The translations under genes and the position numbers were made by a program. Under the pieces are notes generated by a model, which was given only the letters and a program-made list of their open reading frames with translations, was not told the DNA's origin and ran no database searches. Shown here piece by piece: positions 1-64,000 of a DNA stretch of 64,000 nt. This stretch comes from Lacticaseibacillus parakribbianus (GTDB lineage Bacteria; Bacillota; Bacilli; Lactobacillales; Lactobacillaceae). The stretch is from positions 124,001 to 188,000 of the forward strand of contig NZ_JANQBA010000001.1 of NCBI RefSeq assembly GCF_025490915.1, in the 5' to 3' direction. The stretch's first letter is position 1. Each line of letters opens with the position of its first letter.

Positions 1-1
1 G

Positions 2-787
2 GCTAACGGCGGCTTCACCAACTTCAACGCCGTCGACGAGCTGGATGTGCAGACCTACCTCGGCAGCCTCGCCGAGCGCGACTTGGCCCGGGCCAGCGTG
101 GCCCGGAAGCTGTCATCCCTGCGCAGTTTTTACCGCTACTTGATTCGGGTGGGTGAGGCCAAGGTCGACCCCTTCGAGGCGGTGGAAACGCGCAAGAGCC
201 ACCACCACCTGCCCGATTTCTTCTACGAGGCGGAGATTCAGGAGCTGTTCGCCGCGGTAGCCGGGCCGACGCCGCTGGATCAGCGCAATCAGGCGCTGCT
301 CGAGGTGCTGTACGGCACCGGCATCCGGGTCAGCGAATGCGCCAACCTCACGCTGGATCAGCTGGACTTTGACCTTGAGCTGATGCTGGTTCACGGCAAG
401 GGGAACAAGGACCGCTACGTGCCCTTCGGCGGCTACTGCAAAAAGGCCTTGCTGCGCTACCTGGACGACGGCCGGCCGACGCTCATGGCCAAGCTCGACC
501 GGGTTCACGACCGCGTGTTCGTCAGCCAGCACGGCCGCCCGATCACGTCTCGGGGCATCGAGTACGTGCTGGATCAGGTGGTCCAAAAAACCAGCCTGAC
601 CGGCGGCATTCACCCGCACATGCTGCGGCACAGTTTTGCCACCCACATGCTCGACCACGGCGCCGACCTGCGAACCGTCCAGGAGCTTTTGGGTCACGCC
701 AGCCTTTCCACCACGCAGATTTACACGCACATGACCACTGCCCACCTCAAGGCGGATTACCTGAAGCACTTTACCGAGCATAATTAG
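2..787 (+). CDS. xerC: Tyrosine recombinase XerC (CodV type), 5' end outside window
   Basis: The reading frame is open from base 2, so the true start lies upstream; 261 residues are visible against about 300 for the family. The C-terminal catalytic domain is complete: GTGIRVSE carries the first active arginine, HPHMLRHSF the H-x-L-R-H box, LLGHASLSTTQIYTH the GH pair and the nucleophilic tyrosine. XerC acts with XerD to resolve chromosome dimers at dif; a dif-like site sits about 16 kb downstream. The next genes are hslV and hslU, the arrangement of the Bacillus codV-clpQ-clpY cluster, which argues for this Xer paralogue rather than XerD or a phage integrase. Confidence 0.93.
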   Translation, partial: ANGGFTNFNAVDELDVQTYLGSLAERDLARASVARKLSSLRSFYRYLIRVGEAKVDPFEAVETRKSHHHLPDFFYEAEIQELFAAVAGPTPLDQRNQALLEVLYGTGIRVSECANLTLDQLDFDLELMLVHGKGNKDRYVPFGGYCKKALLRYLDDGRPTLMAKLDRVHDRVFVSQHGRPITSRGIEYVLDQVVQKTSLTGGIHPHMLRHSFATHMLDHGADLRTVQELLGHASLSTTQIYTHMTTAHLKADYLKHFTEHN

Positions 788-819
788 GGCCAGGGGCTGA
801 GGTACAACCCGTGCCGGCC

Positions 820-828
820 TGCTAAACT
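820..828 (+). promoter_or_regulatory. Possible extended -10 element upstream of hslV
   Basis: TGCTAAACT fits a TGn-extended -10 hexamer about 37 bases before the hslV start. No convincing -35 hexamer is seen, and hslVU may also be read from the xerC transcript, so this is tentative. Confidence 0.3.
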
Positions 829-865
829 AGGCATTAGTCAAATTTGGTCAAAAAGGAGTCTAAAC

Positions 866-1387
866 ATGACAACAATCGCAGCAGTACGCAAGAACGGCCA
901 CACCGCCATCGCCGGTGATGGTCAGGTCACCCTCGGCGAGAAGGTGATTATGAAGGGCAACGCGCAGAAGGTTCGGCGCATTTATGACGGCAAAGTTGTG
1001 ATTGGGTTTGCCGGCGGCGTCGCCGATGCCTTCACCCTGCAGGAGTGGTTCGAAAAAAAGCTGGAGAACCACGCCGGCAACCTGCGCCGCGCGGCAGTCG
1101 CTCTGGCCCAGGACTGGCGCAAGGACCCGACGCTTCAAAAGCTTGAGGCGATGATGATCGTGATGGATGAGTCCGACCTGCTTTTGGTCTCCGGCTCCGG
1201 CGAGGTGATCGATCCCGATGATGACGTCGTCGCAATCGGCTCCGGTGGTAACTACGCCCAGGCCGCGGCGATGGCCATGATTCAGCACACCGACATGGCC
1301 GCCGCCGACATCGCCAAGGCCGCCATCGACATCGCGGGGTCGATTGACATTTTCACCAACCACAACATCCGCGTCGAATCCTTCTAG
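866..1387 (+). CDS. hslV: ATP-dependent protease proteolytic subunit HslV (ClpQ)
   Basis: Encodes the peptidase ring of the cytoplasmic HslUV protease, which degrades misfolded proteins unfolded by HslU. At 173 residues it has the usual length. The sequence starts M-T-T, so removal of Met leaves the N-terminal threonine nucleophile; the following AGDGQVTLG and the G-F-A-G-G motif are typical. AAGGAG lies a suitable distance before the ATG. hslU follows after 9 bases with its own strong AGGAGG site, so the two are co-transcribed. Confidence 0.95.
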
Positions 1388-1396
1388 GAGGCCCTT

Positions 1397-2797
1397 ATGA
1401 CTAAAACACCCAAGCAGATTGTCGAAGCACTCGATCAGTACGTCATCGGGCAAAGCGAGGCCAAACGCGCCGTCGCCGTGGCGCTGTACAACCGCTACCG
1501 GCGCATGCAGCTTTCGGCCCAGATGCAACAAGACATCACCCCGAAGAACCTGCTGATGATCGGCCCCACCGGGGTCGGTAAAACCGAAATCGCCCGGCGG
1601 TTGGCCAAAATTGTCAACGCGCCGTTCGTCAAGGTCGAGGCCACCAAGTTCACCGAGGTCGGCTACGTCGGCCGCGACGTGGAGTCGATGGTGCGTGACC
1701 TCGCCGATGTCGCGGTGGCGATGCAGGAGCAGGCCGCCTTCAGCAAGGTTCGCGGCCGCGCCGAGCGCGAGGCAAACAAGCGGCTGGTGCGGCTGTTGGT
1801 GCCGGCCATCAAGAAGGAAAAGAAGTCGACCAACCCGATGGCCGACATGATGAGCATGCTCCAAAACCTTCAAAGCGGCGCGGATCCACAGCCGCAGGCG
1901 CCGCAAGAGGAGCTAACCGACGAGATTCGCAACCAGCGCCTGACCGTCGCCGAGCAGCTCGACCGGGGGCTGCTTGAAGACCGCGAGCTGACCGTCGCCG
2001 TCGCCGATGAGAAAAAACCCAACGGCGGCAACGACATGTACGGCCAGATGGGTATCGACCTCAGCGAGACGCTGGGCGCGATGATGCCCAAAAAGCGCGT
2101 CGAACGCACGATGACCGTCAAGGAGGCGCGTGAGGTCTTCATCCGCGAGGAAAGCGATAAGCTGGTTAACCACGCAGACATTTACCACGACGCGATTGAG
2201 GCGGCGGAGAACAACGGCATCATCTTCATCGACGAAATCGATAAGATCGCCGCCGGCGACAAGCACAACTCCGGTGAGGTCTCGCGCGAAGGCGTTCAGC
2301 GCGACATTTTGCCGATTGTCGAAGGCTCTCAGGTGTCGACCAAGTACGGTCCGCTGAACACGGACCACGTGCTGTTCATCGGCTCCGGGGCCTTTGCCAC
2401 CGCCAAGCCTTCCGACCTGATTGCCGAGCTGCAGGGCCGCTTTCCAATTCGCGTCGAGCTCAAGGACCTGACGCAAGACGATTTTGTTCGCATTCTCACC
2501 GAGCCGGACAACGCCTTGGTCAAGCAGTACATCGCGTTGATTCGCACCGATGGGGTGAAGCTGACCTTCACCAAGGAGGCGATCGAGCGCATCGCCGCCA
2601 TTGCGATTCGCGTCAACCACGACACTGACAACATCGGGGCCCGGCGGCTGGCCACCATCCTCGAGAAGCTGCTCGAAGACGTGCTGTACGAGGGTCCGGA
2701 CATGCAGATGGGGGACATCACCGTGACGGAGAAGTACGTCAACGACAAGGTCGGCAACATTGCGGCCGACAAGGACATGACCCGCTTCATCCTGTAA
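1397..2797 (+). CDS. hslU: HslUV protease ATPase subunit HslU (ClpY)
   Basis: AAA+ unfoldase that feeds substrates to HslV. The Walker A motif GPTGVGKT is at about residues 56-63 and the Walker B IIFIDEID at about residue 275; the intermediate domain lies between them (about 110-240) and the C-terminal sensor/docking region ends in RFIL, the tail that inserts into HslV. Length (466 residues) is normal. AGGAGG precedes the ATG by 7 bases. A rho-independent terminator follows directly. In many relatives codY comes next; here it does not. Confidence 0.96.
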   Translation: MTKTPKQIVEALDQYVIGQSEAKRAVAVALYNRYRRMQLSAQMQQDITPKNLLMIGPTGVGKTEIARRLAKIVNAPFVKVEATKFTEVGYVGRDVESMVRDLADVAVAMQEQAAFSKVRGRAEREANKRLVRLLVPAIKKEKKSTNPMADMMSMLQNLQSGADPQPQAPQEELTDEIRNQRLTVAEQLDRGLLEDRELTVAVADEKKPNGGNDMYGQMGIDLSETLGAMMPKKRVERTMTVKEAREVFIREESDKLVNHADIYHDAIEAAENNGIIFIDEIDKIAAGDKHNSGEVSREGVQRDILPIVEGSQVSTKYGPLNTDHVLFIGSGAFATAKPSDLIAELQGRFPIRVELKDLTQDDFVRILTEPDNALVKQYIALIRTDGVKLTFTKEAIERIAAIAIRVNHDTDNIGARRLATILEKLLEDVLYEGPDMQMGDITVTEKYVNDKVGNIAADKDMTRFIL

Positions 2798-2803
2798 GCC
2801 AGA

Positions 2804-2830
2804 ACCGTCGCCTTCGGGTGGCGGTTTTTT
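2804..2830 (+). terminator. Rho-independent terminator after hslU
   Basis: ACCGTCGCC and GGTGGCGGT form a stem around a TTCG tetraloop, followed by six T residues. Confidence 0.85.
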
Positions 2831-2849
2831 GGTGCCTGAGGCCGCCCGG

Positions 2850-2878
2850 TTGAATGAAAAGCGCTGTCATGGTATAAA
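2850..2878 (+). promoter_or_regulatory. Promoter of the aldose epimerase gene
   Basis: TTGAAT and TATAAA with a 17-base spacer, about 60 bases before the start codon and just after the hslU terminator, so the gene begins a new transcript. Confidence 0.6.
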
Positions 2879-2941
2879 AGAGAGGCACGGCCGCCCGGTT
2901 CGCCTGGAGGCTTAGACCTACACACAAAGGAAGATATCATC

Positions 2942-3817
2942 ATGGTAACCTTAACGAACGATTTTTTGACCGCTACGCTTGATCCGCACGGGGCGGAGCT
3001 GGTGAGCCTGGTCGATAACCACGCCAAGCACGAGTACATCTGGCAGGCCGACCCGGCCGTGTGGCAGCGCCACGCCCCGGTGCTTTTTCCCATTGTCGGG
3101 GCCTTGAAGGACAAGACCTATCGCTACGCCGGCCAGGAATACCACATGGGGCAGCACGGCTTTGCGCGTGATCTGACCTTCGCCGTCGTGGCCCAGACCG
3201 AAACAAGGGTCACCTTTGAGCTGACCGACACGGCAACGACACGCGCCATCTACCCGTTTGCCTTCAAGTTTCAGATCACCTTCACGCTTGAAAACAACAC
3301 GCTGAGCGTGGCCTATCACGTCCAAAACCCGGCCCAAGACGCACCGCTGTACTTCTCCGTCGGCGGTCACCCGGGTTTTGTGGTGCCGATGACCGAAGAC
3401 ACCGCCTTCACCGATTACTACCTGTCCTTTGCCCCACGCAAGTCCCGGGTTCAGATTCCGCTGGCCGGCGGCGCCATCGATTACGCCCACCGGACGCTGG
3501 CTGCCACGGACACCAACCTGCAGCTGGACCGCGAGTTCTTCAAGAACGACGCGGCGATTTACCAGCTGACCGGTAAGAACACCTTCTCGATTCGCTCCGA
3601 GAAAACCACGCGCGGGGTTGACCTGACCGTCACCGACGCCCAGTTCATGGGGGTGTGGAGCCCGTACACCGACGCCGCAACCTTTGTGTGTCTCGAGCCT
3701 TGGTGGGGCATTGCTGACACCACCGACACGAATCAGGAGCTGACCGACAAGCTGGGCATCAACCGCCTGGCGCCGGGCGAGACCTTCGACCACGGCTACG
3801 ACATCACGATTCACTGA
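2942..3817 (+). CDS. Aldose 1-epimerase family protein (LacX/GalM-like)
   Basis: Predicted cytoplasmic sugar mutarotase-like enzyme of 291 residues, the single-domain beta-sandwich size of the LacX/YeaD branch. Features seen are HAPVLFPIVG near residue 40, the GQHGFARD segment around residue 72 with a candidate catalytic histidine, the SVGGHPGF motif near residue 140 and the C-terminal CLEPWWG segment. AAAGGA precedes the ATG. It is a single-gene unit between its own promoter and a bidirectional terminator. The substrate cannot be read from the sequence; hexose or hexose-phosphate is likely. Confidence 0.85.
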   Translation: MVTLTNDFLTATLDPHGAELVSLVDNHAKHEYIWQADPAVWQRHAPVLFPIVGALKDKTYRYAGQEYHMGQHGFARDLTFAVVAQTETRVTFELTDTATTRAIYPFAFKFQITFTLENNTLSVAYHVQNPAQDAPLYFSVGGHPGFVVPMTEDTAFTDYYLSFAPRKSRVQIPLAGGAIDYAHRTLAATDTNLQLDREFFKNDAAIYQLTGKNTFSIRSEKTTRGVDLTVTDAQFMGVWSPYTDAATFVCLEPWWGIADTTDTNQELTDKLGINRLAPGETFDHGYDITIH

Positions 3818-3820
3818 ACA

Positions 3821-3848
3821 AAAAAATCACCCCGCGGGGTGATTTTTT
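3821..3848. terminator. Bidirectional terminator between the epimerase gene and plsY
   Basis: A perfect palindrome built on ATCACCCC and GGGGTGAT, flanked by A6 on one side and T6 on the other, serves the two convergent genes. Confidence 0.9.
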
Positions 3849-3858
3849 AGTGGCTGGG

Positions 3859-4482
3859 TTATTTGGCCTGACGCCTGCGTCGCAGGATCTGACCGAGGCC
3901 GAAGGGCACCATGTTCTCCTTGCCGGCCTTGATTCGCGCGAAATTGTCCTTGTGACGAATCATGAACAGCACCCAGATGCCAAAGCAGACCACCGTCAGC
4001 GGCCAGTCATGCATGAACAAGGAGCCGATGGTGACGATGGCCATACCCAGCGTCGAGGCGATGCTGACCATCGAGGTGAGCAGCACCAGTGAGATGAACA
4101 CGACGCAGGCAAAGGCGAAAAACAGCGGCGAGTAGGCCAGGCAGATGCCGGCTGAGGTGGCCACGGCTTTGCCGCCCTTGAAGCCGATGAAAATCGAAAA
4201 CGCGTGGCCGAATACCGCGGCCAGCCCGACGAGCAGCACCCACCAATGCGGTGTGATGCCAAACAGCGCCGGTAGGCTGGCCCCAAGCGTCCCCTTCAGG
4301 ATGTCCATTGCCAAGACCACCGTCCCCCCGATTGGTCCAAGCACTCGGTAGGCGTTAGTGGTGCCGATGTTGTGCGACCCGCTGGCGCGAATATCCTTGT
4401 GGAAGAAGCCGCGCCCAATCCACACGCCGCTTGGAATCGAGCCAATCAGGTAGGCGAGGACAAAACAGATTGCAAGTTTCAT
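3859..4482 (-). CDS. plsY: Glycerol-3-phosphate acyltransferase PlsY
   Basis: Integral membrane acyltransferase that moves an acyl group from acyl-phosphate to glycerol 3-phosphate, the first step of phospholipid synthesis. The 207 residues include several hydrophobic spans and the three family motifs: YLIGSIPSG at the N terminus, GSHNIGTTNAYR around residues 35-46, and the FIGFKGGKAVAT segment near residue 100. The start overlaps the end of the upstream acetyltransferase gene by 4 bases (ATGA), so the two are translationally coupled. plsY beside parEC is a common Lactobacillales arrangement. Confidence 0.95.
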   Translation of the reverse strand: MKLAICFVLAYLIGSIPSGVWIGRGFFHKDIRASGSHNIGTTNAYRVLGPIGGTVVLAMDILKGTLGASLPALFGITPHWWVLLVGLAAVFGHAFSIFIGFKGGKAVATSAGICLAYSPLFFAFACVVFISLVLLTSMVSIASTLGMAIVTIGSLFMHDWPLTVVCFGIWVLFMIRHKDNFARIKAGKENMVPFGLGQILRRRRQAK

Positions 4483-5069
4483 GATTCAGGTCCTTTCTGG
4501 TGGAACACGGCCGCGTCAAGCCGCATTGTGATGCTGGCCCGGGGGTGGCCATCGAGCATCAGGTCGCCTTCGATGCGCCCGGTGTCGACAAAGCCCAGCT
4601 TGTGGTAGACGTGCTGGGCTCGGGGGTTGAAGTCAAAGGCGTCAAGCGTCAGAGCGGCCAACCCAAGCGGTCCAAAGGCGTAAGCACAGGCCAGGTGCAG
4701 CGCCTCATAGCCACTGCCTTGTCCGGTGGCGTCATCGGCGATCAGCACACGCAGGTTGCAGCTGTTGGCCGCCGCGTCGTACTGGTTAAGGACCACCTCA
4801 CCGATCACTTGCGCGTCAAGGACGACCGCCCAGTCGAGGCGACCGTCTGCCTGGCTGCGGGTGGCGTACCAGTCGGTGATGCGCCGCCGCTCCTCGGTAC
4901 TCGCCACGAAGCGTTCGGCGGCTTTGGGCCAGTGACTCAAGGCGCCGGTGTAAAGGTTGACCATGGGCTGGCTCAGAATCTCAAGCATTCGCGGTGCATC
5001 GGCCGCGGTGAAGGCTCGAAGCGAGAGCCGCGGTCCCCCAAGTGTCGGTTTGATGAGGAAGTTAGCCAT
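4479..5069 (-). CDS. GNAT family N-acetyltransferase (RimJ/RimL-like)
   Basis: 196 residues. The N terminus (PRLSLRAFTAADAPRM) and the late ARGNPR-like FNPRAQHVYHKLGF motif are typical of RimJ/RimL-type acetyltransferases, which use acetyl-CoA on protein N termini or small amines. The acetyl-CoA loop is represented by TGQGSGYEAL near residue 115. The ATG is preceded by AAAGGAG. It is translationally coupled to plsY. The substrate is unknown; ribosomal or antibiotic acetylation cannot be inferred. Confidence 0.8.
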   Translation of the reverse strand: MANFLIKPTLGGPRLSLRAFTAADAPRMLEILSQPMVNLYTGALSHWPKAAERFVASTEERRRITDWYATRSQADGRLDWAVVLDAQVIGEVVLNQYDAAANSCNLRVLIADDATGQGSGYEALHLACAYAFGPLGLAALTLDAFDFNPRAQHVYHKLGFVDTGRIEGDLMLDGHPRASITMRLDAAVFHQKGPES

Positions 5070-5098
5070 CGGGGTACTCCTTTCGTCTCAGTTCCTCC

Positions 5099-5127
5099 AG
5101 TTTACCATTTTTTGACGGATGGCGAAA
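5099..5127 (-). promoter_or_regulatory. Likely promoter of the acetyltransferase-plsY transcript
   Basis: On the minus strand TTTCGC and TAAACT stand 17 bases apart. The element overlaps the divergent parE promoter, so the two transcripts may compete for polymerase. Confidence 0.35.
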
Positions 5128-5140
5128 TGACGCGTAGAAT
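5112..5140 (+). promoter_or_regulatory. Promoter of parE-parC
   Basis: TTGACG and TAGAAT with a 17-base spacer. It implies a leader of about 110 bases before the parE start; no attenuator was recognised in it. Confidence 0.6.
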
Positions 5141-5257
5141 AGATGCCTTGAACAGGCGTTCGGGTTACGACCACCGGCCACTGGCGGCAAAAAAGCTTTC
5201 ATTCCGGCGGTTGGCTGGTGTATTGTAGTGAGAGTTAGATTCAAAAAGGAGCACATC

Positions 5258-7270
<2,013 letters not shown>

Positions 7271-7272
7271 GC

Positions 7273-9720
7273 ATGGCTAACCAGATTCAAGACATGACGC
7301 TTGAAGACGTCATGGGCGAACGCTTCGGCCGCTATTCGAAGTACATCATCCAAGAACGCGCGTTGCCCGATGTGCGAGACGGCCTCAAGCCCGTGCAGCG
7401 GCGCATTCTTTACGCGATGAACCAGGATGGCAACACCTTTGACAAGGGGTTTCGCAAGTCGGCCAAGTCCGTCGGGAACGTCATGGGTAACTTTCACCCG
7501 CACGGCGACTCGTCGATTTACGAGGCGATGGTGCGGCTGTCTCAGGACTGGAAGCTGCGCGAACCGCTGATTGAGATGCACGGCAACAACGGCTCAATGG
7601 ATGGTGATCCACCGGCCGCCATGCGTTACACTGAAGCCCGGCTGTCCAAAATCGCCGGTGAGCTGCTCAAAGACATCGACAAGGGCACCGTCGACATGGT
7701 ACTGAACTTCGATGACACAACCGAGGAGCCGACGGTGCTCCCAGCGGCCTTTCCCAACCTGCTGGTCAACGGTGCGACCGGGATCTCGGCCGGCTACGCG
7801 ACGGAGATTCCGCCGCACAACCTGCGCGAGGTGATCAACGCCTTGTTGTACCTGATGAAGCACCCAGACGCCGCTCTCACTGACCTGATGAAATTCGTTC
7901 AGGGCCCGGATTTTCCCACCGGCGGCATCATCCAGGGCGTGGCCGGCATTCGCCAGGCCTATGAAACCGGCCGCGGCAAGATTGTGGTTCGGGCCCGGAC
8001 GCACATCGAGGACCTGCGCGGCGGCAAGCAGCAGATTGTCATCACCGAGCTGCCTTACGAGGTCAACAAGGCGCTGCTGGTCAAGAAAATCGACGAGCTG
8101 CGCCTCAACAAAAAGGTCGACGGCATCGCCGAGGTCCGAGACGAATCCGACCGCTTCGGGCTCTCCGTTGTGATTGAGCTGAAGAAGGAGGCCAATGCCG
8201 ACGGGATTTTGACCTACCTGTTCAAAAACACCGACCTGCAGATCAACTACTCCTTCAACATGGTCGCCATCGCCGACATGAAGCCTCGCCAGCTGGGGCT
8301 GGCACCGATGCTTGAGGCTTACCTCAAGCACCGCCGCGAGGTGATCACCCGTCGCACCCAGTTCGACCTCCAAAAGGCCCAGGCCAGACAGCACATCGTG
8401 GCCGGCTTGATCAAGATGCTCTCGATTCTGGATCAGGTGATCCACACCATTCGCCACAGCGCCGACAAGGCCGACGCCAAAAAGAACTTGGTCGCCCAGT
8501 ACGACTTTTCGGTGGCCCAGGCGGAAGCCATTGTGTCCCTGCAGCTTTACCGCCTGACCAACACGGACATCACGGCGCTTGAGGCGGAGGCCGCGGCCCT
8601 GGCCAAGTCAATCGCCGAGTACCAGGAAATCCTGGCCAACCCAACCGCCCGAGACGCCGTCATCGAACAGGAGCTCGCCGCCATCGCCAAGACTTACGGC
8701 AACGACCGCAGCTCGAGCATCGAATCGGAAATCGAAACCCTCGAGGTCGACACCACCGTGGTGGTCGCAGACGAGCGCGTGATGGTGCTGGTGTCGCGCG
8801 ACGGCTACTTGAAGCGCAGCTCGCTGCGCAGCTTCCAGGCGGTGGCCGCGGCCGACAACGGACTCAAGGCCAACGACTTTTCGCTATTCGAACAGGAAAT
8901 GAGCACCTTGGATCACCTGTACATTTTCACCAGCGCCGGCAACGTCGTCTACCGCCCGGTTCACGAAATCGCCGACCAGCGCTGGAAAGACGCCGGCGAG
9001 CACCTGAGTCAAACCGTCGGCATTGACCCCAATGAGCACGTGGTGGCCGCCTTTGGCCTCCAGAGTCTGGACACACCGGGCAACTTCGTCTTGGGCTCAA
9101 CCGACGGCTACATCAAGCAAGTGGCCCTGGCCGACCTGCAGCCGCAGCGCAACTACAAGAGCCGGCCGATGGTGGCCATGAAGCTCAAGGCCACGACCGC
9201 GACGGTGACAGATGTCTACTTCGTGGCGCCGGACAGCCAGCAGACCGTCTTTGTGGCGACCAATCGCGCCTACGGTCAGCAGTTCCCGCTGGCCGAGGTC
9301 AGCCTGATCGGGGCCCGGGCGACCGGTGTCAAGAGCATGGACCTCAAAGACGGCGACCAAGTCGTGAATTACATTTTAGCCAACGATCCCGAACAAACCG
9401 AGGTCGGCATCGTGACCCAGCGCGGCGCCTTCAAGAAGATGAAGCTCAAGGAGATGGGGTTGGGGACCCGGGCAAGGCGCGGCCTGATGATTCTGCGCGA
9501 GCTCAAGCGCGATCCGCACCGCATCGTCGCCATGCGTGAGGTGAAGCCGGACACGCTGCTACAGGTCCTGACCGCAACCGACCAAGTCTGTGAAATTCGC
9601 CCGGCCGATTATCCGGCAGGGGACCGTTACTCCAACGGTTCTTTTGTTATCGACACGGACGTTGATGGCAAGCCGGTCTATGTCCATCAAACCCAGGTAC
9701 CGACCCCACCAACGGACTGA
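7273..9720 (+). CDS. parC: DNA topoisomerase IV subunit A (ParC)
   Basis: DNA cleavage and religation subunit, 815 residues. The N-terminal winged-helix region holds RALPDVRDGLKPVQRRILYAM; the catalytic tyrosine is in AMRYTEARLS near residue 118. The quinolone-determining segment reads HPHGDSSIYEAM, the serine and glutamate of susceptible strains. The C-terminal half is the beta-pinwheel DNA-wrapping domain. The ATG at 7273 is preferred over the in-frame GTG at 7267 because of its spacing from the GAAAGGAAA site. It is co-transcribed with parE. No clear terminator follows. Confidence 0.94.
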   Translation: MANQIQDMTLEDVMGERFGRYSKYIIQERALPDVRDGLKPVQRRILYAMNQDGNTFDKGFRKSAKSVGNVMGNFHPHGDSSIYEAMVRLSQDWKLREPLIEMHGNNGSMDGDPPAAMRYTEARLSKIAGELLKDIDKGTVDMVLNFDDTTEEPTVLPAAFPNLLVNGATGISAGYATEIPPHNLREVINALLYLMKHPDAALTDLMKFVQGPDFPTGGIIQGVAGIRQAYETGRGKIVVRARTHIEDLRGGKQQIVITELPYEVNKALLVKKIDELRLNKKVDGIAEVRDESDRFGLSVVIELKKEANADGILTYLFKNTDLQINYSFNMVAIADMKPRQLGLAPMLEAYLKHRREVITRRTQFDLQKAQARQHIVAGLIKMLSILDQVIHTIRHSADKADAKKNLVAQYDFSVAQAEAIVSLQLYRLTNTDITALEAEAAALAKSIAEYQEILANPTARDAVIEQELAAIAKTYGNDRSSSIESEIETLEVDTTVVVADERVMVLVSRDGYLKRSSLRSFQAVAAADNGLKANDFSLFEQEMSTLDHLYIFTSAGNVVYRPVHEIADQRWKDAGEHLSQTVGIDPNEHVVAAFGLQSLDTPGNFVLGSTDGYIKQVALADLQPQRNYKSRPMVAMKLKATTATVTDVYFVAPDSQQTVFVATNRAYGQQFPLAEVSLIGARATGVKSMDLKDGDQVVNYILANDPEQTEVGIVTQRGAFKKMKLKEMGLGTRARRGLMILRELKRDPHRIVAMREVKPDTLLQVLTATDQVCEIRPADYPAGDRYSNGSFVIDTDVDGKPVYVHQTQVPTPPTD

Positions 9721-9929
9721 GCGGCGCCGCCGGTCTTTGTGAAAAACGTTTTCTGTTATATAACGAAATCGTCAAATCTGTACTATCACACAGTGTGCTC
9801 TCAACCGCTTACACGAGTGGCGAGGGGCACATCTTTTTTCGCTGAATTTGTGAACTATTTAGCGAACTATCGGGTCAACGTCTTGTGGCGAAAGCGATTC
9901 ATGCCCCAAAAAGACGGGAAAGAAAGTGC

Positions 9930-9957
9930 TTGCATAAGACCTGTGACGTGTTATACT
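9930..9957 (+). promoter_or_regulatory. Promoter of pflB
   Basis: TTGCAT and TATACT stand 16 bases apart (17 if CTTGCA is taken as the -35). The 285-base gap 9721-10005 is A+T-rich compared with its neighbours and holds no convincing gene. It contains partial matches to catabolite-control (cre-like, 9889-9902) and Rex-like (9736-9755) operators, none good enough to call. Confidence 0.6.
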
Positions 9958-10005
9958 AAGAATGTAAAATCTGTGATATGAAATCAACATTAGGAGGCTA
10001 CACAG

Positions 10006-12267
10006 ATGAAGCAGTTAGACAAGACTGACATCAAGACCTACTGGGAAGGCTTTAACGGTGGGGACTGGCAGGACGAGATCAACGTTCGCGATTTCATCCA
10101 GCACAACCTGACCCAATACAACGGCGACGAATCATTCCTCGCCGGCCCAACCGAGGCAACGACGACCCTCAACAACCAGGTGCTGAACCTGAAGAAGAAG
10201 GAACGCGAAGTTGGCGGCGTGCTTGATGCCGACACCAACGTGGTTGCCACGATTACCAGCCACGGCCCTGGCTACCTGAACAAGGACCTCGAAACCATCG
10301 TGGGTCTGCAAACCGACAAGCCGCTCAAGCGTGCCTTCATGCCATTCGGTGGGATTCGCATGGCCGAAGATGCCCTTGAAGCTTACGGCTACAAGCCAGA
10401 TCCTGAGATGCACAAGATCTTCACCGCCTACCACAAGACGCACAACCAAGGGGTCTTTGATGTTTACACCCCTGACATGCGTAAGGCGCGTCACTACAAG
10501 ATCGTCACCGGTCTGCCGGATGCTTACGCGCGTGGCCGCATCGTTGCTGACTTCCCACGGATTGCCATCTACGGGATCGACAAGCTGATGGCCGAGAAGT
10601 TCAAGGACTTCAACAACACCGGCGACGGTGAGATGACCGATGATATCATTCGCCTGCGCGAACAGATCAACGATCAGTACAAGGCGCTGAATGACATCAA
10701 GAAGATGGCCGCAAGCTACGGCTACGACATCTCCAAGCCTGCGACCAACGCTCAGGAAGCCATCCAGTGGATCTACTTCGGCTACCTGGCCGCCGTTAAG
10801 ACCCAAAACGGTGCCGCGATGTCCGTCGGCCGCATCGATACCACCATCGATGCCTTCATCGAACGCGACATGAAGCGCGGTCTGCTGACCGAAGAGAAGG
10901 CGCAAGAATTCATCGACCACTTGGTCATGAAGCTGCGCATGGTTCGCTTCATCCGCACCGAAGAGTACAACTCCCTGTTCTCCGGCGACCCAATCTGGGC
11001 AACGCTGTCCCTGGGCGGTGTTGGCTTTGACGGTCGTCACCACATCACGAAGACTGCGTTCCGCTTCCTGAAGACGCTTGACAACATGGGCGCCGCCCCG
11101 GAACCGAACATCACGTTGCTTTGGTCCGACCTGCTGCCGGCCGGCTTCAAGCGTTACGCGACCGAGGTTTCGATCACGAGCTCCACGATCCAGTACGAAA
11201 ACGATGACCTGATGCGCAACGAATGGGGAACGGACTACTACGGCATCGCTTGCTGTGTCTCCGCTCAGCCTATCGCCGGGGGCGTTCAGTTCTTCGGTGC
11301 CCGTGCTAACCTGGCCAAGGCCATCCTTTACGCCATCAACGGCGGGATGGATGAAATCGGCGAGACCCAAGTTGGTCCTGAAACCGAGCCAATCAGCTCC
11401 GACGTGATCGACTACGACGAATTCATGAAGAAGTTCGACATTCAGGCCGGCTGGCTGGCTGACGTTTACGTCAACGCCCTGAACGCGATTCAGTACATGC
11501 ACGACAAGTACTACTACGAATCCGCTCAGCTCGCCCTGAAGAACACGCGCCTCGACTACACCTTCGCCACCGGGATCTCCGGCTTCTCCCACGCCGTTGA
11601 CTCCATCTCCGCGATCAAGTACGGTAAGGTTCACCCAATCCGTGACGAAAAGGGCGTTGCCGTCGACTTCGAAGTTGAAAACGACGACTACCCACGCTAC
11701 GGTAACAACGACGACCGTGCCGACAACATCGCCAAGTGGCTAATCAAGTACTTCTACAACAAGATGAACACGCACCACCTGTACCACGGTGCTAAGCTGT
11801 CCACCTCTGTTTTGACCATCACTTCCAACGTGGTTTACGGCAAGAACACCGGGACGACCCCTAACGGCCGCAAGCGCGGCCTGCCGTTCTCGCCTGGTGC
11901 CAACCCGGCTTACGGTGCTGAAAAGAACGGTGCCTTGGCTTCCCTGATGTCCACTGCGAAGATTCCGTACCACTACGCAACCGATGGGATCTCCAACACG
12001 TTCGGTGTGACCCCGAACACGCTGGGCCACGACGACGAGACGCGCAAGACCAACTTGGTCAACATGATCGACGGCTACATGGCCAACAACGGCATGCACC
12101 TGAACATCAACGTCTTCAACAAGGAAACCTTGATCGATGCCCAGAAGCACCCAGAAGAATACCCAACCTTGACCGTTCGGGTGTCCGGCTACTGCGTCTA
12201 CTTCGCAGACCTGACCAAGGAACAGCAAGACGACGTTATCTCCCGGACCTTCTTCGAAGAGATGTAG
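10006..12267 (+). CDS. pflB: Formate C-acetyltransferase (pyruvate formate-lyase)
   Basis: Glycyl-radical enzyme that splits pyruvate and CoA into acetyl-CoA and formate under anaerobic conditions. The 753 residues match the family. The adjacent active-site cysteines are in GIACCVSAQ at residues 416-417, and the radical glycine is residue 728 in RVSGYCVYF near the C terminus. AGGAGG precedes the ATG. Codon choice differs from its neighbours (more GGT, GCT and AAG), as expected for a very highly expressed gene. The activating enzyme follows after a stem-loop. Confidence 0.97.
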
Positions 12268-12293
12268 TCAGCGGTTACAGTCATGCACTAGCG

Positions 12294-12320
12294 AAACGGG
12301 AGCCCATGGCTCCCGTTTTG
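12294..12320 (+). terminator. Stem-loop between pflB and pflA
   Basis: ACGGGAGCC and GGCTCCCGT pair around a 3-base loop, followed by TTTTG. It may end most pflB transcripts while letting a fraction read into pflA. Confidence 0.75.
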
Positions 12321-12396
12321 TCCAGAGGCGGCAAAGCCTTGCCGCTTGTGGTCAAAACCGGCCGCCGCCGCGGCAACCAGAAATGGAGGACAAACG

Positions 12397-13227
12397 ATGA
12401 AATTAGTCGATAACAGCAATCCGCTGAACATTTTGGATCAGGTGGGACTTGAACCGGAGGGGCCGGTCAAGGGGTACGTTCACTCCGTCGAAAGCTTCGG
12501 TTCCGTCGATGGCCCTGGCATTCGCTTTGTCATCTTCTTGCAAGGGTGCCGGATGCGCTGCCAGTACTGCCACAATCCCGACACTTGGAACATCGGTGTC
12601 GGCGACGAAATGACCGCCGACGAGCTCTTGGACGACTGCCAGCGCTACCGCGCGTTTTGGGGTGAAGACGGCGGGTTGACCTGTTCTGGCGGTGAGTCCT
12701 TGGTTCAGATTGATTTTCTGCTCGATCTGTTCACCAAGGCCAAGGCGCGTGGTATCAGTACGTGTCTCGACACCTCGGGCAACCCGTTCACGCGCAGTGA
12801 GCCGTGGTTCTCAAAGTTCAAGCAGCTGATGGCCGTCACCGACATTTCATTGGTCGACATCAAGCACATCAACTCGGCCGAGCACAAGAAGCTGACCGGC
12901 TTTGGCAACGAGAACATTCTGGATATGATTCAGTGGATGTCGGCTAACCACTGCGACATGTGGATTCGCCACGTTCTGGTGCCGGAACGCACCGACGACG
13001 ATCACTACCTCGCCGAGCTTGGGGACTACATCAAGACGCTAAATAATATTCAAAAAGTTGAGGTGCTCCCGTACCACACGCTCGGGGTCAAGAAGTACCA
13101 CGAGCTGGGCATCACGTACCCGCTTGAGGGCATCGAGCCACCGACTGCGGCGCGGATTAAGAACGCCGAGGCGCTGCTTCACACCGCCGACTACACCGCC
13201 TGGAAGAGCTGGCGTCCAGCAAAGTAA
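12397..13227 (+). CDS. pflA: Pyruvate formate-lyase activating enzyme
   Basis: Radical SAM enzyme that installs the glycyl radical on PflB. The cluster-binding motif C-x3-C-x2-C is C51, C55 and C58 (CRMRCQYCH), and TCSGGESL is the SAM-binding GGE motif. The length is 276 residues from the ATG at 12397, which has AATGGAGG upstream; the longer frame from 12346 has no ribosome site. It sits 129 bases after pflB with a stem-loop between, and no separate promoter is obvious. Confidence 0.95.
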   Translation: MKLVDNSNPLNILDQVGLEPEGPVKGYVHSVESFGSVDGPGIRFVIFLQGCRMRCQYCHNPDTWNIGVGDEMTADELLDDCQRYRAFWGEDGGLTCSGGESLVQIDFLLDLFTKAKARGISTCLDTSGNPFTRSEPWFSKFKQLMAVTDISLVDIKHINSAEHKKLTGFGNENILDMIQWMSANHCDMWIRHVLVPERTDDDHYLAELGDYIKTLNNIQKVEVLPYHTLGVKKYHELGITYPLEGIEPPTAARIKNAEALLHTADYTAWKSWRPAK

Positions 13228-13251
13228 GCCCATCCAACTTTTAGAAATGAT

Positions 13252-13286
13252 AAGGAGACGCAAATTTAGGTTGCGTCTCCTTTTTA
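13252..13286 (+). terminator. Terminator after pflA
   Basis: AAGGAGACGCAA and TTGCGTCTCCTT form a 12-base-pair stem followed by a T run. Confidence 0.9.
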
Positions 13287-13299
13287 GTTATCTTATTAT
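13271..13299 (+). promoter_or_regulatory. Possible promoter of the LysR-type regulator gene
   Basis: TTGCGT and TATTAT with a 17-base spacer. The -35 falls inside the pflA terminator stem, which lowers confidence. Confidence 0.35.
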
Positions 13300-13354
13300 T
13301 AAGTGAGAAGTTTCATTTAATAAAAGCGCGAGAACCGCGCAAGAAGAGGGCCCA

Positions 13355-14326
13355 ATGATGAAGACTAAGCAGGACAGCATTTTTTCTTCCAAGACATTGT
13401 CGTATTTCCTCCAGCTTGCCGAAACCATGAATTACACGCAGGCGGCGCAGCTCCTTGGCATCACCCAGCCGGCATTGACACAGCAGATCAAGAAGCTGGA
13501 GCGAACCGTTGGGGCACCGCTTTTCTACTCTGTCGGCAAGAAGCTGCACCTCAGCGACGCCGGCCGCACAATGCTTGCGGCCACGCACAACATTTACGAT
13601 GTGCTCAACCGGGCGACCGACGAGATTCAGCAGGCCAGCAACGCCAACACGGGGGTGATTCGCGTCGGACTTTTGGCTTCCGTCGAAGACTCCGCGTTCA
13701 CCGGGTTCATCTCCGATTACTACCTGGACAACCCCGAGGTGCAGGTGGTATTGCTCAACATGACCCGCCACGAAATTTGGGAACACCTCAAAAATAATCA
13801 AATCGACCTGGCCATCATGTACCTGCCAGATGACACCATCAAAAACTGGAAGCCTTACGAGTCGCGGCGCATCGTTGAGGAGCAGCTGCTGTTTTTGCAC
13901 CACAGCGAGAAGCTGGCCAAGCGCAAGCGGGTCCACTTCAACGACACCATCGAGAACCCGTGGGTGACGTACCCGGAGTCCTACTTCCTCAGCCACATTC
14001 TCAAGGAAGCTTACAAGAATCAGATGGTCGACTACCCACAGTGCGTCGCCCAGTTCACCACGCCGTACCAGATCACGCAGTTTCTTAACCGCACCGGGGT
14101 CAACACGGCACTGCCAAACTCCTTTTACCAGGCGCATCAGGAGCAGATTCACGCCTACGCGGTTGCCTTTGATCCGGCAATCAGCTTCGAGCTAGCCTTC
14201 GTCTACCGCAAGGGCAAGGACGAAATCCCGCGGGTTGCCCAGTTTTTGGAGGGCTTTGACCGCTACTTGGAGACCAAAGATTACCTGTCGCGGGTGGCCG
14301 AGAACCGTGTTAAACTGAATGAGTAA
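13355..14326 (+). CDS. LysR family transcriptional regulator
   Basis: 323 residues with a typical N-terminal winged helix-turn-helix (MNYTQAAQLLGITQPALTQQ, about residues 23-42) and a C-terminal ligand-binding domain. Start is one of two adjacent ATG codons after an AGAGGG site. It does not face a divergent target gene; it lies between pflA and the pyrophosphatase gene, both on the same strand. The effector and targets are not evident from the sequence. Confidence 0.88.
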   Translation: MMKTKQDSIFSSKTLSYFLQLAETMNYTQAAQLLGITQPALTQQIKKLERTVGAPLFYSVGKKLHLSDAGRTMLAATHNIYDVLNRATDEIQQASNANTGVIRVGLLASVEDSAFTGFISDYYLDNPEVQVVLLNMTRHEIWEHLKNNQIDLAIMYLPDDTIKNWKPYESRRIVEEQLLFLHHSEKLAKRKRVHFNDTIENPWVTYPESYFLSHILKEAYKNQMVDYPQCVAQFTTPYQITQFLNRTGVNTALPNSFYQAHQEQIHAYAVAFDPAISFELAFVYRKGKDEIPRVAQFLEGFDRYLETKDYLSRVAENRVKLNE

Positions 14327-14355
14327 GAACTGACAATTACAAGGGAGATCGAAAC

Positions 14356-15288
14356 ATGACGACATTGATTTTTGGCCACCAAAACCCCGACACCGACGCG
14401 TTGACGAGTGCCATCAGCTTTGCTGAATTCCAGCGTCAGCTCGGTAACACCGACGTCGAGGCGGTGGCACTGGGCGAACCGAACGACGAGACGAAATTCG
14501 TCCTGGACTACTTCAAACAGACGGCACCGCGCGTGATCAAAACCGCGGCGAACGAAACCGACACCGTGATGCTGGTGGATCACAACGAGCCTCAGCAAAG
14601 CGTCGCCGACATCAAGGATGTGACCGTTGCGGCCGTGGTTGACCACCACCGCATCGCCGGTTTCGAAACCGCGGCACCGCTGTACTACCGGGCGGAACCC
14701 GTTGGCAGCACCAACTCGATTATCTACGAGCTGTTCCAAGAGAAGCACTTCACCATTGCGACGCAGCTGGCAGGGCTGATGGCCAGCGGTATCATCTCAG
14801 ACACCTTGCTGTTGAAGAGCCCAACCACCACGAAGCTTGAACGGCAGATTCTGCCAGAGCTGGCCAAGATTGCCGGTATCGACCTGCAGACGTACGGGTT
14901 GGCGATGCTCAAGGCCGGCACGAACCTGGCCGCTAAGTCCGACCTAGACATTGTCGAAGGTGACGCCAAGAGCTTCACGATGGCGGGCAAAACGGTTCGC
15001 ATCGGCCAGGTCAACGTGGTTGATCTCACTGAAATCGAGGCACGTCAAGGAGCCATTGAAGCCACGATGAAGGCCGAGGCCGAAAAGAACGGCTACGACA
15101 CTTTTGTTCTGATTGCCACGGACATTTTGAACTCCAACTCCCTTGGGCTGGCGTTTGGGGCGGATCTCGACAAGCTGGAGGCGGCCTTTGACGTCAAGTT
15201 CGACGCCGCTCACCGCCTGGCGCTGCCGGGCGTTGTATCCCGCAAGAAGCAAGTGGTGCCACCACTGCAGAAGGCCTACGAAGCGTAG
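14356..15288 (+). CDS. ppaC: Manganese-dependent inorganic pyrophosphatase
   Basis: Family II pyrophosphatase that hydrolyses pyrophosphate from biosynthesis. The 310 residues carry the DHH-family metal motifs: GHQNPDTDA at residues 7-15, LVDHNEP near residue 75, the DHH box VVDHHRIAG near residue 97, and the C-terminal SRKKQVVP signature of the DHHA2 domain. AAGGGAG precedes the ATG. A terminator follows. Mn-dependent enzymes of this kind fit the manganese-rich physiology of lactobacilli. Confidence 0.95.
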   Translation: MTTLIFGHQNPDTDALTSAISFAEFQRQLGNTDVEAVALGEPNDETKFVLDYFKQTAPRVIKTAANETDTVMLVDHNEPQQSVADIKDVTVAAVVDHHRIAGFETAAPLYYRAEPVGSTNSIIYELFQEKHFTIATQLAGLMASGIISDTLLLKSPTTTKLERQILPELAKIAGIDLQTYGLAMLKAGTNLAAKSDLDIVEGDAKSFTMAGKTVRIGQVNVVDLTEIEARQGAIEATMKAEAEKNGYDTFVLIATDILNSNSLGLAFGADLDKLEAAFDVKFDAAHRLALPGVVSRKKQVVPPLQKAYEA

Positions 15289-15297
15289 ACGCACCGA

Positions 15298-15320
15298 AAG
15301 CCCGGAAACGGGCTTTTTTG
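15298..15320 (+). terminator. Terminator after ppaC
   Basis: AAGCCCG and CGGGCTT pair around GAAA, followed by T6. Confidence 0.9.
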
Positions 15321-15343
15321 GCCAATAGAAGGAGAAATTGACG

Positions 15344-16429
15344 ATGGAAACCACCAAGCAGATTCAATTAATTCAGGACCTGTCCAATGCGTTCGGCCCC
15401 TCCGGCTTCGAACAGCCGGTCATTCGTCTGTACCGCGACGCCGTGGCCGATTACGGGGACACGACGATTGATGGCATGTTCAACGCAATCACCCGGCGCC
15501 ACGGCAACACCGGCAAGCGACCAGTGATTCAGCTGGATGCCCATGCCGATGAGGTCGGCCTGCTGGTTCAGGCGGTGCGGCCGAGCGGTCTCTTGAAGTT
15601 CGTCACGCTCGGGGGTTTCGTGCCGACCAACGTGCCAGCGATGAGTGTCTTGGTTCGCAACAAGCGGGGCGAGTACATCCCCGGGGTGGTGGCGACCAAG
15701 CCACCGCACTTCATGACCGCCGCAGAACGCAACGCGGTACCGCAGATTGCCGAGATGTCCGTCGACATCGGCAGCACCAGCCGCGAGGAAACCATCAACG
15801 ATTTCGGTGTTGATACCGGCTGCCCAATCGTCCCGGCGGTGGATTGCCAGTTTGACGCCGCTCACGGGATGTTTTTCGGCAAGGCATTCGATGATCGCAT
15901 CGGAACGGCGGCCATGATCGACACCCTGGCGACGCTGGATGGTGAGACCTTGAACGTGGACGTCGTCGCGGGGCTTTCAACGCAAGAGGAAGTCGGGCTG
16001 CGCGGCGCTTACGTGACGGCCCGGAAGGTTGAGGCCGACCTCGCCATTGTCTATGAAGGCGTTCCGGCGGATGACACGTTCGAGCCCGACTGGCTGAGCC
16101 AGACGCGGATGAAGGGCGGTCCGATGCTGCGCGACTTGGACACCACTTACATCGCCAATCCACAGTTCCAGCAGTTCACCGCCGACCTGGCCGACGAGCT
16201 GCACCTGCCATACACGCGGGCGGTTCGCACCGGTGGGGGACAGGATGGGGCAGCCATTGGTTACTGGAAAGGGATTCCGACCATCGTCGTCGGGATTCCG
16301 GTTCGCTACGAGCACACGGCCTTCAATTACACGGCCCTGAGTGACTTCCAGGCTGCCACCCAGCTGGTCAACGAGCTGCTTCGACGCCTGGATGCAGACA
16401 CGATTGCCAGCTTCTCATCCGTCGACTAG
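15344..16429 (+). CDS. M42 family metallopeptidase (glutamyl aminopeptidase/endoglucanase-like)
   Basis: Cytosolic zinc or cobalt aminopeptidase of the tetrahedral TET family, 361 residues. Metal ligands are visible in LDAHADEVG (H67), GKAFDDRIG, the STQEEVGLRG catalytic glutamates and the late GGGQDGAAI segment. The start at 15344 is preferred to the TTG at 15338 because AGAAGGAG is then correctly spaced. It begins only 23 bases after the ppaC terminator with no room for a usual promoter, so it may rely on read-through. Confidence 0.9.
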   Translation: METTKQIQLIQDLSNAFGPSGFEQPVIRLYRDAVADYGDTTIDGMFNAITRRHGNTGKRPVIQLDAHADEVGLLVQAVRPSGLLKFVTLGGFVPTNVPAMSVLVRNKRGEYIPGVVATKPPHFMTAAERNAVPQIAEMSVDIGSTSREETINDFGVDTGCPIVPAVDCQFDAAHGMFFGKAFDDRIGTAAMIDTLATLDGETLNVDVVAGLSTQEEVGLRGAYVTARKVEADLAIVYEGVPADDTFEPDWLSQTRMKGGPMLRDLDTTYIANPQFQQFTADLADELHLPYTRAVRTGGGQDGAAIGYWKGIPTIVVGIPVRYEHTAFNYTALSDFQAATQLVNELLRRLDADTIASFSSVD

Positions 16430-16524
16430 GCAACCCGCGCTTGGTTGAGGCCAGGCTGCGAACGTTTGTTCATAATCGAGTATTTGCGATGACATGCTAA
16501 CACGTCGGCAGATTCACAGATTCT

Positions 16525-16581
16525 ACATCAGCAAAACACGGTCCGAATGCGATGAGCGTTCGGACCGTGTTTTGCTGATGT
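16525..16581. repeat. 23-bp perfect inverted repeat
   Basis: Arms at 16525-16547 and 16559-16581 are exact reverse complements with an 11-base loop. The arm core is AAACACGGTCCGAA. There is no T run after the right arm, so it is not a standard terminator, although it is the only hairpin downstream of the M42 peptidase gene. The end of the right arm is the beginning of the first 19-bp tandem repeat. Confidence 0.9.
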
Positions 16582-16706
16582 GAGCTTGCTGAGCTGATGT
16601 GAGCTTGCTGAGCTGATGTGAGCTTGCTGAGCTGATGTGAGCTTGCTGAGCTGATGTGAGCTTGCTGAGCTGATGTGAGCTTGCTGAGCTGATGTGAGCT
16701 TGTTGA
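16574..16706. repeat. Seven tandem copies of a 19-bp unit
   Basis: The unit GCTGATGTGAGCTTGCTGA starts at 16574, 16593, 16612, 16631, 16650, 16669 and 16688. Six copies are identical and the last has one change (TGTTGA for TGCTGA). There are no spacers. Copy number is likely to vary between strains by slippage. Confidence 0.97.
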
Positions 16707-16943
16707 TATGTGATCAGCTTAGCATAAAAAGTCCAAAATAATTGAACTCAACAAAGAACTCAACACACGAGGTGAAGCCGCCATCGAACCAAAGATTGTC
16801 GATCAGCTACTTGAGAATTGCTCAGGCGTGGAGGTCATGCAGAGCATGAGTTATTGTCATGCTTTGGCCGGAAAACGCAGGGTTGTGCAGTCGGCGGATT
16901 TGAATTCGGCGGCGAAGCCCCTTTTAATTCGTCCGATTACGTT

Positions 16944-16971
16944 ACTTCGCATAATATGTATTATGTTAACT
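16944..16971 (+). other. dif: dif-like XerCD recombination site
   Basis: Left arm ACTTCGCATAA, centre TATGTA, right arm TTATGTTAACT. Compared with dif sequences as I recall them, 23 of 28 bases match the Bacillus subtilis site and 22 of 28 the Escherichia coli site; the right (XerD) arm core TTATGTTAA equals the E. coli form. It lies where gene orientation flips and where coding density drops. The identification rests on memory of the reference sites and needs alignment. Confidence 0.75.
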
Positions 16972-17128
16972 AGAAAGAGAGCAAAAAAGCAGCGCCGAAT
17001 GCACACCCTCTCCCGTCGCTCTCGATCCCCTTAGTACCGAGCTGGCGCGACCCGGCTTGCACCCTGGCACATTGTTGAATCGTAACGGAACGATGCCGTT
17101 TGCGAAGTCCGCCGCCAGTTGCTGATTT

Positions 17129-17614
17129 TCACACTTGGGGCGGCCTCGCCGGGCCGCGCATTTCGATGAACTTGTAGTGGCCGCCGTTGGTCAGCTGGTC
17201 GTGCGTTCTCACAGCGACGAAGCCGGCCTTCTGGTACACTTTTTGGGCGCGAATGTTAAACGCCGCAACATCCAGCAGCACGGTCTGTGCGTTCGTGAGC
17301 GCCTGGACCGCCGTTAAAACCTGCCTCAAAAAGTCCTGACCGCCACCGTGGCCGGTCAGGTTCGGTGCCATGCCTAACCCAAGTTCGGTGACAGTTGGGT
17401 CGTCCGTTGCCGCCAGCGCAAAAAAGCCTATCAGCCGCGTGTCCGCATCGGTGACCTGGAAATACTGATCCCCACGTGCCACGGGATCAATCAACTCGGC
17501 GTAATCCTCGGCGTCGGCCGCGGCGTCGTAAAAATCGTAAGGGGCTGGGTAATGCCACTCATTGGCGATGCGCAGTGCGTTGGCCTGCGTCAGCGGGGCG
17601 ATGGTGAGGGTCAC
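17129..17614 (-). CDS. GNAT family N-acetyltransferase
   Basis: 161 residues. The acetyl-CoA loop is LTGHGGGQDFL near residue 88 and the C-terminal FNIRAQKVYQKAGF motif is shared with RimJ/RimL-type enzymes. The start is a GTG whose first bases overlap the stop of the upstream DUF2785 gene (GTGA), with AGGAGG before it, so translation is coupled. Substrate unknown. It is the first minus-strand gene after the dif-like site. Confidence 0.8.
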   Translation of the reverse strand: MTLTIAPLTQANALRIANEWHYPAPYDFYDAAADAEDYAELIDPVARGDQYFQVTDADTRLIGFFALAATDDPTVTELGLGMAPNLTGHGGGQDFLRQVLTAVQALTNAQTVLLDVAAFNIRAQKVYQKAGFVAVRTHDQLTNGGHYKFIEMRGPARPPQV

Positions 17615-18447
17615 GGTTTGTCCTCCTGTGCGGCCACGGGATAACCGCTGGCCTTAAAGTAATGGCGAATCAGCGGGGTGACCTGCGCCTGCAAGTTGCC
17701 GCTGGTGAAAAATAGCGTCTGTAAGATGCGTTTCCACGCAGACAGTTGGTAGTAGGCCGTCGGTGTCTCGGTTTTGGCCGCCATGGCCTCCCACCGCCGG
17801 GCATCGGTTTTGGCTAAATACTGTGCCACTACCTCGGGATAGTGGGCGTTGACCTGCACGACAATCATCGCCAAGCGTTCCTCCTCGTCGGCCGCAAATG
17901 GCACGACCAGGCGGTCCAGCACGTCGTTGATGGCCAACAGCGCGGCCTTAGCGTACGCCTCACCGCTGCTGGGAACCGCCACGGCGGCGGCCAGCAAGTC
18001 GCTGCCATGCGCGATGCCATGGGCCCAGCCGTGGCCTGGTACGAAGGCCCGCCAATCGCGCTCGGACCTGAGGTAGCGCAGCGCCCAGGTCAACCAGACT
18101 TCACGCTGCGCCGTGGTCAAAAAAGGCGCGGTGTGGTCTGCACTCAGCATCAGCTGGCCCAGCAGCGCGGTGAAGGTACGGGTGAACACGCGGGGGCCCC
18201 CTAACACATCAATGCCTTCAAACAGCCACGAGGAGGCAGTGGCCGTGGTCGCGATGGTCCTTTTTTGCTCCGGCGTGAAGCCGCCGGCATTGAAGCCTCG
18301 CGCCAGCAGCTGATACACCAAATCGTCGCGAATCGCGCCGTCGAGGTCCCCGATGTGTGCGAGAAGCCAGGCGACCTGCTTGTCTGTGAAATGCAAGGGA
18401 TCCGGGCGACCGCTCAACCGCCGCAGATTCTTTTCAAGAATGTCCAT
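17611..18447 (-). CDS. DUF2785 domain-containing protein
   Basis: 278 residues, mostly helical, cytoplasmic. It resembles the DUF2785 family in the segment VFTRTFTALLGQLMLSAD, about residues 85-102, and in the later GHGWAHGIAHGSDLL around residues 138-152. No biochemical function is known to me for this family. The gene is divergent from an acetyltransferase gene, and a 17-bp inverted repeat lies between them. It forms an operon with the downstream acetyltransferase. Confidence 0.75.
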   Translation of the reverse strand: MDILEKNLRRLSGRPDPLHFTDKQVAWLLAHIGDLDGAIRDDLVYQLLARGFNAGGFTPEQKRTIATTATASSWLFEGIDVLGGPRVFTRTFTALLGQLMLSADHTAPFLTTAQREVWLTWALRYLRSERDWRAFVPGHGWAHGIAHGSDLLAAAVAVPSSGEAYAKAALLAINDVLDRLVVPFAADEEERLAMIVVQVNAHYPEVVAQYLAKTDARRWEAMAAKTETPTAYYQLSAWKRILQTLFFTSGNLQAQVTPLIRHYFKASGYPVAAQEDKP

Positions 18448-18522
18448 CGTCTACCATCTCCTAAGGTTCATCCGCTGAGCGTCGTGGTTTGGGCAACCGC
18501 CTGCTTCTCAAAAGCACACTGC

Positions 18523-18564
18523 AGGGTCATGATAAATCCGCCAACTGGGATTTATCATGACCCT
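18523..18564. repeat. 17-bp perfect inverted repeat in a divergent promoter region
   Basis: Arms AGGGTCATGATAAATCC (18523-18539) and GGATTTATCATGACCCT (18548-18564) flank an 8-base centre. The right arm runs into the -10 hexamer (TATAAT, 18573-18578) of the plus-strand acetyltransferase gene, placing it over the -35 position. It looks like an operator for one or both divergent genes. Confidence 0.8.
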
Positions 18565-18572
18565 AATTGTAT

Positions 18573-18578
18573 TATAAT
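18573..18578 (+). promoter_or_regulatory. -10 hexamer of the acetyltransferase gene at 18607
   Basis: A perfect TATAAT. The -35 region is poor (TTTATC at 18551-18556, within the inverted repeat), as is common for regulated promoters. Confidence 0.5.
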
Positions 18579-18606
18579 GTTAGCAAAATGGAAAGAAGGG
18601 ACGCTT

Positions 18607-19137
18607 GTGAACGCTTTTCGAATTACCCCTGCCTGCCCCAGCGATGACTTCAAGGCCGTCGCGGCCGTATACTGGCGGACTTGGCGAACGAGCTATCGAA
18701 ATTTGGTGCCGGCCGCCTACCTCGCCAGTCTGACGCCGGCGACCTGGCACCCTGAGACCCGGATTGAGACCACCCTGCTGGCCAAAACCGCAACCGGACG
18801 AATCGTTGGTGTTTGCGCATACGGCCCCGCTCGGCGGCCAGCGCGAGCCGGCCAGGGTGAGGTGTATTCCCTCTACGTGCTGCCCGAGTTTCAGGGCCAA
18901 GGGCTTGGCCGCCGGCTGCTGCAAGGTGCCTTGGCGCGGCTGACTCAGCCGACCTGTTACCTCGTGGTGTTGGCGGCCAACCACGGGGCCCAACACCTCT
19001 ACGCCGACTGCGGTTTCGTACCAAGCGGTGAGCGGGTGACGTCCCCCACCCCGTTCGGAACACTGGTTGAGATGATCATGGAGCGACACGACGAAAAACC
19101 CGGCGCAGCGGCCGGGTTTCCAAGCGAGTCAGAATAG
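18607..19137 (+). CDS. GNAT family N-acetyltransferase
   Basis: 176 residues from a GTG start with GAAGGG upstream; the earlier in-frame ATG at 18577 overlaps the -10 hexamer and cannot be used from this promoter. The acetyl-CoA binding motif is EFQGQGLGRRLL near residue 100, preceded by the VYSLYVLP strand. The last 15 or so codons are encoded by a terminator hairpin (see 19094-19119), so the C-terminal tail looks acquired rather than conserved. The 3' end overlaps the convergent gene by 9 bases. Confidence 0.82.
   Translation: MNAFRITPACPSDDFKAVAAVYWRTWRTSYRNLVPAAYLASLTPATWHPETRIETTLLAKTATGRIVGVCAYGPARRPARAGQGEVYSLYVLPEFQGQGLGRRLLQGALARLTQPTCYLVVLAANHGAQHLYADCGFVPSGERVTSPTPFGTLVEMIMERHDEKPGAAAGFPSESE
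19094..19119 (-). terminator. Terminator embedded in the 3' end of the acetyltransferase gene
   Basis: AAACCCGGC and GCCGGGTTT pair around GCAGCG. On the minus strand a T5 run follows, so it can end the transcript of the gene at 19129-19977; on the plus strand it lies inside coding sequence. Confidence 0.75.
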
Positions 19138-19977
19138 TAAGACGTACTTTGCCACTTCAGGACCCAATGGCTGACGCAGTAGCCGGGCTACCTGCACGGC
19201 CGCGGGATCGAGATCCGACACCGCGCCGGTCAGCCAAGTGAAGTGGCTGGCCAAGGTGCTCAGCGTTTGCTCAGCCAACGCAGTCAACTCCCGGGGCGTC
19301 TGGGCCCACACCAGGCCGAGCTTGGCAGTGGTGTCATTGACGGGATGGACTAGGCAAAACGCGCGGAGGTCGCCGTTGACATGCAACACAACCGGCACGT
19401 CGGCGACCAGGTCCGCAAGCTTTGGCGCTAAGGCAGCCACCGCAGCCGGATTGACCGGATCCAGCGGGTGTTGGGCCGCATAGGTGAGCTGGGCCTGGCT
19501 GCGTAGCGCGGCCTGCAGGACCTGGGCCTGCGCCAACCCCGCGGCGCTGAGCAGCTCGGCTCCTGCCGGCAGTGCGGTCTGCGGCACGGCAACGTTGGCC
19601 AGGCTCAGGCGCGGCTGGTAGATTGTGGCGATGCGCCGCAACCCGCGCGAGACCATGGCGGCTACCAGTGGCGTTGTGGCCGCCGTGGTCAAGAGCAGGC
19701 CCTTGGCGCGAACGGCCTTGGCCGCCTGAATCGCTGCCGTAACGACTGCATCGGCAATACGCGTCGGTGACCATTTTTCGCCGGCCGCGGTGCAGGCACA
19801 GGTGAAGCGCAACAGTGTTGGGTGACGACGCGAACGCCAGGTCACGACGACGGCCAGCGGCTGTGCGTCGGCGACGACGGCCGCGGCCGCCCCTTTTTTG
19901 CGCAGGGCCAAAGCCACCTCCTGCCCGGCGACCAGAGGTGGTAGTTGCTGTGTTGCGAATACGGTTAAGTCCCGCAT
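19129..19977 (-). CDS. Hypothetical protein, possibly acetyltransferase-like
   Basis: 282 residues, very rich in alanine, leucine and valine, without a signal peptide or clear membrane span. I do not recognise the family. The alternation of helices and strands, and the C-terminal half with VVLHVNGDLRAFCLV followed by an alpha-helical segment, recall the GNAT fold, perhaps as two degenerate copies, but the acetyl-CoA loop is not obvious. GGAGG lies before the ATG. The next gene upstream on the strand ends 9 bases before the start, so they are co-transcribed. Confidence 0.6.
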   Translation of the reverse strand: MRDLTVFATQQLPPLVAGQEVALALRKKGAAAAVVADAQPLAVVVTWRSRRHPTLLRFTCACTAAGEKWSPTRIADAVVTAAIQAAKAVRAKGLLLTTAATTPLVAAMVSRGLRRIATIYQPRLSLANVAVPQTALPAGAELLSAAGLAQAQVLQAALRSQAQLTYAAQHPLDPVNPAAVAALAPKLADLVADVPVVLHVNGDLRAFCLVHPVNDTTAKLGLVWAQTPRELTALAEQTLSTLASHFTWLTGAVSDLDPAAVQVARLLRQPLGPEVAKYVLLF

Positions 19978-19986
19978 GGTGACCTC

Positions 19987-20508
19987 CTACTTCATCAGCG
20001 TGGTGTCTGCGACGTTGGCGTCAATCAGATTGCGCAGCTGGGCAATCTGATCCGGCGTCAGCCCGGCCTTGGGCAGGATCTGGGCCAGCCGGTGGGCCAC
20101 CAGAAACACGAACACGCGCTGGGTTTCGCCGACCTTCAGGTAGCCGGCCCAGTCGGTGTGGCTTTGGCCGTGCGGCGTCGTTAGCGTAATACCGGTGGCG
20201 TCGAGCACCATGTCTCGCGGTGCGAACATCTCGGCGTTTTTAGGCCGCTTGAACTCGTGTTTGGCCGTCCACTTCAGCACGAGGTGCAATCCGACCAGCA
20301 GCGAGGCGATGCCCAGCCCGGCGTAAAGTGCCGCCTCTTGGTAGCGCCGATTCCAAAGAAACAGCCCGGCAAACAGCAACAGTAAAACGCCCAGGTAGGG
20401 GCTGACGCGTTCCGACAGGCGAACGAGCCAGTTAGTGTTGTGCCGTAGCAGGTACTTGTTGTAGTCAAGATAATCGGCAAACGCGATGGTCACGTGAGAG
20501 AGTTCCAT
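19987..20508 (-). CDS. YcxB-like membrane protein
   Basis: 173 residues. Two hydrophobic spans (about residues 38-52 and 60-78) near the N terminus are followed by a soluble domain with TTPHGQSHTDWAGYLKVGE, matching the YcxB-like C-terminal domain layout. The function of this family is not known. AGGAGG precedes the ATG. The gene lies in a minus-strand series with the HAD and Nudix genes upstream. Confidence 0.65.
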   Translation of the reverse strand: MELSHVTIAFADYLDYNKYLLRHNTNWLVRLSERVSPYLGVLLLLFAGLFLWNRRYQEAALYAGLGIASLLVGLHLVLKWTAKHEFKRPKNAEMFAPRDMVLDATGITLTTPHGQSHTDWAGYLKVGETQRVFVFLVAHRLAQILPKAGLTPDQIAQLRNLIDANVADTTLMK

Positions 20509-20517
20509 GGCAGCCTC

Positions 20518-21321
20518 CTAGGACTGGGCGGCGATGACTTGATCCAAGACCTTCAATACGCCGTAGTCATCGTTGCTGGCCGTGCGATACTTGGCAAAGC
20601 GTGACATGTCCGGATGGGCGTTAGCCACCAAGTAGCCGTATCCCACCGTCGACAACATCTCCGCATCGTTGAAAGTGTCACCGAACGCCATCATCTGACT
20701 CGGCGCAATCCCGAGCTTGGTCCCGATGGCCTGAATCGCCGTCCCCTTGTTGATGCCCTTCATCATGATGTCAATCCAGACCGGGCCCGATACCGCGGCC
20801 GAGAAGCGGCCACCGTAGCGCGGTGCGATCTGCTGGTCGAATGTCTCTCTGGCATCGCCGTTGGGCAGGTAAATGGTGACCTTGTCGGCCTCGCCCGTCC
20901 AGGCCGCCGTGTCCGGCACGAAGGCGAGGTTGTGGTAGAACTCTTGGTAGACGGTGGCGTATTGGCGGTCCTTCTCGTCTGCAATCGCCGCGTCGATACC
21001 GCACACCAATGGCCGGCCATCCGTGTGAGACTTGACGAAGGCGGCGATGTCTTGATAGTCGGCCTGGGGCATCAGCACCTTATCCAGGATGCGGCCGCGG
21101 TGACTGACCACCGCACCGTTGTCGCAGATCAGCGTCAACCGGTCTTTGTGGTCTGGAAACAGGTTTTGAAGCGTGTAAAGCGGTCGACCGGAAGCGATGG
21201 CAAACTGAATGCCCAGGGCCTCCAGGCGGTCCAGGTAGTCGCCAAAGTGCGGCGGTAATGTCCCGGCTTCGGTCAAGAGCGTGTGATCCATGTCGGTGGC
21301 GATGAACTTGATGTCTTTCAA
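20518..21321 (-). CDS. HAD superfamily Cof-type phosphatase
   Basis: 267 residues. HAD motif I is IKFIATDMDHTLL at the N terminus, motif II FAIASGRPLYT, and motif IV GDTFNDAEML, with the large C2B cap of the Cof subfamily between. These enzymes dephosphorylate sugar phosphates, flavin mononucleotide or related metabolites; the substrate here is open. The start is taken as the TTG at 21321, with GGAG correctly spaced, rather than the TTG at 21333, which lacks a ribosome site. It follows the Nudix gene closely. Confidence 0.85.
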   Translation of the reverse strand: MKDIKFIATDMDHTLLTEAGTLPPHFGDYLDRLEALGIQFAIASGRPLYTLQNLFPDHKDRLTLICDNGAVVSHRGRILDKVLMPQADYQDIAAFVKSHTDGRPLVCGIDAAIADEKDRQYATVYQEFYHNLAFVPDTAAWTGEADKVTIYLPNGDARETFDQQIAPRYGGRFSAAVSGPVWIDIMMKGINKGTAIQAIGTKLGIAPSQMMAFGDTFNDAEMLSTVGYGYLVANAHPDMSRFAKYRTASNDDYGVLKVLDQVIAAQS

Positions 21322-21334
21322 GACGGTCTCCAAT

Positions 21335-21895
21335 CTAGTCGTGGCGAATGAAAGCGAGGTAGTAACTCAGAGCGCTGACGCTTTGGGCGCTGGTGATCTG
21401 ACCGGCTTGAACCGCTGCCTTGACTTCCTCAAGCGGCACCAAGGCACTTTGCACGAACTCGTCTTGGTCGAAGTGCTTGGCCGTGGTTTGCTCCGGGTCG
21501 ATGGTCGCAAGCACCAAGTGAACGCGTTCGTCGGTCATGCCCTCGCTGGAATGCACGGCCACCAGCTCCGACAAGTCGAGCGCCTGATAACCGGTTTCCT
21601 CTTGCAGCTCGCGGCGAGCGGCCGCCAGCACCGTTTCCCCGGCATTGATCAGCCCCGCCGGCAGGGCGAAAGACTCGCGGTTGACGCCGACGCGATACTC
21701 GCGGTTGACCAAGACCCGGTCATCCGGCGTGATTGCGAGCATGGCGACGGCCTGGGCATGGCGAATCAGGTCGCGCGTCACACGCAGTCCATCCGGGGTG
21801 TCGATTGTCTGCTGCAGGACTGAAAAAATCGGTCCGGCGTATACCTCGCGGCTGGACAGAATCCGACCGCTCGGCTGCGGTGTCTCAATAAACAT
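21335..21895 (-). CDS. Nudix hydrolase, ADP-ribose pyrophosphatase type
   Basis: 186 residues with a complete Nudix box, G-x5-E-x7-REL-x-EETG-Y, around residues 79-101 (GLINAGETV then RRELQEETGY). The N-terminal beta-strand region with DTPDG and the RHAQAVAML segment are like NudF/YqkG enzymes that split ADP-ribose to AMP and ribose phosphate. AGGCTT-type spacing before the ATG is weak. It heads the operon with the HAD gene. Confidence 0.88.
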   Translation of the reverse strand: MFIETPQPSGRILSSREVYAGPIFSVLQQTIDTPDGLRVTRDLIRHAQAVAMLAITPDDRVLVNREYRVGVNRESFALPAGLINAGETVLAAARRELQEETGYQALDLSELVAVHSSEGMTDERVHLVLATIDPEQTTAKHFDQDEFVQSALVPLEEVKAAVQAGQITSAQSVSALSYYLAFIRHD

Positions 21896-21944
21896 GGCAA
21901 AGCCTCCAACTCAAGCGTGGCGGCACACGTGCCGTCCGACACTA

Positions 21945-21953
21945 CTATAACAA
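21945..21953 (-). promoter_or_regulatory. Extended -10 element before the Nudix gene
   Basis: On the minus strand TGTTATAGT gives a TGn-extended -10; the -35 candidate TTCTTA is weak. Confidence 0.4.
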
Positions 21954-22017
21954 AAAGCTGACGATATAAGAACCGCTTTCTGATGGAGTTGGCCAATCTT
22001 GAGTGGTGGCCGTGCCA

Positions 22018-22068
22018 AAAAGCGGCCGGCCGCCTCAGCCGTCGCCGACCGAAGCTGCCGGCCGCCAG
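22018..22068 (-). terminator. Possible terminator after degV
   Basis: GCGGCCGGC pairs with GCCGGCCGC across a loop of about 30 bases, followed by T5 on the minus strand. The long loop makes it uncertain. Confidence 0.4.
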
Positions 22069-22078
22069 GCAGTCGCGA

Positions 22079-22948
22079 TTAATTGTGTGGTGCCGCGTCG
22101 CGAATCCAGGCCAACGCGATCGCCTTTTCCCCCAGGTGGGTGCCGATCACCGGGCCGAAGTACGAGCGGCTCCAGTTCACGTCCGGGAACCGCGCCTGCA
22201 TCTCGGCCAGCCAGGCCGCGCCGGCCTCCGGGTCGTTGGCGTCGATAATCCAGGCCTTGACCGGGTAATTCACCGTTTCAAGCGCGGCCGCAAACAAATC
22301 CTCGACGCGGCCGTAAGCCTTCTTGAGCGAGCGAATCTTCTCGAAGGCCACAATCTTGTGCGAATCGTCGTCGAAGGTCAAAAGCGGCTTGATCTTCAGC
22401 ATCCCCCCGATGAAGCCGGCCGCGTTGCTCAGCCGACCGCCTCGCACCAGGTTCTGCAAGTCGTTGACGATGAAGTACTCGCCGATGGTGGCGCGAAGGT
22501 CGTCCAAGGCGGCCACGATGGTCGTGATGTCCGCCCCGGCCTTGGCCATGCGAGCGGCCGTCATCACCAGCTCACCCATCAAAATGACGGTGATCTGCGA
22601 GTCGTAAACCACCACGTTGGCGTTTTGAATCTCGCTGGCCGCGCCCTTGAGCGTGTTCACGAAGCCCGAGATGGTGCTGGCCAGGTGAATGCTCAAAATG
22701 GTGTCGTAGCCCTCGTTGGCGAGGTTTTGGTAGAGCTTGAGCATCTCACCCAGCGGCGGCTGCGAGGTGTTGGGGAAGGTTTTGGCGCTGCGCAGCTTTT
22801 CGTAGAACGCTGCGGTGGTGATGTCCTTGCCCTCATCGTATACATTGCCATCCAAGATGACCGGAATCGGGACGACGGTCACGCCCGACTCCTGGACCTG
22901 TGCCGGTGTCAGGTAGGCTGTGCTGTCCGTAACGACCGCGATTTTCAT
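22079..22948 (-). CDS. DegV family fatty-acid-binding protein
   Basis: 289 residues. The N-terminal VVTDSTAYL motif and the TSQPPLGEML loop near residue 72 form the fatty-acid carboxylate site of DegV/FakB proteins; the C-terminal EDD-fold domain follows. FakB-type members present fatty acids to the FakA kinase for phospholipid synthesis. No fakA is adjacent, and a cell can hold several DegV paralogues. AAGGGTGAG precedes the ATG. The gene is divergent from rqcH. Confidence 0.88.
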   Translation of the reverse strand: MKIAVVTDSTAYLTPAQVQESGVTVVPIPVILDGNVYDEGKDITTAAFYEKLRSAKTFPNTSQPPLGEMLKLYQNLANEGYDTILSIHLASTISGFVNTLKGAASEIQNANVVVYDSQITVILMGELVMTAARMAKAGADITTIVAALDDLRATIGEYFIVNDLQNLVRGGRLSNAAGFIGGMLKIKPLLTFDDDSHKIVAFEKIRSLKKAYGRVEDLFAAALETVNYPVKAWIIDANDPEAGAAWLAEMQARFPDVNWSRSYFGPVIGTHLGEKAIALAWIRDAAPHN

Positions 22949-23050
22949 ATCGTCTCACCCTTTTTTCGAAAATTACTGCTTTTACCATACCATGAAACGC
23001 CCTATTTTTGAATATTTTTCACCGCGAAGGCCGGCTGCAACCGGTGACTT

Positions 23051-23079
23051 TTGCGCCGCCACGGCAAAAACGTTACAAT
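23051..23079 (+). promoter_or_regulatory. Promoter of rqcH
   Basis: TTGCGC and TACAAT with a 17-base spacer. The predicted short leader carries a GC-rich hairpin (CGCCCCG/CGGGGCG, 23094-23110) just before the ribosome site. Confidence 0.5.
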
Positions 23080-23127
23080 AATAGGCATGATGACGCCCCG
23101 CTTCGGGGCGATCCGAAGGAGGCAATT

Positions 23128-24837
23128 ATGTCATTCGATGGGATGTTTACTCACGCGATGGCGCGTGAGCTCGCGGCCAAGTTGGTCGGCGGCCGCGTCA
23201 ACAAAATCACCCAACCCTACGCCAACGAGGTGATTCTGGGCATTCGCGCGGAACGCAAGACCTGGCCGCTTTTGCTGTCGGCTCACCCGGAATACGCCAG
23301 GGTCCAGATCACTCAAATTCCCTACACCAATCCGGCGGTGCCGACCACCTTCACCATGACGCTGCGCAAGTACTTGGCCTCCGCCACCCTGAAGCGCCTG
23401 GCTCAGGTGGCTAACGATCGGGTGTTACAGCTGGACTTTGCCGCTCGTGACGAGCTGGGCGATGACCTGAGCTTGCGCCTGGTGATTGATCTGATGGGGC
23501 GACACTCCAACATCACGCTGGTGGACCTCAATGCCAACCGGATTTTGGACCTGATTCGCCACGTCAGTCCGGATCAAAACCGCTACCGTCTGCTGATGCC
23601 AGGGGCCCAGTACGTGGCACCACCGCGCCAGGACAAGGTCGATCCGTTCCAAGACATCAGTCGCGGCTACCGTGAGCTGATGAAGACTACCGACCTGCCG
23701 CTCGCCAAGCTGCTTCAGCGCCACTACCAGGGGCTGGCCGGCGATTCTGCGACAGAGTTGGCCGAACGCCTCACCCACCCCGCGACCGGGGATGTCGATG
23801 CGGCCTGGAATGATTTTCTGGCTGGCTTCGACAAGCCGACGCCGACAATCACCACTGGCGAGCGGGTCAACTTTACGGCCACCGCTTACCGGACGCTGGC
23901 CGGTACGGCGCGGTCGTACCCGACCCTGTCGGCGATGCTAGATCAATTCTACGTCCAAAAGGCGGAACACGATCGGGTCCACAACCAGGGCAGCAACATG
24001 ATTCACGTGCTCAACAACGTGATTGACAAGGACCTGCGCAAGCAAAAAAAGCTGGCCAAGACGCTTGCCGAAAGTGCCAAGCAAGACGACTACCGCATCC
24101 GCGGCGAGGTGCTGACCACTTACCTGGCGCAGGTCACCCGCGGCATGACCGAGGTCACCCTGCCGAATTTCTATGACGACATGCAGCCTTTGACCATCAC
24201 GTTGTCCAACCAGCTGTCGCCGTCTCAAAACGCGCAGAAGTACTTCGCCAAGTATCAGAAGTTGCGCAACGCCGTGGCCTTCGTCAATCAGCAGATGAAG
24301 GAGAACCAGGCCGAACTGGACTACTTGCAAGGCATCGCGGCCCAAATCGAGCTGGCCAGCCCCAAGGACCTTGATGACATTCGCCAGGAATTGCAGGACG
24401 GTGGCTACCTCAAGGTCCAAAAAAAGGGCAAGAAGCCGCTCAAGCACAAGGTCGCGGCCCCTGAGGAGTTTTACGCGCCGGATGGCACCAAGCTGTGGGT
24501 CGGCAAGAACAATTTGCAAAACGACCAGCTGACGCTGCGCAAGGCCAAGAAAACCGACATCTGGCTCCACGCCAAGGACGTGCCGGGCTCACACGTCATC
24601 ATCGACTCGAGCGATCCGAGTGATGAGACGCTGATGGCCGCCGCCAACCTTGCCGCCTACTTCTCCAAGAGCCGCGCCAGCGCGAACGTGCCGGTTGACT
24701 GGATCGAGGTCAAAAAAATTCGCAAACCCAACGGGGCCAAGCCCGGCTTCGTGGTCTATGAAGGCCAACGCACGGTGGCGGTCACGCCGGACGCGGCGCT
24801 GGTCGACCGCTTACGACAGCGACCAGGGCAGAACTGA
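23128..24837 (+). CDS. rqcH: Ribosome-associated quality control protein RqcH (NFACT family, FbpA-like)
   Basis: 569 residues: NFACT-N domain starting MSFDGMFTHAM, a helix-hairpin-helix region, long coiled coils (about 300-440) and the NFACT-R domain with DIWLHAKDVPGSHVII near residue 485. RqcH binds obstructed 50S subunits and adds alanine tails to stalled nascent chains; older annotation calls it fibronectin-binding protein. The ATG at 23128 has GAAGGAGG upstream; the longer frame from 23008 covers the promoter. It is one of the few plus-strand genes in this half. Confidence 0.93.
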   Translation: MSFDGMFTHAMARELAAKLVGGRVNKITQPYANEVILGIRAERKTWPLLLSAHPEYARVQITQIPYTNPAVPTTFTMTLRKYLASATLKRLAQVANDRVLQLDFAARDELGDDLSLRLVIDLMGRHSNITLVDLNANRILDLIRHVSPDQNRYRLLMPGAQYVAPPRQDKVDPFQDISRGYRELMKTTDLPLAKLLQRHYQGLAGDSATELAERLTHPATGDVDAAWNDFLAGFDKPTPTITTGERVNFTATAYRTLAGTARSYPTLSAMLDQFYVQKAEHDRVHNQGSNMIHVLNNVIDKDLRKQKKLAKTLAESAKQDDYRIRGEVLTTYLAQVTRGMTEVTLPNFYDDMQPLTITLSNQLSPSQNAQKYFAKYQKLRNAVAFVNQQMKENQAELDYLQGIAAQIELASPKDLDDIRQELQDGGYLKVQKKGKKPLKHKVAAPEEFYAPDGTKLWVGKNNLQNDQLTLRKAKKTDIWLHAKDVPGSHVIIDSSDPSDETLMAAANLAAYFSKSRASANVPVDWIEVKKIRKPNGAKPGFVVYEGQRTVAVTPDAALVDRLRQRPGQN

Positions 24838-24850
24838 TGACTTGCCCATC

Positions 24851-24889
24851 AAAAATCCCGCCTCACCTTTGTTGTGAGACGGGATTTTT
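24851..24889. terminator. Bidirectional terminator between rqcH and pyrE
   Basis: AAAAATCCCG and CGGGATTTTT with an inner CTCAC/GTGAG stem end both convergent transcripts, including the pyr operon. Confidence 0.9.
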
Positions 24890-24898
24890 GTGCTGGCG

Positions 24899-25531
24899 CT
24901 AGCGGCTGCCCCAGGCGGCCGGGTCCTCACGCCAGGCCTTCAGCAGTGCGAGCTCCGCATCGCTGATGTCGCCGGCGGCCTTGGCCGCGTGAATCAGGCT
25001 GGTGTAATTCGTCAGCGTGGTGAACGGGATGTTGGCCGCGGCGAAGTTCGTCGTGGCGGCCGGCAGTTGGTAGCTGAAAATCGCGACCACGCCGATCACC
25101 TTCGCCCCTTCCTTGGTCGCCGCCGCGGCGGCCTTCAGCACCGAACCACCGGTGCTCAGCAGGTCATCGATCAACACCAGCTTCTGGCCCGGGGTGAACG
25201 CCCCTTCGATCTGTTTGCCCTGGCCGTGGTCCTTGGGCTTGCTGCGCAGGTAAACCATCGGCAGGTTAAGCCGCTCTGCGACCAGCGCCGCATGGGGAAT
25301 GCCGGCGGTGGCCACCCCGCCGATTACTGCCGCTTCGGGAAAGGCCGCCTGAATCGTCGCGGCGAGGCCGTCGGCGATGCGCGATCGCACTGCCGGGTAG
25401 GAAATGGTGATGCGATTGTCCGTGTAGATTGGGCTTTTGAGGCCGCTGGCCCAGGTGAACGGGGCGTTCGGCGAGAGTGTGACCGCCCCGATTTCAAGCA
25501 GATCCTTGGCAATTTGTGTTTCGTAATCCAT
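24899..25531 (-). CDS. pyrE: Orotate phosphoribosyltransferase
   Basis: Joins orotate and PRPP to form orotidine monophosphate. 210 residues; the PRPP-binding motif [13 protein letters not shown] is near residue 120. The ATG at 25531 overlaps the pyrF stop (TGATG), with GGAG upstream; the earlier in-frame ATG at 25546 has no site. It is the last gene of the pyr operon, just before a terminator. Confidence 0.95.
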
Positions 25532-26244
25532 CAGGCTTGACTCCATTCTTGATTGATCTGATTGTAGGCGGCCAGCGGGTCGGCCGCCTGGGTAATCGGG
25601 CGGCCGACAACAATCGCGCTGGCGCCAAGCGCTGCGGCCTGCCCCGGGGTGACCACCCGCACCTGATCGCCTTTGGCGGCGTTGGCCGGCCGAATACCCG
25701 GGGTGACGATGAGAAAGTCCGGGCCGGTGACCGCCCGGATCAGCGGCACCTCCTGGGCACTGGCGACCACCCCATCGGCACCGGCGGCCTGGGCAACCGC
25801 CGCCAGGTGCTGAACCGCATCGGGCAGCGGCACGGCGACCGACAGCTCGTTTGTGAGCATTGCCTGGCTGCTCGACGTCAGGTGAGTGATGGCCAACAGG
25901 CGCGGTGGCTTGACGCCGGCCGCTTCGGCGCCGGCCCTAAGCCCCGCCTTGGCCGCCGCAATCATGCGACTGCCACCGGCGGCGTGAACCGTGGTAATCG
26001 CCACGCCCAGGCGGCCAATTTGGGCCGCGGCCTTTTCCACGGTGTTCGGGATGTCGTGGAGCTTGAGGTCCAGGAAAATCTGCAGTGGCCGCTGGGCCTG
26101 CAGCTGGCGAATGATGGCCGGGCCGGCGGCGTAATACACCTCCATTCCGACCTTCACAAACAGCGGCGACGCGGCCGGAAACTGCGCCACGAAGGCGACA
26201 GCTTGGTCGGCGGTGGCAAAATCTAGCGCGATAATCGGTGGCAT
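25531..26244 (-). CDS. pyrF: Orotidine 5'-phosphate decarboxylase
   Basis: Forms UMP by decarboxylation, the last step of the pathway. 237 residues; the active-site motif is [11 protein letters not shown] near residue 60, with the LDFAT segment at the N terminus and the late VVGRPIT phosphate loop. The ATG at 26244 follows AAAGGAG. It starts 29 bases after carB, where pyrD stands in some relatives, and overlaps pyrE by one base. Confidence 0.96.
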
Positions 26245-26273
26245 GAGAACTCCTTTCAAAGTGTCGGCACCGG

Positions 26274-29200
26274 CTACAACGCCTTGGTGGTGAAGGCGCG
26301 AGACTCCAGGACCCGCACGATGGCGCTGGCGGTGTCGAGGCTGGTCATCAGTGGCACCCCATGCGCGATGGCGGCCTGGCGAATGCGGTAGCCATCGCTG
26401 GTGGTGGCGCGATCCGCGCTGGTGGTGTTGATGACCAGCTGCAGCTTGTGGTCGGCAATCGCATCGAGAATCGCGTTCTTGCCGCTTTCGCCGAGCTTGG
26501 CGATGGTGGTGACCAGCACGCCGGCCTTTTCAAGGGCGGCGGCGGTGCCGCTGGTCGCGGTGATCTGGTAGCCGACCTCGCGGAAGCGCTTGGCCAGGGC
26601 CACTGCCTCGGGCTTGTCGGCATCGGCCACCGTGAACAGTGCGGTGCCGTAGCTCGGCAGGTGGGTGTTGCTGGCCTCAAAGGCCTTGTACAGCGCCTTT
26701 TCAAGCGTGGCATCCGAGCCCATCACTTCGCCGGTCGACTTCATCTCGGGGCCGAGCATCGAATCCACCGCGTTGAGCTTGGAGAAGCTGAAGACCGGCG
26801 CCTTGACGTGGACCCCGGGCCGCAGCGGCTGAATGCCGGACTTAAAGCCCAACGCCGCCAGTGACTGTCCCAAAATGGCCTGGGTTGCCAGCTGCGCCAT
26901 CGAGATGCCGGTGACCTTGCTCAAAAATGGCACGGTGCGGCTGGCGCGTGGGTTGACCTCGATCACGTAGACCTTGCCCTGGTTGACGATGAACTGAATG
27001 TTCATGATGCCGATGCAGTGCAGCGCCTTGGCGAGGGCCAGCGTGGCCTTTTCGATCTGATCCAGGATGTCTTGGCCGAAGTCCTGTGGTGGGTAGACCG
27101 CCATCGAGTCGCCGGAGTGAACCCCGGCGCGTTCGATGTGCTCCATCACGCCGGGAATCACCACGGTGGTGCCATCGGTGATCGCGTCGACCTCGCATTC
27201 GGTGCCGACCAGGTACTGGTCGACCAGCACCGGGTGGTCGTTGGATACGGAGACGGCGCGGTCGATGTACCCGGCCAGCTCCGCTTCGCTATGCACGATT
27301 TCCATCGCCCGACCGCCGAGCACGTAGCTCGGCCGCACCAAAACGGGGTAACCGATGCGATTGCCGATGGCGATGGCCTCCGCCTTCGTGGTCGCCGTGG
27401 CGCCCACCGGCTGGGGAATCGCCAGCTCGCGAATGATGGCATCGAAGCGGTCGCGATCCTCGGCGGCATCGAGATCGTCCAGGCTGGTACCCAGGATTTT
27501 GACCCCGTGAGCGGCCAGCGGTGCCGCCAAGTTGATGGCGGTTTGGCCGCCGAACTGCACGATCACGCCTTGCGGCTGCTCGAGGTCGATCACGTTCAGC
27601 ACATCCTCGAGGGTCAGCGGCTCAAAGTAGAGCTTGTCTGAAATCGAGAAGTCCGTCGAGACGGTCTCTGGGTTGGAGTTCATGATGATGGCCTCGAACC
27701 CGGCCTTTTGAATCGCCTTGACCGAATGCACCGTCGCGTAGTCGAACTCAACGCCTTGGCCGATGCGAATCGGGCCCGAGCCCAGGACTAAGACGCTCGG
27801 GCGACCGTCCTTGTGGGACTCGGTTTCGGATTCGTAGGTGCTGTAAAAGTACGGCGTCGCGCTTTCGAATTCCCCGGCGCAGGTGTCGACCATCTTGTAA
27901 ACTGGCACCAGCCCGGCCTTCTTGCGGGTGGCGCGAACGGCATCCGCCGTGGTGTGCCACAGCGCCGCGATGGTTTGATCGGCAAAGCCGTTGGTCTTGG
28001 CCACCCGCAGCAGGGCCAAGTCGTCGGGGGTCTCACCCAGTTGGCGTTCAAGCTCGGTGATGTGCAGCAGCTTGTCCAAGAAGAACGGGTTGATGCCGGA
28101 CAGCTCGCCGAGCTCTTCAATCGTGTAGCCGCGGCGGAAGGCCTCGGCCAGGTAGAAGAGCCGCTCGTCGTTGGGTGTGATGATTTTGGCGGTCAGGGCA
28201 TCGTCCGTTAGCTCAGCATCCCCGGCTCGCCACAGGTGGACGGCCCCGACTTCTAGGCCCCGCACCGCCTTGAGCAGTGCCTCTTCGATGGTGCGGCCAA
28301 TTGCCATCACCTCACCGGTCGCCTTCATCTGGGTGCCCAGGGTGCGGTCGCCGGATTCGAACTTGTCGAAGGGAAACCGCGGAATTTTGGCGACGACGTA
28401 ATCGAGCATCGGTTCAAAGGCGGCAAAGGTGGCGTCGGTGATCGGGTTTTTGATCTCGTCAAGCGTCAGCCCCACCGCGATCTTGGCCGCCATCTTCGCA
28501 ATCGGGTAACCGGTCGCCTTACTGGCCAGCGCGGAGGACCGCGACACCCGTGGGTTGACCTCGATCACGTAGTACTTGAAGGAATTGGGATCAAGCGCCA
28601 GCTGCACGTTGCAGCCGCCTTCGATCTTCAGGGCCCGGATGATGCGGAGGCTGGCGTCGCGTAGCATCTGCACCTCCTTATCGGTCAGCGTCTGCACCGG
28701 GGCGAACACCACGGAATCACCGGTGTGAACGCCGACCGGGTCGAAGTTTTCCATGTTGCAGACCACAATCGCGTTGTCGGCTGCGTCGCGCATCACCTCG
28801 AACTCGATTTCCTTGTAGCCGGCGATTGAGCGCTCGATCAGCACCTGGTGAACCGGACTCAGGGTCAGGCCATTGTCGCAGATGACCGCAAGCTCCGCCG
28901 CGGTCTTGGCGATGCCGCCGCCGGTGCCGCCCATCGTGAAGGCCGGCCGCACGATGACCGGGTAGCCGATTGACTCGGCGAAGGCCGCCGCCTCCTCATA
29001 GGAGTGGGCAATGGTGGATTCCGGAATCGGCTCGTGGAGCGACTGCATCAGGTTCTTGAACAGCTCGCGGTCCTCGGCCTGGTCGATAGCGGTCAGCTTC
29101 GTGCCCAAAAGCTCGATGTGCAGCTCGTCGAGAATGCCGGCGTTGGCCAGGCTCATCGCCAGGTTGAGGCCAATCTGGCCACCGATGGTCGGCAAAATCG

Positions 29201-29453
29201 CATCCGGTAGTTCCTTGCGCAGAATCTGACTGACAAATTCCACCGTCAGCGGCTCGATGTAGACCTTATCGGCGATTTCGGTGTCGGTCATGATGGTCGC
29301 AGGGTTGGAGTTGACCAGGACGACTTCGTAGCCCTCCTCCTTCAGCGCTAGGCAGGCCTGGGTGCCGGAGTAGTCGAACTCGGCGGCCTGACCGATGATG
29401 ATTGGCCCGGACCCCAAAACGAGGATTTTCTTGATGTCTTGGCGTTTAGGCAT
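26274..29453 (-). CDS. carB: Carbamoyl-phosphate synthase large subunit
   Basis: 1059 residues with two homologous ATP-grasp halves, each opening with a GSGPI/IGQ nucleotide motif (residues about 14 and 555), an oligomerisation domain between them and a C-terminal allosteric domain. It makes carbamoyl phosphate from bicarbonate, ammonia and two ATP. The start overlaps carA by 8 bases. Position within the pyr operon indicates the pyrimidine-dedicated enzyme. Confidence 0.97.
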
Positions 29454-30531
29454 GAGCGGCTCCCTTCCGTGCGTTTTCTTCCATCATTTCCATGAACTCG
29501 TCGAACAAGTGGTCGGCGTCGTGAGGCCCAGGCGCCGCATCCGGGTGAAACTGCACCGAAAAGGCCGGGTAAAGCCGGTGGCGCAGTCCCTCGACGGTGT
29601 GATCGTTGATCTCCTCGTGGGTGACCAGCAGCACATCCGGGTCGATGCTCGCGGGATCCACCGCATAGCCGTGGTTTTGGCTGGTGAAGTCGATGCGGCC
29701 GGTGGCGATTTCCCGCACCGGGTGGTTGAACCCGCGGTGGCCGTACTTCATCTTGAAGGTGTCGGCGCCGTTGGCCAGCGCAAACAACTGGTGGCCCAGG
29801 CAGATACCGAACAGCGGAATCTTGCCCTGAATGCCGCGAATCATGTCCAACGCCCCTGGCACGTCCTTCGGGTCGCCGGGGCCATTGGTCAGCATCACCC
29901 CATCTGGGTTCAGGTCCAAAATCTCCGCGGCCGTGATGGTCGGTGGCAGAATGGTCAGGTTGCACTCGCGACGCGACAGCTCGCGCAAGATGCTGTGCTT
30001 GAGGCCAAAGTCGATCACCGCCACGTTCTTGCCGGTGCCAGGCGCCGGAAAGGCCTTGGTCGTCGCGACCTGGGCCACCTGGTTCTTAGGCAGCACTAGG
30101 GCGCGAAGCTGATCGAAAGCGTGGTCGTCGGCCGCATCGACGATACTGGCCTTCATGGTCCCAGCCTCGCGCAGAATGCGGGTCAAGGCCCGAGTATCGA
30201 TGCCTGCGATGCCGGGAATCTTCTTGCGGCGCAGGAAGTCGTCGAGGCTCATTTGGGAGCGCCAGTTGCCGGTCACCCGAGCGACCTCTCGCACCACCAC
30301 GCCCTTGGTAGTTGGATTGATGCTTTCGTAGTCGTCGCGGTTGATGCCGGCGTTGCCGATCAGGGGGTAGGTGAAGGCGATGATCTGGCCGTTGTAGCTT
30401 TGATCGGTGATGGTTTCTTGGTAGCCGCTCATGCCGGTGTTGAACACGATTTCGCCAGTAGTCACGGTTGGGGCACCGAAGCCCTCACCCGCAAAGACGC
30501 TGCCGTCTTCAAGAATTAAGTAGCGTTTCAC
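29446..30531 (-). CDS. carA: Carbamoyl-phosphate synthase small (glutaminase) subunit
   Basis: 361 residues. The N-terminal CarA domain ([17 protein letters not shown]) is followed by a class I glutamine amidotransferase with the nucleophile in FGICLGHQL near residue 240 and the catalytic HPD in [10 protein letters not shown]. It supplies ammonia to CarB. The start overlaps the end of pyrC by 4 bases. Confidence 0.97.
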
Positions 30532-31808
30532 GCCTTGTCCTCCTTTTGGTAGGCCACGTCACCGTCAACCAGCGTCCACAGCACCGAGCCGTAAACCGTG
30601 CGACCGGCAAACGGTGTGTTGTGGCCCAGCGACAAGAACGCCGTCGGGTCAATCTGGTAGGCGGTATCCAGGTCCATGATGGTCAAATCGGCCGGGGCCC
30701 CGATGCTAATGCGCCCGGCGCTGAGCCCGAAGGCATCGGCCGGCTTGGTGCTCATCCAGCCGATCAGGTCCTTCAGGCTGCACCAGCCCGAGCGAACGAA
30801 GCTGGTGTAAAGCAGCGCAAAGGCGGTTTCCAGCCCCACGATGCCAAAGGCCGCGGTCAAAAACGAGCCGCTTTTCTCCGCCGCAGTGTGTGGCGCATGA
30901 TCCGTGGCAATCATGTCGATGGTGCCATCGCGCAGCCCATCCATCAGCGCCAGCCGGTCGGCCTCGGACCGCAACGGCGGGTTCATTTTGAACATCGGGT
31001 CGTCGCCGGGAATGTGGCCGTCGTCCAGCAGCAAGTGGTGCGGGGTGGCCTCCGCGGTGACGTGAACGCCTCGCGCCTTGGCGTCGCGAATCAGCTCGAC
31101 GCTTTGCTTGGTGGAGACGTGGCAGGCGTGGTAGTGAACGCCGGTGGCCTCGGCCAGCGTGAGGTCACGTGCCAGCTGGGCGGATTCGCTCACGTGGTTG
31201 ATGCCGGGCAGACCCAGCGCCTTGGCCTTGGGCCCCTGATTGATCACCCCGTGGTTGGCCAGCCCGGCGTCTTCGATGTGCGCAACGATTGGGGCGTCAA
31301 CCGCGGCGGCGCCTTTCATCGCCTGATACATCGTCGCCGCGTCTTGGACCCCCACGCCATCGTTGGAAAAGCCCAACGCACCAGCCTGGTGCATCGCGGC
31401 GTAATCCAGTAGGTCGGTGGATTTTAAGCCCTTGGTGATTGCGGCGAACTGCTGGACGTGAATGGCCGCGTCGCTGCGGTTCTTGGCGACCAGTTGGCTC
31501 AAGGTCGCGACGTTATCCGGGACCGGGTTCAGGTTGGGCATGGCGCAGACGGTGGTGAAGCCGCCGTGAGCAGCCGCGGCCGCCCCGGTGCGGATGGTTT
31601 CCTTGGCGGTGAAACCGGGTTCGCGGAAGTGTACATGCACATCCACCAGGCCGGGCATCACGGTGGCCCCGGCGGCGTCAATCACCTTGGCCCCGACCGG
31701 GGTCGGCAGGTGTTCGCCCAAGGCGGTGATGCGCCCATCCTGAATCAGGATGTCGCCCTTGAAAATGTGGCGGTCGGCCACAATCGCATTTTTGATTAAC
31801 GTGTTCAT
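30528..31808 (-). CDS. pyrC: Dihydroorotase
   Basis: Cyclises carbamoyl aspartate to dihydroorotate. 426 residues of the class I type; the metal site includes [10 protein letters not shown] near residue 57 and a late ATDHAPH motif around residue 305. The ATG at 31808 is chosen for the AAAGGAAG before it. It lies 25 bases after pyrB. Confidence 0.96.
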
Positions 31809-31833
31809 GTGTTCTTCCTTTCTGCGTGACAAG

Positions 31834-32739
31834 TTAGTCGCCGGCGCAAACCAGCTCGAGCATGGCCATGCGCATGAAGACCCCGTTGTGCATCTGCGTG
31901 AAAATCCGGCTCTTGGGCGCCGTCACCAGGCTTGAGGCCAGCTCGACGCCGCGGTTGACCGGCGCCGGGTGCATGATGATCGCCTGGTCGCCGAGTTTCT
32001 GATACAGCGCCTCGGTGAGTCCGTACTGGGCGTGGTAGGCCGCGGGGGCAAAGCCGCTGCTCTCGGTCCCGCTCAGGCGTTCCAGCTGAACGCGCAGCAA
32101 CATCAAGACGTCGACTTGCGGCACCAGCTCGGCCATACTGAGGTGCGGTCCCACCGCCGCAAACTCCGGGGTGTACCACTCGGCCGGGCCGCCGAACATG
32201 ACAGTCGCGCCGAGCTTGGTCAGCATGGTCATATCGGAATGCGCGACGCGGGAATGGCTCAGGTCCCCCACGATGCCCACCTTCAGGCCGGCGAAGTGAC
32301 CGAACTCGGCCTGAATGGTCATCAGGTCCAGCATCATCTGCGACGGGTGCTGACCGGCGCCGTCGCCGGCGTTGATTAGGTGCAGTGGCAGGTGTTCGGC
32401 CAAAAGCGGCGCGTAGTAGGCGTCTTCCGGGTGCCGCACGACCGCCACCTGAACGCCGATGGCGGCCAGGGTGCGAAGCGTGTCGCTCAGGGTCTCGCCC
32501 TTGGTGACCGAGCTTTGCTTGGGGTCGAAGGGCAAGGTGGTCATGCCGAGCCTGCGTTCGGCCATCTCAAAGCTCGTGTGGGTGCGGGTGCTGTTTTCAA
32601 AAAACAGGTTGGCCGCGTAGTACGGCGTGGTCAGGTGCGGCGTTGCGCCGGCCTCGAGCTCACGGGCCCGGCTGATCAGCGCCGCCGCCAGAACCGGGGT
32701 GACCTGATCGGCCGACACAAAATCGTGAAGTGTTGTCAC
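31834..32739 (-). CDS. pyrB: Aspartate carbamoyltransferase catalytic subunit
   Basis: Condenses carbamoyl phosphate and aspartate. 301 residues with the carbamoyl-phosphate motif [13 protein letters not shown] near residue 48 and HPSQMMLD near residue 127. The start is a GTG preceded by GAGGAGG, one base after the pyrP stop; the longer upstream frame overlaps the permease gene. No regulatory pyrI is present, as in other Gram-positive bacteria. Confidence 0.96.
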
Positions 32740-32740
32740 G

Positions 32741-34027
32741 TTACGCCTCCTCGTTGGCCGCGTGTTCCGGCAGGACAAAGTTCAAGATGATGCCGATGAC
32801 GGTGGCCAAGGCCAAGCCGCTGAAGGTGAACTTGCCGAGCTGAAGCGTCGCGTTGCCGATGCCGATGACCAAGATGGTGGCGCCGATCATCAGGTTGCGC
32901 TTCTTGCCGAAGTCGGTTTTGTTGTCAATCAGGACCTTCAGGCCGTTGGAGGCGATGACCCCGAACAGCAGGAAGGAAATGCCGCCGATCACCGGACTGG
33001 GGATGGTGTGAATCAGGGCCGACAACTTGCCGATGAAGGCGAACAGGATGGCGAAAAAGGCCGCCCCGCCCAGCACGTAGACGCTGTGAACGCGGGTCAT
33101 CGCCATCACGCCGATGTTTTCGCCGTACGAGGTGACCGGGGGCCCCCCAACGAAGCCGGCGATGATCGACGCGGTCCCGTCCCCGGCCAGCGTGTGGTTG
33201 AGGCCCGGATCTTTGAAGAAGTTGCGGTGCGTCATCTCATCGAGGACCATGATGTGACCCATGTGTTCGGTCATGGTGACAAAGGCGATTGGCGCCATGG
33301 AAATGATTGCGCCCCAGTAGAATTGCGGGTGGTAGCTGATGAACGGAATCTGGAAGGCCGGCAGTGAGAACCAGGCGGCGTTGGCCACCGGGGTGAAGTC
33401 GACCAGGCCAAAGGCGATGGCGACCAGGTAGCCAGTGACCAGCCCCAGAAGGATCGGCAGCAGGCTGATGAACTTCTTGAGGTACATGTTGTAGATGATG
33501 GTGGCGGCCAGCGTGATGATTGCGACGGCGAAGTGGCGCAGGTCGTAGACGCTCTTGGTGGCGCTGACGGCACGCATGGTCGCGTCGGTGGCTGCGGTGC
33601 CGGCCAAGGACAGGCCGATCACCATGACGATTGGCCCGACGACGATGGGCGGCAGGGCCTTATCAATCCAGCCGGAGCCAGCAAAGTTGACAATCAGGGC
33701 GACCAGCAGGTAGACGCAGCCGACCGCGATGGTGCCTTGGGCGATGGCCGGGTAGCCGAAGCCCTTCATCAGCGACTGCATCACGATGATGAACGAGAAG
33801 CTAGAGCCCATGTAGGCCGGAATCTTACCGCGGGTGATCAGGATGTAGATCAGCGTCCCCACCCCGCTTGAAAACAGCGCGATGCTTGGGTCCAGGCCGA
33901 CCAGGATCGGCACCAGCACCGTCGAGCCGAACATCGCAAACAGGTGCTGGATCGACAAGCCAACCCAGTGGCCGAAACTCGGCCGGTCGTGAATGTCTAA
34001 AACTGCGTCTTCATTGCGGTATGCCAT
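32741..34027 (-). CDS. pyrP: Uracil permease (NCS2/UraA family)
   Basis: 428 residues with about 12 to 14 hydrophobic segments and the NCS2 signatures SFSFIIVMQ and [10 protein letters not shown] (transport-site glutamate near residue 241). It imports uracil by proton symport. Location as the second gene of a PyrR-controlled operon, 2 bases after pyrR, supports uracil rather than xanthine as substrate. Confidence 0.92.
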
Positions 34028-34029
34028 GC

Positions 34030-34739
<710 letters not shown>

Positions 34740-34768
34740 ACTTTAGCGTATCTTGGTGGTTTTGTCAA
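34740..34768 (-). promoter_or_regulatory. Promoter of the pyr operon
   Basis: On the minus strand TTGACA and TAAAGT with a 17-base spacer. The -35 lies inside the end of rluD. Confidence 0.6.
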
Positions 34769-35660
34769 TGCCTGCTCGCAGATCGGCCAGTGTTCGGGCA
34801 AAAAGCGGTGGCACTTCCTGGCTGAAGGTCATCAGCTTGCCGGTGACCGGATGCACAAACCCCAGCGTTCGGGCGTGAAGGAACTGCCCAGCCCCGGGCA
34901 GCGTCACCCGCGGCGCGTACAGCGGGTCGCCGGCCACCGGGTGGTTGATGTAGGCCATGTGAACGCGAATTTGGTGGGTGCGTCCGGTTTCAAGCACACA
35001 CTTGATCAGCGCGTAACGCGCAAACTGCTCGAGAACCGTGAAGTGCGTGACCGCGTGACGGCCGTTGGCCACCACGGCCTGGCGCTTGCGGTCCTTGGGG
35101 TCGCGGCCAAGCGGCGCGTCGATGGTGCCGCTGGTTTCGGCGAAGCGGCCGTGAACAATCGCCCAGTACTCGCGAATCGTGGTCTTGGCCTTGAGCTGGC
35201 TACTCAGGGCCAGCTGAGCCTGCGGCGTTTTGGCGACCATCAAGAGCCCTGAGGTGTCTTTGTCGATGCGGTGAACGATGCCCGGGCGAATCACGTCGTT
35301 GATGGCGGAGAAATCCGCATGGGCCAGCAGGCCGTTGACCAGCGTGTGATCCGGATGGCCCGGCGCCGGGTGAACCACCAGCCCCTGCGGCTTGTTGACC
35401 ACCAGCACCGTGTCGTCTTCGTAGACGATGTCCAAGGCCATCGTCTGGGCCACCGCCTCAAGCGGCACCGGCGTCGGTGGTGTGATGACCACCACATCGC
35501 CTGGGTGAACCTTGTACTTGGCGGGAACCACCTGGCCGTTGACCGTCACGTGACCTTGATCCAGCCACTTGGCGGCCTGCGAACGCGTCAGATCCGCCAG
35601 CTGCGTCGCGAGGACCTTATCCAGGCGGCCGCTTTGGTCCGTCACGGTGAAGGTCGTCAT
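34743..35660 (-). CDS. RluD-family 23S rRNA pseudouridine synthase (YlyB)
   Basis: 305 residues: an N-terminal S4 RNA-binding domain (about 12-75) and the catalytic domain with the active aspartate in HRIDKDTSGLL near residue 135. It isomerises uridines in large-subunit rRNA. It overlaps lspA by 4 bases and precedes pyrR, the same lspA-ylyB-pyrR order as in Bacillus. The exact target uridines cannot be assigned. Confidence 0.92.
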   Translation of the reverse strand: MTTFTVTDQSGRLDKVLATQLADLTRSQAAKWLDQGHVTVNGQVVPAKYKVHPGDVVVITPPTPVPLEAVAQTMALDIVYEDDTVLVVNKPQGLVVHPAPGHPDHTLVNGLLAHADFSAINDVIRPGIVHRIDKDTSGLLMVAKTPQAQLALSSQLKAKTTIREYWAIVHGRFAETSGTIDAPLGRDPKDRKRQAVVANGRHAVTHFTVLEQFARYALIKCVLETGRTHQIRVHMAYINHPVAGDPLYAPRVTLPGAGQFLHARTLGFVHPVTGKLMTFSQEVPPLFARTLADLRAGIDKTTKIR

Positions 35661-36112
35661 CGGCGCTGCCGCCCTTCAATGAACAACAGGTAGATCATCA
35701 CCATGATCACACCGACGGTCAGGCAGGCGTCGGCGACGTTGAAAATCGCAAAGTTCATGAAGTCCAGCTGAAACATGTCGGTCACCTCCTGGAAGCGCAG
35801 GCGATCGATCACGTTGCCGATGGTTCCGGCCAAAATCAGCGCCAGCCCGATCTGGTAGAACTTGCTTCGGCCGGCATCCTTCCACAGGTACCAGACGATG
35901 CCCAAAGACACCACCGTGATCAGGTAGAAGAACCACTGCTGGCCCTCCAGAATCGAAAAGGCGGCCCCGGTGTTTTTGATGTGGGTCAACGACACCACCC
36001 CGGGGATGAAGCGAACCGTCTGATCAATGGCGAGGTGGGCGATCACCCAGGCCTTGACCCACTGGTCCAGGCCGACCATGACGGCGGCGAAAACAAGGTA
36101 AATAACGATCAC
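35657..36112 (-). CDS. lspA: Signal peptidase II (lipoprotein signal peptidase)
   Basis: 151 residues with four membrane spans. The two catalytic aspartates are in GNVIDRL near residue 100 and FNVADA near residue 127. It cleaves prolipoproteins before the lipidated cysteine. It overlaps both the upstream uracil-DNA glycosylase gene and the downstream rluD gene by 4 bases. Confidence 0.95.
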   Translation of the reverse strand: MIVIYLVFAAVMVGLDQWVKAWVIAHLAIDQTVRFIPGVVSLTHIKNTGAAFSILEGQQWFFYLITVVSLGIVWYLWKDAGRSKFYQIGLALILAGTIGNVIDRLRFQEVTDMFQLDFMNFAIFNVADACLTVGVIMVMIYLLFIEGRQRR

Positions 36113-36720
36113 AACGTTGCCTCCAGTAAGGGTTGCCGAAGCGCGACCAAGTCGGCCAGCGTTTCGGTCTGCGTCTGAGTGCGGTATAGCAAGGCGGCCG
36201 GATGGGCGACGACGCCAAAGCGACGGACCGGCCCGGCGACCAGTTGGCCGTCAACAATGCGGCTGAGCGAAGCGGTCAGCACGCGCCCATGCCAGTCGCT
36301 GACGCGGCCGTGATACAGCCGCCACAGCGCCGTGTTCCCCATCAACAGCACCGGCGGCTCGGGTAGCGCCGCCAGGTCCCAGTCCAACAGCGGATCGGCC
36401 AGCATTTCGGCCTTGGTCGGCGGCCGGTTGACCAGCTTGGCCCCCTTGAGTCGCACCGGCCGGCGGTGAAAGGTCATGGTGATGAAGACGTCTGCCCGGG
36501 TCAGGCCCAGCGCGGCCAGCATCAGGTCTAGCTTGGCGCCGGCCCGGCCGGTGAAGGGACGCCCGGATGCGACCTCGGTCTCTCCCGGGGCCTCACCGAC
36601 CAGAATCAAGCGCGGTTGTTGGGGACCGCGGCCCGGCACGAAGCCCTGCGTGGCCGGGAACACTTGGGCGGCTGCCTGAGCCAGCGCGGCCTCAGAACAG
36701 GCCGGAAATAACGCCGTCAT
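36109..36720 (-). CDS. Uracil-DNA glycosylase superfamily protein (family 4-like)
   Basis: 203 residues. Motif 1 is [17 protein letters not shown] near residue 42 and motif 3 is HPAALLYR near residue 173, as in the COG1573 glycosylases that remove uracil from DNA. Family 4 enzymes bind a 4Fe-4S cluster through four cysteines; only one cysteine (residue 8) is present here. The 3' end of fhs overlaps its start by 29 bases. Activity is likely but unproven. Confidence 0.8.
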
Positions 36721-38365
36721 CGGACAGATCCATGCGCATGGCCGCCGGGACCTTGGGCAGTCCGGGCATCGTCAAGACGCTACCGGTCATCACCACCAGG
36801 AAGCCGGCGCCCAGGCGCGGCGTGATGTCACGCACATGAATGGTGAAGCCGCTCGGGGCCCCCAGGGCTTTGGGGTCGTCGGACAGCGAGTATTGGGTCT
36901 TGGCCATGCAGATCGGCAAGTTCGCCCAGCCGTTTTTGACGATGGTCTTGATCGCCAACTCCGCCTTGTGATCGTAGCTGACCGCCGCACCCCCGTAAAT
37001 TTGGGTGACAATCGTCGCAATCTTGTCCTTCACCGCCGCGGCGGGATCGTAAAGCGGCGTGAAGGTCGCAGGCTCTCGTAGTGCCGTAGTCAGCGCATCG
37101 GCCAGGGCCAAGGCGCCTTGGCCACCTTGGCCCCAGACATCGGCCGAGACCGCCCGGACACCGAGCTGCTCGCACAGGGCCACTAGATCGGCCAGCTCCG
37201 CATCGGTGTCGGTGGCAAAGCGGTTGATGGCGACCAAAACGGGCACCTGGTAGCGCCTCATGTTGGCGACGTGCTTAGCCAAGTTGGCAAAGCCCGCCGC
37301 AAGCGCTGTGCGATTCTCTTCGGTCAGCGTCTTGAGCGGTTGGCCGCCGTTGTACTTGAGGGCGCGAACGGTGGCGACAATCACGATTGCATCCGGGGTT
37401 TTGCCCAGCACCGGCACCTTGATGTCCAGGAACTTCTCGGCCCCAAGGTCGGCGCCGAACCCGGCCTCGGTCAGCGCGATGTCGCCGAGCTCAAGCGCGG
37501 TGCGGGTGGCCAAAACAGAGTTGCAGCCGTGCGCAATGTTCGCAAAGGGTCCGCCGTGGATCAAAGTCGGCGTGTGAGCTAGCGTCTGCACGAGGTTTGG
37601 CTTGATCGCGTCTTTGAGCAGCATCGCAATCGCGCCGGTGACGTTGAGGTCAGCGACGGTCACCGGGGTGCGATCGTAGGTGTAGCCGATCACGATGCGG
37701 CCGATTCGCGCCTTGAGGTCCTTGATGTCTTCGGCCAAGCAGAGAACGGCCATCAGCTCGCTGGCGACGGTGATGTCAAACTCGGTTTCGCGCGGCACCC
37801 CGTTGGTTGGGCCCCCCTGGCCGATGGTGACGTGGCGCAAGGCGCGGTCGTTGATGTCAAGCACCCGGCGCCAGGTGATGCGGCGCGGGTCGAGGTTCAA
37901 GGCGTTGCCCTGTTGCAGGTGGTTATCGATCAAGGCGGCGAGCGTGTCGACCGCAGTGGTCAGGGCATGCATGTCGCCGGTGAAGTGCAGGTTGATGTCC
38001 TCCATCGGCACCACCTGCGAGTACCCGCCACCGGTCGCGCCGCCCTTCATACCCATCACCGGTCCGAGCGACGGTTCGCGCAGCGCAATCACCGTCTTTT
38101 GGCCGCGCAGGTTCAAGGCGTCGCCCAGCCCGATGGTGACGGTAGACTTGCCTTCCCCGGCCGGCGTCGGGTTGATTGAGGTCACCAAGACCAGCTTGCC
38201 CAGCGGTTGGTTGCGCAGCCGCCGCAGGGCCGCCAGGCTGAGCTTGGCCTTGGCCCGGCCGTACGGTTCCAGCTCGTCGGGCTGTAGGCCAACTGCCGCC
38301 CCGATTTCTTGAATCGGCCGCATGGTGGTGCGTTCGTTCTCCTGTGCAATCTCAATGTCAGACAT
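36692..38365 (-). CDS. fhs: Formate--tetrahydrofolate ligase
   Basis: Makes 10-formyltetrahydrofolate from formate, ATP and tetrahydrofolate. 557 residues; the nucleotide loop is [14 protein letters not shown] near residue 53. The ATG at 38365 follows AAAGGAG. It overlaps ebsA by 8 bases upstream and the glycosylase gene by 29 downstream. In this window it is a natural consumer of the formate produced by PflB. Confidence 0.96.
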
Positions 38366-38786
38366 GTGAGGCTCCTTTCCGCGGGCTGACCCCGCCCAGC
38401 GCTGATTCAAGTGCCGCCTCAAGCGGCGCCACCCGTCCCAGTCGCACCAGCTTGATGCAGCCGTACTGCCGCGTGGTCAGGCTGATCGTGTTGCGCGTGG
38501 TCGTGACCGCCTGCAGATCCGCCGGGGCGAAGTGCAGCGTGTTGGCCGGCGACAGCCGCCGCACGGTGATGCGGTCGGGCCCGACAATTAACCGGGCTCG
38601 TTGCAGCTGCGCGACGGCCAGCACCAACACCAGCACCAGCATGACGGTCGGCAACGGGTGCGGAATGCCGTAGCCGACAATCTCCATTTGGACGATCACC
38701 GCCAACGCGACGCCGCTGACAATCAGCGCCCAAAAAATGCTGAAGTCCAGCCAATCCGGCTGGACACAAAAACGTTTTTCGCTCAC
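38358..38786 (-). CDS. EbsA-like membrane protein
   Basis: 142 residues from a GTG start with AAGGAAG upstream. Two hydrophobic spans (about 17-38 and 47-66) are followed by a soluble tail. The N-terminal pattern ([13 protein letters not shown]) and the location beside an RNase HI gene fit the EbsA family known from Enterococcus and lactobacilli. Its function is unclear; older names refer to pore formation or aggregation-substance expression. It heads the fhs operon. Confidence 0.6.
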
Positions 38787-38812
38787 ACGAACACTTCCTT
38801 GGCCACTTGTTT

Positions 38813-38818
38813 GATTAT
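38813..38818 (-). promoter_or_regulatory. -10 hexamer before ebsA
   Basis: A perfect TATAAT on the minus strand, about 30 bases before the start. The -35 region is poor. Confidence 0.35.
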
Positions 38819-38935
38819 ATAGTAACACGCGCCATCGCCCTTCGCCACCGCCGTCAGCGTTCGGAATTGGCGCAGTCAGGCCGATTGGCCGCCGCCTCCC
38901 ACACTGGCGTATAATGAGGGCAAGGAAGGTGTCTT

Positions 38936-39328
38936 ATGCTCAAACTCTACACAGATGCGGCGACCAAGGGCAATCCCGGTCCCAGTGGCATTGGCATTCT
39001 CGCCGTTGTCAACGGCCAGGCAACCCAGTACCACGCGGCCATCGGCGTGATGTCCAACCACGAGGCGGAATTTTGCGCCGCCATCACCGGGCTGACCCAG
39101 CTGATTGAAACCGGTCAAACCGGGGCGGTGACGCTGTACAGCGACGCCAAAATCGTGATCGATGCGCTAGACAAGCGCTACGCCAAGCACTACGGGGCGG
39201 CCGTAGCCCAGCTTGAGGCTCTGGTGCCGCGCTTTGACCTGCTGCTGTGGCAGTGGGTTCCAGACCGGCAAAACCACGCGCATGCCCTGGCCCAGCAAGG
39301 GCTGCGCCAAGCAGAGCGTGATTTGTAG
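38936..39328 (+). CDS. Ribonuclease HI family protein
   Basis: 130 residues, a compact RNase H fold that cleaves RNA in RNA-DNA hybrids. Catalytic positions are D7 (YTDAATKG), E45 (HEAEF) and D70 (YSDAK). The fourth metal ligand position reads His (NHAHALAQ) rather than the usual Asp, a substitution also seen in other RNase HI branches. A TATAAT hexamer lies near 38910 and AAGGAAG before the ATG. It is divergent from ebsA. Confidence 0.85.
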   Translation: MLKLYTDAATKGNPGPSGIGILAVVNGQATQYHAAIGVMSNHEAEFCAAITGLTQLIETGQTGAVTLYSDAKIVIDALDKRYAKHYGAAVAQLEALVPRFDLLLWQWVPDRQNHAHALAQQGLRQAERDL

Positions 39329-39337
39329 CTGAACCGC

Positions 39338-39362
39338 AAAAAAAGCCGCGCGGCAGCGCGGC
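39338..39362 (-). terminator. Terminator after the nitroreductase gene
   Basis: GCCGCGC and GCGCGGC pair around a 4-base loop, with T7 on the minus strand. It lies between convergent genes. Confidence 0.8.
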
Positions 39363-39369
39363 CTAAGCA

Positions 39370-39972
39370 TTACTTCAAAACCTTGAACTGATCGGCCTTG
39401 GCCATCGTGTCCTTGTCGCCGGCCGGGGCCTCGATGGAGCCGAACGGCATTTCGGCCCGCAGCTGCCAGGTGGCCGGAATGTCGAAGGCCTCTTGAACCA
39501 GCGTGTCGATCAGCGGGTTGTAGTGCTGAAGCGAGGCGCCGATGCCGTGGTTGGCCAACCCCGTCCAGACGTTCAGTTGGCTGGACCCCTGTGCTTGCTC
39601 CGCCCAGGTGGCGAAGTTGTCGGCGTAAAGGGTGAAGTCTTGCTCCAGCTGGTGAACCTTGGCGGTGTCGGTGAAGTACAAGATTGTCCCATGTCCGGCC
39701 TTGAAGCTGTTGATCTTCTTCTTGGTGTTCTCGTAGGCGGCCTCGGTCGGCACTTCCGACTTCAGGCGCTTGATCACGATGTCCCACAGCTGGTCGTGCT
39801 TGGCGCCGAACAGGAAGACGGCACGAACCGTCTGCGAGTTGAAGGCGGATGGCGTCGCCTGAATCAGGTCGGTGGCCAGAGTCACGATTTCGTCGTCGGC
39901 GAGGGTGACGTCCTTGCCCAGGGCGTAGATGGTGCGGCGTTGGTTCAGTAAGGTCAACAGGTCGTTAGTCAT
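39370..39972 (-). CDS. Nitroreductase family protein
   Basis: 200 residues. The N-terminal RRTIYALGKD motif and the ATPSAFNSQTVRAVFL segment around residues 38-55 bind FMN and are typical of the Frm2/YdgI-like group, oxidoreductases linked to quinone, nitro-compound or fatty-acid stress responses. It is a single-gene unit with its own promoter and terminator. The physiological substrate is unknown. Confidence 0.87.
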   Translation of the reverse strand: MTNDLLTLLNQRRTIYALGKDVTLADDEIVTLATDLIQATPSAFNSQTVRAVFLFGAKHDQLWDIVIKRLKSEVPTEAAYENTKKKINSFKAGHGTILYFTDTAKVHQLEQDFTLYADNFATWAEQAQGSSQLNVWTGLANHGIGASLQHYNPLIDTLVQEAFDIPATWQLRAEMPFGSIEAPAGDKDTMAKADQFKVLK

Positions 39973-40002
39973 AATGAGAGCTCCTTTTTTTCGAATGACC
40001 TT

Positions 40003-40031
40003 AGTGTATCAGCTAACAAATAGTAAGTAAA
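40003..40031 (-). promoter_or_regulatory. Promoter of the nitroreductase gene
   Basis: On the minus strand TTTACT and TACACT with a 17-base spacer, about 30 bases before the start. Confidence 0.45.
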
Positions 40032-40060
40032 GACCTTTTTCGCGAAAATGGGAGGAACTC

Positions 40061-41515
40061 ATGTCGATTATTTCAACGCTTGTCGTCGCCGTCTTGGTGC
40101 TGAACACGGCCGGCGCGATTTTCACAGTGCTACGCGAGGTGCGCGACATTTCGACCACTTGGGCCTGGCTATTGGTGCTCATCTTCTTGCCGGTGCTTGG
40201 GTTTGGCATCTACCTCTTCGCCGGTCGCGGCTTGTCCGCCCGCAAGATGCAGGCGATCCAAGCCGAGTACCGCAAAGGGATCGACGCCTTCGTCCAGCTG
40301 CAAAAGCGCGAGAACGACAAAAATCAGCTCCTGCCACCCGCCGCTTTGTCGCAGGCGTCCAAAGAGCTGACCACGCTGTTTCTCAACACGGACGGGGCGC
40401 CGTTGCTCAGCGACAACGCCGTAGGGATCTACACCGATGGGGCGGCCAAGTTCGCCGCCTTGTTCCAAGACATTGAGGCCGCCACCGACCACGTCTTTGT
40501 CGAGTACTACACCATTTACAACGACGAACTGGGCAACGCGCTGCAGCGCCTGCTGGTCCGAAAGGCACAGCAAGGCGTCAAGGTGCTGGTGCTGTACGAC
40601 GCCTGGGGCAGCCAAGGCGCCAGCGCCAAGTGGTGGCGGCCACTCACCGAGGCCGGCGGCCAGGTGGAAACCTACTTTTCCTCCCGTCACCTGTTCTTGG
40701 ACTTTCGCCTGAATTACCGGTTGCACCGCAAAATCGTGGTGGTGGATGATCGCATCGGCTACATCGGCGGGTTCAACGTCGGCGACCAGTACGTCTCACG
40801 CAAGCCGAAGTTCGGCTTTTGGCGCGACACGCACCTGCGCGTCAGCGGCAACACCGTTTTGGCGCTGAAGGTGCAGTTTTTGATGGACTGGAACGCCACG
40901 GTTGACCACGCCCGGGAGGAGCCCTACAACCTGGTGGCGCCGGCCAGCGACGCGGCCGCCCCCGGCAAGGTGGCGATGCAGATTGTCGCCAGCGGCCCGG
41001 AGAGCAAGGGGCAGCAGATCAAGTACGGTTACGTCAAGATGATTACAAGCGCCGCCAAGTCGGTGTGGATCCAGACCCCCTACCTGATTCCCGACGACAC
41101 GGTGATCGATGCCTTAATCACCGCCGCCTTGGCCGGCATCGACGTGCGAGTGATGATTCCGGACATGCCCGATCACCCCTTCATTTTCCGGGCGACGCAA
41201 TACTACGCCAACTACCTCAGCCGCTTCGGGGTCCGCATCTACCACTACCAAAAAGGCTTTCTTCACGCCAAAACCGTGGTGGTCGACGGCAAAATCGCCA
41301 GTGTCGGCAGTGCGAACTTCGACATTCGCAGCTTCAAGCTCAACTTCGAGGCCAACGCCTTCATCTACGACCGCGGCGTGGCCGGTCAGCTCACCCGCAT
41401 CTTTGAGGCCGACTTGGCCAACTCGGTTCGCCTGACCCCGGCCATGATTGCTGCGCAAGGCCACTGGCTGCGCTTCAAGCAGTATGGCTCACGGCTACTG
41501 TCGCCGATTCTTTAA
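40061..41515 (+). CDS. cls: Cardiolipin synthase
   Basis: Membrane enzyme that condenses two phosphatidylglycerols to cardiolipin. 484 residues: two N-terminal membrane spans (about 2-22 and 32-50), then two phospholipase D domains, each with an HKD motif (HRKIVVVDD near residue 224 and HAKTVVVDG near residue 404). GGGAGGA precedes the ATG. The 3' end overlaps the convergent small gene by 4 bases. The nitroreductase gene is divergent. Confidence 0.94.
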   Translation: MSIISTLVVAVLVLNTAGAIFTVLREVRDISTTWAWLLVLIFLPVLGFGIYLFAGRGLSARKMQAIQAEYRKGIDAFVQLQKRENDKNQLLPPAALSQASKELTTLFLNTDGAPLLSDNAVGIYTDGAAKFAALFQDIEAATDHVFVEYYTIYNDELGNALQRLLVRKAQQGVKVLVLYDAWGSQGASAKWWRPLTEAGGQVETYFSSRHLFLDFRLNYRLHRKIVVVDDRIGYIGGFNVGDQYVSRKPKFGFWRDTHLRVSGNTVLALKVQFLMDWNATVDHAREEPYNLVAPASDAAAPGKVAMQIVASGPESKGQQIKYGYVKMITSAAKSVWIQTPYLIPDDTVIDALITAALAGIDVRVMIPDMPDHPFIFRATQYYANYLSRFGVRIYHYQKGFLHAKTVVVDGKIASVGSANFDIRSFKLNFEANAFIYDRGVAGQLTRIFEADLANSVRLTPAMIAAQGHWLRFKQYGSRLLSPIL

Positions 41516-41838
41516 CGCTGCCAGTTGTCCAGCTGTGCGGTGTGTTGACCCAGGTAGCCAACCGCCGCCTCGATCAGCTTCTTGTGGGCCGCCTCCAGCT
41601 CGCTGCCGGCCAGGTGGTAGCGGTCAACCAAGTAGCCTTGGGCGACGTCTTCGTATATCTTGCGGCCGACCCCACCGTCCTTGAGCAAGGCGTCAAGCCC
41701 CGTCAGCGCCGGTGTGGCCGCCTGAGCGAGGGCCTGGGCCAGATCCGGTACCGCCAGCCCGTGCTTACCTGCGTAATCCACCAGCTGCTCGTTCATATCG
41801 ATGATTGCTTCTTGATCCATGTGCTTGTCTGCCTTCAT
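41512..41838 (-). CDS. Unrecognised small protein
   Basis: 108 residues, acidic and largely helical, no signal peptide or membrane span, no cysteine. I do not recognise the family. A very good AAGGAGG site precedes the ATG and a TATACT hexamer (41879-41884) lies about 40 bases upstream, so the gene is probably real. It is a single-gene unit, convergent with cls and divergent from nrdH. Confidence 0.65.
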   Translation of the reverse strand: MKADKHMDQEAIIDMNEQLVDYAGKHGLAVPDLAQALAQAATPALTGLDALLKDGGVGRKIYEDVAQGYLVDRYHLAGSELEAAHKKLIEAAVGYLGQHTAQLDNWQR

Positions 41839-41878
41839 GAACGCTTCCTCCTTTTTGTGTGGCGATTGGGCCACCTCT

Positions 41879-41884
41879 AGTATA
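41879..41884 (-). promoter_or_regulatory. -10 hexamer before the unrecognised 108-residue gene
   Basis: TATACT on the minus strand; no good -35 hexamer. Confidence 0.35.
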
Positions 41885-41930
41885 GCGGTTTGGCCGGGCG
41901 CCGCGTGTTTTTTTGCCTCCGTCGCCGTCA

Positions 41931-41946
41931 CCCCAAGATATTGGGG
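41931..41946. promoter_or_regulatory. Possible NrdR box
   Basis: CCCCAAGATATTGGGG is an inverted repeat with an A+T centre that resembles NrdR boxes (11 of 14 core bases against CACAATATATTGTG as remembered). It sits 7 bases upstream of the nrdH -35. NrdR boxes usually come in pairs; only one is seen. Confidence 0.3.
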
Positions 41947-41953
41947 CATGGGA

Positions 41954-41982
41954 TTGACAGCCGCCACCAGGCGTTGTATGCT
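41954..41982 (+). promoter_or_regulatory. Promoter of nrdH
   Basis: TTGACA and TATGCT with a 17-base spacer. Confidence 0.65.
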
Positions 41983-42016
41983 TGGGCTACTAGAAAAAGC
42001 GAAAAGAGTGACCCGC

Positions 42017-42247
42017 ATGTCCAACATTACCGTATTCACCAAGAACGGCTGCCCCCAGTGCCGCATGACCAAGAACTACCTGAAGACGCACAACATTCCG
42101 TTCACGGAACACAACATCAACGACGAGCCGGAGTACATCAGCTACCTGAAGGGCCAGGGTTTCCAGGCCGTGCCGGTGCTTGAGGCCCCAGGCATTGAAC
42201 CGATCGCAGGCTTTCGACCAGAGGCCCTGAAGCAGCTGGCCGTCTGA
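42017..42247 (+). CDS. nrdH: NrdH-type glutaredoxin-like protein
   Basis: 76 residues. The redox motif is CPQC near residue 12, and FQAVPVLEA plus GFRPEAL complete the thioredoxin-like fold of NrdH. It donates electrons to class Ib ribonucleotide reductase. nrdE, nrdF and nrdI are not adjacent, so this is an orphan copy, or it works from a distance. The ribosome site is weak (AGAGTG). Confidence 0.9.
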   Translation: MSNITVFTKNGCPQCRMTKNYLKTHNIPFTEHNINDEPEYISYLKGQGFQAVPVLEAPGIEPIAGFRPEALKQLAV

Positions 42248-42255
42248 ACCCTGGT

Positions 42256-42279
42256 GCCGCCCTTGTGGCGGCTTTTTTT
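42256..42279 (+). terminator. Terminator after nrdH
   Basis: GCCGCC and GGCGGC pair around a 5-base loop, followed by T7. Confidence 0.88.
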
Positions 42280-42291
42280 GTTTTACGGGCC

Positions 42292-42326
42292 AAAAAACGG
42301 CCGCCTTCCGAAGAAGACGGCCGTTT
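42292..42326 (-). terminator. Terminator after pepO
   Basis: On the minus strand AACGGCCG pairs with CGGCCGTT, continued by a 4-base inner stem, and T6 follows. Confidence 0.85.
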
Positions 42327-42339
42327 GCGTTGTCGTGGT

Positions 42340-44241
42340 TTACCAAATTGTGATGCGCTTGTCCGGCGCCAGGTACATGCCGTCCCCTGGCTTCACATCG
42401 AAGGCCTGGTACCAGGCCTCGAGGTTTTGCGGCTGCACGTTGGCACGGAGCTTGGCCGGGGCGTGAACGTCGACGGCCAAGAACATCTTTTGCAACTCCA
42501 GGCGAGCCTTTTGCCGCCAGATGCGGGACCAATTGATGAAGAAGGCCTGCAGATCGCAGTCCTCCAGCCCCTGCGCCGTTTCCAGTGCCGCGGCCAGGCC
42601 GCCGGCATCCGCGATGTTTTCGGACACGATCAGCTTACCGTTCGCCTTGCCGGCCTCAGTTTCCAGGCCATCGAATTCGTCGATCATCGCTTGGGTCAGG
42701 TCCTTAAAGTGGGCGTAATCGGCCGGCTGCCACCAGTCCTTGAGGTTACCGAACTCGTCGAACTGGGCCCCGTTGTTGTCGAAGCCGTGCGAGATCTCAT
42801 GCGCAATCACCGCGCCGATGCCGCCGAGGTTCTGGCTGGCAGTTTGGTCAAGTGAGTAGAACGGCGCCTGCAAAATCGCGGCCGGGAACGTGATGTCGTT
42901 GCGCGACGGATCGTAGCAGGCGTTGACCAAGTGCCCTGGCATCACCCAAATCGTGCGGTCGACCGGTTGGGTCAGCTGATCGAGGTTGTATTGGTTGCGG
43001 GTTGTCGAAAGTCCGATGGCGGTGCTGAGCAGATCGCCATCGCCGACCTTCAGCAGGTCGTAAACCGCCTGCACCTTGTCCGGGTATCCCATTTTAAGCA
43101 CCATGGTGTCGAGCTTCACCACGGCCTTGGCCTTGGTGGAGTCAGACAACCAGCTGGAGTTGGTCAAGCGGCGCTTGTAGGTTGCAATCATCTTCTCGAC
43201 CAGCGCAATCACGTCCGCCTTGGCGGTTTCGCCGAAGTAAGTCTGACCGTAGTAAATCCCGATTGGCTCGGAGAAGAAGCGGTTGGCCAGGCGGTAGGCG
43301 TGCTTAATCTGGCTCGGCTCCTCTGGGCTACCGGACAGCGCCCGGCCGAAGGTACCGCCGAGCTGCCGCAGGTCCTCGCTCAGGTAGCCGGTCAGGCTGA
43401 TCAGCTCGGTGACATAAGCCCAGTGCTTGTACTGATCAAAGGTCGCCGCGGAGAAAAGCTGCGTGAACTCCTTCAGGAAGCGCGGGTCTTGAACGATGAT
43501 GGTCTCGGGCTTTGCCGGCAGCACCTCTTCGACAAACGCAGCGAAGTCGAAGGCGCCGAACTGCGCGGCCACCGCCGAGAAGGACTGCGGGTTGTAGGCC
43601 TTTGGGTAATCCGCCCACTCCTCGGAGCTCTTGACGTGCTTGGCGATTTCGCGGTCGAAGCTCAGCGCGTCTTTCAGGTAGGTCGCCTGATCGGCCGCGC
43701 TGAGGTCGGTTTGGGCCAGCACCTGTTGGCTCATGTCCGTCCAGGTCTTCAGCAGGGCTTGGCCCTGCTCGTTGCCTTCCGCGTAGTAGGTCGTATCCGG
43801 CAAGATGGTGCTGGGGCCGGAAATCTGATACAAATTGCGGCTGGTGTCCTTCATGTCGGGCTCAACGCCGCCGGAAAACGGCAGCGGGAACAAGCTGAGC
43901 TCCAAGTCACCGGCCTTGGCGTTGAACGCGGCCAGGTCGCTGGTGGCGTTCAACACCGCGAGGCGATCCAGCGCCGGCTTGATGCCAGCGGCGTCTCGGG
44001 TCGTGAAGTCCAAGGCTTTTTGGTACAGCTTGACCGCCTGAGCAAAGTACGGATCAGGTGCCGGTTTGCTACCATCGGCCACGGCCTTGAAGTCGGCCAT
44101 CAGCTGGTCTTCAACCCCATCGGCCAGGTCGCTGAAGCCCCCGGTGCGGGACTTGTCCGGGGCGATGACCGCCGTTTTCTCCCACTCGCCGTTGACGGCT
44201 TCGTACAGATCATCTTGGTAACGCGGTGTGTCTTGTGCCAT
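42340..44241 (-). CDS. pepO: M13 family endopeptidase PepO
   Basis: Neprilysin-like zinc oligopeptidase, 633 residues, no signal peptide, so cytoplasmic and used in casein or peptide breakdown. The zinc motif is HEISH near residue 480, followed by the third ligand in ENIADAGGL around residue 535 and the C-terminal substrate-binding NVQPQNLEAWYQAF. The ATG at 44241 follows AAAGGGG; the longer frame from 44358 runs through a terminator. A TACAAT hexamer on the minus strand lies near 44288. Confidence 0.94.
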   Translation of the reverse strand: MAQDTPRYQDDLYEAVNGEWEKTAVIAPDKSRTGGFSDLADGVEDQLMADFKAVADGSKPAPDPYFAQAVKLYQKALDFTTRDAAGIKPALDRLAVLNATSDLAAFNAKAGDLELSLFPLPFSGGVEPDMKDTSRNLYQISGPSTILPDTTYYAEGNEQGQALLKTWTDMSQQVLAQTDLSAADQATYLKDALSFDREIAKHVKSSEEWADYPKAYNPQSFSAVAAQFGAFDFAAFVEEVLPAKPETIIVQDPRFLKEFTQLFSAATFDQYKHWAYVTELISLTGYLSEDLRQLGGTFGRALSGSPEEPSQIKHAYRLANRFFSEPIGIYYGQTYFGETAKADVIALVEKMIATYKRRLTNSSWLSDSTKAKAVVKLDTMVLKMGYPDKVQAVYDLLKVGDGDLLSTAIGLSTTRNQYNLDQLTQPVDRTIWVMPGHLVNACYDPSRNDITFPAAILQAPFYSLDQTASQNLGGIGAVIAHEISHGFDNNGAQFDEFGNLKDWWQPADYAHFKDLTQAMIDEFDGLETEAGKANGKLIVSENIADAGGLAAALETAQGLEDCDLQAFFINWSRIWRQKARLELQKMFLAVDVHAPAKLRANVQPQNLEAWYQAFDVKPGDGMYLAPDKRITIW

Positions 44242-44319
44242 AATGAACCCCTTTCGCTGATTCTCACCAGCATTTAATATACTCATCATTGTAGCGCAAC
44301 GCCTGGGCTTTTGCACCAC

Positions 44320-44342
44320 AAAAACGGCGGGTGACCCCGCCG
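44320..44342 (-). terminator. Terminator after the 75-residue gene
   Basis: On the minus strand CGGCGGG and CCCGCCG pair around a short loop and T5 follows; it separates the small gene from pepO. Confidence 0.8.
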
Positions 44343-44364
44343 CGGTGTGCTTATTCAACTGTGG

Positions 44365-44592
44365 TCATGCCCACGCAATCTTGGTGATTGCGTATTCCTG
44401 AACGCGCTTGGCGCCCTTTTGTGTGTCGATCAAAACGGTGCTGCGCTCGGCGTACGGCTTGACCGTGCCCGGGGTGATCGCCTGAATCACCCCGTGAAGC
44501 GTCCGCTTGTCCATCGTGTGGATTTTGACCGGCCGCTTGGTCAGTAACGCATCCTCCAGTAAGCCGAAAATCTCAGTGGTGTGTTGCCCCAT
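44365..44592 (-). CDS. Unrecognised small protein
   Basis: 75 residues, basic, no membrane span. The pattern of short beta-strands (RPVKIHTMDKRTLHGVIQAI) recalls small beta-barrel proteins of the YolD or Sm-like kind, but I cannot assign a family. Two ATG codons are possible; 44592 is spaced better from the AAGGAGG than 44598. A TATACT hexamer (44636-44641) lies 44 bases upstream. The candidate RNA at 44.7-45.1 kb ends 125 bases upstream on the same strand. Confidence 0.6.
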   Translation of the reverse strand: MGQHTTEIFGLLEDALLTKRPVKIHTMDKRTLHGVIQAITPGTVKPYAERSTVLIDTQKGAKRVQEYAITKIAWA

Positions 44593-44635
44593 GAGCATGA
44601 ACCTCCTTTTGTTTGCTGAAACCGATTACACCTCC

Positions 44636-44641
44636 AGTATA
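44636..44641 (-). promoter_or_regulatory. -10 hexamer before the 75-residue gene
   Basis: TATACT on the minus strand; TGATTT 16 bases upstream is a weak -35. Confidence 0.4.
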
Positions 44642-44716
44642 ACGAAGCCGCGGCGAAAAATCAGCCCTTCTTGTCACTGCGAGATGATTCTTAACATTTG
44701 ACGCCGCGACAGAGTC

Positions 44717-44749
44717 AAAAAAACCGCCGCAACGCGTTGGTTGCGGCGG
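44717..44749 (-). terminator. Strong terminator ending the candidate RNA
   Basis: CCGCCGCAAC and GTTGCGGCGG pair around a 7-base or shorter loop with T7 on the minus strand. Confidence 0.88.
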
Positions 44750-45124
44750 CCGCGCCGAAGCCAGCGGAGACGCAACCCCGCCGGCCTTGGCCTTTTTGCT
44801 GTGTGTGATGCCATCGTTCAGTCACCCTGCCGCGGCGTTGGTTGCGGCGCAGGCGTTTTGGTACAAGCCACCGGTCAATGCGCCGCCGCAGCTACCTCGC
44901 AAGCGAGTAGGCAGTACACTAAACAGCCGGTGGGTGGAGGTCCAACCCTGGTATTCGGGCCCGCAGGTGGGCGCCGTTACGCGAAAACACGTGTGTTGAA
45001 AGCCAGATTCGGCTTGGTATGAGCGGGGTACTGGGAATGCTTATGTCCCGGACCGTTCCCCATGGGCAGTGGGCGTGCTGTGACCAAGGCCTTTGGTCGC
45101 CCCCCTGTCCTAGAATAATCATCC
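44717..45124 (-). ncRNA. Candidate structured non-coding RNA or long leader, about 400 nt
   Basis: Between a good minus-strand promoter (45131-45159) and a strong terminator (44717-44749) there is no credible protein gene. Hairpins are visible, for example GACCAA/TTGGTC (45082-45098) and a CTAC-CTCGC/GCGAGTAG stem (44891-44909). A 15-base segment (GCGTTGGTTGCGGCG on the plus strand) occurs at 44734-44748 within the terminator and again at 44835-44849. I compared it mentally with tmRNA, SRP RNA, 6S RNA, T-boxes and common riboswitches and found none of their signatures. Confidence 0.45.
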
Positions 45125-45130
45125 AAAGCC

Positions 45131-45159
45131 AGTGTAAGCCTCGCCAGCTCAGCCGTCAA
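45131..45159 (-). promoter_or_regulatory. Promoter of the candidate RNA
   Basis: On the minus strand TTGACG and TACACT with exactly 17 bases between, 47 bases after the end of the methyltransferase gene. Confidence 0.55.
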
Positions 45160-45205
45160 TTTATAAGCACCGACCTAATCCGAGGCTATGTCTCGGCACG
45201 CCGGT

Positions 45206-46339
45206 CTAAGATCGTGCCGGTCGCTTCCCCCAGTACTGGAAGTAATCGGTTCGCAGGCTGCCGTTGTACAGCTTGCGGCGCTTTGTCGCCTTGTTGCCGT
45301 ATGCCTTTTCAAAGCCCAGGTCGGCGGTCAGGATGTACTTGCTCCAGCCGTCGAGGCGACGGTAGGCATCGCCCATCTCGCCGTACAGCCGCCGGGCGGC
45401 TTCGAGCTCGCCCATGCGCTTACCGTAAGGCGGGTTGGCGACAATCACGCCGCGGGGCTTGTCGGTCTTGAAGTCCTTGACCGCCAGCTGTTTGAACACG
45501 ACGCGGTGGCCGAGTCCGGCCTCGTGGGCGTTCAGCCGCGCAATCTCAATCATCTCCTGGTTGATGTCGTAGCCGGTGATGTCCAGCTCGCGGTCCATGT
45601 CGGCGGCCGCCAACGCGGCGGCTTTGACGCTGGCCAGCGCGTCTGGATCAAAGAAGGCGAAGTCCTCGAAGGCAAAGCGGCGGTGGAGGCCCGGGGCGAG
45701 GTTCAGCCCAATCAAGGCGGCCTCGATTGGAATGGTGCCGGAACCGGTGGTCGGATCGACGAACGGCATATCCGGGCGCCAGTTCGTCAGCATCACCAGC
45801 GCCGCCGCGAAGTTTTCCTTCAGTGGCGCCTCGCCCTTGGCCACGCGGTAGCCGCGCTTGAAGAGGGATGGGCCAGTGGTGTCGATGGTCAACGTCGCGA
45901 CGTCCTTGAGGATTGAGACCTCCAGTGGGTACAGGTTGCCGGTTTCCGGCAGGCGACCGCGGCGGTGGTAGACTTCGGCGAGCTTGTTGACAATCGCCTT
46001 TTTGGTGATGGCCTGCACGTCGGGTTCGGAGTGCAGCGTCGACCGAACGCTGCGCCCGGCCACCGGAAACTCGGCGTCAAGTGGCAGGTAGCGGTCCCAA
46101 GGCAAGGCCCGCACGCCTTCGAACAGGTCGTCGAACGTCGTGGCCTTGAACTGGCCGACGATAATCTTGATGCGGTCGGCCGTGCGAAGCCAGACGTTGG
46201 CGGTGGCGATGGCGCGGTCGTCACCCTCGAAAAAGACCTTGCCGTTATCGGTTGTGGTTGCAAAACCCAGGTCTTGCAGCTCACGGGCGGTCAGGCTCTC
46301 AAGCCCGGCCGCCATTGTTGCCATCAGTTTGTGTTGCAT
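45206..46339 (-). CDS. THUMP-domain class I SAM-dependent RNA methyltransferase (YpsC/RlmL-N type)
   Basis: 377 residues. An N-terminal THUMP RNA-binding domain (about 45-160) precedes a Rossmann methyltransferase with the catalytic motif VIVANPPYGKRMGE near residue 295 and the SAM-binding segment VDPTTGSGTIPIEAA near residue 192. It methylates a guanine N2 in 23S rRNA, probably the site modified by the N-terminal half of RlmL. It follows rnpB and gpsB in the order known from Bacillus (ypsB-rnpB-ypsC). Confidence 0.92.
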   Translation of the reverse strand: MQHKLMATMAAGLESLTARELQDLGFATTTDNGKVFFEGDDRAIATANVWLRTADRIKIIVGQFKATTFDDLFEGVRALPWDRYLPLDAEFPVAGRSVRSTLHSEPDVQAITKKAIVNKLAEVYHRRGRLPETGNLYPLEVSILKDVATLTIDTTGPSLFKRGYRVAKGEAPLKENFAAALVMLTNWRPDMPFVDPTTGSGTIPIEAALIGLNLAPGLHRRFAFEDFAFFDPDALASVKAAALAAADMDRELDITGYDINQEMIEIARLNAHEAGLGHRVVFKQLAVKDFKTDKPRGVIVANPPYGKRMGELEAARRLYGEMGDAYRRLDGWSKYILTADLGFEKAYGNKATKRRKLYNGSLRTDYFQYWGKRPARS

Positions 46340-46405
46340 AATCGGCTCCTTTTAATTTGCTGAGTTCATTGTACCAACACCCGGTCTCGGGAACCACCCC
46401 GGCGT

Positions 46406-46434
46406 AAAAAAACAGCCCGGGAAACCCGGACTGT
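46406..46434 (-). terminator. Terminator after rnpB
   Basis: On the minus strand an ACAG-CCGGG/CCCGG-CTGT stem with a short loop, then T7. Confidence 0.88.
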
Positions 46435-46436
46435 GC

Positions 46437-46817
46437 CTGCTTGCAGACCCCTATAAGCCATGTTTTGTTCCAGCACCTTGTCAGGCCAAGGCGCCTTCAG
46501 TAATCATCTATCTCAGCTTTCGCTGGAAGGCCGTCGGTTCAATTCCCATGGCCTACCGCCCCTACCAAAGTTTGGGTTACTCGCTCGCGGGGTTTACCCG
46601 TTCCAGTCCGTCTGTTTCCAGGCGGCATCGTCTCTGTGGCACTTTCAGGTGCAGGTGCATGGCCGAAGCTTTAGCACTGAACACCGCCGTTACCGGTTTG
46701 ACCCGGTACCCAGGCTTATTGGGCCTGGCACGAACACTACAAGCATCGCAGCTTGTGCGGGCATGGACTTTCCTCACCGGGCATACACCCGGCGCGATTA
46801 CTCGTGATCTGCAAAGG
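46437..46817 (-). ncRNA. rnpB: RNase P RNA (Firmicutes type B)
   Basis: Catalytic RNA that trims tRNA 5' leaders. On the minus strand the conserved GAGGAAAGTCCATGC stands near the 5' end, and the late universally conserved elements follow. The ends pair as P1: TTGCAGA at 46808-46814 with TCTGCAA near 46441. The position between gpsB and the YpsC-type methyltransferase is the standard one. Ends are estimated to within a few bases. Confidence 0.93.
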
Positions 46818-46828
46818 GTTGACGTGAA

Positions 46829-47218
46829 TTAGTAGCGATCGATGCCGCTGGCGTCGGTCGGCTTGGTGCCGCCGTCGGCCAACTTGCTCCCGAAGACGTG
46901 GCGCTCCAAGTTAGAGAGCCGCTTCAGGATGTCGTAGTTGGTCACGGTCGCGTTCGGCTGCTGCGGCGTGGCCGCAGCGACTTTGGACGACACGTTCAGC
47001 TGCTTGGTCAGCTCGTCGACGCGACTGCGCAACCGCGCGTTGTCCGCCTCCAAGCGGTCGACGTCGCCTTGGTAGGCCTCGTAGTCCTTGATCACTTGAT
47101 CCAGGAACTCGTCGACCTCGGCGGCGTCGTAGCCGCGCATCTTGGTTTTGAAGCTCTTCTCCAGAATGGCTTGCGGGTCGAGCTGGACGTCGCGCGTTGC
47201 CTCGTTGTTGTTATCCAT
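46829..47218 (-). CDS. gpsB: Cell-cycle protein GpsB
   Basis: 129 residues, DivIVA-like. The N-terminal membrane-binding and PBP-docking domain holds FKTKMRGYDAAEVDEFLDQV (about 26-45), followed by a coiled coil (about 50-80), a variable linker and a C-terminal helix (SNLERHVFG). It shuttles class A penicillin-binding proteins between septum and side wall; ponA lies 1.4 kb away. The ATG at 47218 follows GAGGTG. rnpB starts about 10 bases after the stop, so both may share a transcript. Confidence 0.93.
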   Translation of the reverse strand: MDNNNEATRDVQLDPQAILEKSFKTKMRGYDAAEVDEFLDQVIKDYEAYQGDVDRLEADNARLRSRVDELTKQLNVSSKVAAATPQQPNATVTNYDILKRLSNLERHVFGSKLADGGTKPTDASGIDRY

Positions 47219-47258
47219 AACCGAACACCTCGTTGATTCCTTAACACAGGATGAGTTC

Positions 47259-47287
47259 ATCATAACATACCAAGGGGACTTTGAAAA
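47259..47287 (-). promoter_or_regulatory. Promoter of gpsB (and perhaps rnpB)
   Basis: On the minus strand TTTTCA and TATGAT with a 17-base spacer. Confidence 0.5.
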
Positions 47288-47324
47288 TGCCAAAATGCGT
47301 CAGATGGGCATTGCCGTGCTTTCT

Positions 47325-47903
47325 TCACGAATCGAATGGGTCGTGTTCGGCCGCCTGCTGTTCACCGTATGCCCGGGCGGCCTCCTCCAAATCGGGCATG
47401 TTGATCAGCTGCACCGGGTAGGGCCGCCGCCGGTCCTCGCCTTGGGCGGCCCGGTAAGCAAACGCCGGCTTGCCGTCAAAGTCCGGGTCGAACACCAAAA
47501 GCGCGGCGTCGGTGTGCTGAGCCATGAAGCGCGTGTAGCCGGACAGCTGCTTGGGCGATTGGTACGGTAGGCTGGAGACGCTGGCGGAGAAATCGACCTG
47601 CTGAACCAGCGTGGCCAGCGCCGCTTGGTTCTCTTCCTTCCACTGGTGACCAAAATCCGCAAACGGCAGCATCACCGCGACCTTGAGCTCCGGATAGTCC
47701 TTTTTAAGGCCGACGGCGACTTGAGCACCCCACTGCTCGACGCCTTGCTCGCCACCGGTGATCACCCACTCCAGGCCGTCGTCCAGGGCCGCCTTGAGCT
47801 GGTTTCTTAAGGCAAGTTTAATCACCGTAATTTTGGGGTCGGAATCGCCGTAAGCGTTCAGCTCCCAGGACCGGTAACCGGTCAACCACAGGCGTGTTCC
47901 CAT
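47325..47903 (-). CDS. YpsA-like protein (DUF1273, SLOG superfamily)
   Basis: 192 residues. The N-terminal WLTGYRSWEL and the WVITGGEQGVEQWG segment near residue 50 are the nucleotide-binding loops of the YpsA/SLOG group. In Bacillus YpsA affects cell division and FtsZ; a role alongside GpsB is plausible. The ATG at 47903 follows GGGAGG; the longer frame upstream runs antisense through recU. Confidence 0.88.
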   Translation of the reverse strand: MGTRLWLTGYRSWELNAYGDSDPKITVIKLALRNQLKAALDDGLEWVITGGEQGVEQWGAQVAVGLKKDYPELKVAVMLPFADFGHQWKEENQAALATLVQQVDFSASVSSLPYQSPKQLSGYTRFMAQHTDAALLVFDPDFDGKPAFAYRAAQGEDRRRPYPVQLINMPDLEEAARAYGEQQAAEHDPFDS

Positions 47904-47941
47904 CGCGTCCTCCCATTCGATTAGGCCAAATCTCCCTGGCT

Positions 47942-47950
47942 TGTTATAAT
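47942..47950 (+). promoter_or_regulatory. Extended -10 element of the recU-ponA operon
   Basis: TGTTATAAT, a perfect TATAAT with a TGn extension, 20 bases before recU. It is divergent from ypsA. Confidence 0.5.
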
Positions 47951-47969
47951 AAGGCCAGGAGTTGATCGC

Positions 47970-48587
47970 ATGCCCATTCACTACCCTAATGGTAAGCCAT
48001 ACCAAGACGTCGCGCAACCGGCGGCCCCGCGCCCCGTTTCCTACGGCGGCCGCGGCATGACGCTTGAAGACGAGCTGAACCAAAGCAACCAGTTCTACCG
48101 CGCCGCCAACAAAGCGGTGGTGTACAAGAAACCCACGCCGCTTCAGATTGTCAAGGTCGACTATCCCAGCCGCGCCCAGGCGGTGGTCAAAGAGGCCTAC
48201 TTCAAGACGCCGTCGACCACCGACTACAATGGGGTCTACCAGGGCTACTACCTGGACTTTGACGCCAAGGAAACCAAAAACAAGCAGAGCTTTCCGCTCA
48301 AGAACTTCCACCCGCACCAGGTCGCCCATTTCAACGCCTGCCTGGCCCAGGCCGGCATCTGCTTTGTGGTGATTCGCTTCGTCACGTTGCGCCGCCTGTT
48401 CGTGTACCCGGCCAGCGCCTTGAACCGCTACTGGCAGGCCAGCCTGGCCGATGGGCGCAAGTCGATTCCACTCAAAGAAATCGAGACCCACGGCTTCGAG
48501 CTTCACCCCAAGCTGCAGCCACCGGTGCCGTACTTAGACGGTGTCGACTGGCTGATTGCAACCAAGAAAGGACAGACACATGGCTAA
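47970..48587 (+). CDS. recU: Holliday junction resolvase RecU
   Basis: 205 residues. SYGGRGMTLEDELNQSN near residue 28 is the family start, and the catalytic restriction-enzyme-like core is at YLDFDAKETKNKQSFPLKNF, about residues 93-112, with the D-E-K metal residues. It cleaves recombination junctions. It overlaps ponA by 8 bases, the usual recU-ponA pairing. Confidence 0.95.
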   Translation: MPIHYPNGKPYQDVAQPAAPRPVSYGGRGMTLEDELNQSNQFYRAANKAVVYKKPTPLQIVKVDYPSRAQAVVKEAYFKTPSTTDYNGVYQGYYLDFDAKETKNKQSFPLKNFHPHQVAHFNACLAQAGICFVVIRFVTLRRLFVYPASALNRYWQASLADGRKSIPLKEIETHGFELHPKLQPPVPYLDGVDWLIATKKGQTHG

Positions 48588-50862
48588 TCAGGCCCCATCG
48601 AGAATGGCCAAGCGGCGCCAAAAACCCGCTAAAAAAGCAAAGAAGCGCGGCGGCCGCTGGCTGCGCTTCTTCAAGTTCGCGGCGCTGGCCGTGGTGGTGG
48701 CCTTGGCCGCCGGCATCGGCCTGTTCGCCTACTACGCCAAAGACGCGCCGGCCATCACCAAAACCGAGCTGATGAGCGGCGGCGGCTCCACGCTTTACGC
48801 CAGCAACAACAAGGCGCTGACGCACCTGGGCGTGGAAAACCGCGTCTACGCGACCGCCGACAAGATTCCCCAGCGGCTCAAGGACGCCGTGGTGTCGATT
48901 GAGGACCGGCGCTTTTATAAGGAGAAGTTCGGGGTCGACCCGATTCGCATCGCCGGGGCGGCCTTTGCCAACCTCAAGGCCAAGGTGACCGGCAACACCG
49001 CCGGGCTGCAAGGTGGCTCCACCTTGACCCAGCAGCTGGTCAAGCTGTCGGTGTTCTCCACCAAGGTCTCCGACCAGACCCTGCGGCGCAAGGCCCAGGA
49101 GGCCTGGTTGGCCGTCAAGGTCGAGCGCAGCTACTCCAAGGAGCAGATTCTCGAGTTTTACATCAACAAGGTCTACATGAATTACGGCCAGCGGGGCATG
49201 GCCACCGGAGCCCAGTTCTACTACGGCAAAAGCCTGAGCCAGCTCGACTTGGCCCAAACCGCGTTCATCGCCGGGCTGGCGCAGTCCCCTTCCGGCTACG
49301 ACCCCTATGTCTCGCCGGCCCGGGCCACGACCCGCCGCAACGCGGTGCTCGACGCGATGCTGCGCGACAACAAGATCACCCAGGCCCAGGCGGCCACGGC
49401 CAAGGCCGAGGCAATCAGCACCGGCCTGAAGAAGAAAAGTGAAATCACCAACACCGCCTTGGTCGACAAGGTGATCGATGCCTACCTGACCCAGGTGATC
49501 AAGCAGGTCAAGGCCAAGCTTCACGTCGATCCATACGCCGAGAACCTAAAGATTTACACTAACCTAGACTACAACGTTCAAAAAAAGCTATACGAAATTG
49601 TAAACGACGGCCAAGACGTCGTTTTCCCGGACAACAAGATTCAAACGGCGGTGACGATGACCAATCCGCAGACCGGTGCCGTCGTCGCCCAGATCGGCGG
49701 CCGCAAAACCGGCAACGTCCGGCTGGCGTACAACCGCGCGACCCAAAACGACCGCAGCAACGGCTCGACGATGAAGCCTTTGATGGACTACGCGCCTGCC
49801 ATCGAGTACCTGAACTACTCGACGGCCACCATGCAATCCGACACGCCTTACAACTATCCCGGCACGAACACCCCGCTGTACGACATCGACCACAAGTACA
49901 TGGGCACGATGACGATTCGCCGCGGCCTGGAGCTGTCCCGCAACATCATCGCCATCAAGACGCTTGAGGCCGTGGGGCTGACCAAGTCTCTGAACTTCAT
50001 CAAGGGGCTGGGTATCACCCTGCCAGCCAACCAGCAGGTCTACCCAAGTGGCATCGGGGCCTCCGTGACCACGGAGCAAGAGGCCGCCGCTTACGGGGCC
50101 TTGGCCAACGGCGGCACGTACTACAAGCCAAGCTACGTCAAAAAGGTTGTGACCCCGGACGGCGATTCGGTCACCTTTCAAAACGCCGGCACCCGGGCGA
50201 TGAAGTCCAGCACCGCCTACATGGTGACCGACATGCTCAAGGGTGTAATCGCCAAGGGGACCGGGATGGCCGCCCAGATCAGTGGCCTTTACCAGGCCGG
50301 CAAAACCGGGACCACGGATTACGCGGCCAACGAGTTGGCCGCCAACGCCGCCTTGAAGGGCACCGCCAAGGATTCCTGGATGGTCGGCTACACCCGCTAC
50401 CGCGTCGCCTCGGTGTGGCTGGGTTACGACAAGGCCAATACGGCCGGCGTCACGACGGCCATGCAGCTGATTCCCAAGGAAATTTACAAGGTGCTGATGA
50501 CCTACGCGTCCTCGAGTCTGCCCAACAAGGATTGGGTCAAGCCGGAGTCCGTCATTGCCAAAACCGTCAACGGCAGCCGCGAGCTTTATGTACGCGGGTT
50601 TGCCCCGACCACCCCGGCCGTCAGCTCATCCAGCTCCAGTTCGGTCAGCTCAAGCGTTGCGACCACCAGCAGCGCGACCAGTTCAAGCGTCCTGAGCTCG
50701 AGTTCAAGCAGCGCAAGCACCAGCAGCGTTGACAGCTCCAGTGACTCCGAATCAAGCGGAGCGAGTGACGCCGGGTCGACGCCTGCGACCGAGTCACCGA
50801 GCAACTCCGTCAGCCTGCCCGAAACGCCAAGCAAGACGGAATCAAGCCACACCACCCAGTAG
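48580..50862 (+). CDS. ponA: Class A penicillin-binding protein PBP1A
   Basis: 760 residues. A basic cytoplasmic tail and one membrane anchor (about 33-58) are followed by a GT51 glycosyltransferase (SIEDRRFYKE and GGSTLTQQL, catalytic glutamate near residue 110) and a transpeptidase with the serine in GSTMKPL near residue 395, the SRN triad near 452 and KTGTT near 573. It polymerises and crosslinks peptidoglycan. The last 80 or so residues form a serine-rich low-complexity tail. The ATG at 48580 follows AAAGGAC. Confidence 0.95.
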   Translation: MANQAPSRMAKRRQKPAKKAKKRGGRWLRFFKFAALAVVVALAAGIGLFAYYAKDAPAITKTELMSGGGSTLYASNNKALTHLGVENRVYATADKIPQRLKDAVVSIEDRRFYKEKFGVDPIRIAGAAFANLKAKVTGNTAGLQGGSTLTQQLVKLSVFSTKVSDQTLRRKAQEAWLAVKVERSYSKEQILEFYINKVYMNYGQRGMATGAQFYYGKSLSQLDLAQTAFIAGLAQSPSGYDPYVSPARATTRRNAVLDAMLRDNKITQAQAATAKAEAISTGLKKKSEITNTALVDKVIDAYLTQVIKQVKAKLHVDPYAENLKIYTNLDYNVQKKLYEIVNDGQDVVFPDNKIQTAVTMTNPQTGAVVAQIGGRKTGNVRLAYNRATQNDRSNGSTMKPLMDYAPAIEYLNYSTATMQSDTPYNYPGTNTPLYDIDHKYMGTMTIRRGLELSRNIIAIKTLEAVGLTKSLNFIKGLGITLPANQQVYPSGIGASVTTEQEAAAYGALANGGTYYKPSYVKKVVTPDGDSVTFQNAGTRAMKSSTAYMVTDMLKGVIAKGTGMAAQISGLYQAGKTGTTDYAANELAANAALKGTAKDSWMVGYTRYRVASVWLGYDKANTAGVTTAMQLIPKEIYKVLMTYASSSLPNKDWVKPESVIAKTVNGSRELYVRGFAPTTPAVSSSSSSSVSSSVATTSSATSSSVLSSSSSSASTSSVDSSSDSESSGASDAGSTPATESPSNSVSLPETPSKTESSHTTQ

Positions 50863-50872
50863 AACGCATGCC

Positions 50873-50907
50873 AAAAGACCGCCCCCCTTGTGTGAGGACG
50901 GTCTTTT
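50873..50907. terminator. Bidirectional terminator between ponA and comEB
   Basis: AAAAGACCG and CGGTCTTTT pair, with T5 on the plus side and T4 on the minus side. Confidence 0.85.
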
Positions 50908-50928
50908 TGCATGGGCCAAGCCGGCGCG

Positions 50929-51396
50929 TCAGGCCGACTCCTGCGTCAGTTGAACCACGGCCACGTGATGCGCGGCCAGCAGTTCCAGAGCGTAGGGGTC
51001 GTTGTGGTAGGCCGATTGGTAGTAGACGGCGGTGATGCCAGCTTGAATCAGCGCCTTGGTGCAGTTCAGGCACGGGAAGAAGGTCACGTAAACCGTCGCG
51101 CCCTTGGTCGAGACGCCGTTTAAAGCGCATTGCAAAATGGCGTTCATCTCGGCATGCAGGGTGCGGATGCAGTGGCCGTCGCGCATCAGGTGTCCAGCGG
51201 TATCGCAATGTGGATCCCCGGCGATGCTGCCGTTGTAGCCCGTGGCAATGATGCGGTGGTCGACCACCAAAACCGCACCGACCGTCGCCCGTTCGCAGGT
51301 CGACCGCTCGGCCACGTTGCCGGCCAGTTTCATGAAGTAGTGATCCCACGACTCGCGGTGGCCGTGGCGCTTGGAGTCAACGATTTGATCAGGCAT
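50929..51396 (-). CDS. Deoxycytidylate (dCMP) deaminase, ComEB-like
   Basis: 155 residues. The zinc site is HAEMNAI near residue 78 plus PCLNC near residue 107. It converts dCMP to dUMP for thymidylate synthesis. In Bacillus the homologue is named comEB and stands in a competence operon, but here it follows nth with an 8-base overlap, so the name refers to the family only. AAGGAGG precedes the ATG. Confidence 0.93.
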   Translation of the reverse strand: MPDQIVDSKRHGHRESWDHYFMKLAGNVAERSTCERATVGAVLVVDHRIIATGYNGSIAGDPHCDTAGHLMRDGHCIRTLHAEMNAILQCALNGVSTKGATVYVTFFPCLNCTKALIQAGITAVYYQSAYHNDPYALELLAAHHVAVVQLTQESA

Positions 51397-52057
51397 GTGT
51401 TGGTCCCTCCTTGGACTTGCGGGCAACCGGCTTGTAATCGGCCGCAAAGGCGGCCCAGGCCGGGCCCGGTGGTAGCTTGGGGTTGCGGGCGGTCAGCCAC
51501 TCCCGCCCCAGGCGAATCAGGGCGCGGTGCAGGTTGATCCAGGTTGCAGGCGGCATCAGCCCCTCCAGACGCCGCTGGATGGCCTGCGGGGTCGCATTGG
51601 GCGGTGCGATGCCAAACCCGCGAATGATGCGCGAAACGTGGGTGTCCACGGCGACGCCGGGAATGTTGAAGGCATCGGTTCGCACCACCGTGGCGGTTTT
51701 GGGCCCGACCCCAGGCAAGGCCACCAGCGCCTTAGTCGACTCGGGGACCTGGCCGTCGTACCTGGTCACCAGCGCCTGGCTCAAGGCGACCAGGTACTTG
51801 GCCTTGTTGTGGTAAAGCCCCAGGCGGTCGATGTAAGGCTCGATGACCGCCGGGGTGGCCATCGCCAGCGCCGCGGCATCCGGGTAGGCCGCAAAGAGCC
51901 GTGGGGTCACCGCGTTGACGGCCACATCGGTGGTTTGCGCCGACAGCAAGACGGCGACCAGAATTTGAAATGGGGTCTTGGCGTTGAGCGTCGGGGGAAC
52001 ACCAGGGTACAGCGCGAGCACGAGGTTCAACAGTTTCACCGCGCGTTTGTCGTCCAT
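51389..52057 (-). CDS. nth: Endonuclease III (HhH-GPD), lacking the iron-sulfur cluster cysteines
   Basis: DNA glycosylase/AP lyase that removes oxidised pyrimidines. 222 residues; the helix-hairpin-helix LPGVGPKTA contains the catalytic K120, and D138 is in VDTHVSRI, both at the E. coli numbering. The usual C-terminal C-x6-C-x2-C-x5-C cluster is absent: the protein contains no cysteine at all, and the segment after GREWLTARNPK is replaced. AGGAGG precedes the ATG at 52057. It lies between dnaD and the dCMP deaminase gene. Confidence 0.92.
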   Translation of the reverse strand: MDDKRAVKLLNLVLALYPGVPPTLNAKTPFQILVAVLLSAQTTDVAVNAVTPRLFAAYPDAAALAMATPAVIEPYIDRLGLYHNKAKYLVALSQALVTRYDGQVPESTKALVALPGVGPKTATVVRTDAFNIPGVAVDTHVSRIIRGFGIAPPNATPQAIQRRLEGLMPPATWINLHRALIRLGREWLTARNPKLPPGPAWAAFAADYKPVARKSKEGPTHA

Positions 52058-52067
52058 GTCGTACCTC

Positions 52068-52679
52068 CTACAAGCCCAGGTGCCGGTTCTTATCCGCCTG
52101 CACCTCCGCCGGCGTGGTGAAGTGTCGCCGCTCCCAGCCAATCAGGATTTTATCCATGTAGCGCAGCGAATACACCCGGTTGAGCACGGCCTCGCGCAGC
52201 GCCAGTTGGATCATCTCTGGCTTGTAGTGGTCAACGGTCAGCCAATCGCCGATGGTCTGCTGCTCGATGGGTGACAGTGGCCGGCCGAACTCCACCTCGA
52301 TTTGGCTGAACACCGTCTTGCTCGCCTGGTCCTGTGCCGTGATAGCCTGGCGGTCCAGCGGCGCCAGCACCTGAGCCAACAGCGGGGTCACGTCGTACTG
52401 GTCGAACTGGCGGCCGTCGCGAGCGGTGGCATTGAGCCGCCGAATCGCCTTTTTATCCGTCAGGCTTTGAATCACCCCGAACACCTCCTGCGGCCGCAGC
52501 TTGGCCGCCTGCCCAAGCGCCGCCAGGTCCGGCGTCTCGGTGTGGTGCTGGGCCCATTGCAGCAAAAACAGGTAGGTGACAAACTCGCGGTGGGTCAGCT
52601 CGGTCTGCGCGAACCGCGCGAATAAGGCGTCGGACACGCTGGTGCTGCCGGCCTGCAGGTAATCGGTCAAATTAGGCAT
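52068..52679 (-). CDS. dnaD: DNA replication protein DnaD
   Basis: 203 residues. The N-terminal winged-helix domain (ELTHREFVTYLFLLQWA, about 27-43) is followed by the C-terminal DnaD/DnaB_2 domain with IGDWLTVDHYKPEMIQLALREAV around residues 143-165. DnaD helps load the replicative helicase at origins and restart sites. The ATG at 52679 follows GAAGGGAG. It starts 20 bases after the asnS terminator, leaving no room for a standard promoter. Confidence 0.92.
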   Translation of the reverse strand: MPNLTDYLQAGSTSVSDALFARFAQTELTHREFVTYLFLLQWAQHHTETPDLAALGQAAKLRPQEVFGVIQSLTDKKAIRRLNATARDGRQFDQYDVTPLLAQVLAPLDRQAITAQDQASKTVFSQIEVEFGRPLSPIEQQTIGDWLTVDHYKPEMIQLALREAVLNRVYSLRYMDKILIGWERRHFTTPAEVQADKNRHLGL

Positions 52680-52698
52680 GGTGACTCCCTTCTCAGTG

Positions 52699-52726
52699 CA
52701 AAAAGAGACTGATCGCCCAGTCTCTT
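52699..52726 (-). terminator. Terminator between asnS and dnaD
   Basis: On the minus strand AAGAGACTG and CAGTCTCTT form a 9-base-pair stem with a 6-base loop and T5 follows. Confidence 0.85.
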
Positions 52727-52732
52727 GTGTGC

Positions 52733-54031
52733 TTACGGCTTGATGCGGTTGATCATGCGGGGGAACGGAATGGTCTCGCGCAGGTGATCGAGGTGGCAAA
52801 TCCAGGTGATCGCGCGTTCCAGCCCCAGCCCGAAGCCGGCGTGAGGCACACTGCCGTACTTGCGCAGGTCAAGGTACCATTCGTACTCGGCCAAGTCGAG
52901 CCCCTTGGCTTCGATGGCGGCCTTCAGCTTGTCGTAGTCGACTTCACGCTCGGAGCCGCCGATGATTTCGCCGTACCCTTCCGGCGCCAGCAGGTCGGCG
53001 CAGACATACGTGTCGTCGCGGCCTTCCTCCGGCAGCATGTAAAACGGCTTGATCGCCTTCGGGTAGTTCAGGACAAAAACCGGCTGCTCGAACTGATCGG
53101 ACAAGTAGGTCTCCTCCGGTGAGCCGAAGTCTTCGCCCCACTTGACGTCAAAGTCTGCCTTTTGCAGCATCTCAATCGCCTCATCGTAGCGAATGCGCGG
53201 GTAAGGCAGCTTGGTGTACTTCCTGAGCGTCTCAACGTCGCGGTCCAGCAGCTTCAGGTCATAGGCGCAGTGGTCAATCACGCTTTGCACCAAAAAGGCG
53301 ATGTAGCGTTCCTGCACCTGCAGGCTCTCCTCCTGGTGTGTGAAGGCCATTTCGGGCTCAATCATCCAAAACTCGGTCAGGTGCCGCCGGGTCTTGCTCT
53401 TTTCGGCGCGGAACACCGGGCCGAAAGTGAACACCTTGCCGTAAGCCATCGCCCCGGCTTCGGCGTAGAGCTGGCCGGACTGGCTGAGGAAGGCCGGGCG
53501 ATCGAAGTACTCGGTTTCGAACAGCTCGGTGGTCCCTTCCGGCGCGGAGCCGGTAAGAATCGGCGCGTCCATCTTGATGAAGCCTTCTTGGTTGAAGAAC
53601 TCATAGGTCGCGCGAATCATTTCGTTGCGAATCTGTTGAATCGCAAACTGGCGCTTGGACCGCAGCCACAGGTGACGGTGGTCGAGCAGGAACTCGATGC
53701 CGTGCTCCTTAGGCGTAATCGGGTAGTCATCGGCGCCACCCAGGACCTCGATGTCGTGAACCTCGATTTCGTAGCCGAAGTGGCTGCGGGCGTCTTCGTG
53801 AATCTCGCCGGTCAGCCACATGGACGTTTCCTGGCGCATGTCCTTGGCGGCCTGGAAAACGGCCTCGCTGACCTTGTTTTTGAGCACCACGCCCTGGAAA
53901 AAGGCGGAGCCGTCGCGCAGTTGCAGGAAGGCAATCTTGCCGCTTGAGCGCTTGTCGGTCAGCCACGCCCCGATTTTGACTTCCTCGTTGACGTGGTCTT
54001 TGGCATCGATGATGCGAATCTGTTCTGTCAT
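52733..54031 (-). CDS. asnS: Asparagine--tRNA ligase
   Basis: 432 residues, class IIb synthetase. An N-terminal OB-fold anticodon domain (to about 115) is followed by the catalytic core with motif 2 at [15 protein letters not shown] near residue 215 and motif 3 at [10 protein letters not shown] near the C terminus. The ATG at 54031 follows GGGGG. The neighbour aspC is the usual companion. Confidence 0.96.
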
Positions 54032-54068
54032 GTTATCCCCCTGTGTCATTAGAAAAGTGATGCAAATG

Positions 54069-55247
54069 CTAGTTCTGGCCGACGAAGGCCTGAATGCGGC
54101 TGATGGCCTCGACCAAATCGGCCTTGGCCGCCGCGTAGCTCAGCCTGGCGTGATCCGGCAGGCCGAACGCCCGGCCCGGCACCAGCGCCACGCCGGTTTC
54201 GGCCAAAAGTGCCGCTACGAAATCGTCGACCGACGTGTGGTGGGTCAACGTCGCCGCCCGGCGAACGTTCGGGAAGAGGTAAAAGGCCCCTTGTGGCTTG
54301 TCCGGCAGCTCAAAGCCTGGCACCTGAAGCAGCAGCGGGTAAACCGTGTTCAGCCGGTCCTCAAAGGCGTCGCGCATCGCGGCCACGCTTTGGCCGTCGC
54401 TTGAAAACGCGGCGATGGCCGCGTACTGCGCGGCGGCGGTTGGGTTGCCGGTCGCGTGGCCCAGCAGCTTGGTCATGGCGGCGATCAGCTTTTCCGGCCC
54501 GGCCGCAAAGCCAATGCGCCAGCCGGTCATCGCGTAGGACTTAGAGGCTCCGGAGATCAGCACCGTGTTGGCGGTGATGGCCGGATCGATTTGGATAATG
54601 GAGGTGTAAGTCGCCCCGTTGTACAGCAGGTCGCGGTAGATGTCATCGGCTACCACCAGTATGTCGTGGCGCAGCGCCCAGTTGCCGATCAAGGTCAGCT
54701 CGGCCTTGGTGTACACGGCGCCGGTCGGATTGCTCGGCGAGTTGATGATGACGGCGCGGGTATGTTTGGTGCGTTGCGCCTCGAGGTCATCGACGGTGAC
54801 CTTGAAGTGGCTGCTGCTCATCACCGCGCGTGGCACCCCACCGGCGAGGCGCACCTGCTCGACGTAAGAGACCCACCCGGGAACGGGAATCAAGACCTCG
54901 TCACCGGGGTCCAACAGCACCTGGAACAGGCCATACAGCGCCAGCTTCGCCCCGGTGGTCACCACCAGCTGCTTGGGGCTGTAACGCACGCCGGTTTGGT
55001 CCAGCACATGCGCCGCAATCGCGTCTTTGAGCGCCGGCAGCCCGGCGGCCGGCGTGTAGAAGCTGGCCGCCCCGCTTTGGATCGCGGCGACCGCCGCCTG
55101 GTCGATGAAGTCGGGTGTGGTGAAGTCCGGCTGGCCGATCGACAAGTCGAACACGGTTTCCCCTCGCGCCTTCATCTCCTTGGCCAGGTTACTGACCGCA
55201 AGCGTCGCGCTGGGGGCGACGTTCAAAATTCGTTTGGCTAAATGCAA
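54069..55247 (-). CDS. Pyridoxal-phosphate aminotransferase, aspartate type (AspB/AspC-like)
   Basis: 392 residues, fold type I. The PLP lysine is in [17 protein letters not shown] near residue 235, and [11 protein letters not shown] near residue 170 is typical of class I aminotransferases. It probably interconverts aspartate and oxaloacetate; aromatic substrates are possible. The TTG at 55247 is chosen because GGAG is 8 bases before it; the GTG at 55256 abuts that site. The order ypmB-aspB-asnS is conserved in Firmicutes. Confidence 0.9.
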
Positions 55248-55273
55248 AAGCGTCACTCCAATCGGGTCTCCCC

Positions 55274-55765
55274 TTATAGGTTACGAATCGCTGCCAGCTC
55301 CTCACCGGTGGCAAAGTCGTAAGTCACATACCCAAGTTTACCAGACTTTGTGCGATAGCCAATATCCCAGACAAATTTCTTTGCCCGGCGGCTCAAGCCA
55401 ATGCTTGAGATGCGCTTGGGCGCGTAGCTGGCCGCGACCTTGGCCAGCGCCTGCTGGCGGGTGATGCCGGCGGATTGGCGCAGCACGTGGACCTTACCGG
55501 TTTTTTGGCGGATGACCACGTACACTGCGCGGTGGTCGGTGGTGGTGCCGGCCACGGTCAGGTAGGAGTCGCGCTGCGTGTCCCAGTAAAACTGCGACAC
55601 CGTGGTGACCTTGGCCTGGCGCTTGGCGATGGCCGCGGCCTGCTCGCGAACCGACCGCAGCGGCGAGACGCTTTTGGTCCACACAAACACGACGGCGGCC
55701 AACAGCGCGATGCCGGCGATCAGGCGCAACAGGCGAAACATTCTACGACGATTAGCTGGACGCAT
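55274..55765 (-). CDS. YpmB-like protein (DUF5590/PepSY)
   Basis: 163 residues with a basic N terminus and one membrane anchor (about 12-30), then an extracytoplasmic domain of alpha-beta type that repeats a PepSY-like fold (RQQALAKVAASY). The function is unknown. Position between dinG and aspC and the AGGAGG site support it. The start overlaps the end of dinG by 14 bases. Confidence 0.8.
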   Translation of the reverse strand: MRPANRRRMFRLLRLIAGIALLAAVVFVWTKSVSPLRSVREQAAAIAKRQAKVTTVSQFYWDTQRDSYLTVAGTTTDHRAVYVVIRQKTGKVHVLRQSAGITRQQALAKVAASYAPKRISSIGLSRRAKKFVWDIGYRTKSGKLGYVTYDFATGEELAAIRNL

Positions 55766-58559
55766 GGGCGTCCTCCTTTCTTGAGTCCGTTGCCGCCTGG
55801 CGCGTCAGCCAGTCACGGCTATGCAAAACGGCCGAAGCCAGCGGCAAGACGGTCGGCTTCAGGTTAGGCAAGCTCTTGGCGAGCTTGCGGCCGTAAGCGG
55901 TAGTGGTCAGGCGCGGGTCCAGCACCACGAACACCCCGCGGTCGGATTCGGTGCGAATCAGGCGGCCGAAGCTTTGGCGAAAGCGCAGCGTGGCCCTGGG
56001 CAAGGCGTCGGCCTTGAACGCGTCTTGGCCGGCCTGACGAAGCGCCACGTAACGCGCCTTGGTCACCGGCGCGTCCGGCGCATCAAATGGCAGCCGGGTC
56101 AAAATGACCATCTCCAGCTGCTTGGCCGGGTAATCGATGCCCTCAAAGAAGCTGGCCGCCCCCAGCAGCAGACTGTTGTGGCCCAAAGCGAAGCGCTTGG
56201 CGATTTTCTCCGCCGAACCGGTCACGCCCTGGGCCAAGACCTCCTTGTCGCGACCGATTGGCATCGCCGCCAGCCGCCGGTACACCGCGGCAATCACCGC
56301 AAGCGACGTGAACAAGGCGATGGTCTGGTGCTCGCCGGCCGCAAGCGCGGCGATGGCCTGAGCCAAGTAGTCGGCGTAGGCGTCGGGCGTGAGGTCCTGC
56401 ACATTCGGGGCGTCGGCCACGGCCACCACAGCAGCCTGGCGCTTGTAGCGAAACGGGCTGCGCAGCCGCAGGCACTGGTCCTCGGGTAACGCGGGGTAAC
56501 CCAGCTGGCGGGTCAAAAAGCCAAAATCGCGATCGACGGTGAGCGTCGCCCCGACAAACGTGGGGGCACAAAAATGCGCAAGCGCCGCCTGCAGCGGCTC
56601 GGCGACGCGGAAGCGGTCCCAGGTCATGCCCAGGCCCATCGCCCCCGCCCCGGTTTCAAGCGTCACGCAGGTCACCCCGTCGGCGCTGGCGTCCAACACC
56701 GCCGGCGTCAGCGCGACCACCTCGGCCTGAATCGCACTCAGTGCCGCCGTCAGTCCGGCCAGGGCCTGAAACACCGCCGCATCCGAGGTTAAAAAGCGCT
56801 CGGGTCGCGCCGCGTAGACGCCGCTCAGCTGGCGGCAGGCCGCAATCAGCCCGGCTAGATCTCGGCCCAGCCGCTCCCGCGGCTGAAGCAGTGCCGCCTT
56901 GAGCCAGCTGACCTGCTCGGGCATCAGCATTTTGGTCACCGCCGCAAGCGGCGGCTGGCGGAAGAAGTGGTGAAACAGCGTGGTCTGCAAGTCGGCGACC
57001 TGCTCCTGCAGGCTGTCAATCTGCTGGCGCATCGTGGTCAGCTGGTAGCCACGTGCGATGTCTTCTGCAAATAGGTGCTGCAAGTCGCGGTGGTTACGCC
57101 ACTCGAGCAGACCGCGCAGGTGGTTGAGGTGAATGCGCAAAGCCGGTAGCGCTAATCGGTGCGAGAACGCCGCCGCGGTGTTGTCGGCAAAGTGCTGGGC
57201 CTCATCCACCACCAGAAACGGCGGGTTGGCGAAGCGCAACGCGTCAAAGTGGCGCGACAGGTAGGCGTGATTGGTCACCACCACGAAGGCACCGGCCACC
57301 GCCTGCTGCTGCAGGCGGTAGAAGTCGACCGCCGCGTACGGGTCCCCCGCGGCCGCATCGGTGGTACCGGTGTGGCGAATCCGGGCGAACAGCGGCGCCT
57401 TGTAGGTGGTCAGGTGCAGCTCGTCGAGGTCCCCGGTTTGCGTCTGCGTCAGCCAGACGATCAGGCGCAGCTGCAATAGCCGCGAAAGCCGGTCGTCGAC
57501 GGCCGGCAGGCTGACATCCAGCTTCTGCAAGTCGAGGTAGTGCCTCGCGCTTTTGAGCATCACCGCCGGTAGCTCTCGCCCAGTCATCGCGGCCACCTGC
57601 GGAATGGTCGCCATCAGCTGCGCCTGCAACACCGTGGTCGAGGTGGCCACCACCAGCTTGTGCTCGGCGTCTGCCACATACGCGTATGGCAGCAGGTACC
57701 CAAGGCTTTTGCCAAGGCCGGTGCCGGCCTCAATCATCAAGGGTTTTTGGGCGGTCGTCGCATTGGCGTAAATCGCATCCATCATCTTGGCCTGGCTCTT
57801 GCGGAACCGCAACTGGGGCCGCAGCAGCTTGCGCTTGGCCGCGTCCCCTGCCGGGTAGGCCGGCGCCGCCCCCAGGGGCGAAAGCAACGGCTGCGGCCGG
57901 CGTAGCACGAAGCGGCCGCACCGCACCTGAGAGGCGGCCAGCGCAACGCCTGGGACCGTCTGTGCGGCCAGCCAGTCGCCGGTTTGGCGAATCAGGCTGC
58001 CGGCCAGCTGCGCCAGCTGTTTTTGGGTCACGCTGGGCAGCGCCTGCAAGCGGTCGCGCAACTGCCACAAGAGCTTGGCGGTCGACACCGCGTCGGAGTC
58101 GGCGCGGTGCGGGTTGTCGTGGCGAATCCCCAGTGCGTGGGTCAGGTCGGCCAGCCGAAAACTCGGCGCAGTCGGGACCAGAATCTGGGCCAGCTGCACG
58201 GTGTCGATGGCCGGGCCAATCAGGGGCCGGGAGCCGACCCGGGCGAGCTCGGCGCTTAAAAACGGGTAGTCGAAATTGACGTTATGCGCGACGATTACCT
58301 TGCCTTCCAGCAGGTTTTCAATCATGTAGGCGACGTCTTCAAAGTACGGCGCCGCCACCAGGTCGGCCGGGTGAATGCCGGTCAGCGCCTGAATGGCCGC
58401 CGGCACCGGCCGGTCGGGATTAATCAGCTGCGAGACGGTTTGAATGATCTGGCCGTCTGCCATGATGGCACAGCCGAACTGAATGATCCGATCGCCTTCG
58501 TCGACGCTGGTGCCGGTAGTTTCCAGGTCAATGACGGCGTATGTGGAGGGAAAAGTCAT
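55752..58559 (-). CDS. dinG: DinG-type helicase with N-terminal DEDDh exonuclease
   Basis: 935 residues. The N-terminal exonuclease (YAVIDLETTG, then HNVNFDYPFL and HRADSDA) resembles DNA polymerase III epsilon. The helicase core has Walker A EAGTGLGKSLGYLLPY near residue 277 and the VVDEAQHF box near residue 450. The four cysteines that bind a 4Fe-4S cluster in E. coli DinG are not present between these motifs, as in other Firmicutes DinG, which act mainly as nucleases. addA ends 33 bases upstream. Confidence 0.93.
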   Translation of the reverse strand: MTFPSTYAVIDLETTGTSVDEGDRIIQFGCAIMADGQIIQTVSQLINPDRPVPAAIQALTGIHPADLVAAPYFEDVAYMIENLLEGKVIVAHNVNFDYPFLSAELARVGSRPLIGPAIDTVQLAQILVPTAPSFRLADLTHALGIRHDNPHRADSDAVSTAKLLWQLRDRLQALPSVTQKQLAQLAGSLIRQTGDWLAAQTVPGVALAASQVRCGRFVLRRPQPLLSPLGAAPAYPAGDAAKRKLLRPQLRFRKSQAKMMDAIYANATTAQKPLMIEAGTGLGKSLGYLLPYAYVADAEHKLVVATSTTVLQAQLMATIPQVAAMTGRELPAVMLKSARHYLDLQKLDVSLPAVDDRLSRLLQLRLIVWLTQTQTGDLDELHLTTYKAPLFARIRHTGTTDAAAGDPYAAVDFYRLQQQAVAGAFVVVTNHAYLSRHFDALRFANPPFLVVDEAQHFADNTAAAFSHRLALPALRIHLNHLRGLLEWRNHRDLQHLFAEDIARGYQLTTMRQQIDSLQEQVADLQTTLFHHFFRQPPLAAVTKMLMPEQVSWLKAALLQPRERLGRDLAGLIAACRQLSGVYAARPERFLTSDAAVFQALAGLTAALSAIQAEVVALTPAVLDASADGVTCVTLETGAGAMGLGMTWDRFRVAEPLQAALAHFCAPTFVGATLTVDRDFGFLTRQLGYPALPEDQCLRLRSPFRYKRQAAVVAVADAPNVQDLTPDAYADYLAQAIAALAAGEHQTIALFTSLAVIAAVYRRLAAMPIGRDKEVLAQGVTGSAEKIAKRFALGHNSLLLGAASFFEGIDYPAKQLEMVILTRLPFDAPDAPVTKARYVALRQAGQDAFKADALPRATLRFRQSFGRLIRTESDRGVFVVLDPRLTTTAYGRKLAKSLPNLKPTVLPLASAVLHSRDWLTRQAATDSRKEDAHASS

Positions 58560-58592
58560 GCACTCACCAATTTTCTCAAGTCTGCTTCCATT

Positions 58593-61500
58593 CTACTCTG
58601 GTTGCGCGGCCAGGTCGACCACCGCCCCGGTGGCCAGGGCCACCAGGTACTGATGAACTACGGGCTGACCCGTGGCCGCGGTCAACGCCGCGGCGTACAT
58701 CGCCAGCTGGCTGCGGTACCGCGCAATCAGCGGCGTGAGGTCTGGGGTCACGTGGTCCGTTTTATAATCGAACAGCGTGAGGCCGTCGCCGCTTGCGTAG
58801 TAGCCGTCGATAATCCCGTGGACCAGGATGTCGGCGGTTTCGTTGGGCATGTCGGCAAACAGCGTGTTGGCCGGCCGCAGCAGCGAGAACGCCGCCTCGC
58901 GGTGCAAGGTCTGACGGTGTTGAATGATGGCTTGGCCCAAACCGCCCTCAAAAAACGCGACCAGCCGCGCCACGGCAATTTTTTCGGCCACCGCTGCCTC
59001 CAGGCTGCCTTCCTGCACCAGCCGGTCAATCAGGGCGCTCAGGTGAGCCGCGTCTTGGGCCTGGCTCAGATCCGTCAGCTGCAGCACCAGGTGGGTGGCG
59101 GTGCCGATGGCCGTGGCGCTGGCCGCCTGCGTGGCGGTCAGAAACTTCGGACTGGCAAACTCGCCGACAAAGCGGTTACCGTCGGTTTGCGCCGCGGCCT
59201 GCAACAGCTCTTGCTGGGTGGGATCGGCGTAGGCCTGCTTGATTTCGGACACCGTCTGAAAGCTCGTGGTCTGCGTCGCTAGCTCGTGCGGGTAGGTAAA
59301 GGCCAACCAGTCGGCCAAGGTCCCAGGCGTTGCGGCCGCGGCGGCCGGCGCCGGCTTGGCGGTCGGCGCTTGAAGCGGCGGCTCAACCTTGCTGATGAAC
59401 CGCACATCGATCGGGGTCTCGAACGGCGCCAGGGCCGCCAGCGGATGGTCCGAGACCGATTGCGTTCGGGCAATCGCCATCCCCAGCCAGTCCAGGTAGG
59501 AATGCGCCCCCGCCCGTTGCCCCGCCGGCAGCAGCAGCGCCGAATCGCTTTCGTACTTGGCCCAGCGCTCCTTGAGCTTGGCCTGATCCGGCGTGGAGCC
59601 GATGATCACCAACCGCTGCTCGGCACGGGTCAAGGCAACGTAAAGCAGGCGCATCTCCTCGGCGCGAAGATCGGCGGCCTTGGCCGCCTTGGCCGCCGCA
59701 AACTGCGGCAGCACATAGGTTTCGCGGGTGGCGGGATCCAGCCACTTGACACCCAACCCGTCCTTGGTGGCAATCACCGCCTGCTGAAGGTCCTGCTGGT
59801 TCATTCGCTTGCCGGTGTTGAGCAAAAACACCACCGGAAACTGCAGCCCCTTGCTGGCGTGAATGGTCATCAACCGCACCGCGTCGACGTCGGGCTCCAG
59901 CGTGACCGGCGTGGCCAGGTCCTTGGCCTTTTTTTGCATCAGCTCGATGAAGTGGATGAAGGCAAACAGGCCCTTGAAGCCGCCTTGTTCGTAGCTGGCG
60001 GCGCGAGACGCCAACGCCTGCAGGTTGGCCTGGCGCTGGGTGCCACCGGGCAGGCCGCCGACGAAATCCAGGTAGCCGGTGCGGTCGTACAGGTGCCAAA
60101 TCAGCTCGACCAAGGCGTGTTCCCGGGCAAAGTCGCGGTACTCCTCAAGGTCTGCCAAAAAGGCCTGGCACTTGCGCCGGGTCGCCGCGGCAAAGGCCGT
60201 GCCGCCTGCTTGCTGGGTGAAGGTCAACAGGGCCGCGTCAAAGGTTGCGTGCGGCTGAGCCAGGCGAATCAGCGCCAAGGCGTCGGCGGAGAGCCCAACC
60301 AAAGGCGACCGCAGCACGGCCACCAGCGGAATCTCCTGCAGCGGGTTATCGATCACCCGCAAAAGCGACAGCATCACCATCAGCTCGGTGGTCTTAAAAT
60401 AATTCTTGGCGTTGCCGATGACAATCGGCACGTTGGCCGCGGCGAACACGCTTTGCAGCGTGACGTTTTGCTTGCTGGCTCGGGCCAAAAGCGTGATGTC
60501 CTGGTAGCGAATGCGGCGCGTTTGGTGGGTCTCGGCGTCGTACAGCTGGTAGCTTGGGTCTTGTACCATCTGCTGAATGTGGGCGACCACCATTTGGGCC
60601 TCGGCCTGATCGCGGTCCAATGCGGCCGCGTCTTCGGTGTCGTCATCGTCACCGGCGGTCTCCGCCTGGGTCTCATGAATCAAGAATTCGGTGGTCGGCG
60701 CAAAGTCGCGGTACTTGTCCGGATCGCCCAAAACCAGTTGCGCCGGCTTATCGTAGTCCATGGCCCCCACCTGACGGTCCATGATCTGGCTGAACACCAG
60801 GTTGGTGAAGGCCAGCACGTTTTGGCTGGAGCGAAAGTTCTTGGTCAAGTCGATGCGCCGCCCCACGCCCGGCGTGGCCGGGGCTACGGCGCTTTCAAAG
60901 TCGTGGTACTTGCTCAAAAACAGCGTGGGGTCGGCCAGCCGAAAGCCGTAAATGCTCTGCTTGACATCCCCGACCATGAACCGGTTGCCCGGGTTTTGGC
61001 GGCTGACCGCCGCCAACAGCGCCTCTTGCAGCTGGTTGATGTCTTGGTACTCGTCGACCAGCACCGCATCAAAGTCGGCCTGGTAGCTGGCCGCCACGGT
61101 TTGACCGGTCTGCGGATCCTTGGCGGTCAGAATCTGCAAGGCGGCCTGCGCGACATCGGCAAAGCCCATCACCTGCCGCCGCGCCTTTTCCGCGGCCAAG
61201 GCGCCCATGTACCGGCTGGCCACGGTACTCAAAAGCTGCACCATGGCTCGGGCCTTGGGCAGCGCCTGGGCCAGGTCGGCCGGGGTGATGAGATAGGCCG
61301 CACTCAGGCCCTCGACCGCCTTTTTGATCCGGTCACGGTCTTTTTTGGCCTGGTCTTTAAGGGCCTTCATGTCCGGCGTCAGCTTGCGAACGGTCGGCCA
61401 CTTGGGCCAGCTGATGCCGGCCAGCACTGCCTGGGCCGCCGCGTAGCTGCTAGGTGCTTCGGCAATCGCGTTGGTCAACACATCGAGCGTGTCGGCCAGG

Positions 61501-62249
61501 TTGCCCGCATAAGCCGCCAACTCGCCGCCGGGCAGGTCGACTTGCCGGCGCAGCCCCTCGAGCTCCCCGGCCGCCGCGACCAGCCGGGCTGCGGTGTCAG
61601 GCCACATCCACTGGCTCACGGCGCGGTCCGTGCCGGCTTCGTCGTAGGCGGCCGGCAGCTTAGCCAGCCAGGCCGCGGGGTCGGGGGTGGTCATGGCGAA
61701 GGTCACCAGGTTGGCCACGATGTCTTGCAGCTCGGTGCCGGTCGGTGAATTGGTGAAGTTGTCCACGAGATCGGCGTAGGCCGCCTGGTCCGGGCCGGTG
61801 TAAAGCGTCTCCTGCAGATCGGCCCACACCGCGCTTTGAATCATCAGGTCCTCGGTGTCATCCGTTAGCTGGCGGAAGCCCGGCGCCAAGTCGATCACGT
61901 AGTAGTACTGCCGCACCACCTGCAGCGAAAAGGCGTCGAGGGTCATGATCGACGCGGCGTTCATCTTGGCGACCTGGTTGGCCACGTGCTGGCGCTGGGC
62001 TGCCGTCAGCGGGTCGCTTGGTGCCGTCAGCTCCGCCTTCAGGGCCTGCTGAATCTTGAGTTTCATCTCCGCGGTCGCCGCGTTGGTGAAGGTCACAATC
62101 AGCATCCGGGTCACATCGGCACCGGCCACCACCATTTCGACGATGCGCCGCACCAGCACGGCGGTTTTGCCCGAGCCGGCGCTGGCCGACACCAGCAGGT
62201 CGCTGCCTTGCAGGCGAATGGCCGCCAGTTGATCAGTCGTGAATCCCAT
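58593..62249 (-). CDS. addA: ATP-dependent helicase/nuclease subunit A
   Basis: 1218 residues. UvrD-like helicase motifs run ASAGSGKTAVLV near residue 18, VDEYQDINQLQ near 402, VGDVKQSIYGFR near 430, LMTIHASKGLQFPVVF near 795 and LLYVALTRAEQRL near 865. The C-terminal RecB nuclease domain has GIIDGYYA and FDYKTDHV. It processes double-strand breaks with AddB. The start overlaps addB by 17 bases. Confidence 0.95.
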   Translation of the reverse strand: MGFTTDQLAAIRLQGSDLLVSASAGSGKTAVLVRRIVEMVVAGADVTRMLIVTFTNAATAEMKLKIQQALKAELTAPSDPLTAAQRQHVANQVAKMNAASIMTLDAFSLQVVRQYYYVIDLAPGFRQLTDDTEDLMIQSAVWADLQETLYTGPDQAAYADLVDNFTNSPTGTELQDIVANLVTFAMTTPDPAAWLAKLPAAYDEAGTDRAVSQWMWPDTAARLVAAAGELEGLRRQVDLPGGELAAYAGNLADTLDVLTNAIAEAPSSYAAAQAVLAGISWPKWPTVRKLTPDMKALKDQAKKDRDRIKKAVEGLSAAYLITPADLAQALPKARAMVQLLSTVASRYMGALAAEKARRQVMGFADVAQAALQILTAKDPQTGQTVAASYQADFDAVLVDEYQDINQLQEALLAAVSRQNPGNRFMVGDVKQSIYGFRLADPTLFLSKYHDFESAVAPATPGVGRRIDLTKNFRSSQNVLAFTNLVFSQIMDRQVGAMDYDKPAQLVLGDPDKYRDFAPTTEFLIHETQAETAGDDDDTEDAAALDRDQAEAQMVVAHIQQMVQDPSYQLYDAETHQTRRIRYQDITLLARASKQNVTLQSVFAAANVPIVIGNAKNYFKTTELMVMLSLLRVIDNPLQEIPLVAVLRSPLVGLSADALALIRLAQPHATFDAALLTFTQQAGGTAFAAATRRKCQAFLADLEEYRDFAREHALVELIWHLYDRTGYLDFVGGLPGGTQRQANLQALASRAASYEQGGFKGLFAFIHFIELMQKKAKDLATPVTLEPDVDAVRLMTIHASKGLQFPVVFLLNTGKRMNQQDLQQAVIATKDGLGVKWLDPATRETYVLPQFAAAKAAKAADLRAEEMRLLYVALTRAEQRLVIIGSTPDQAKLKERWAKYESDSALLLPAGQRAGAHSYLDWLGMAIARTQSVSDHPLAALAPFETPIDVRFISKVEPPLQAPTAKPAPAAAAATPGTLADWLAFTYPHELATQTTSFQTVSEIKQAYADPTQQELLQAAAQTDGNRFVGEFASPKFLTATQAASATAIGTATHLVLQLTDLSQAQDAAHLSALIDRLVQEGSLEAAVAEKIAVARLVAFFEGGLGQAIIQHRQTLHREAAFSLLRPANTLFADMPNETADILVHGIIDGYYASGDGLTLFDYKTDHVTPDLTPLIARYRSQLAMYAAALTAATGQPVVHQYLVALATGAVVDLAAQPE

Positions 62250-64000
62250 CGTTGTCCTCCTTTGCTAAAAGCGCTAAGACCTCACCCAGGCTCAGCCGCG
62301 CGACGTGGTGGTACGAATCCACGCCGGTGGCCGGGTCGAACAGCATGATCGCCTGGTAATCGCTGTTGGTGATCACCGTGCTTTCTTGGTCGAATTGAAT
62401 CGGTGCCAGGTCGATGGTCCCGGTCAGAATCTTGGCCGCCGCCGCCTGAATCATGCGGCGGTTGTGCGCCAAAAACGCGGCGAGTCCCGCCGGCGTCAGC
62501 CACTTCTTGTAGCTGCCGTCGATCGCCTGCTTGCCGGTCACACCGATCGGCACCACGGCCGATTTGCCGCCATGCGCGAGGTCTTGATCCAGCGCCACCG
62601 CGAGCTTGACGGCCGAAGCCTGATCCTCCGGCAGGACCAAAAGCCCTGCCATGCGATGCTTTTTGAACCGCGCGGCACTGGCGTCTTGGCCCGGCAGGTA
62701 ATCGAGCTTGGGCCGCTTGAACATCATGTATACCCCACCGGCCGGCGCCGCCTGCGTCTTGCTACCGCTTTGGTAGGCGTCGATGTAGGTCAACAGCTGC
62801 AGCGACACGCCGTAAAAGGCCTTTTGCGGGTCAAAGTCGTGATCGGAGGACTTGTAATCGACCACCAGGAAGTAATCCTGACCGTCAACTGCGACCTCGT
62901 CCAGCCGGTCGATCTTGCCGCGAACGCTGATCGTGCCACCGGTGGTCACCGGCAGCACCAAGGGCGGCAGGCTGGCCGCTCGGGCGTCGAGGGCCCCAAA
63001 GCTCAGCTCCGTAGCCCGGGGGCGAAACGCCGAGCGGTTCAGTTGACCGGCGACGGCGCTGAGCATCCCGACCAGCATCCGCGCGATGCGGCCCTGAACC
63101 GCCTGCATCGCCGTTGAGCTCAGCAGAATTTGGTACTGCGGCATGGTGGTGACATCGTCACGCAGCCGCGCCGCCACCGCCTTTTCAATCTCGGCGAGGC
63201 TGGGGTTTTCCGGCACGGCCCCTTCCCAGTCGGCCACCAGGGTCGCCATCACATCGTGGTACAGCGTCCCCAAATCCGCCGGCGTCAGCTCGAACTCGGG
63301 CCGCTTGGCCAGCTTCAGCCCGTAAGCCAGGAAGTACTCGTACGGATTGCGGTAGAATGACTCGAGCCGCGACACCGACAGCTTCAGGTGATCGCCGTAG
63401 AGTTTTTGGGCCAGCTGCGGGTCAAGCGTCCCCACCGCGTTGCGGTAGTCGATGCTGGTCGCCAGCCGGGCGGTCAAGGCGCCGAGCTTGGGGTCTTGAC
63501 GCAGCGCGGCGTACACCGCCTGCCAGCCTGGGGCCACGGCGATTTTTTGGTCACGGGCCAGCCGGGCGACGGTGATGAAGTCGGTCAGCAAACTCCGCGG
63601 GGTGCCGGCCACTTCAGCCACTGCGGTCTGCGGCGTCACCGTGCTCCAAAATGCAAGCGAAAGGCCCAGCCTTGCACGCATCGCCGTGAGGTACGGCGAC
63701 GCCTGGTTTTGGTCCTCCGCGTAAGTGGGATAGCTGACCGTCAGCGTCTCGGCCCCGGCCATCATGCCCAGGTAGTTGACGAACGGATCGCCCAGCGTGG
63801 TGTCGGCCCCGGTTTGCGGCAAAAAGGCGCCGTCCGGCAGCCGCTCCTGAAGCACCGCGCGGTCGCCGGCCGTCAGCACCCCGGCGTCCGTCGGCGTGTC
63901 CGGCATCACGCCGCTGGTGGCGCCGATGACGAACACATGCGCAAAGGTCGCCTGCCGGGCCAAGGCGGTTTCGGACACCACGACCTGATCGAGCGTCGAG
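62233..64000 (-). CDS. addB: ATP-dependent nuclease subunit B (AddB/RexB), 5' end outside window
   Basis: 588 C-terminal residues of a protein that is normally about 1150 long; the frame stays open to the window edge. The RecB-type nuclease motif is GKIDRLDEVAVD then LVVDYKSSDHD. AddB of Bacillus holds a 4Fe-4S cluster in four cysteines around the nuclease domain; no cysteine occurs in the visible part, and SFYRNPYEYFL has Asn where Cys is usual, so this is the cluster-free RexB form. Confidence 0.92.
   Translation of the reverse strand, partial: STLDQVVVSETALARQATFAHVFVIGATSGVMPDTPTDAGVLTAGDRAVLQERLPDGAFLPQTGADTTLGDPFVNYLGMMAGAETLTVSYPTYAEDQNQASPYLTAMRARLGLSLAFWSTVTPQTAVAEVAGTPRSLLTDFITVARLARDQKIAVAPGWQAVYAALRQDPKLGALTARLATSIDYRNAVGTLDPQLAQKLYGDHLKLSVSRLESFYRNPYEYFLAYGLKLAKRPEFELTPADLGTLYHDVMATLVADWEGAVPENPSLAEIEKAVAARLRDDVTTMPQYQILLSSTAMQAVQGRIARMLVGMLSAVAGQLNRSAFRPRATELSFGALDARAASLPPLVLPVTTGGTISVRGKIDRLDEVAVDGQDYFLVVDYKSSDHDFDPQKAFYGVSLQLLTYIDAYQSGSKTQAAPAGGVYMMFKRPKLDYLPGQDASAARFKKHRMAGLLVLPEDQASAVKLAVALDQDLAHGGKSAVVPIGVTGKQAIDGSYKKWLTPAGLAAFLAHNRRMIQAAAAKILTGTIDLAPIQFDQESTVITNSDYQAIMLFDPATGVDSYHHVARLSLGEVLALLAKEDNDGIHD

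Follow-up and report, generated by a model that had tools for sequence, protein, structure and literature searches.

The 28-base element at positions 16944-16971 of the window (the whole 64,000-nucleotide stretch analysed here, C1:124001-188000) is almost certainly the chromosomal XerCD-type dif site of a Lacticaseibacillus-like bacterium. A XerCD dif at this terminus is itself ordinary and expected in a Lacticaseibacillus-like genus; the novelty lies around it, in a C-rich box close by and in the one-recombinase gene xerS, which stands next door in many relatives, not in the host genome. We rate at slightly better than even the joint reading that the dif locus of the Lactobacillaceae is a hot spot of repeated one-recombinase entry and takeover, with later losses, and that it carries a conserved FtsK-loading box on the XerD side of dif.

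A single-copy dif site at the chromosome terminus

Read directly from the window, the element is ACTTCGCATAATATGTATTATGTTAACT, which divides into an XerC-side arm ACTTCGCATAA (16944-16954, + strand), a 6-bp central region TATGTA (16955-16960, +) and an XerD-side arm TTATGTTAACT (16961-16971, +). The XerC-side arm was assigned by alignment with known dif sites. Identity to known dif sites amounts to 22 of 28 positions for E. coli, 23 for B. subtilis and 24 for S. aureus, in agreement with the 22 to 23 matching positions reported in the first-pass annotation, whose sequence was exactly as given here. The site resembles the Firmicutes XerCD/dif system (B. subtilis dif, with CodV/RipX) in its 28-bp 11-6-11 layout, its single copy at the terminus and the presence of genes for XerC, XerD and FtsK in the same genome. 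It differs in having TATGTA at its centre where TATATA is commoner, and its XerC arm contains CGCATAA, as does the E. coli dif.

Across the assembly (2,820,553 bases in 32 contigs, 99.96% complete), the 28-mer occurs once at ≤3 mismatches, and this genome search returned neither a second copy nor a better dif elsewhere; the runner-up in the 416 kb of contig C1, leaving aside the element's own complement, matches at 18 of 28 positions. Both results bear on the possibility that a Xer-using phage, plasmid or IMEX left the element behind as a remnant or used it for attachment, in which case it would not be the chromosomal dif. Xer-exploiting mobile elements carry dif-like sites, and a seven-copy, 19-base tandem repeat lies within the same intergenic gap; set against this, besides the single copy and the distant runner-up, are the LysR and DHH genes that 15 of 16 genus loci have to the left of dif and the presence of dif in 30 of 30 genus members examined, and we regard such an origin as very improbable. 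The chance of a fortuitous AT-rich near-palindrome is negligible, as nothing beyond the palindromic nature of the element speaks for it, no dif match at ≤3 mismatches turned up in dinucleotide-shuffled versions of the window, the best scores against any of four known sites were 17-19 of 28 in 5 Mb of one-strand sequence from a Markov model of the window's dinucleotides, and the site is kept across the genus although the flanks of the 30 genus sites do not align (mean of 0.085 bits per column).

The site sits in a gap between two gene blocks that face each other. On the left, the + strand block ends at 16429 with an M42 glutamyl aminopeptidase-like gene (15338-16429, +), followed by an inverted repeat with 26-bp arms (16525-16581, +) that is probably the transcription terminator of this block. 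On the right, the first gene of the − strand block encodes a GNAT acetyltransferase (17129-17614, −), is transcribed towards dif and ends at 17129. Genes adjacent to the gap keep these directions, with LysR, DHH and the M42 peptidase running rightwards and GNAT, DUF2785, HAD and others leftwards. The seven copies of the tandem repeat (16574-16706, 99% matches) start inside the 3' arm of the terminator hairpin. A search for a remnant gene in the gap found short frames only, the longest of 68 aa running through dif, and an Rfam scan of the gap returned nothing above threshold, six of its seven weaker matches falling on the hairpin with the 26-bp arms.

The first-pass annotation had proposed that the site marks the chromosome terminus, and this is borne out by its single copy, by the switch of gene strand and of GGGNAGGG polarity at dif and by its location roughly opposite dnaA in four relatives. 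Over the 416 kb of C1, divided into 20-kb bins, all seven bins to the left of dif have a + majority of coding sequence, and 11 of the 14 to the right a − majority. The motif GGGNAGGG, the E. coli KOPS, points towards dif 22 times and away from it twice in the same 416 kb. The KOPS of L. lactis, GAAGAAG, lacks polarity in the host genome (51:43), and is polar in two relatives (94:24 in G027 and 102:60 in G019). In the host assembly, dnaA lies on contig C11 and dif on C1; in near-complete members of the genus, with the position of dnaA taken as the origin, the distance from dif to dnaA is 48% (G027), 47% (G022), 45% (G005) and 52% (G019) of the contig. GC skew, suggested earlier as a check, does switch near the site, being positive in six of seven bins on the left and negative in 10 of 13 on the right. 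The two bins touching dif, however, have the wrong sign (−0.017 on the left, in a partly covered bin, and +0.023 on the right), so that GC skew resolves the position of the switch no more finely than about 20 kb.

Recombination machinery of the host genome

XerC, XerD and FtsK-gamma are all encoded in the host genome. The xerC gene that had been noted in the same window is indeed there, at its left end and about 16 kb from dif (47-787, +, from the first in-window start codon); the gene starts before the window, its frame being open from before base 1 to 787 and 304 aa long in the genome. The window's piece of XerC scores 297.3 bits against an NCBIfam cut-off of 335.15, its start being cut off by the window edge. 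Next after xerC come hslV and hslU, and further on parE (topoisomerase IV subunit B, 5228-7270, +) and parC (topoisomerase IV subunit A, 7267-9720, +). The XerD gene, 75 kb to the left, reaches 371.9 bits (cut-off 329.6). Two proteins carry an FtsK gamma domain over the cut-off, one of which, when compared with solved structures, matches the FtsK gamma domains 2j5o, 2ve8 and 2j5p via IGYNRAAR.

The XerCD/dif mechanism is established, and we infer recombination at this dif. After replication, FtsK at the septum would pump DNA to the terminus along polar G-rich motifs until it meets both copies of dif in a dimeric chromosome; its gamma domain would then activate XerD, followed by XerC, and recombination of one dif with the other by these two enzymes would resolve the dimer into separate circles.

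XerS itself (NF003462) gave no match in the host genome at E ≤ 1e-60, the best hit scoring 117 bits where the cut-off is 267, and the window contains neither the genus-type candidate XerS site described below nor a relic of it at ≤6 mismatches. The XerS/difSL of streptococci and lactococci is, like the present system, a Xer system of Lactobacillales and occurs beside dif in other members of the genus; the host differs in having no XerS match and a site that is not difSL.

Conservation of dif among relatives

With the host's own genome included, dif was recovered at ≤3 mismatches from 42 of 60 genomes and from 28 of the genus's 30 members. A looser pattern matched 14 of the 18 missed genomes, among them both missing genus members, bringing the genus to 30 of 30, and is so loose that chance may account for some of its matches, such as the additional ones in G011, G030 and G032. 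The host is not a lactococcus, and the presence of dif in all 30 genus genomes makes its presence here no surprise. In a class-wide sample, 117 of 259 genomes matched another dif pattern at ≤2 mismatches. By the same pattern, none of the 15 genomes sampled from genus g11 (family f4) had a dif, and all four of these dif-less genomes that were examined carry XerS.

Within the genus, all positions of the XerD arm but the seventh are invariant over the 30 sites, in keeping with the high conservation attributed to this arm in the first-pass annotation. In the central region, 28 of the 30 sites have A where the host site has G (TATGTA). The exceptions to the failure of the flanks to align are the bases right after the XerD arm, a few nearby columns and a C-rich box further to the right. 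Directly 3' of the arm, the genus alignment shows a conserved AGAA (16972-16975, + in the window), with A in 30, G in 25, A in 28 and A in 28 of the 30 sites. In a tree of two proteins from 16 genomes (G002 dropped), the sister of the host genome is G006, with a dif type as in Lacticaseibacillus kribbianus.

Some further flanking features were seen outside the genus. Several class members have TGAGA roughly 20-30 bases left of dif (left flanks of L133-L140 and L160), and the left flanks of family f11 (L144-L150) share a TATACTT-like stretch, often with TGAAAC. A MAG labelled Gemmatimonadetes (L097) carries a Bacilli-type dif with a TATGTA centre, possibly on a mis-binned contig.

A C-rich box on the XerD side of dif

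In the window, the C-rich box begins 35 and ends 59 bases beyond the XerD arm (17006-17030, read on the − strand) and consists of CCCTCTCCC at 17006-17014 and CCCC at 17027-17030; its G-rich complement points at dif, and we propose a KOPS-like function for it. A motif search over the genus sites gave the consensus CTCCCCCAcT with a log-likelihood of 85.5, compared with 52.9 and 51.4 for two control regions and 36-41 for three shuffles. The window's own box is a weak fit to this consensus (6.4 bits). Within 84 bases after dif, CCCC occurs in 24 of the 30 genus sites, versus 32 of 620 windows elsewhere in these loci, and its frequency among same-side intergenic windows of three chromosomes is 66 of 392.

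The box having first been seen in the genus sites, the other genera of the family provide the more independent test. There, CCCC follows dif in 18 of 48 sites (28 given and 20 hand-picked) versus 0 of 190 control windows, and the shorter CCC in 32 of 48 versus 24 of 190. Enrichment is weak beyond the family. At the level of the order, CCCC was found in 2 of 22 sites versus 1 of 87 windows, which is not significant, and CCC in 11 of 22 versus 9 of 87; for the class (70 sites, made up of 30 given loci and 40 hand-picked from the rest), the counts were 15 of 70 versus 14 of 277 for CCCC and 33 of 70 versus 70 of 277 for CCC, the latter not significant against right-hand windows.

Some words resembling the complement of the box are also strongly polar along the chromosomes. 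The word GTGGGGGA, a near complement of the box consensus that was chosen after the box had been seen, points towards dif 26 times and away from it 0 times in three genus chromosomes, and 4:0 in another genus, which makes 30:0 over four genomes with 300 bases on either side of dif left out; the corresponding ratios for GGGGGAG are 35:4 and 7:1, in sum 42:5. In the three genomes, AGTGGGGG has a weaker ratio of 10:2, and the general bias of G-runs is weaker (670:198 for GGGGG). In G366, words like its right-hand box are without polarity (5:5 for GAGGGGT and 0:1 for GAGAGGGG). Three sites of one other genus (L206-L208) have a GTGGGG box on the left side as well, which likewise points at dif.

What the box does can be read in two ways. 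According to the first, to which we give about an even chance, it is bound by a different protein of the terminus, acts as a signal in transcription of the convergent genes or helps XerD to shape the DNA, and does not load FtsK. The consensus CTCCCCCAcT is indeed neither the E. coli KOPS nor the B. subtilis SRS, the box falls in a hairpin loop in some single-sequence folds, and the right-hand box words of G366 are not polar. On the other side of the balance stand the orientation of the box, its place on the XerD side, its likeness to the polar GTGGGGGA and GGGGGAG and the mirrored left-hand box of L206-L208, which points at dif too. An RNA element was also considered; when the 102 bases that follow dif were folded for 54 sequences, visual inspection showed no common stem, which further disfavours this first reading.

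According to the second, a KOPS-like motif would load FtsK pointed straight into XerD. We hold this tentatively, at somewhat below even, because the complement of the box points at dif, because some related words are polar and because E. coli has a KOPS on the XerD side, at 124 bp from dif (PMC2680272). The putative motif resembles KOPS (E. coli) and SRS (B. subtilis) in being G-rich and directed to dif, and differs from them in its consensus and in recurring beside dif where flanks have otherwise diverged. The box offers a defined candidate FtsK-loading motif for lactobacilli. Among titles and abstracts, with subscription papers mostly outside the search, we found none on a box beside dif in lactobacilli.

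XerS genes beside dif in the Lactobacillaceae

XerS (NF003462 over the cut-off) is encoded in 56 of 201 Lactobacillaceae genomes, spread over 14 of 38 genera. The earlier assignment of XerS to lactococci and streptococci is thus too narrow. Among the 56, 43 also match the family-survey dif pattern, and five belong to the 30 genomes of the genus (G005, G010, G022, G027 and G028). For the 34 in which coordinates of dif and xerS were listed on one contig, the gap between the two measures 464-1,243 bases in 33, and 15.5 kb in G402; 33 of these 34 xerS genes run away from dif, 18 of them on its XerD side and 15 on its XerC side. One example is the xerS gene at G027:C1:1443373-1444485 (L233, L063). 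Of the remaining 22 XerS genomes, three have dif and xerS on different contigs, five have a dif whose position was not listed and 12 lack dif by the pattern; in G441 and G257, reading of the locus showed a dif at 0.7 and 1.2 kb, respectively, from the start of xerS.

The older recombinases persist in some of these genomes and were not found in others. All ten tested genomes with both xerS and dif (G027, G005, G022, G028, G415, G377, G386, G375, G398 and G257) encode an XerD over the cut-off and a second, XerC-type match. In four XerS genomes (G330, locus L324; G407, locus L316; G379; G373), searches found no dif, XerC or XerD, the XerD-family search giving no match at E ≤ 1e-45; by the family-survey pattern, dif is present in other members of g127, g135 and g139. 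Eight dif-less g6 genomes have an XerD-family match of 219-303 bits, below the XerD cut-off. In total, 19 genomes are dif-less by the family-survey pattern, with XerS in 13 and none found in six, and in view of these six the pattern may miss diverged dif sites. The six (G333, G361, G403, G422, G445 and G464) may carry a diverged dif or a different system altogether.

Upstream of many xerS genes lies a palindrome with a 6-base centre, a putative XerS target. The candidate in G391 is CATTAAAA-CTATAA-TTTTAATG, that of G407 is the same with one base off, and the CTATAA centre recurs in the streptococcus-type site CCGAAAAACTATAATTTTCTTG before f4 xerS genes. Perfect or near-perfect palindromes are found 95-215 bases before xerS in L300 (3026-3071), L328, L329, L330, L332 and L340. 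The five XerS-bearing members of the genus have the candidate TTGGATAAAG-CTAAAA-CTTTATTCAA with 0 to 3 mismatches, and in the 25 XerS-less genus genomes, some with shorter flanks, this genus-type site did not appear at ≤7 mismatches in the sequence up to 1 kb from dif. No palindromic XerS site was found in some loci, including the eight of g6.

These arrangements suggest many two-system intermediates and repeated loss of the older system. In the takeover that we propose, xerS, often with its own short palindrome in front, would settle 0.5-1.2 kb from a surviving dif. XerC and XerD would still be encoded at that stage, leaving two resolution systems side by side, and several separate lineages may then have lost dif, XerD and even XerC, ending with XerS as the sole system, the condition seen in streptococci. 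The host genome represents the state without XerS. We infer that XerS is active in the genomes that carry it, and that the order of events was gain, then loss.

An extract of Kono et al. 2011 (PMC3025954) describes L. helveticus as having XerS together with XerC and XerD, calls it a possible evolutionary intermediate and states that its XerS site was not found. A 2017 review describes XerS for streptococci and lactococci (PMC5357621), and a paper on L. crispatus genomes names XerS (PMC7955673). Titles and abstracts, in a search that left subscription papers mostly outside, included none on xerS beside dif in lactobacilli. The proposed takeover bears on how streptococci and lactococci swapped two-recombinase for one-recombinase dimer resolution. 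Genomes in which the two genes and their sites lie no more than about 1 kb apart, together with relatives in which only one of the systems was found, open this replacement to direct testing in harmless food bacteria.

The phylogeny of XerS bears on its spread. In a tree of 36 sequences, made without five of 41 that failed a frame filter (three of f4, G481 and G323) and with the split gene of G010 left out, the four g1 proteins form one clade. The g4 proteins fall inside g133, a nesting that may point to transfer of XerS between genera. In the 16-genome genus tree, the three g1 carriers of XerS group in a single clade with a support of 1.0, apart from the host genome.
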